Source of the DNA: Chromera velia | Taxonomy: Eukaryota > Sar > Chromeraceae | Direction: 5' to 3' | Length of the DNA stretch: 29,579 nucleotides | Assembly: GCA_018398765.1 (NCBI GenBank) | Contig: JAHBMJ010001388.1 | Coordinates: 2,034-31,612 of the forward strand | In this document: one piece after another, positions 1 through 29,579 of the stretch | Layout: every line of letters begins with the position of its first letter | Numbering within the stretch: the first letter of the stretch is position 1 | Notes under the pieces: generated by a model | Told to the model about the DNA's origin: nothing | What the model saw: the letters and a program-made list of their open reading frames with translations, nothing else | The model's database searches: none | Made by a program: the position numbers and the translations under genes

Positions 1-96
1 ACTTATCGGAGTTGGGTGGTTGGTATCGAAGCTCCGTGATTCAGGAGTTGCTGTGTGTTTGGCCAAGACATATCCAGTTGTACGTGCACCGTCAAG

Positions 97-1227
97 ATGG
101 ACGAATCGTTTTGGACTGTGAGCCTGTCGCTGATTATCGGCATCTCGGGGTACTTCCTTCAACACTACTACGACCTGCAGCTGCAGAAACGAAGGGATCA
201 GCTGGAGAGAGCTAACAGCCAGCTGAGAGAGTTCTACGGTCCCGTGTATGCCCTTGTGAGTGCGAGCAGGTCATGTTTCTCCACGTTTTTGAAGCATTAC
301 TCCCCCCAGAAAACCAGTGACACAGCAGCCGTCTCTGGGTTGAGGGAGGTGATTGACAGAAACCCCGAAGGAGAGGAAGCCCAAGCCTATCGGCTGTGGA
401 TGAAAGAGATTCTCATGCCCTTTAACCAGAGAGCAAGTGAGCTTCTGGTTTCCAAAGCAGATCTCTTTGACGGTCCCACAATGCCGAATTTCTTCTTGGA
501 GTTTGTGGCTCACACAGCCTCCATGGAGATCGTGATGCGTCGGTGGGAGGCAGGGGACTTTTCGATTCACTTCGCACAGGTCCCCTACCCGAGTGAGATC
601 CATGTGTTCGTCGCCACAGAGTTCAATCGTTTGAAGTTCATTCAAACGAAGCTGCTTGGAACGTCCCTGAACTCAGCGGAATTGAAGGAGCTGGAGGGAC
701 GAATTTCCTCTGCCGTGAAGACCATCGACACGGGCCCCGTGGATCCCCGGAAGAACTTGAAAAAGTTCCAGGAGACGGTGAATGCAGCGACTGCTGCCAT
801 CACGATTGCACAGAATGCAGGAATCAGCTTCCACCTCCCCCCGAATTCTGCAAAGTCCCGAAGTTTCCCCTCCTTCTCCTGGCCGTCATCGAGAGAGAGA
901 GACGGGAAGCGCAGACACACGACCCCTCCCCAGTCCCACCCCGATATCCGGTCCAAGGGCCTGTCTGTTGTGGGAGAGGATTCTGATTCCAGCACAGGGG
1001 GGGAGAAGGGGGAGGGAGAGAGTGTGTTGGGTGAGAACGCAGCAGTAGCAGCTGCCGATGGAGAGGGAGAGGGAGAGGAAGGGGGAGAGGTGGAGGGAGA
1101 GACGGAGAGAGAGGGTGACCGGCCGAAAGGCCAAAATAAACTCGATCGTCTCCTGTCGATGTCTGCAGGGGGGAGGCGGATCTCCAGAGGCTCCACGATG
1201 GAGAGCCTAGAGAGCCTCCCTGAGTGA
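97..1227 (+). CDS. Membrane-anchored protein of unknown function, 376 aa, single exon
   Basis: An uninterrupted reading frame runs from an ATG in a fair start context (AAG before, G after) to TGA. The frame is open upstream to a GTG at 55, but a eukaryotic start is more likely at 97. Residues 6-21 (WTVSLSLIIGISGYFL) form one hydrophobic segment. It is followed by a basic/amphipathic stretch (residues 24-45, LQLQKRRDQLERANSQLREF) that looks like a short coiled coil leading into a YGPVYALVSASRS motif. Residues 50-250 are mostly helical in character. The last ~110 residues are low complexity, first Ser/Pro/Arg-rich, then Gly/Glu-rich (runs such as GEGEGEEGGEVEGE). This arrangement suggests a membrane-tethered protein with a soluble globular domain and a disordered acidic tail. 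I do not recognise a named family with confidence. No intron is needed. It is a real gene by length, non-repetitive N-terminal coding character and contrast with the simple repeats downstream. An upstream exon before position 1 cannot be excluded. Confidence 0.72.
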   Translation: MDESFWTVSLSLIIGISGYFLQHYYDLQLQKRRDQLERANSQLREFYGPVYALVSASRSCFSTFLKHYSPQKTSDTAAVSGLREVIDRNPEGEEAQAYRLWMKEILMPFNQRASELLVSKADLFDGPTMPNFFLEFVAHTASMEIVMRRWEAGDFSIHFAQVPYPSEIHVFVATEFNRLKFIQTKLLGTSLNSAELKELEGRISSAVKTIDTGPVDPRKNLKKFQETVNAATAAITIAQNAGISFHLPPNSAKSRSFPSFSWPSSRERDGKRRHTTPPQSHPDIRSKGLSVVGEDSDSSTGGEKGEGESVLGENAAVAAADGEGEGEEGGEVEGETEREGDRPKGQNKLDRLLSMSAGGRRISRGSTMESLESLPE

Positions 1228-1623
1228 ATGAATGAATGAGCAGTTAGTGAGTGAATCCAGATGCGCTTCCGTTTCTTGAAGGCATGCAGACGTTCCGTTT
1301 CATCGTTCCCGCCTTCCAAAGGGTTTTCTTTCACCACCTGAGTGCGAAGTGGAGCAGGGTCTTCGTTTCGTTCGTCCTTTTCCTTGTGACCTCTTTTTTC
1401 ACAGCAGTGTGTCATGAGAGAGGGGGGGAGAAGGAGCAAAGGAAGGAAGGAAGGGAAAAAGCAGTGGTGAAGCAGTGGAGGGAGGGAGTACATGAAGAAT
1501 AAATAAACAGGGAAGGGGAGGTAGAGGACAAGAGGCGAAAGAAAAATAAAGGAGGGAAGACAGTCAGGCAGAGATACAAAGACGCGTCCAGAGGAAGAGG
1601 CAGAGGAAAGAGTCTGCAAAGAG

Positions 1624-1629
<6 letters not shown>

Positions 1630-1657
<28 letters not shown>
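1630..1657. repeat. (CAGA)n microsatellite
   Basis: About seven uninterrupted copies of CAGA. It lies in the purine-rich flank downstream of the first gene. Confidence 0.9.
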
Positions 1658-2099
1658 GGACGAGAGGCCAGAAAAAAGAAGACATCGAAAGTCAGATGCG
1701 GACAAAGACGCAGGCAGCTTCTTGCGCAATTTTGGTGTGGTGAGTGAAAGACAGACCTGCAGGGAGGGACATGCGAGCCAGCTGTCTGGCTGGCTGGTGT
1801 GTTTTTCCTTTTTTTCGCTTAACTTAATTCTGTACTGTCCGTTCGAGCCTGGTGGTATGGACTGACAGTCGACTAACTGTATTCATTCATGGATGCGTTA
1901 TTCCCTTGTACGGTCGCATAGATGGATGCGGCTTTGGCTTTGGTTCGTTTCTTCATCCTGCATGCGGTTTAGATCGATGAGTGTAAAAGATCGCTCTCGT
2001 GTTGACTGCATAGCGTTTGTCGACAGCTGCATGGAATATTGCGTAGACCATGGAGTTCACTGTGGACAGTCAGTCAGTTGACTGGAAGGGCGACTGTGA

Positions 2100-2155
2100 G
2101 TGAGTGAAGTGAAGTGATTTGATGAGTGAGTGAGTGAGTGAGTGAGTGAGTGAGC
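2100..2155. repeat. (GAGT)n microsatellite
   Basis: GAGT/GTGA tetranucleotide array, imperfect at 2100-2125 and perfect from about 2125 to 2152. Confidence 0.9.
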
Positions 2156-2764
2156 CAGTGTACGACTTGTTGTCTGCCTGAGCGTGTGTGCAGCACCCAT
2201 GTGCCCTCTCATGCGAATCTCTCCGTGTGTATGTGCGTGTGTGTGAATGCACATACATGCAAGTGTGTGCGTCAATTACCTGACGACTGACCGATCTATC
2301 GCTCCACTCGACTCTGGCTGATCTGATGAGATCGGCATGCCGAGGCTCGCTGGTGCCGTGCTGTGTGGCTTCCTTGGGGGGGGCAGGGGGTTTGTCCGAC
2401 CTTTGGGTTTGGCTCTGTGGCTGTACGTAGGTGCGGCAGTTGGCAGGATGCGAAACCGAAGGGTAGACCGCTTGTAGAGTAGGAGAAACAGAGAAAGAAA
2501 AGGAGCTTGGTTTCAAAACCAGTAACGAAGGAGGATGTAACGTAGGAAAAGTGCAAGAGGGAGAAGTACCGTATCGATCGAAAATTCTGTCTCTCTGTCG
2601 GTCTGTCTGTCTGTCTGTCTGTGCTTATCTCTCCTTTGTTTGACTTGTTTCTTGGTTGTCTTCGCGCTGCGACGTCATCGTTGCGACCGGAGATGAAGGT
2701 GTCTGAGAGAGTGGCCCTGTTCCGCAAGCAACCAGTATGCGTGTGCACGTTTTTGTGTCTTTTC

Positions 2765-2770
2765 TGTCGT

Positions 2771-2835
<65 letters not shown>

Positions 2836-2876
2836 CTGTCTTTCTGTCTTTCTGTCTGTCTGTCTGTCTGTCTTTC

Positions 2877-2910
<34 letters not shown>

Positions 2911-2932
2911 CCCCCCCCCCTCTCGATCTTGT
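2765..2932. repeat. Compound pyrimidine microsatellite (TTTC)n-(TC)n-(TCTG)n-(TTTC)n-(C)n
   Basis: An almost uninterrupted pyrimidine tract about 165 bp long. It is built from TTTC repeats, a TC run, TGTCTGTC repeats, a second TTTC run and a terminal ten-C run at about 2911-2920. Such tracts can form triplex DNA. The open frames that cross it are repeat artefacts. Confidence 0.92.
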
Positions 2933-3560
2933 CGACTCTCTGTTTCTTTCTATTTGTCTCTCTTCGGTTCTTCATCAGCTTACGAAACTTTTTTGCATTG
3001 AAAAGAGCGAGCAGTGACGTTGCTCGGGATGCAGAATTTCGTGCTTGCTTACTGAGGGTGCTCGTGTATGTTGTCTCAGTGCCAGCGACTGTCCTCCCTC
3101 CGTCCGAATTCTCGGTCGACTCTCTTGGTGATTTGATTGTTTGATTTTGAGGAGACGGTGCGAAGCTTATTGGGGAGAAGCCAGAGGGAAGACCAGAAGG
3201 AGGAGAAGGGATGAGACAACCATTGAGCGACTGAACGTACATGGTATACTCTCAAAATCTATGGACCCTAGTATGGACCTGTGTTTCTCCGTCGTGAGTA
3301 ACGTACATAGTCCATGTAAGAGTTACTTTTTTAAAAAAATAATCAGATTTTTTCAGATATGTTAAGTCTAGTGTTTTTTTTTTTTTGATTGATTGATTGA
3401 TATGTTCCGCCCTAGGGCCTTCCCGCTATGTCAAGTTTTATGTTAAGTTACTGTACTAGCTAGAAGTCACTTCAACATTTTTTGGAAGTTACGGTCTAGG
3501 TTACGGTAGTAAAAGTAAACGTAGGGTTTTCACTTTTCAGATATAAGAACGTGGGCTAAA

Positions 3561-3580
3561 GGATAGGATAGGATAGGATT
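3561..3580 (-). repeat. Pentanucleotide tail (TCCTA)n at the LINE 3' end
   Basis: On the + strand GGATA is repeated four times. On the LINE's own strand this reads as TCCTA repeats directly after the last element-like sequence. Several non-LTR clades end in short tandem repeats instead of poly-A, so this probably marks the 3' terminus. Confidence 0.6.
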
Positions 3581-4188
3581 AATGTCTGGAGGATTAGCCT
3601 CCTGCCCCAATGCCGAGCGCTCGATGTGTGGCGTCCAGGAAAAGCGCATACACGCGTCGGACCTTCCTGGCCGGCCCGCACAGGCCAAAAAGACCTATGC
3701 CGCAAACTGTTTACGTGATAATCAATCAATTACTATTAATCGCATGCGAAAGACTGCAATCAATCAACTCTCACTGACGATGCTGCGGTTTGCCGATCAC
3801 CCTGGCGGAGCTCAAACAGGCTTCAAACGGAGGCATCTCAAAACAAATGGTCGATCGATTAGAGGCCAATCTCATTACTTCCCAGTCACTCAACCCTTTG
3901 GTTTCTCCCTCTTCCTTTGCTTGCTTCATTAATTTGCTGCCATATTGCTGAATACTGTGCCTATCTTTTGTTTCTTTCCTTTTCATTTGACTAAAGGATT
4001 TGGTGGGCTTGGTCCGGCTGGATACTTGATACATCTTGCAGGCTGCATACATTTCTCTTGCGGTATTCTTTTACGGCAGCTCATTTTGTGACAACATCCT
4101 TCAAAAACTTGTCGATGATTCCATCTGTCTCACTTAAAAGAAAAGAAAACAAGGCAAGCCTTTCTGTCTTCCTGTTTGTCCTCTCTCC

Positions 4189-7100
4189 CTATTTTGGCTT
4201 TCCTGGTGCTCTTTCCCCCCTCCCTTCATTCCATATGTCTGAAAGAGCCTGCAAGCACACAGCCCTCTCGGCATCATGCAAGGGACACTCGGTCAAAACG
4301 TGTACTTCGTCTTCAACCACCTGGATGCCAAGAAGATCAGAGCAAACAATGCATTTTCTGTCGTGCAGCGGGGTCCCCCTCCCTCCATCAAGAGAGAATT
4401 TCCCCTTATTGACCTTAAGGCTCCTCTCTCCCACCCTGAATGCTGCTCTTCTTCTGTGGACTGACCAGGGTGCAACCTTTCTGTAGCACACAAGGGTCCG
4501 CCCGATGCTTTCTCTCTCAATTGAGAGACCGTTTTCTCTGCTTCTTTTATCTGTCTGTTTACTGTGCAGCCACAAGTTTAAGCGGTTTCCGTTTGATATT
4601 ACAGTGTGAATCGGATGTATCAGTGATCTTTCCTGCAGTTCTTTTCTCTCGTTTTCTTTTCTCTTTTGCATTGTGCTCTCTATTCTTTCCATAAAGACTT
4701 TGTTCTTTCTTTTTGCCACCGATTCTCTCTGTAGTGCGCTAACTCATCTTACTATCTGGTCTCTCTGTTCAAATGCCGGCTATCTTCCTGCTGCTTCTGG
4801 CTCTTTCCTGATACAAAAAGGGTTGCTTCGTCTGTATGGAAAAAGAGTTTGAACACATTTCTTCAAATAAGGAAAAAAGTGAAAAGGATATTGTCTTCCC
4901 CCCTTCAAATCACTCTCCACCCCCTCCTGAATTGATTTGGCAAGCGCATGGCCTGTTGGTATATTTCTTGCTTTCTTTAGAACTTTTTGTGCCCACAACA
5001 GCGTTCTCTGAGCTACAACTAAGTCAATGGGGAGCAAGCCTGCCTCCAAAAAGGTTGTGTGTATGCTTTCTTTCTCTCTCAACTGGAAAACCCATCGAAT
5101 AAACCTCCTCTGCAATCGATCGAAGTCTGCCAAAGACTCCTGCAAATGTGAATGCACTTCACAGCCATACAGCCATACGGCACACACTGTCTGTTTGAAC
5201 CAATGGAAGCAAGTGGCTGGGGGAATCTCTCCTGCTGATGTGATCTTACTTTTCAGTACAAAAAAGAGTCTTTCTGCTTTCACTGTTCTTTCTCTCATCA
5301 TTGCATCTACTGAGCAATCTTCTGTCAACAACAAACCAAGATATGGGTATTCCTTTGCCTGTTCTAACTCTTTCCCTCCCAAAATAAAAGATTTCTTTCT
5401 TCCCCTTTCCCTTTCTAACCAGCAGAACTTAACGAACCTTGATTTATCTGACAAAAGAAGTCTGAGGGGCTCTACGTATTCCTCGAGAGCTCTTAGCAAT
5501 CTTTCCATCTCCCTTGCTTCCGTTGACTTCAGGTAGGTATCCTCTGCGAAGAGGCCGATGGGGAAGTCTTCCTCCGACCCGTCTACGTCTTTCTGGAGCT
5601 TTGGCCTCCTCCCTGTCAGCCTTGCTCTCTTCTTAATCTCTTCTGGCATATCGTTAATATATGTAGAAAACAAAGAAGGACCGGCCGGCCCGCCTTGCTT
5701 TGACCCTTTGCTTTCTCTAAACCACCAGTCCGTTCCCCTCACCCTTGCCCTGATGTTCTGGAGAGATGCGGCCACCCACTTGATGGTCTCTTCTAACACT
5801 CCATGCTTAAGTTTCTCAGTTAAACTTCCATCATCCGATGACTTGCTTCATCAAACGTGCTCGTAAAATCAATGAAAGAAATATACAGACACTCAAAACG
5901 TGCAATCGATTGAAGCAAAAGAAAAATAGTATTCAGAGTCCCCACCCCCTTCCTATATGTAAACTGTACTTCATTCTTTTTCCCGCTCCCCTCTTTCTCT
6001 ACCGTATCTCTGATCCCCAGTTCTCCTCACTTTACATCTGCAGAATCCAAGTGAATTAGTCTGTGTCCTTTCTGCACGTTTTACGGTTTTCCTGGCTTCG
6101 GGACAGCAGCAATCACTAGATCATTCCATCCCTCTGGCCACTATACAAAGCAAGCACACACATTCAGCAAGCAGTTGTAGCAGTCAACCACCGACTTTAA
6201 CTTTGCCATGACCCCTAAGACGCCTGGGGGCATTCCGTTTTCCCTGCTGCCTTCTTTAGATTTCCTGTTTTCTTCATCTAGTCTCTTATACTGTCTGTTC
6301 TTATCCTCCATTCTTTTGCCTCTGTGAGAGCCTCAAAAGTCTTGCATAAGCTGGTCACCCTCACTTTTACTACCTTTCCTGACTTTTTGTCTGTAAAGGT
6401 GAGTTGCTCGTCCTCTTCCCGTGTTTCCTCCTCGCTCTTCTTCCATTATTCTGCCCATCCCTTTGCCTTCTCATCCTCTGTCAGTGCATTTTCCTTTCTG
6501 ACCTCTTTTTTTTTGCCTAGCTTGTTCCAGATCTTCTATGCTCCTCCTGGCTCTCTGATCTCTTTCTTTCTCTCTTCAATTCTTTTGTATTTCTGTCTTG
6601 CTGCTTCTTTTCGCATGGTCTTTCTTCTCTCCTTACTTCCTATATGTAGCTCTTTTTTTGCTTCTCTGAATTCATTCTCAGCTTCCTCACTTTTTTTTTT
6701 TTCAAGTTTTTTTCTGCTTTGTCTCACTTTCTCTCCCACTCTCGACTCAGTCTTTTTCACTTCCTTCAGATTTCTTCTTATGATAATCTCTGGGCTGTCT
6801 CCTTCTTTTACTTTTATTCCTCTTCGAAATTTCTTTTCTTTCTTTGCTGCTCATTTGTATTCTCTCTCCACTGTATCGTGCAGCTGTCTGTAGAGCCTGT
6901 CTAAGCTTTCTTTCGTCACTCTTACTCCTTTTGCTACATTTATCATCTTGTCGAATTCCTTTTCTATTCCTTCTTTCTCCAGACTTTCCTGCAAGCTATC
7001 TAAAAACTTCTTTTCCACCCTTTCTGACAGAGGTCCCCACCATCGTTTCTTTATCTGATCCCTTTCTGGGAGCTCTTTTTCCATTTTCTTGACTCTCTCT

Positions 7101-8170
7101 TTTCCTTTCCTTCCATTTTCGCTTCTTGGAAATCATAGGTAAAGCCACAGGGCAGCGTGATCGGTGGTGATTGAGTGAACATGTCTTACTAAAAAGTCTT
7201 GAACTCTCAACAAAAGTTCGGGGGACACACATACATAATCATTCACCGCCCATGCATCCCGCCCCAATGCAGAAAAAGTAAACGAATCATCAAATGCAAA
7301 CGACTTTACCCCCCCATCCTCTGCGACCTTACACTCTCGCAGCCCATTGATCGGGACAATCTCTGTTTCTTCGCAGAAAGAGATCATCCTTTTTCCTTTC
7401 CAGTTTACCACCCTGTCTTTTGACAGTCACTGTCTCGTTGGTCTGAAACTTTAAGGCGTCTCTTCTTTTTCTCACATCTCCCCCCTCACCTCCTCCCCCG
7501 CGTTCTCTCCAAACGTGAGTCTTGGCGCTTCGCTGCCAATCCTTGCATTGAAGTCTCCCCCTACACAGACTGTCCATCTCCTTCCTTCTCCCTCCCTACG
7601 TTTCTCTTCCAAACGGTCTTTCAAATCTGTGAGGAATGTGTTGTCCACATATGTAAAATCTGCACACGGGTCGTAAACCCCACACAAAAAAGGCGTGTTC
7701 AAGTCAGGGTGTCATACTATCGCTGCGGTATTGCTCAGTCGTTCCTCTTCCCATCCCGCACTTCTTGCCCTACGGCTAAAAAGAACGGCTACCCCCCCCG
7801 TGCTGATCGATGTTTCCCCCTTTTTCAAAATCAACGGAAAGTTCTTGCCTTCTTTCTTTCCCTTGGCTGTCCTGCACTCCTTCAGTGATGAACAACTTTC
7901 AGGCAGAAAAAGGATGTCTGCTGCCTCAAACTCGCTTTCAAACTCTTCGGAGCATAAACAAGGCTGCAACCCTCTCTGTCCCCCTTTGCAGTTCAGCCAG
8001 GCTACCCACATTACTTCTTCCTTTTTTCTTTTTTCCATTTCATTTTTGGACTCAGAGGAGAGAGACAGCTGAACGTTTGCTTGGAAGTCGCTTTCTGACG
8101 GAGTGTGTGACGAGATTCTATCTGATTCAGTCCCTTCCCTTTCCCCTTCCCCTTCCTTTCTCTTTTCCAT
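4189..8170 (-). pseudogene. LINE ORF2: AP endonuclease + reverse transcriptase + zinc knuckle, broken
   Basis: Minus-strand fragments in several frames add up to one ORF2. Endonuclease: VAWLNCKGGQRG with the catalytic Asn (about 8055), FLPES with the catalytic Glu, STGGVAVLFSRR, then GDFNARIG (about 7530), AVNDYVCVSPELL and TTDHAALWL (7133-7411), matching the N, E, DxN, D and (S/T)DH positions of the exonuclease-endonuclease-phosphatase fold. Reverse transcriptase: a fingers motif TYRKGVGTLNTIF (about 5960), motif A FIDFTSTFDEA (about 5865), motif B GSKQGGPAGPSLFSTYIND (about 5690) and motif C FAEDTYL (about 5540). A thumb-like region with YPYLGLLL follows. C-terminus: a CxxC...H...C knuckle (CIVCSDLLG, then HVLTECPLH) near 4250-4330. 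Stops and frameshifts fall in the endonuclease (about 7412-7472), the linker and the RT N-terminus, so no full product can be made. Confidence 0.88.
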
Positions 8171-8415
8171 CCCCCCATGCCGATCCCCCTCACCTCCCCT
8201 CCCTTCTTCCCCAGAAGATCGCCCGGAAGACTGTCTGGTGCCTTGCTGATAATCTTGGCTCGTGTCATGCGTGTCTATCCTCCCGTTTTCTGCTCCTCTA
8301 CCTCTCTGGTAAGCCCTGCATAAAGGGGGAGGGGGGGATAAAAGTGTGAGTTCGGGTTTATATATTATGTTAGCAAACGAGTGACCTCCACCCTTCCCGT
8401 CTCCACTTACCGGGC

Positions 8416-10156
8416 TTAGAGAGGCCTTAAATTTGGAAAGTCCTCTGGCCTTTCCGTCCCCCCCTCCCCCACCAGGCCGGGTTTGGGTTGTTCCTTCATC
8501 CTTCCTCCTGCTCCGAGGGGGTCAGCCTCAATGGTTTGAAGAATAGACGCAGGTACATGGGGTGCCATGCTTTTTTGAGTAATGAGTATAAGGTTGGACG
8601 TACATTCGTCCATCTGCGTTGTTTCCAGCACCTCTGATCCACAATCTTCCTCATCCCCCAAGGCTTCAAATCTGTTTTTTGATCGGAAGTCTGGCGCTGC
8701 GGAGGAGCTCGATCTTCTTGCCCCAGCGCCGTCACTATCCCTGTCCGTCTCCTCATCATCCCAGGTTCGTCTCAGATATTCCCCCTACCTGCGCATCTCT
8801 ATCATTCTTACCGCCTTCCTTACAAACAGTTCTTCCATCTCTTTTCTCATTCTTGTACTCAACTCATTTCTTAACATAAGAATATTAAATTTTTCTTTCC
8901 ATTCTCTGATGCACTCCTGTTTTTCTCTCAGCTGCGCAGTTAATCTTTCTTTGTTTCCTTCCAATTGTACCAACCGTGAGAGCATGTTATGGGAGGAAAG
9001 CGTGCTCTCCTCCACTCTTCTTCTGCTTCCCCCCTCTTTCTTTCTTCTCACTTTCCCTCCTCAGAGGGTGCGTGTGCACCCCCCTTAAAGTTCAGCTTCC
9101 TTTTTCCCTCTCCGTCTCTGTCTCTCTTCCTTTCCCTGCCAGTGAACACCTTTTTAGGAGTCTGGGAAATCGGGTCACGTGGAATGCGATCGTCTTCTGT
9201 GCCATTCATGAGTTTATCTCTGTTTCTGGGAGGAGGAACGCCGGGCAGCACTGGCTGGGGCTGCTTAAAAACTTTTAAGCGGGATGCCAAGGCGGCATAG
9301 GGCTGCTCGTGCCTCCTCCGCCTTGTCTTCTGGTGCTGCTGTGTCGTTCAGAACACTCTCTGCCCACTTTCGTATGGCCCACTCTCTCTGTTCCTTCGTT
9401 CAAGAGACAACACACCTGAGCTCTTTCTTTATTCTGTGTCTGGGGAGCATATACGCCCTCTCCTCATTGAAAAGAGAGTCGAAACGCTCTGCCTCCTTCT
9501 CAATATGGAAGACCACTGTCATGGTTCCCTCCCAGGCTTGGTGAGACTTGAAACGGACGGACTTTGCGGAGTCAAAGACTTCCTGTATAAAAACGGCTGC
9601 CTTATCCTTTCCGTCTCCTCGGTTCCCTTCCGTGTCTAGGACGGCTGCATATGCGAATCCCTTCAAGTCTTCGTACACGTCTGCTCAGTTGAGACAGAGG
9701 CCAAGAATCACTCAGATTCTCAGTCTCTTCTTCCTCTGCCAGGCTGGCGGTGCCTTGCTTGATCAGAGCCTTGAGTTCTGCAATCTCCTGGTCGTGACGG
9801 TGGAGGTGATCGAAGATCAACAAGGCCTGCTCCTCCTATCTCTCCATACGGAGATATAGAGGCGCGAGCTTCTTATTAAGCTTCCGGTCAATGATTTCGA
9901 CCATCTCCTCTTTCACTGCAGCAAACTCCGCTCTGAAGCTCTGCCTGATCGCTCGGATCTCTTATTTGAGTGATATCGAAGACTTTCTCTTCTCTGCCTC
10001 TTCATCTTCTTTGCGGAGACCTGGGAACTCCTCATCATCATCATCCCCCTGATCTGACTCGATGGGAGATGGTGGTTGAGATGGACTAGGGAAATAGTTG
10101 CCCTGCGGCATATGAATGAGGGGATGCGAGGAGGAGAGACGGCAACGGTTTCGCAC
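8416..10156 (-). pseudogene. LINE ORF1-like region, broken
   Basis: Upstream of the endonuclease on the same strand lie several charged fragments in different frames. They include an Asp/Glu-rich N-terminal part (10156-9962, with SDQGDDDDEEFPGLRKEDEE), a coiled-coil-like part (9823-9602, DHLHRHDQEIAELKALIKQG), a compact part that could be an RNA-binding fold (9678-9400, ending EGTMTVVFHIEKEAERFDSL), a basic linker (9290-9048) and a second coiled coil (9051-8785, VQLEGNKERLTAQLREKQE). Coiled coil plus basic nucleic-acid-binding region is typical of ORF1 proteins of non-LTR elements. Position and strand relative to ORF2 support this. The family is not recognisable from sequence alone, and the frame is interrupted several times. 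Confidence 0.6.
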
Positions 10157-10290
10157 TCAGAATCAGTGACTCGTTCTCCGTTGTTTGTTTATCTTTTTGA
10201 ACCAGGTTTGGATTATCCCCAATCTCGAAGTGGACTTACAGCAGGCACGAGGAGAACAGCAGACACGAGGAAAAAAAGATTTTCATAAAT

Positions 10291-10940
10291 CATCTGATTA
10301 TCATCATCATGTTGATATGCATAAGTTTTAAAAATGATCGATCAAACTTCATCGTAGAGAATCTCTGATTTTAAATCCCAATCAGCGCTACCAAGTACTT
10401 TTCAGCAGCTTCTATTGTCGTTAATTCTATGCATCTTGAATGACCCATTCTATGAAATGACAGTGAAAACACACGTAGAGTCTAGGGAAAAAGATACACG
10501 CTCAAACATTCAAGTTGTATTACTCTTATAATTAATACATTGCAAAATGCGATTTCAAATGAATCAAATTTTACCAGTGGGTGTCATTCATGCATGGGAA
10601 AAGGTGACTAAAAGAGCTAGTCACTAGGCAGCCTAGGCTACTCTACTTTGTTTGGACTAATTGCAAGCTTGCTGCGATCCCCGTTTAAATCGGTAACGAT
10701 TGCTTCAACCTTGTTCCCATTTCATCCACCCACTCTTCATGTCTGTCACTTGCCTCCAGCTTGCTGTTTCATAATCGACTGTCGGATCTGCACGGAGAGG
10801 GAGCAAAGAGACAAAAAGATAGACAAAAATACAGAAAAGAACCGATTGACCGTGTCGTTTTGCTTAGACACATTGCCAGAAAGCAGACTGGGACAAAGAT
10901 CCACCCTTTCATCCGCGTTTCTTCTTAATGCGGGGACAGG
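10291..10940. other. AT-rich intergenic spacer
   Basis: Sequence between the LINE 5' end and the last dnajc2 exon. 10291-10600 is AT-rich with no coding character, and I see no gene or RNA gene in it. The 3' UTR and poly-A signal of the minus-strand dnajc2 gene should lie in its right part. Confidence 0.5.
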
Positions 10941-11045
10941 CTATACGTTTCTTTCTTTTCTCACCTTCTCGGACAAATAACAGACTACATGACTTCTTTC
11001 AGACAAACAGACCACACACACAAACACACACACACACAGACACAC

Positions 11046-11083
<38 letters not shown>

Positions 11084-11420
11084 AACGCCAAAGAGATCGC
11101 ACGCACAACTTGTCGCAAAACAGAACCAAGGCAGAGCAACACACAGTTCAGGCGGGCACACAAGCAACAGACAACACAGACCTCCTTGAACCGTGCTACG
11201 CACTCCTTTTTGCTCTTTCCAGGAACCTCGCCCGAAATTGCTGCACATGAGACGTGAGTGAACGTGGAGGTGTGAGGAGACTGACGGAGAGAGGCAGTCA
11301 GAAAGAAAAACCTTATGAATGAAGCGTGATACGCACCTTCGAGACGTCACTGACTGAAGCGTTGTCTCTCTCTCTCTCTCATACACACACACACACACAC
11401 ACACACAGAGAGAGAGACAC

Positions 11421-11458
<38 letters not shown>

Positions 11459-14191
11459 GAGAGCGAATGATGGCTGGAGGTGCGGAGCCAGACCGAAATC
11501 CAGACTCTCTGGCGCTGCTTTATGCATCTGCTCCAAGAAGACATGGACGACTACAGTCGGCCGTCACTTCCCCACCGTCTCTGTCTGACAATTCAACTCC
11601 TGTACGTCTGCCTCTGCATGCGCCTGTCTACCTACCTGTCCATCTCTCATTGGCTGCCATGGACGCTGGAAACTTTGCGAGGGCCTTCTCAAGTGCCGCC
11701 TGCTGCTCCGGACTCCATTGGTCCTCCGCACCTCCCGCAGCGGCAGCGTCACTGGGTGCCGACGAGGCGGCACTCGCATCTAGCTGCTGCTTTGCCGGTG
11801 CGGATGCAGAAGATGATGTTGAATTTCCCCCTGCAACCCCACCCTGTTGTTGCTGGTTTGCGCCCCCTTTCTTTTGCTGCTGCTTCTGCTTGACTGCTGC
11901 TCCCGAGCCTGTTTGGTCCTGGGCAGACGTCTGCGGCTTTTGCTGTGCTGGCCTTGCTGATGAATTCTCGAAGGGGTCTCTCTCATCTGGTGCCGCTGTG
12001 ATGTCCTTGAAGGCCCCCCGGTTGTGGGAGTGGAACTGCTCGAATGCCTGGGCAGATATTTTAGAGCCCATCGACTTCAGGGAGGCGCCCTGGGACATCT
12101 CTTGGGTCTTTTTAATGACCTGTACAGAGGAACACACACAGAATTAAGGGGTTGTGTTTGAAAAGAGGAAAGAAATGACGAGAGAGGGAAGAGTCGAAAA
12201 GTCTCCAAAGAAGAATGGAAGGAAAACCTCACGGTCCTCCCTCGTCATCTTGCACTTCATGCAGTATTAGCGAAGAACAATGAGAAGAGGTGCATCGAAA
12301 AACACAACCAGTCACCGTATCATCTCATCCGCCCGCACAAATTGTGTTCGACTAAATGTAACCTCCGAGCCAACGGACCTCTTCAGGAGTTTTGGTTCCG
12401 ATCATTTGGGAGATCAGTTGCCATCTTCTCGCAGCACCCCCGGGGTGTCTCTGCAGTCCCTTCGCGAGAAGAGACAGCTCGTCGGGGGTCCAGTCAGCTG
12501 CTTTGGCGGCCTTTGCGGCGTTTGCCTCCTCTTCCTTCCTTTTTTTCTCTTCTGCCTTCTTGGCCTCTGCCAAGCGGGCCTTCTCCTCTCTCTCTTTCTG
12601 GCGGCCTTCAAAGAGCTCATTCAACGCAGCTTGAAGACGAGATGTGACCGCTTGTCGTGCCGTCTCTGGCACGGATTTTTGGTCTGGCAACTGATTGTCT
12701 GAGATCTTTTCGAGACTAACAGCTCCGTTCAGCTGGGGGGCCGCTTTCAACAAAACTGTAAGAAGATCGGCGACAAGAAACTCAAGCTTTTCAAGTGGAA
12801 GTGCCACACACAATTCCTGTAACACGTCAGAGTCAACAACAGAGACAGAGTCAACAAAGGGGGGGGCGTTGAAGGCCCTCACTCTCTGTCTCCATACTCG
12901 CAGAACTTTTTTCTCTTCCTCCCTTTTCTTCTTCTCCTCCAATCTCCGTGCTTCTGCCTCTTTCTCCTCCTGCTCCTTCTTCAATCTTGCCTCCTCCTCT
13001 TCCTTCCTCTTTTTTTCCTTTGCCTCCTCTACTGCTCTCCTCTTCTTCTCCTTCTCCTCTTCACGAGCCTTCTGGATCGCGGCCTTCTCTGCCAACAGCC
13101 TTGGGTCTCTGCATGCAGACACGGCAGGGACAGGTGCAGGGACAATTAAAAGTTTTGTGTAACCACCAATAAGAACAAAGACAGGAAGAAACCGGAATGG
13201 AAACGACAGAATAGCACTGACAAATCGAAAAACAGCAAAAGCAGATCAAACCCGCAGGGAGCGCACAAAGAAAGGCCGGGAATGAAGAGACGGCACGAAT
13301 AAAAAGGAACCAAGCGACCGACCGACCGTTGTTGCGCCATTTCGGTCAACCTGGTTATTCTTCTCTTCTCCTCAATTTCGTACTTTTCACGAATTTTCTT
13401 GTTTTTCCTCTCCATCCACCTGCAGGCACACCGATCGCACCAGTCAGTGGAAAAATAACCAGACAGAAAGAGGTCACCGGGACAAGGGGGGCACAATTGC
13501 CTGCCCTCCGCCATGCCACTTCTCCTCAAGCCTATCATCAGAGGAGGGAGGGAAATCAAAAGAGTCGGTCTGACAAAAGTGGAAATTTTGAGGGTGGGTT
13601 GAAAAACCATAGCAGAGCCGACATTCTTCCACGACACAAACTGCATCCTTGCCCGACACACTCCCTCCTTTCTCTCTTTCAAGCTTTGATGGTAACAGGA
13701 TACCCAAAAAGGCAAATGGCTACACACGCCCGTTCCCTCTGACTTCCTTTCTCATGCAATTCCTTCTTCATCCTGCCCTGAAACAGAAAGGAGGAAAAAT
13801 TGAACTATACATATTCATTTGAAGATCATGTAGATGCACCGACCTCCTCTCCTCTCTACACTCCGCGTCATTCAAGTCATACTCCTCATGAATTCCAAAA
13901 TCTCTCCAGGAAGAGAAACGGAACCACCAATCGTAAAACTTCTTCACCTGCAAGCCCAGGAGCAAGGAAGAGATCAGTGGAACAACACGAAGAAGAAAGA
14001 AAGGAAGAAAGGAAAGAACGGAAAAAAAAGGACGATTGTCCGATGATGCAAAGAATCAGACACATACACAAACAGATAAGACAGCCTCGAGAAAGACCCA
14101 CGCACAGAAGCACGCACGCACACACACACACACACACACACATACACAAGACCCACGCACAGAAGCACGCACGCACACACACACACACACA

Positions 14192-14230
<39 letters not shown>

Positions 14231-15119
14231 GCACACACACACACACACACACACAACAAAGAAAAGAACCACCTGATTCAAGGGCGTGTCCATGTCTCCG
14301 AGTGAGGGCGCGGGTTTTCTGGTTGACCACTTGACGTTCCTCTGGAAGACGGGCACGAAGGTCTTGAAGAAGGCTGCTTGGGGGTCCTCTGCCGAGGCTG
14401 CCTTCTCGAGGTCGTCTTGGCTCGGCAGGCTCTCGTCAAAAGGGAGGGAGGAGTCGTACACCCGCCTCATGCCCTGGTCTGCATGCACACACATTCACAA
14501 TGGAACGCTCATGCCCTGGTCTGCATGCACACACATTCACACAATTAACGCGAGAAGAGGCAGGCAGGCAGGCAGGCAGACAGCCAGGGACCTCCATGGC
14601 TCATACAGTCAGGATGATGACCCGAAGCACACGGACTGTCGCAGAGAGGCGTGAACGGGCACCCAAACAAGGACAAGAAGGGAAGAGACAGAAAGAACCA
14701 CGAAAGTGCCCCGTGGGTTGTGGAAGTCATGGTCATACAGACTGGCAGATGGATGGACAGGTAAGGCAGACATAGTGAGGGGGGGCAGAAACATATAGAC
14801 GCAGATCCATGAAGGAAGAAGGAATATACTTCATTTGATTTGTGCAAGTCCGATTCATCGACACAGACGACACGAGCGACAGAAAATAAATCATCATCCC
14901 GGAGCCTGCATGAGGACTGAAAGAAAAAAAAAGGAAATTGAGAGAAACCAACCAGAGAGGATCTCGTAGGCTTCCTGAATCACCAAAAACCGTTTCTTCT
15001 TTTCGTCCTCTGACATCGAGTACGGATCTGCACACACACAGAAATGGGTGCGCAAGCATCTACCGTAGGAGCGTTTTTTTCTGGAAACGCAAACGCGCGA
15101 CACTTTAACCGACTGTGCA

Positions 15120-15156
<37 letters not shown>

Positions 15157-16645
15157 ATTCGTGCGCGCGTTGACGTATCTGTGTCTAAGCGTGCGCGCTC
15201 GTAGAGCTGACGGAGTTAAAAAAAAAAAATACTGGAGGAGGTGAATCCACTGGAAGGAGAGAGATTGGCAAGGCTAGAGCAACCCAGCAAAAGAAAGGAA
15301 CGACCACATCGGGGGATAATTTTTGTTTTTCCACAGCAGCACGCGGATAGAAAGAGAGAGAGCGTGTGAGAGAGAAGCCAAACTCCCTTCATTTCTGGAC
15401 CTCACACAGCCACACTCACATATCTTCCTTTCAATTCCACCAATCATGAAACGATCAAACCTGAATCACATGAATCCAGCTTGCACTCGAGAGACATGAC
15501 ATGAACGAATCTCAACTGACGGACCAACCAACCAACCAACCAGGATTTCCAGATCCGAAGGCGCCCATCAGTTTTCCGAGGAGGCCCTTGTCCTTTTCTG
15601 CCTTCTCGTGTTTCTCCTTCAATGCCTGCTGGGCAGCCGCTGAAAGAAGAAAGAAAGGAAGGCAAAGAAGATTCGAGGGCTGCACATTGAGGAGCTTTCG
15701 TTCTCAAGAAAACCACAAAAAATGAGACGCCTCTCCTCCACACCAGACACCGGAGAAGAGAAGGAAAAGACAGAAGAGCAGGCAATCGGCGTGGATGCAA
15801 AGGAGACAAGAGCTTGTCAGCTTGTAGGGGGGTGCGATGTTGATCTTTTTTCTTCTTTTGATGGACCAACTCACGTGTTTGGCTCTTGTCGGGATGATAC
15901 AGCAACGCCATCTTCCTGTACGCCTTCCTCACGTCATCCGTCGACGCCCCATCGTCCAATTCCAGTACCTCGTAAAGGTTCTCTCCGTCAAGTGCCTTCT
16001 TCACTCTGGAGTTCTCGGCAGTCGCCTTCTTCTTGCGGGACCATTCTTCCTGCAGGGGTGTGCATGCATTTACTTTCATACAGAATTCTTTTTCTGTATG
16101 AGAATTAAATTTTCTTCTTGCGGGACCACTCTTCCTGCAGGGGGCAAAAAGGGGCAAAGATCTAAAAACTCCATACTGAGACATCTTCTGGCCAGATGAC
16201 CGTATAAATTCTGAATGCAAAGCTGAGCACCTTTTCTAAGGCATCCCAGCCCCCCAGCCGGGCAAAAAGAAGGAGTACTTCTGAGAAGTTCTCACGGGGG
16301 GAAGGGATGGTGTGGGAGTGGCTGAGGCTACTGAACAAGTCCTTGACATGTCAAAAAGAGAAGTTGTGAGCATGAGAGTCCGATCTGATGTCCCCGGGCG
16401 TCTTCTTTCTGTCCCTTCACCTCCAGGCTAACCTGCTGTTTTCCTCCCTGATCATCATCCTCGTCCTTATCCTTCTCTCTCCTCCCTTTCTTCTCGTCTT
16501 TCTCCTTCTGCTTTTGGATCTCATACGTCTCCTTGAAAGACCTTCCAGCCGCCTCCAGCCGTCTCGTGAAGGTACACAGCTCCGCGAGCACTACAGGCTC
16601 CCCGTTGAAGTCGGGGTCCGGGCACGGGAGGAATAAAAGGGGCAT
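10941..16645 (-). CDS. DNAJC2: Zuotin/DNAJC2 (MPP11)-type J-domain and SANT protein, 11 exons
   Basis: Family role: an Hsp40 co-chaperone of the ribosome-associated complex, also linked to chromatin through its SANT domains. Exons on the minus strand, high to low: 16645-16433, 16049-15875, 15639-15541, 15027-14953, 14478-14273, 13947-13844, 13419-13327, 13108-12379, 12119-11636, 11240-~11178, and a tentative last exon 10984-10941. All junctions are GT-AG and phases agree through residue 746. Residues 1-20 ([20 protein letters not shown]) resemble the short hydrophobic N-terminus of the family. The J-domain starts near residue 96 with [15 protein letters not shown] is at about 123-125. The zuotin homology region (189-321) contains [37 protein letters not shown] and [17 protein letters not shown] Lys/Glu-rich charged region follows (325-400). 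SANT1 is at about 526-575 ([15 protein letters not shown]) and SANT2 at 698-750 ([15 protein letters not shown], then [15 protein letters not shown]). Exon 1 could end later, at a second in-phase donor (GTGAAG). The final exon is weak. Confidence 0.88.
11018..11081. repeat. (CA)n-(GA)n compound microsatellite
   Basis: ACAC-rich tract followed by a GA run at about 11050-11080, lying in or next to the last dnajc2 intron. The same compound, ACACACC followed by (AG)n, recurs at 11418-11455. Confidence 0.9.
11356..11456. repeat. (TC)n-(AC)n-(GA)n compound microsatellite in dnajc2 intron 9
   Basis: TCTC run, ACAC run, short GAGA, then a long GA run. It lies inside the intron between exons 11636-12119 and ~11178-11240. 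Confidence 0.9.
14094..14256. repeat. (CA)n tract with a 55-bp tandem duplication in dnajc2 intron 5
   Basis: A unit starting AGACCCACGCACAGAAGCAC occurs at 14094 and again at 14149. Each copy runs into a CA array, which continues to about 14255. It sits directly downstream (in gene direction) of the exon 5 donor at 14272. Confidence 0.9.
14467..14541 (-). repeat. 33-bp direct duplication spanning the dnajc2 exon 5 acceptor
   Basis: Two identical 33-bp copies (14467-14499 and 14509-14541) are separated by 9 bp. Each copy contains, in gene direction, a TG-rich tail, TGCATGCAG and the first exon bases ACCAGGGCATGA. The copy next to the exon (14467-14499) must be the working one, because splicing at the upstream copy reads into a stop (TGA) within nine codons. 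Confidence 0.9.
15121..15156. repeat. (TCTG)n microsatellite in dnajc2 intron 3
   Basis: About nine copies of CTGT, inside the intron between exons 15639-15541 and 15027-14953. Confidence 0.9.
16059..16111 (-). mobile_element. Miniature palindromic element, copy A, in dnajc2 intron 1
   Basis: 53 bp between two 32-bp direct repeats (16027-16058 and 16112-16143, 31 of 32 identical). In gene direction it contains CATACAGAA, six bases, TTCTGTATG, then AAAGTAAATGCATGC. The left arm (ATTTAATTCTCATACAG) is a near inverted copy of the right arm (CTGTATGAAAGTAAAT). The flanking repeats include CCTGCAG and the exon 2 start GAAGARTGGTCCCGC, so the 3' splice site is duplicated. Using the upstream acceptor gives a stop after nine codons. 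Confidence 0.75.
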
Positions 16646-17452
16646 CGTAGAAAGGAGACACAGAAAACCCAAGATAAGTGACCCGCAAGGCGGTCCCCCA
16701 CAAGTACACGGTTAGCAGAAAGGCAAACGGGTAAGTTGACACAGTCTACGTGAACCTGGCTCTTGTGAATACAAGGGCCGAGAAAGACCTCCAAACCCCT
16801 GGATTGCAATCCAGTGAGCGCTGAGGGCAGATCTGCCCGATTCCCGACCGTTCTCTTGCAAGCAAGGCGACGGCAGCCCGTATTCCGGCAGAAGAACACT
16901 TCAAATCGACAGACCCTCAGCTCGTCGAGGCTTACTCCTAGAACCGAAACTTTTGGTATAGCCAGATCGATTCACGTTGGCGCATCTTACTGTTTCAATC
17001 AAGATCGACTTCAGCTAGCGGTTCGATCCGTCTCCGCAATATATCGCGGCGCCGTCAATTGAGCCCTGCGTCGGCGCGCCGCGCGCCTTGCCGCGGACTT
17101 CTTTTGTGCGCGCCGCCACTTTGCGTTTCGTGCCGCCTCTCGGGGCCGATCGGGGCCGCGCTGCATTACTTTGAATTGAATTGCATGCATGCAGGAGTGA
17201 CGTCTCTTTGCATGTCGATCGATCGCGGTCGATCTTCCAGCACGACTCCATGATCTCAGAACACCTCGAAACTCGGTCGGGAGTCTTCCTTTCACTGTAG
17301 GTGAGGACATCGCAGTGACGCTGTGCCCATTCTTGTACGGTGTCCGTTTCGATCTGAATGAAATTCGAATTGGCTTAGGTTAGCACGTGACTCAACTCTG
17401 TTTGTCGGATCAAAGGTGAGGGACGCTTAATTCTCTCTCTCGTGTGCGCACG
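16646..17452. promoter_or_regulatory. Divergent promoter region between dnajc2 and purM
   Basis: About 800 bp separates the two start codons, which point away from each other, so this stretch must hold both promoters and both 5' UTRs. It is CpG-rich around 17045-17160 (GGCGCGCCGCGCGCC and similar). It holds two perfect palindromes ten bases apart: CTGGATTGCAATCCAG (16799-16814) and GGGCAGATCTGCCC (16825-16838). A GATCGATCGCGGTCGATC stretch lies at about 17217-17234. No clear TATA box is seen, and no gene. Confidence 0.55.
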
Positions 17453-20400
17453 ATGACGGACACTCGATACGCGGACCGTGGCGTCTCTCATCAAAAGGAA
17501 GACGTGCACGCTGCAATTGCGAATCTGGATGTGGGACTGTTCCCGTCAGCATTCTGCAAAGTCGGTCTTCGTTTGGTTGCTCAACTCCTGTCTCGAGCAC
17601 AGGCTGGCCACTCTACCTATCCGATCCTTTTTTGTGTATGCAGGTGGTGCCAGACTTCCTGACGGGGGATCCAGAGAAGTGCATCGTCATGCACGCAGAC
17701 GGAGCAGGTCGGTGGGGGATGTGTCGGTCAGATGTCCCCCCGTCTGGCGCGCCTGTCTGTATCCAGTGGGGCTTTTCTTCACCTCTTGCTCCACATAATT
17801 GCACGATACATCAGGACCCTTTCAGCATTGTTGAAGGGAATCAGGGTCTCCTCGGTTGCTGTTTGCTTTCTAGTTCTCTGTATCCAAAGCATACCTCGAT
17901 GCCGTCTCCTCTTGTTGCTCTGCCCTGCAGATAATCTGCTTGCGTGTGGTATTCTTTTCTCTGCAGATAATCTGCTTGCGTGTGGTATTCATTTTGGGAT
18001 AATCTGCTTGCGTGTGGTATTCTTTTTGGGATAATCTGCTTGCGTGTGGTATTTATTCTTTCTGGCATCCGAACCCTTTCCTGTTCTGCTTGTTCGTATT
18101 TTTTTCATTTGATTCATTCGTTGAACCTTTTAAATCTTTGTTTCTCTGTTTCTTTCTTCGTTTTCTTCGTTCTTTCTTGATTTTTTTTAAAATTTCTGTG
18201 TCCGTCCGTCTGTCCGTCCGTCTGTCTGACTTTCCTTCGATTTCAGGCACGAAGTCTGTAATTGCATGCATGTATTGCAAGGAGACTTCTGTCTGTCTGT
18301 GTGACTTCTTCAATTTCAGGCACGAAGTCTGTAATTGCGTACATGTATTGGAAAGAGACGGGGGACCTCTCGGTGTTCAAGGGGATCTCTATGGTCAGTG
18401 AGGAGCTGCAGAGATTTTGTTTTTTCGCATGCAAATAATCCCTTTCGGAAAGACGCGTGTAAGTGAGCACTCCTTCGGATGCACAGCCCCGATGCATCGA
18501 CTTGGTGACGTCTCGATCGAAGCAGTTGATGGCCATAGGGTAGCTTCGTTGACTGTGTGGCAAATTCTTCTCGTCTCTCCAACTTCCTGTGCTTCCTGGT
18601 TCCCCTCTCCCCCTCCACTGATCTTTCCAGTTCGCACAGAGAAAGCCGACACTCGCACTGCACACTAACAACATAGGCACATTACGATTTTTCTTGAGAG
18701 TACCTGCAGGACGCGATCGTGATGAACACAGACGACCTGATCTGTGTGGGGGCAATCGGGCCGATGCTGCTGTCGAACACGATTGGAAGAAACGCGAAGA
18801 ACATTCCGGGGGAGGTGAGTCTCTCTGTGTGTGCATTTTGTACCTTTTTTTGGCCAGCCGTGCGTTCGTTGTGTTGAAGACAATCATTGAGGCCATGCAT
18901 ACAGAAAAAGAATTCTGTATGAAAGTAAATGCATAAACGGATGATCATGTACAGGTGTTGAAGACAATCATTGAGGCCAACGAGGCGATCTGCGCAAAGC
19001 TAACGTCTTTGGGGACGCCCATCATCACCACGGGGGGGGAGACGGCAGACGTCGGTGAGTGGAGTAAAGTGTTTGAAAGATGAGGGGGGAAGGATTGGAA
19101 AAGAGTGGGAGAAAAAAAGCAAGAAAGAAAGAAAGAAAGAAAGGAGACTCGCTTGGAGAGTTGGCCATGAGAAGGGAAAGCGGAATCTGGTGACAGCAGC
19201 AGCGTTTGTTTCTTCTTCTTGAGGCCACATACTGGTTCATTTTGTCTTCTTGTTCGAGTTTCCTTGCCTTTCCTTATTTTTTCTTTGTGCATTGCTGCCT
19301 CCTCTGGGTTCCTTCCGTTTTCGTGACCTGAAGAGGCTCTGCACCTGTTCTGGGCTCTGCATTTGATTGGCGCCAGTCCACATGTCTCTGTTCGGTCAAT
19401 CGTTCTCTCTCTTTCTCTCTTTCCATTCTGGCAGGTGACCTTGTTCGGACGTTGATTGTTGACAGCACGGTGTTGTGTCTGATGAAGAGGGCAGAGGTGA
19501 TTGCCAACGATCGGATCGCAGCAGGGAACGTGATCGTGGGGCTCTCCTCGACTGGGCAGACGACGTATGAAGAGGCATACAACAGGTGCGTGTGCGTGAC
19601 TCTCTCTTTTTGCCCCCCCCCGCCCCCCCCCACCCTCTGTGTGTGTGTGTGAGTGAGTGTGGATGTGGGTATGTCTGTGAGAGGGGGGACGACTGAGTTA
19701 CTCAGTGTAGCTCTGTCTGTATAGACATGCAACCCAGGGGAAGGGATGCAATTGGTGGGTGGTGGATAATTGTGGAGACAAACGCCGCAGAGAAATGAGT
19801 TGGCCATTTTTGTCGATTTGCTCGCCCCTTTGCCTCTCCAGTTACTTTGGCTTCGGCTTTTCTTTTCCAGTCCGCCAGAAGGGCTTTGTCTGTTTTTTCT
19901 TCTTTTCTACATCTGTGAATTTCTTCTACGAATCACTTAGGACCGTTTTTTGTTTTTCCGTCCTTCTTTTTCTTGACTGGTAACTTTCTCTTCGGCCTGT
20001 TCTGTTGCAGTGGAATCGGAAGCTTTTACTTTTTTTGCATGAAAGAAGTCTGTATGAAAGTAAATGCATGTTCTGTTGCAGTGGCATCGGAAGCAACGGT
20101 CTGACAATGGCCAGGCACGAACTTCTTCACAAAAGCCTCCTCGAAAAGTTTCCAGAAAGTTGCGATCCGAATGTCAGTCAGATGGAGTGAGTGTCAGTGA
20201 GGGCTGCGGTCTGAAATTCCGGGTAATTCTTTTTGGCGCCTTCTTGCTGCCTCCCTCCCACTCTTCTCTCCTTCCTCTCGAACTCCCTCCTTCCCCTCCT
20301 TCCTGCCTGCCCGCTTCCTTTCTCTTCTCTTCTGTCCTCCTTGCCTTCATGGCCATCGCTCTGTTTCCCTCTGATTCTTTCATGTGTTGGGCGGTGGCCT

Positions 20401-20503
20401 GGTTTCCCTTGTCTGCCTCCAGCCTTTCTGCACGTGCTGTATGCGTGCGTGCATGTGTGAGTGCGTGCGTGCGTGCGTGCGTGAGTGAGTGAGGGTGTGT
20501 GTG

Positions 20504-20545
<42 letters not shown>

Positions 20546-21442
20546 TGCAGGTAAAACCGGAGCTCGTTTATTCAGGACCCTTCAAGCTGACAGACCCTCT
20601 GGAAGGTCTGTCACTCCCTCTCTCCCGGCTTTTCTTTTCTCTTCTTCACCTTTTCTGAGACATCGCTTCCCTTCCCTTCCCTTCGCTTCTTTCTCCCTGT
20701 GATCTGTTTGAAGGACAGACGAGAAGTAGAAAGCTCGCAAGATGACGCTGCATGTTCACATGCAGTGATGTAGGTCTAGGTCAAAAAGTGTTTGCTTTCT
20801 CTCTGTGTCTGCGCGCACACATGTTCGCATAGATGCCCATATATTAATACATGGATCTCAGCATGCACGAACCCCCCTTCCATTCCCCGTCTGACTGTGC
20901 ATGTGCAGGTACCCCCCTAAACGTCGGCCAAGCCCTGCTCAGCCCCACGAGAACCTACGCCCCAATCGTGGCGGAGCTCCTGAACAGCCACCGTTCTCTG
21001 GTCACGGGCATCGTCCACTGCTCAGGAGGAGGACAGACCAAGTGCTTACGGTCAGCTGAGCTCACTCAAAGGATGCATGACGTCTCAGCGGGAGAGAGTC
21101 CTTAGCGGAAGACAGACAGTCACGTGAAGGGAGAAGAGACAAGGGGGGGTGCACATGCGCGAGATAGGATGCGGAGAAACAGTGAAGAAGCAGGTGCTCA
21201 AATCCCATTCAACCGAACACAAAAGAGCGACTGCAGGGCAGCAGGAAAGGCACAGAACGTTTTTGCAGGGTGATCAAATCAGAGGATGATCAAAGAAAGG
21301 CTTGGGGACTCGGGAAAAAGTTTGCTTGGGGACTCTAGCCTTTTCTGAGCTCCCATAGCATGTTGAGCTTCATTCAGGCAGAGCTTTCCTCTCTCTCCCT
21401 CTGTCTCTCTCTTTCTCCCTGTGTGTGTCTGTGTCTCCCCCG

Positions 21443-21473
<31 letters not shown>

Positions 21474-22789
21474 CGGGGGGGTGCGTCCGCGTGCAAATGC
21501 TGGTTCGGGTGTGGCTGCTTGCTTTTGCTATTCTGTGCGATCTATCGGTCGCTTCTTTTGGCTGCTCTGACTCTTTACATCCTGGTGTCTTTTCCCTCTT
21601 TCTCTTTTCCCTTGCGTATGCGTGTGAGTGAGTCCCCTCAGGTTCGGATCATCAGTCCGATACAGGAAAAACAACCTGTTTCCATGCCCGCCTCTTTTCA
21701 AGGTCAGCCAACCTGTCTACACTTTCATTCAAGGGGGGCAAATGGGTGTGCAAACCTGCCAAAGCAGAATGTTGACCTGCGTGTGCCTGATTTTTTCTTG
21801 TGTCTGTTCAATTCCTGAAAGCTATATGTTTCCTGTGACGTTTTGGACCTCAATGGGGTCACTGTCTGTCTGTCTGTCTGTCTGTCTGTGTGTCTACCTA
21901 CCCAGTTCCTTGGCGGCTTGGCTGTTCCCTCCCTTCACTCCTCTACCCCCTCCCTCCCTCCCTCTCTGGCTTCACGGCGTTGTGTTGTGTTGTGTTGCAG
22001 GCCATTCAAAAGGCGTGCTCCTCATCCTGGAAGGAAATGTATCAGGTCTTCAACATGGGTCATCGCCTCGAGGTTTGTCGGTCGGGGTGGGGTGAGGGGT
22101 GGAATGCATGAAGCTGGATGTTCGACTGCATTCAATTTATTCAGTTCTGAGTGAGTGTGTGAGTGTGTGTGTGCGCGCGCGCGTGCGTGCGTGTGCGTGT
22201 ATGTCTACGCGTTCATGTGTCTTGCTCTTTCATGCCTGGAGTGCGCCCACATTGATTCATGCCCTGATTCACGACGCAGATCTACGGCCCTCCCGAGCTA
22301 GTTGCTGTGCTGAGCGCGATCTGTCAAAAGTACAAACTCGACTGTCAACAAGTGGGCGTCGTCGAGAAGAGCGATTCGACTTCTGGTCAGTAGTTTCCTT
22401 CATAGATTCCTGTGTCTCTTGCCGTGTCTGTCTGCCTGTCAGCCTTTTGTTGAAGTTCGTCAGGCTCATTGAGTCGGAGTGTCCTGTCTACTGCTTCGGT
22501 CGGTCGGTCGGCCTCTCAGCCACGAGTTTTTGCCCTTCCAACAAGTAGAAAGGAGGTGTGTTTTCGTATGCTTGAGCTCTCTCTCTCTCTCCCTCGCTCT
22601 CTCTCTGTGTGCGCGCGCGTGTGCAAGCAGAGGAACCCTGCCTGTATTTGCACGACTTTCCTTTTCCCGTCCGTACACAAATGGACGAATCAATAAATGA
22701 ATGAATGAATGAATGAATGAATGAATGCAGGAAAGAACCAGGTGATCGTGCAGGGTGAATTCGGGGAGTTTTCCTATGAGGGACCCTGA
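17453..22789 (+). CDS. purM: Phosphoribosylformylglycinamidine cyclo-ligase (AIR synthase), 395 aa, 13 exons
   Basis: Closes formylglycinamidine ribonucleotide to aminoimidazole ribonucleotide with ATP, step five of de novo purine synthesis; probably cytosolic, as no targeting peptide is visible. Exons: 17453-17560, 17644-17707, 18320-18393, 18710-18814, 18955-19054, 19435-19585, 20082-20172, 20551-20605, 20909-21050, 21642-21702, 22001-22072, 22280-22385, 22731-22789. All introns are GT-AG and phases join to 1188 nt without a stop. Motifs: [13 protein letters not shown] (54-66, nucleotide/metal-binding DGxGTK), [11 protein letters not shown] (87-97), [14 protein letters not shown] (142-155), [15 protein letters not shown] (about 185-199), [14 protein letters not shown] (201-214), [12 protein letters not shown] (about 259-270), [12 protein letters not shown] (283-294), [14 protein letters not shown] (about 334-346) and [12 protein letters not shown] at the C-terminus. 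Intact and full length. Length and the early [19 protein letters not shown] and [15 protein letters not shown] motifs recall the longer Bacteroidetes-type enzyme rather than E. coli PurM or the domain in animal GART; that comparison is from memory. Confidence 0.92.
17931..18055 (+). repeat. Four tandem ~32-bp units in purM intron 2
   Basis: The unit ATAATCTGCTTGCGTGTGGT followed by ATTC and T-rich sequence starts at 17931, 17967, 17999 and 18031, with periods of 36, 32 and 32. The first two units are preceded by CTGCAG, so they resemble 3' splice sites. No downstream coding exon fits there. Confidence 0.93.
18219..18365 (+). repeat. 73-bp tandem duplication of intron tail and exon start at purM exon 3
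   Basis: The sequence TTCRATTTCAG followed by GCACGAAGTCTGTAATTGC and about 20 further bases occurs twice, with putative exon starts at 18247 and 18320 (period 73). Only the second copy encodes the conserved [12 protein letters not shown] segment. The first copy encodes a decayed version (CMYCKETSV), and splicing to it shifts the frame because 73 is not a multiple of three. Confidence 0.9.
18896..18954 (+). mobile_element. Miniature palindromic element, copy B, in purM intron 4
   Basis: 59 bp between two identical 25-bp repeats (18871-18895 and 18955-18979) that begin GTGTTGAAGACAATC and coincide with the start of exon 5. The element opens with TGCATACAG, contains GAATTCTGTATG and AAAGTAAATGCAT, and ends GATCATGTACAG. 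The working acceptor AG is therefore inside the element's end; the upstream repeat has no AG in front of it. Confidence 0.75.
20024..20068 (+). mobile_element. Miniature palindromic element, copy C, in purM intron 6
   Basis: 45 bp between two 26-bp repeats (19998-20023 and 20069-20094, 25 of 26 identical). The repeats carry TGTTCTGTTGCAG plus the exon 7 start TGGMATCGGAAGC. The element starts TTTTACTTT and ends CTGTATGAAAGTAAATGCA, so the outer parts (TTTACTTT and AAAGTAAA) are inverted copies of each other. The upstream acceptor would shift the frame (period 71). Confidence 0.75.
20447..20550 (+). repeat. (GCGT)n-(GT)n array ending at the purM exon 8 acceptor
   Basis: GCGT repeats, GAGT repeats, then a long GT run that passes directly into TTTGTGCAG and exon 8 at 20551. 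The usual polypyrimidine tract is replaced by GT dinucleotides. Confidence 0.9.
21444..21481 (+). repeat. 30-base G run in purM intron 9
   Basis: Thirty consecutive G followed by C and seven more G. The run is on the coding strand, so the pre-mRNA would carry it too. The exact length may be affected by sequencing error. Confidence 0.85.
22696..22728 (+). repeat. (AATG)n array directly at the purM exon 13 acceptor
   Basis: About eight AATG units run straight into CAG at 22728-22730, leaving no pyrimidine tract before exon 13. Confidence 0.92.
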
Positions 22790-24931
22790 GGGGGGGAGGG
22801 CCTTTTAGAGCTTAGCATTTCATGTATGAAGAATTGATTGGAGAAGAGGGGAAGGGGAGGAGGGTTCTACAGTAGAGAGAGAGTACCAGGTTGAGGGGAA
22901 GGTGGGAGAGGAAGAAGGGTTGGAAGGAAGGTTGGGGTGTGATTATCCACAGGCAGAGAAGAAAGAGAGATTTCATTAATATGCGAGCGAGAGCCCGCGC
23001 TTAAACCAATAATAGTCCACTGACTGGCTTCCCTTAGTCGTCTTCTTTCTGTCTTTTTGATATTCTGTCCTGTCTCTTTCCGAAATCGGTTAACCTTTTC
23101 TGGTCGGCATGATATGAATGTACAGGGGTTCTGTGTATTCTTTCCTCTTCCTCCCTGCTTCCCCTCCTCCCCTTGCAAGGCTTTTGCTGTTCGACTAGAC
23201 CCAGCCCTTCGATTCTCGTTTGTACGTGAGAAAGAGAGCTGAAGCATTCAACGGAAGCAAAGTTGAAATGGACTGACTAGACACTCTCTCTGTGCCTCCA
23301 GAGGGACAATAGAGAAGCAAAGCTGAAAGAAAATGGACTGAAAAGACACTCTGTGCCTCCAGAGGGACAATAATAACATGTTCCCCTGTGATTATCTGTT
23401 TGTCTTTGTCTCTCTTCGTGTGTCCAACAACCTATCTGTCTCTCTGGCTGGCTGGCTGGCTGGCTGGTTGTCTTTCCTTGCGTCCATTTGCATCTCCTTC
23501 AAGCCATGCAGCCGGACGGATCTCTTGAAAGGGACAGGCAAGCTTTCGCTTGGCTCTGTATGACATCCGGCAGCATTTGCATCGGACGAAGCGGGAGACG
23601 CATTCAACCCCTCACTCAGCGTGAGAACGGCTGTCGAAGGGGCAGGTTGAAGATCTGAGAGTCGGACAGGAGCAGATAGAAGAGATGTTGAGGAAAGGAA
23701 TAAAAAAGACATGCAGGAAAAAAGGGGGCTGTCTGTGTTGACAAATTCCGTCGTTGAGATGAATTAAACATTGAAAAACAAATGTTGATTGTCTCTGCCA
23801 GTCTACAGGGGGACCGTGAGGTTTCCCTTTTTACCCCTTCTGTCCTTCTTAATATTTATTTGTGCTCTGTCTTCATTGTGCTTGACCGATTACCTCGCTG
23901 TGTCTGCGTCTGACTGAGAGGAATTGTCCTTCGAAGGAAAGCAAGTTGCAGCTGCGCAATTCGGCAGCAGCCGAAGAGAGGAGGGCAGAGAAGAAGAATG
24001 CAAGGCAGTCGAATTCTAAAAGGCATACAAAGGGATGACACGGTGAAGACTAGGGTGAAGACTGTGAGACACGTTTTCAGAGATCTGCAGAAGCTACGAA
24101 AAAAAGAAACCACGAAAGGAAGCCTGGTCGTCACATCCTTTCTGAGTCAATCGAGAGAAAAGTGCCGACTGCTCGATGTCTCTTCGTTTGCTGGCCGAGA
24201 TGATCGGAGCTGCCTTCCGAATGAATCTTCAAATTGAAGAGAGAGAGAGAGAGAAATGCGGGCGTACAGTCTGGAGAAACCTACCTTGTCATACAACGAT
24301 GAATTCAGGAAAAGGCCGATTCTGTCAAGACAAGATGGTGTGAGCCCAGGAGAATCGATATCGAGGGTCCGCAAGAGACGAAAGCAACATAAAGCAGACA
24401 AATCACAACCAATGCCCTGCATGCAGACAAAGACTGTGCATGCCCGCATTGTGTTATGCTTTGAAACACACAGTATTCAGACATCAAGAATAATAAATAA
24501 TCAAAGTTTATCATCAACTAGATCATCATTCATTCATCATGCAATTATTGATCCGCGCGGATCTTGTTGAGCTTCGATCTGCATCATAATAATCATATTA
24601 AGGTACTAAACAGACCTAGTATCTACACCAAGATGTTATTTTAGCTCTAGTGATAATGTTTAGAGAAATAATAAAATTTAGTTTAGAACTGGGTTTAGAA
24701 GATAATTTTACCTTATTTTGGTCACGCCTTCGGCAAGCTAAATAGTTTCAAATAAAGCCGTGTTTTTTGGTGTTATCACGCATTTTGACTTGAAGTAACT
24801 TAGAGTTTTGCTACACCTACGGTACGGCGTTTTATGATTAAGTTTATTAGCGTCGGCTATAATGTAGCTGAGGTTCCACAGCGTCCGAAAGCGTCCGAAA
24901 TTTGCATGCATGCCCGAGGCCTTTTTTTTTT
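22790..24931. other. Non-coding stretch downstream of purM
   Basis: I see no supportable gene. The first part should hold the purM 3' UTR. It contains a tandem duplication (23254-23372), a (GGCT)n array at about 23445-23466 and a GA run at 24238-24254. From about 24470 the composition becomes clearly AT-rich, with many ATCATCATTCATTC-like motifs. A few 60-100 codon open frames occur on both strands, but they show no motif and no exon-like splice borders. Confidence 0.5.
23254..23372 (+). repeat. Imperfect tandem duplication, ~59-bp unit
   Basis: Copies at 23254-23311 and 23314-23372 begin GAAGCAAAG and end with the shared 23-bp block that closes GAGGGACAATA. They differ by small indels and substitutions. 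Confidence 0.88.
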
Positions 24932-25153
24932 GGCCTGGAAAGCGAAGTTGAGAGGGCACTTAACAAAAATTGCACCCCCACAGACCACGCGGGCGTTTGA
25001 CGTTGACAGGAAGATCTGATGCACGCCAGGGGAGGCCCTGGAAAGACAATTGAGCTGAGGGGGGACCTAACGAATTTAAGCTATGAATATTAATAAGAAC
25101 AATTAATTTTGCTTTCCGGGCCATTCGCACGGATACACATGGAGTGTGTCAGA
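24932..25153 (+). repeat. Interspersed repeat R1 (diverged copy of 27660-27871)
   Basis: Starts GGCCTGGAAAGCGAAG and continues GAGGGCACTTAACAAAAA, AGGAAGATCTGATGCACGCC and CTTTCCGGGCCATTCGCA, ending GTGTGTCAGA. The same order of blocks, with many substitutions, is seen at 27660-27871. The left terminal arm present in the second copy is missing or decayed here. Confidence 0.85.
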
Positions 25154-25312
25154 TGCACACGGCTTAAGAACTCAATTATAAGCGTCTGAAAGGGCCCCAC
25201 CCGGCAAGTCGCTGCACATATCTGCAGACTGAGAACCTCTATCATGCCTCTGTCATACATACAGTGACTGTTACATGTATCTGACGCACTATGTGTAAAT
25301 GGCCCGGAAAAC
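25111..25312. repeat. Inverted repeat (foldback) with ~35-40 bp arms
   Basis: The right-hand arm 25280-25312 (TCTGACGCACTATGTG... GGCCCGGAAAACG) is the approximate reverse complement of 25111-25152 (GCTTTCCGGGCCATTCGCAC... GTGTGTCAGA). The spacer is about 127 bp. Confidence 0.75.
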
Positions 25313-25436
25313 GAAAATACCTTTGGACTCCGAAGCACTTGAGTTAATTGTGTTAAGTGCCCCCCCAGTAATCTTTCCAGGGTATTAGAATGCGTACGTT
25401 AATTTTTAATCGATCGTCAAAAAAGTTGGGCTGTGA
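25279..25436 (+). repeat. Interspersed repeat R3 (diverged copy of 27183-27335)
   Basis: Shared blocks in order: TCTGAC...GTGTAAATGGCC, CTTTGGACTCCGAAGCA, GTGTTAAGTGCCC, AATCTTTCCAGGGTATTAGA, ATGCGTACGTTAATTTTTAA and CGTCAAAAAAG. The second copy has the same blocks with scattered changes. Confidence 0.88.
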
Positions 25437-25636
25437 TCTAAATAGGTGTGGAATAGCGTGGAAGCCCATATCCACGAAGGGAGACGTGCTCTGATCTAAT
25501 TTGCTGGCGCGTGAGCGGCGCGGCCCCAGAAAAATATAAAGTGCGCGCGGCAGCGCACGTGTGCGCGAATTGCGGCGGCGTGGCACGCGGCGGCTCCTAG
25601 GCGGCGGCACGTATATTATCGCTAGTGCTAGGAAAA

Positions 25637-25710
25637 GGTTCAAGGTTCAAGGTTCACTTCGAAGTAATAAACTTGAATTAGGTTCAAAAACAGGTTCAAA
25701 AACAGGTTCA
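25637..25710 (+). repeat. GGTTCA-motif cluster 1
   Basis: GGTTCAA is repeated three times in tandem at 25637-25656, then as CAGGTTCAAAAA units at 25680-25710. A matching cluster lies at 26314-26364. Confidence 0.85.
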
Positions 25711-26313
25711 CTTTTAATTAATAGAAACATCATTTTTTTGTGTTATTTTATGCCTTTAAATTAGGCTTTAATGCATTTTTAGAACGTTTCATTATAGAAT
25801 CTATGCCTTAGTAGTGTTTTTAAATAGTTTAAATCAATATTTACGCTCACATTAGGTGCTAGTCTCAAGTTATTCACTGTTTATAGTCAAAAATTAGTAA
25901 TCAAGATCCGGAGACGGCAGTAGCAAAAGCAAGCAGAGGGACTGCTGCCGGCATGAGTCTGAAACAGCCCCTCCAAAAAGACATTGTCAATTACACTGTC
26001 GTACAGACTGCTGTCAAACAAACTCTATAGTTCCTCATTCCTTCAGTGGAGACTGTCCGTTTTGATGCGGGGCCTTGTAAGTGGAAAACTTGGTAAGTTA
26101 CGTGTACTTCTTCACTTCTGCAACCGTCAGCATGAGTTTTTATACTGACATATAATACTGACATATGCTGACATGCGTCTGTCCGACACAATAGATTGAA
26201 CCGGCTAGGGATAGTTGCTGTACATGCGGCTCCGGCTCCTTATTTCACCTATATGGGCCGCGGGCGGCACAGGTCTGGCCGGCCTTGTGCGAGTGGCCGC
26301 GCGTCTGGCCTCC

Positions 26314-26364
26314 AAAACAGGTTCAAAACAGGTTCAACAGGTTTAAAACAGGTTCAACAGGTTT
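26314..26364 (+). repeat. GGTTCA-motif cluster 2
   Basis: Alternating AACAGGTTCAAAACAGG and AACAGGTTTAAAACAGG units. It follows a short GC-rich island (about 26255-26310). Confidence 0.85.
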
Positions 26365-26578
26365 ACTTTTTCAGATTTAAACCTTTTCTTAATGAACCTT
26401 TTCCCAGCCGTAATTATCGCAGCCCCGGAAATTAGCCTTTCCTATATTTTACCGGCATTGAGTTTGATACGCGGCGAGCTACATGCAGAAATTAAGCTTA
26501 GCCAATTTAATAAAATGGTTCGATTATATGACAGTCCACGCGCCAATTTTAACCACAGTTTTCTATAAAAATTCAAAA

Positions 26579-26622
26579 TCGAAAGACTTTTGGAAGACTT
26601 GAAATTTCAGAAAGTCTTTCGA
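26579..26622. other. Perfect 12-bp hairpin in AT-rich DNA
   Basis: TCGAAAGACTTT (26579-26590) and its exact reverse complement AAAGTCTTTCGA (26611-26622) flank a 20-base loop. No T run follows, so it is not a classic terminator. Its role is unknown. Confidence 0.8.
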
Positions 26623-27013
26623 CAACTCAAAATTTAAAATCTCACCACGACACCTCGAGGATCCGATACTCACAGAATTGAACCTTTGAGTTGAACTTCG
26701 AACAGTCTGACCTTTGTGAACCTTCTGACAGCTTCTAAGCCTCTACCAGCTTACTTCTTTCATACTCCTGCTTACGGAAAGCATCCGTACACATACTTAC
26801 TAGCCTCACCTTCCTTATTCTAGCCAACTTGCATCACTGTCATCTACTCCTGGCAGTCCAAACCATAACTGTACCTAGCTGTCACTGAGCCGTCTCCTTT
26901 CTAGAACAGCTAGCAATGGTCACTCTCTCTAGCCTCACTTTACTCCCAGATATCTAAGAGCCATAGAGGAGCTACTAGCTGTGTCCTAGCGCTAACCCAG
27001 CTTGTAGTAGTTG

Positions 27014-27476
27014 CTTGCCTTATGAGTGGTCTGTGCGTACCCGAGGCTACATACGTTGTCAGCGGTTTGTACATGCGCAAAGTGGCTCCCAGAATATCTG
27101 ATACTCCCAATAGAGTTTTGTAAGTGCTCTCCAGCTACGCTTTCCAGGCCATACAGTACCATGCAGCCCGTCAGATCCTGTCAGATCTGACATACTACGT
27201 GTGCAAATGGCCTGGAAAGCGAAATTACCTTTAGACTCCGAAGCATTTGACTTGTGTTAAGTGCCCTCTCAGCAATCTTTCTGGGGTATCAGAATGCGTA
27301 CGTCAATTTTTAATCGTCAAAAAAGCTGCTTGCGATCCGCCACTCATATATAGGGATGCGGCATACATGAAAAACCTTTAATCATCAAGCTTGCATCATG
27401 AGCGGTCTGTGCACGCCCGAGGCTGCATACGTTATGAGCGGTCTGTGCGTGTGCAAAGTGGCTCCCAGTAGAGTTT
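27014..27476 (+). repeat. Larger direct duplication containing R4 (27183-27335)
   Basis: The block CTTATGAGTGGTCTGTGC...CCCGAGGCT...CATACGTT...GCAAAGTGGCTCCCAG at about 27014-27090 recurs at about 27393-27470 (ATGAGCGGTCTGTGCACG and so on). In both places a TCTGAC...GGCC module follows (27186 and 27478). Between them lies R4, the partner of R3. Confidence 0.8.
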
Positions 27477-27595
27477 ATCTGACGCAAGTAAGCTTACGAA
27501 CGGCCCCGGAAAGCAAGTAAAAGCAAGAAAAATGAGAACAGCACTAGATTAACGCATGCCAGCCAGTCGACCGCATGGGCAGTTGCACCGACTTC

Positions 27596-27596
27596 N
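27596..27596. other. Ambiguous base N next to a C run
   Basis: A single N precedes about nine C and a GGG. This is probably an assembly or base-calling problem in a homopolymer, so local length is uncertain. Confidence 0.95.
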
Positions 27597-27636
27597 CCCC
27601 CCCCGGGAAAAAAGCCTGGGGGTAAGCTGAAACCCA

Positions 27637-27871
27637 TCTGACGCACGCATAGCGTAAATGGCCTGGAAAGCAAAGCTAAGAGGGCACTTAACAAAAAATA
27701 TACCCCCCAGACCACATGGATGGCTGCGTCCGACGTTTACAGGAAGATCTGACGCACGCCAAACTTGGCCCCGGAAAGACAATTCAGCTAAGGAGGCACT
27801 TTCTAAATTTAAAGCAGGGGCAACAAGAATAAATTTCACTTTCCGGGCCATTCGCATGGAGTGCGTCAGAT
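27637..27871 (+). mobile_element. Candidate MITE-like element with ~33-bp terminal inverted repeats
   Basis: The left end TCTGACGCACGCATAGC followed by GTAAATGGCCTGGAAAG (27637-27669) is an approximate inverted copy of the right end CTTTCCGGGCCATTCGCA followed by TGGAGTGCGTCAGA (27840-27871). The ~235-bp unit has no coding capacity. An internal copy of the left module (27748-27779) suggests nested duplication. Partial relatives are at 24932-25153, 25279-25436 and 27183-27335. No target-site duplication was identified, so mobility is an inference. Confidence 0.5.
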
Positions 27872-27928
27872 CAGCCTTTCGGGGCCGGGTTTTTGGTGAA
27901 AGACACTGCGTGCATCTGACCCCAGGTG

Positions 27929-28166
27929 CATGGCTGGGGTATTTCTATTTTGTAAGTGCCCCCCGCTTCGCTTTCTGTAGCTTTCCGGGGCTATGTATGC
28001 GTGCATGGGCTGGGGTATGTATTTCTGTTTTGTAAGTGCCCCCCGCTTCGCTTTCCGGGGCCATGCATGCATGCGTGGGCTGGGGTATTTCTGTTTTGTA
28101 AGTGCCCCCCGCTTCGCTTTCCGGGGCCAAATTGTAAGTGCCCTCCAGCTACGCTTTCCGGGCCAC
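27929..28166 (+). repeat. Tandem repeat array, ~60-72 bp unit
   Basis: Three to four units, each with GGGCTGGGGTATTTCT, GTTTTGTAAGTGCCCCCC, GCTTCGCTTTCCGGGGCC and ATGCATGC. The last unit is shortened and ends CTACGCTTTCCGGGCCAC. The GGCC-GGAAAGC core is the same as in the interspersed repeats to its left. Open frames across it are repeat artefacts. Confidence 0.92.
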
Positions 28167-28429
28167 AGACAGTGAGGGCTTAGTGAGTTTTCTGTCACTG
28201 TGAATTCGAATCCTCGATACGTCCACTTCTCGCATTGTCCACCATCAGTGACTCCCTTTCCAAGCATACCAGAACACGTGTAGCAGCGACGATTTGACGT
28301 GAGAAACCGTGAACATCTTTTTCTTGCGCCAGAGAGACGGTGCGCGGGCATCATTCCTCTCACAGTGTGGTACCGACGATTTTCTTCACCATTCCCCTCC
28401 AGAATTTCCACTCTTTTCTCCCGACAAAA

Positions 28430-29396
28430 ATGTCGCAAGCATCCTACAGATTCCAGAGCTCTCCTCCAGGTTTGTTGTGACCGTTTTGTCTTTCTCTGTG
28501 GGTGGAGACTTGTACCTCACTTCTCTGCTCACCCCGATTTCGGACATTGTCTTCTTATCTCCCTGACCATTTTGCAGCCGAGGAAGACCTGTGCAGGATC
28601 GGAACTGTGTCCCTGCAGAGAATAGACACTGTGATATGTTCGCTCATTGAGCACGCTCGCCCGACTGCACAGGTGAGCTGCGTAGAGTGTCCGTCTACGT
28701 GCTTGGGATTTCTGTGTTGGCACAGTTGAAGCCAAGTTCCCAGTCTCTTCGTTCTCACTTCTTTGTTTGTTTCTGATAATGAGCTGCCCCGTGGGCTTCA
28801 ACTGCAGGAAATATCGGAGCTTGCCTCGGACAAAGAAGGCTTCGGCTTGGCGTTGGTTCTTCTCCGGTTTGTCCGAACGGTCAGCCGGAAATCAAAACCC
28901 CTTGGTCCCTTTTCAAATCCCAATCTTTGCGACAAAAACTTTCGAACAGCGGTGTGGGAGGACTTGAAGTGATTGTCCTCTCTTGCATGCGTGGCTTTTG
29001 TGTGTGTGCAGGGACGGTCACTTCTGCCCCTGGCAAGTCTTGACCTTTCGGGTAAGTGGCGGAAGAGGTGAACCGATTCCTTTCTCGACGACTTCTCGAC
29101 CTTCCTTTTCATGGTATTTGTGTTCAAGATTGGTCTTGCATTTTTTAGCTTTTCCGGATTTTTGTCCCCGTCTCCATCCTTCCCGAATAACTTCCTCCAA
29201 ATGTTGTCCGTCAGTGACTCTTTCTTTCTGTTCCAGCAAGGCAGCCTTTTGTAGGCCCCACGCCTTTTTGGCTCGCTCCCTTTTGCAGAAATTCGTACAT
29301 GCCTGTATGCAGGCTTCTCGCTGAGTGCCCGCAAGCTGAAACTCCTTTTATCCTCCCTTCCCTCGGGGCCTGGAATTGTGGAGACGCTCAGATGCG
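28430..29396 (+). CDS. Unrecognised multi-exon gene, 5' part; continues beyond the window
   Basis: Five consecutive exons can be joined in frame: 28430-28469, 28578-28672, 28808-28879, 29012-29051 and 29289-29396. All borders are GT-AG (acceptors TTTTGCAG, ACTGCAG, GTGTGCAG, TTTTGCAG; donors GTTTGT, GTGAGC, GTCAGC, GTAAGT, GTCAGT). The start ATG is in a good context (AAAA before). The joined product begins MSQASYRFQSSPPAEEDL and continues SLQRIDTVICSLIEHARP, EISELASDKEGFGLALVLL and EIRTCLYAGFSLSARKLK, about 118 residues in total. It looks helical and soluble, with no signal peptide or membrane segment. I do not recognise the family. If the last donor is not used, exon 5 runs on to a TAG at 29445-29447, which would make a complete protein of about 135 residues. 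Support comes only from splice signals and frame agreement. Confidence 0.5.
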
Positions 29397-29579
29397 GTCA
29401 GTCAACGGATAGGCGACGGGCTGCAGTGCCAGGGATACCTCCGTAGATGAAAACCTTCGCGTGATAGGGCAGCGCCAGCAGTATCAGGGGAGAAGTAGGG
29501 GAGGCTTTGCCTTCCTTTCTGTCACAGCGACGAAACAATAACCTCCCCATTCATTACGTTTTTCTGACTCGAACTGTTC

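Follow-up and report, generated by a model that had tools for sequence, protein, structure and literature searches.

Short inserts with inward-facing arms and long host duplications that frequently span exon-intron junctions in Chromera velia

What process places a similar short inverted sequence next to exon starts, three times within one stretch of the Chromera velia genome and on both strands, with a long direct repeat of host DNA on either side? The stretch analysed here, termed the window, is 29,579 nt long, and the three copies and their direct repeats of 32, 25 and 26 bp (1, 0 and 1 mismatches) described in a first-pass annotation are reproduced to the base (Table 1).

Table 1. Inserts of the window and the host duplications on either side of them. 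A slash stands at the acceptor position.
Feature	Positions	Strand	Description
Insert 1	16059..16111	-	53 bp, with an intact sense-right arm and a partial arm on the other side; one of three listed C1386 sites
Duplication at insert 1, upstream copy (intron-side in the sense of transcription)	16112..16143	-	DnaJ-domain gene; 31/32 identical to 16027-16058
Duplication at insert 1, exon-side copy	16027..16058	-	CCCCTGCAG/GAAGAATGG...; acceptor 9 nt from sense 5' end
Insert 2	18896..18954	+	59 bp; arms and 21 nt with acceptor TGTACAG at their end
Duplication at insert 2, upstream copy	18871..18895	+	Equals first 25 nt of PurM exon; 25/25 identical; without AG directly before
Duplication at insert 2, exon-side copy	18955..18979	+	PurM exon start; junction abuts first base
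Insert 3	20024..20068	+	45 bp, with an intact sense-right arm and a degenerate left arm
Duplication at insert 3, upstream copy	19998..20023	+	TGTTCTGTTGCAG/TGGAATCGGAAGC; 25/26 identical
Duplication at insert 3, exon-side copy	20069..20094	+	Acceptor 13 nt from start (TTGCAG/TGGCATCGG)

The sequence GAATTCTGTATG is found in the window at zero or one mismatch only in the three copies and at up to two mismatches at eight places, compared with a shuffled mean of 2.4, and direct repeats as strong as the three (score of at least 23.5) occur at 3 of 400 random window points. The exon-side copy at insert 1 shares its open frame with a DnaJ domain (PF00226, E 2e-11). The assignment of PurM at insert 2 follows from homologues that share up to 70% identity across the joined exons, and the exon upstream of this insert matches PF00586 with an E value of 0.006, a match that does not reach Pfam's cut-off. 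The query joining the exons at the acceptor of insert 3 is covered to 97-99% by its best homologues. Elsewhere in the window, at about 18238-18340, an exon-edge tandem duplication without the arm was seen by eye.

The arm sequence occurs at 1,925 sites in the 177.8-Mb genome compared with 6 for a reversed control, and CTGTATGAAAGTAAATGCA at up to two mismatches occurs at 1,711 sites compared with 0 for its reversed control, bearing out the earlier description of a miniature inverted insertion at high copy number. The insertions number on the order of a thousand, with an inverted repeat of roughly 65 letters. The repeated unit, (TGCATG)CRTTTACTTTCATACAGAATTCTTTTTCAGGGAGCGC(TC), is a 37-45-nt arm that starts at or near one or both edges of the insert and points inward; the 48-bp ancestral palindrome proposed earlier captured the inverted structure but represents part of this longer arm, two full arms joined measuring about 70-74 bp. 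Both arms are present in 73 of 100 inserts in a first sample and 20 of 29 in a second (the copies sampled are biased to well-preserved ones), and the single-armed remainder (27/100 and 9/29) retains the duplication, locus L139 consisting of a 36-nt arm placed directly between the two duplication copies. Forward arms precede reverse arms in 69 of the 72 inserts for which order is informative, the other 28 of the 100 having one direction. At least two same-direction pieces occur in 32 of 100 inserts, some of them from a split match or a tandem copy, and clear head-to-tail arms are present at two loci (L132 and L133). A fixed sense orientation, proposed from the window, is not supported, as a by-eye tally of homology-anchored sites with one better arm, the window's three copies counted in, gives nine sense-right and three sense-left, and the copies are near-palindromic.

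The middles of the inserts read differ from locus to locus. The joins of 80 two-armed inserts contain filler in 65 cases, overlap in 14 and are blunt in one. Among 129 inserts, no middle recurred at a second locus. Of 1,205 distinct non-arm 12-mers, 24 recur elsewhere and appear to be rejoined arm pieces or simple sequence (129 inserts gathered, those over 130 bp excluded, with a generous arm mask of up to 3 mismatches in 12). The copies therefore look assembled on the spot rather than moved as units, and a single palindrome copied whole does not describe arm copies that are joined by differing middles or left one-armed. The two arms of an insert do share their outer variant more often than chance would give, with 6.93 of 8 nt matching compared with 6.67 ± 0.05 in 70 inserts (maximum of 2,000 shuffles 6.94) and 6.88 compared with 6.16 ± 0.18 in a second set of 17 (highest shuffle 6.71).

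The unusual length of the flanking duplications noted in the window is a property of the family. A direct repeat with a score of at least 15 flanks 122 of 134 sampled clusters compared with 31 of 600 control points, and in a second sample chosen with a different probe a score of 13 is reached by 29 of 30, control points reaching 12 in 65 of 600. Nine clusters score below 12, two of these being cut by the end of a stretch and several having weak or degraded repeats by eye. The 34 exact sites listed for the extended arm were all read (L107 and L132-L157) in a search for a master gene; the flanking repeat scores at least 13 at each of the 26 loci L132-L157 and 36 at L107, and of four further sites read with one mismatch, one (L161) is without a clear duplication. 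The duplications have a median length of 38 bp (n = 129, deciles 24-52, range 17-71) and mostly measure 20-55 bp, with almost no nick motif. A library artefact is ruled out by the differences between one copy of a duplication and the other, which reach about 11% at the lowest decile.

In the samples, exon-intron junctions often fall within the host duplication. Where homology fixes the exon boundaries, 22 of 23 duplications lie at a splice junction (21 span it and one exactly abuts it; L016 was read by eye), a count that describes the anchored sites rather than a share of all copies, with tested frames chosen within 120 bp of the duplication. The earlier placement of the inserts at exon borders stands in that they are tied to exon edges and one splice site is retained; its restriction to acceptors does not, the 22 anchored junctions comprising 6 donors and 16 acceptors. 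A splice motif test that detects 10 of 20 anchored sites gives 54 of 98 duplications compared with 26.9 ± 4.5 in controls (highest of 200 control sets 39), donor motifs contributing 26 compared with 7.2 ± 2.5. This enrichment is absent (8/29, about background) when copies are sampled by the inner arm. Reading frames were picked with a codon-based posterior, whose power on short stretches was too low for any other use, and a self-trained coding model was dropped after drifting toward purine-rich sequence. At the anchored sites the insert appears to be located in an existing intron. Change in splice sites and introns is a long-standing question for which this family constitutes a large natural experiment, as the junction is duplicated around a known insert and both the copy in use and the decay of the other can be read directly.

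The best explanation, which is tentative, is a widely staggered break whose 3' ends are lengthened on a single short template, in a process resembling reverse transcription, before being joined. The site would be opened by one nick on each strand, 20-55 nt apart, perhaps where linker DNA lies at an exon edge, and one or both 3' ends would be extended by copying a template whose two ends read GAGCGCUCCCUG... and ...GUAAAUGCA, sometimes re-copied head to tail. The template may be single-stranded DNA, or RNA used by a reverse transcriptase. Joining of the extended ends, mostly with filler, and gap filling would then yield the duplication. Where this spans a junction, the complete exon edge would stay by the exon, with the other copy and the insert left in the intron, so that the gene survives. 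The analysis turned up no template gene, reverse transcriptase or nuclease. Of 160 arm ends, 10 stop at the last base of GGGAGCGCTC, which fits run-off at a template end, this cluster being partly a selection effect as part of the sample was picked for long arms. The matched arm variants within an insert count against the template model, as a pre-made palindromic donor would also give them. A further step, possible but doubtful, is that the alga has an activity of its own, akin to telomerase or a retron and dedicated to capping the 3' ends of widely staggered breaks with copied small RNA, preferring exon edges, which would make this a templated end-capping system, neither transposon nor introner, tolerated via splice-site duplication. 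If the arms are indeed copied from RNA at breaks, this would be high-copy, sequence-specific templated break repair in a photosynthetic relative of apicomplexans.

Templated extension at breaks has partial parallels in known systems. The available text of PMC2246262 describes telomerase-made interstitial telomeric sequences at 130 rodent and 25 primate loci, with duplications at 6 and 4 of these, respectively, and telomerase-RNA copies at repaired breaks, with pieces of one RNA lying in opposite orientation at 14 mouse loci. The likeness is of a short RNA-templated sequence at broken ends joined with deletions, additions or duplications, the RNA template being a proposal for Chromera velia. 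In a clear difference with the insertions described there, the Chromera velia arm is non-telomeric-looking (no TTAGGG-like run by eye, although TTAGGG may not be the host's telomere repeat), and the insertions, on the order of a thousand in number, mostly have symmetric inverted arms, favour exon edges and carry long duplications at the majority of sites sampled. The same source outlines the Ostertag and Kazazian model of twin priming for non-LTR retrotransposons, in which both 3' ends of a break prime on one RNA and give inverted pieces. The proposal here shares the inverted pieces from two 3' ends on one RNA and departs from that model, as outlined there, in that both ends would start at the same template end, with a product of about 45 nt per side at most. 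The arm has no exact match in viral_contigs or genome_contigs, from which records of or near the Chromera velia genome may be missing, and the literature listings searched showed no description of such insertions.

The main rival, less probable than templated extension and on the unlikely side, is a cut-and-paste MITE, in which a candidate transposase cutting with a 20-55-nt stagger would move a DNA palindrome of about 70-74 bp; because perfect palindromes are unstable, the centre would later be deleted and scrambled in each copy. MITEs and foldback-like DNA transposons have near-fixed short duplications and inherited bodies. The inserts resemble them in being short, inverted at the ends, without coding capacity and high in copy number, and a palindromic element accounts for the host duplication and for arm variants matching within an insert. 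Duplication lengths that vary from 17 to 71 bp and the private middles of the 129 inserts are left unexplained by a classic MITE, and one-armed inserts still have the duplication. No long two-ended element and no autonomous transposase-bearing relative was present among the copies read; a candidate long element at C1427, with arms 694 bp apart, resolves into two insertions that have separate duplications.

A SINE with a hairpin RNA is less probable still. The transcript of an inverted copy would be reverse-transcribed from one nick, with loss of the far arm as 5' truncation and the middle arising from template jumps in the hairpin, which accounts for matched arm variants, one-armed copies and variable duplications. 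Duplication length is variable, as in a SINE; the one-armed inserts might correspond to a fixed end with a truncated far end, but most inserts are two-armed. Parent-to-daughter inheritance of middles is expected and none was seen in the sample. A search of window positions 15900-20300 against Rfam gave three matches at E 2-6, far under the gathering scores.

That the element is an introner, making or carrying introns with splice sites from the duplication, is improbable. The tie to exon edges, an acceptor-like TTTACTTTCATACAG within the arm and an outer arm end where TGCA plus G reads TGCAG (by eye, L062 and the second site of L005) are in its favour, and introners resemble these inserts in being short repeats within host genes that have inverted ends, duplicate host DNA and are linked with splice sites, as far as the available texts of PMC9860276 and PMC7789003 describe them. 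Introners are themselves introns, whereas no anchored site was seen with a new intron, and at those sites the exon-proximal copy retains a splice site of an apparently existing intron. Introner duplications are 3-9 bp in earlier families (PMC9860276) and 3-5 nt in the introner elements of Amoebophrya (PMC7789003), in the parts of those papers available. The 20-55 letters found here, set against 3-9 in published introners, therefore hint at an undescribed route of gene patching that leaves genes unbroken; the word 'Chromera' is absent from the main text of PMC9860276.

An excision footprint of a larger transposon is conceivable, but no larger element was seen. Ordinary break repair that copies nearby sequence into tandem exon-edge duplications with filler, without any mobile element, is the least probable reading, since the arm-less duplication in the window and the filler at most joins have to be set against the same arm recurring 1,925 times compared with 6 in the control and lying inside 141 of the 176 separated pairs of direct repeats present in 243 kb, in loci that were mostly fetched for the arm.

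The three inserts in the window and their flanking direct repeats match the coordinates of the first-pass annotation exactly, and its placement of them at the 3' ends of introns in two genes on opposite strands is borne out. On the minus strand, insert 1 occupies the acceptor end of an intron in a gene with a DnaJ domain (PF00226, E 2e-11); on the plus strand, inserts 2 and 3 occupy the acceptor ends of two introns of one PurM gene. A 116-residue sequence assembled from the PurM exons matches 786 proteins at E <= 0.001, several of them named phosphoribosylformylglycinamidine cyclo-ligase. The two copies of host DNA flanking each insert, termed the duplication, are spaced 85, 84 and 71 bp from first base to first base. 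The acceptor of insert 2, TGTACAG, falls within the 21 nt separating the arm, the repeat unit of the insertion family, from the second duplication copy, and no AG directly precedes the first copy; the duplication may thus have had an original length of 46 bp, or the exon start alone may have given rise to the first copy. Elsewhere in the PurM gene (18238-18340) an intron end and exon start appear by eye to be tandemly duplicated (TTTCAG|GCACGAAGTCTG) about 75 bp apart with no arm between them.

The genome containing the window comprises 177,833,721 bases in 4,040 contigs, and the published Chromera velia assembly is reported to span 193.66 Mb across 5,953 scaffolds (PMC4501334). The genome has introns, 58 light-harvesting-protein matches (control Synechococcus matches too) and 11 alveolin-domain matches, the last a weak signal because control Caulobacter matches too. 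Genome-wide, CTGTATGAAAGTAAATGCA is found at 1,711 sites with up to 2 mismatches (reversed control 0), the 24-mer TGCATTTACTTTCATACAGAATTC at 1,524 with up to 3 (control 0), TTTCATACAGAATTC at 1,925 with up to 1 (control 6) and the longer arm CATACAGAATTCTTTTTCAGGGAGC at 125 with up to 3 (control 0), all being counts of arms and not of insertions since one insertion can carry several arms and some arms lie in tandem arrays. Duplication and insert are together repeated as such arrays at loci L110, L124, L127, L130 and L131, the last with 14 arm matches, of which the first four are spaced at about 60 bp. No description of the arm family was found in titles and abstract openings among the listed open-licence papers on introners, Chromera, long target site duplications, inverted repeats, intron gain, twin priming/Penelope or interstitial telomeric sequences.

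A first set of loci (L001-L131) was formed from the exact-match places among the matches listed for CTGTATGAAAGTAAATGCA and TGCATTTACTTTCATACAGAATTC plus one 1-mismatch place, leaving 111 loci and the window after 20 overlapping loci were dropped. A flanking direct repeat of score at least 15 is present at 122 of its 134 arm clusters compared with 31 of 600 control points. In the second set (L132-L161), picked by the inner arm, 29 of 30 have a flanking repeat of score at least 13. Over both sets the duplication has a median length of 38 bp (deciles 24-52, range 17-71, n = 129) and the insert length deciles are 45-95 bp (127 inserts). The two copies are about 89% identical at the lowest decile and up to 100% identical, so the insertions are probably of different ages. 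At L157 a second arm just outside the duplication suggests that one insertion followed another at the same site. Inserts of 37 and 47 bp that lack the arm are likewise enclosed by direct repeats, of 24 and 40 bp respectively (window 23288-23372 and L007:472-598), and may belong to further families of this type.

The repeating unit is the arm (TGCATG)C[A/G]TTTACTTTCATACAGAATTCTTTTTCAGGGAGCGC(TC), directed inward from the duplication edge. Anatomy was described for 100 of the 122 repeat-flanked clusters, those 100 having a 25-130 bp gap between repeats; 73 have an arm at both edges and 27 at one (20 and 9 of 29 in the second set). Arm pieces tile in both directions in 72 of the 100, forward pieces coming first in 69 of these, and 32 contain at least two same-direction pieces, some being a split match or tandem copy; head-to-tail arms are clear in L132 and L133. 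Inner arm ends are scattered, with 10 of 160 grouped at the end of GCGCTC (the second set being selected for long arms), and filler occurs at 65 of 80 arm joins. No middle sequence common to the inserts was found, the 24 of 1,205 non-arm 12-mers that are shared being simple sequence or pieces of arm joined anew.

Long variable duplications, one-armed inserts with a duplication, inward arms, head-to-tail re-copying and private middles together fit the favored reading, in which the inserts arose by templated extension at a staggered break. One or both 3' ends would be extended on one short template and the extended ends then closed by end joining. Among published systems, the closest parallel found is the action of telomerase at breaks (PMC2246262). 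Within an insert the two arms tend toward the same variant outside CATACAG, and this favors either the main alternative, a palindrome moved by a transposase and scrambled later, or a hairpin-RNA intermediate.

For the splice junctions, 70 reading frames near sites, part of them picked within 120 bp of a duplication, were searched against Pfam. Pfam and PurM homology identifies the adjacent exon at 23 sites, termed anchored, of which 16 are at acceptors, 6 at donors and 1 inside an exon (junctions located by eye, offsets computed). The Pfam matches of L004, L012 and L054 and a further EGF match of L005 do not adjoin a duplication and were left unassigned. The junction position inside the duplication is spread over 0-48 nt, so the recurring feature is a duplication spanning a junction and not a fixed offset.

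Anchored sites and the exons adjoining their duplications
Site	Placement	Adjacent exon	Remarks
Window 16059-16111 (-), insert 1	acceptor	DnaJ-domain	repeats 32 bp, 1 mismatch
Window 18896-18954 (+), insert 2	acceptor	PurM	repeats 25 bp, 0 mismatches; junction abuts duplication (0 nt)
Window 20024-20068 (+), insert 3	acceptor	PurM	repeats 26 bp, 1 mismatch
L006	acceptor	WDR3 propeller	below Pfam cut-off
L016	acceptor	CDK-like	exon and junction by eye; kinase match on upstream frame
L052	acceptor	Fe-SOD	preceding exon ends at profile position 61, adjoining exon begins at 63
L062	acceptor	cytochrome b5	match further along same frame; junction 1 nt inside duplication
L064	acceptor	pantoate ligase	
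L073	acceptor	Ras	
L079	acceptor	Sec62	below Pfam cut-off
L080	acceptor	methyltransferase	below Pfam cut-off
L083	acceptor	proteasome	below Pfam cut-off
L090	acceptor	tRNA synthetase	below Pfam cut-off
L092	acceptor	kinase	
L109	acceptor	tyrosinase	
L139	acceptor	TPR	below Pfam cut-off
L005	donor	EGF	
L014	donor	CSN8/eIF3K	below Pfam cut-off
L026	donor	FAD-binding	
L086	donor	kinesin	
L114	donor	PEPC	
L157	donor	PEP-utilising enzyme	
L113:494-647	inside exon	DRY_EERY	below Pfam cut-off; frame open through insert for 102 bp

In a motif test of 98 sites a donor or acceptor is in place at 54, compared with 26.9+-4.5 in 200 control sets of same-length segments from elsewhere in the same loci (highest control set 39); the values are 26 against 7.2+-2.5 for donors alone and 36 against 21.4+-4.2 for acceptors. 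Of 20 anchored sites the test flags only 10, and it flags 8 of 29 in the second set, which is not above background. The exon-edge bias is therefore supported as far as the first sample and the anchored genes go. The association with exon starts proposed in the first-pass annotation survives to that extent, with donors included alongside acceptors and no enrichment in the second set. The preference could, as a conjecture, reflect cleavage of accessible linker DNA where exons end, together with loss of wholly exonic insertions.

By eye, the intron-side duplication copy has an in-frame stop in L014 and indels in L052, and in both the exon-adjacent copy reads on, which fits an intron that would now take in the insert and the other duplication copy. 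A multi-arm insert at L128 (contig C3926:3900-5000) lies between light-harvesting exon matches at 3642-3722 and 5507-5728, its duplication seeming by eye to span a donor. The window also contains an intron with four tandem copies of GATAATCTGCTTGCGTGTGGTATT (17930-18060), an open frame that by eye resembles a non-LTR reverse transcriptase (4780-5847, minus strand) and a long G run (21444-21480).
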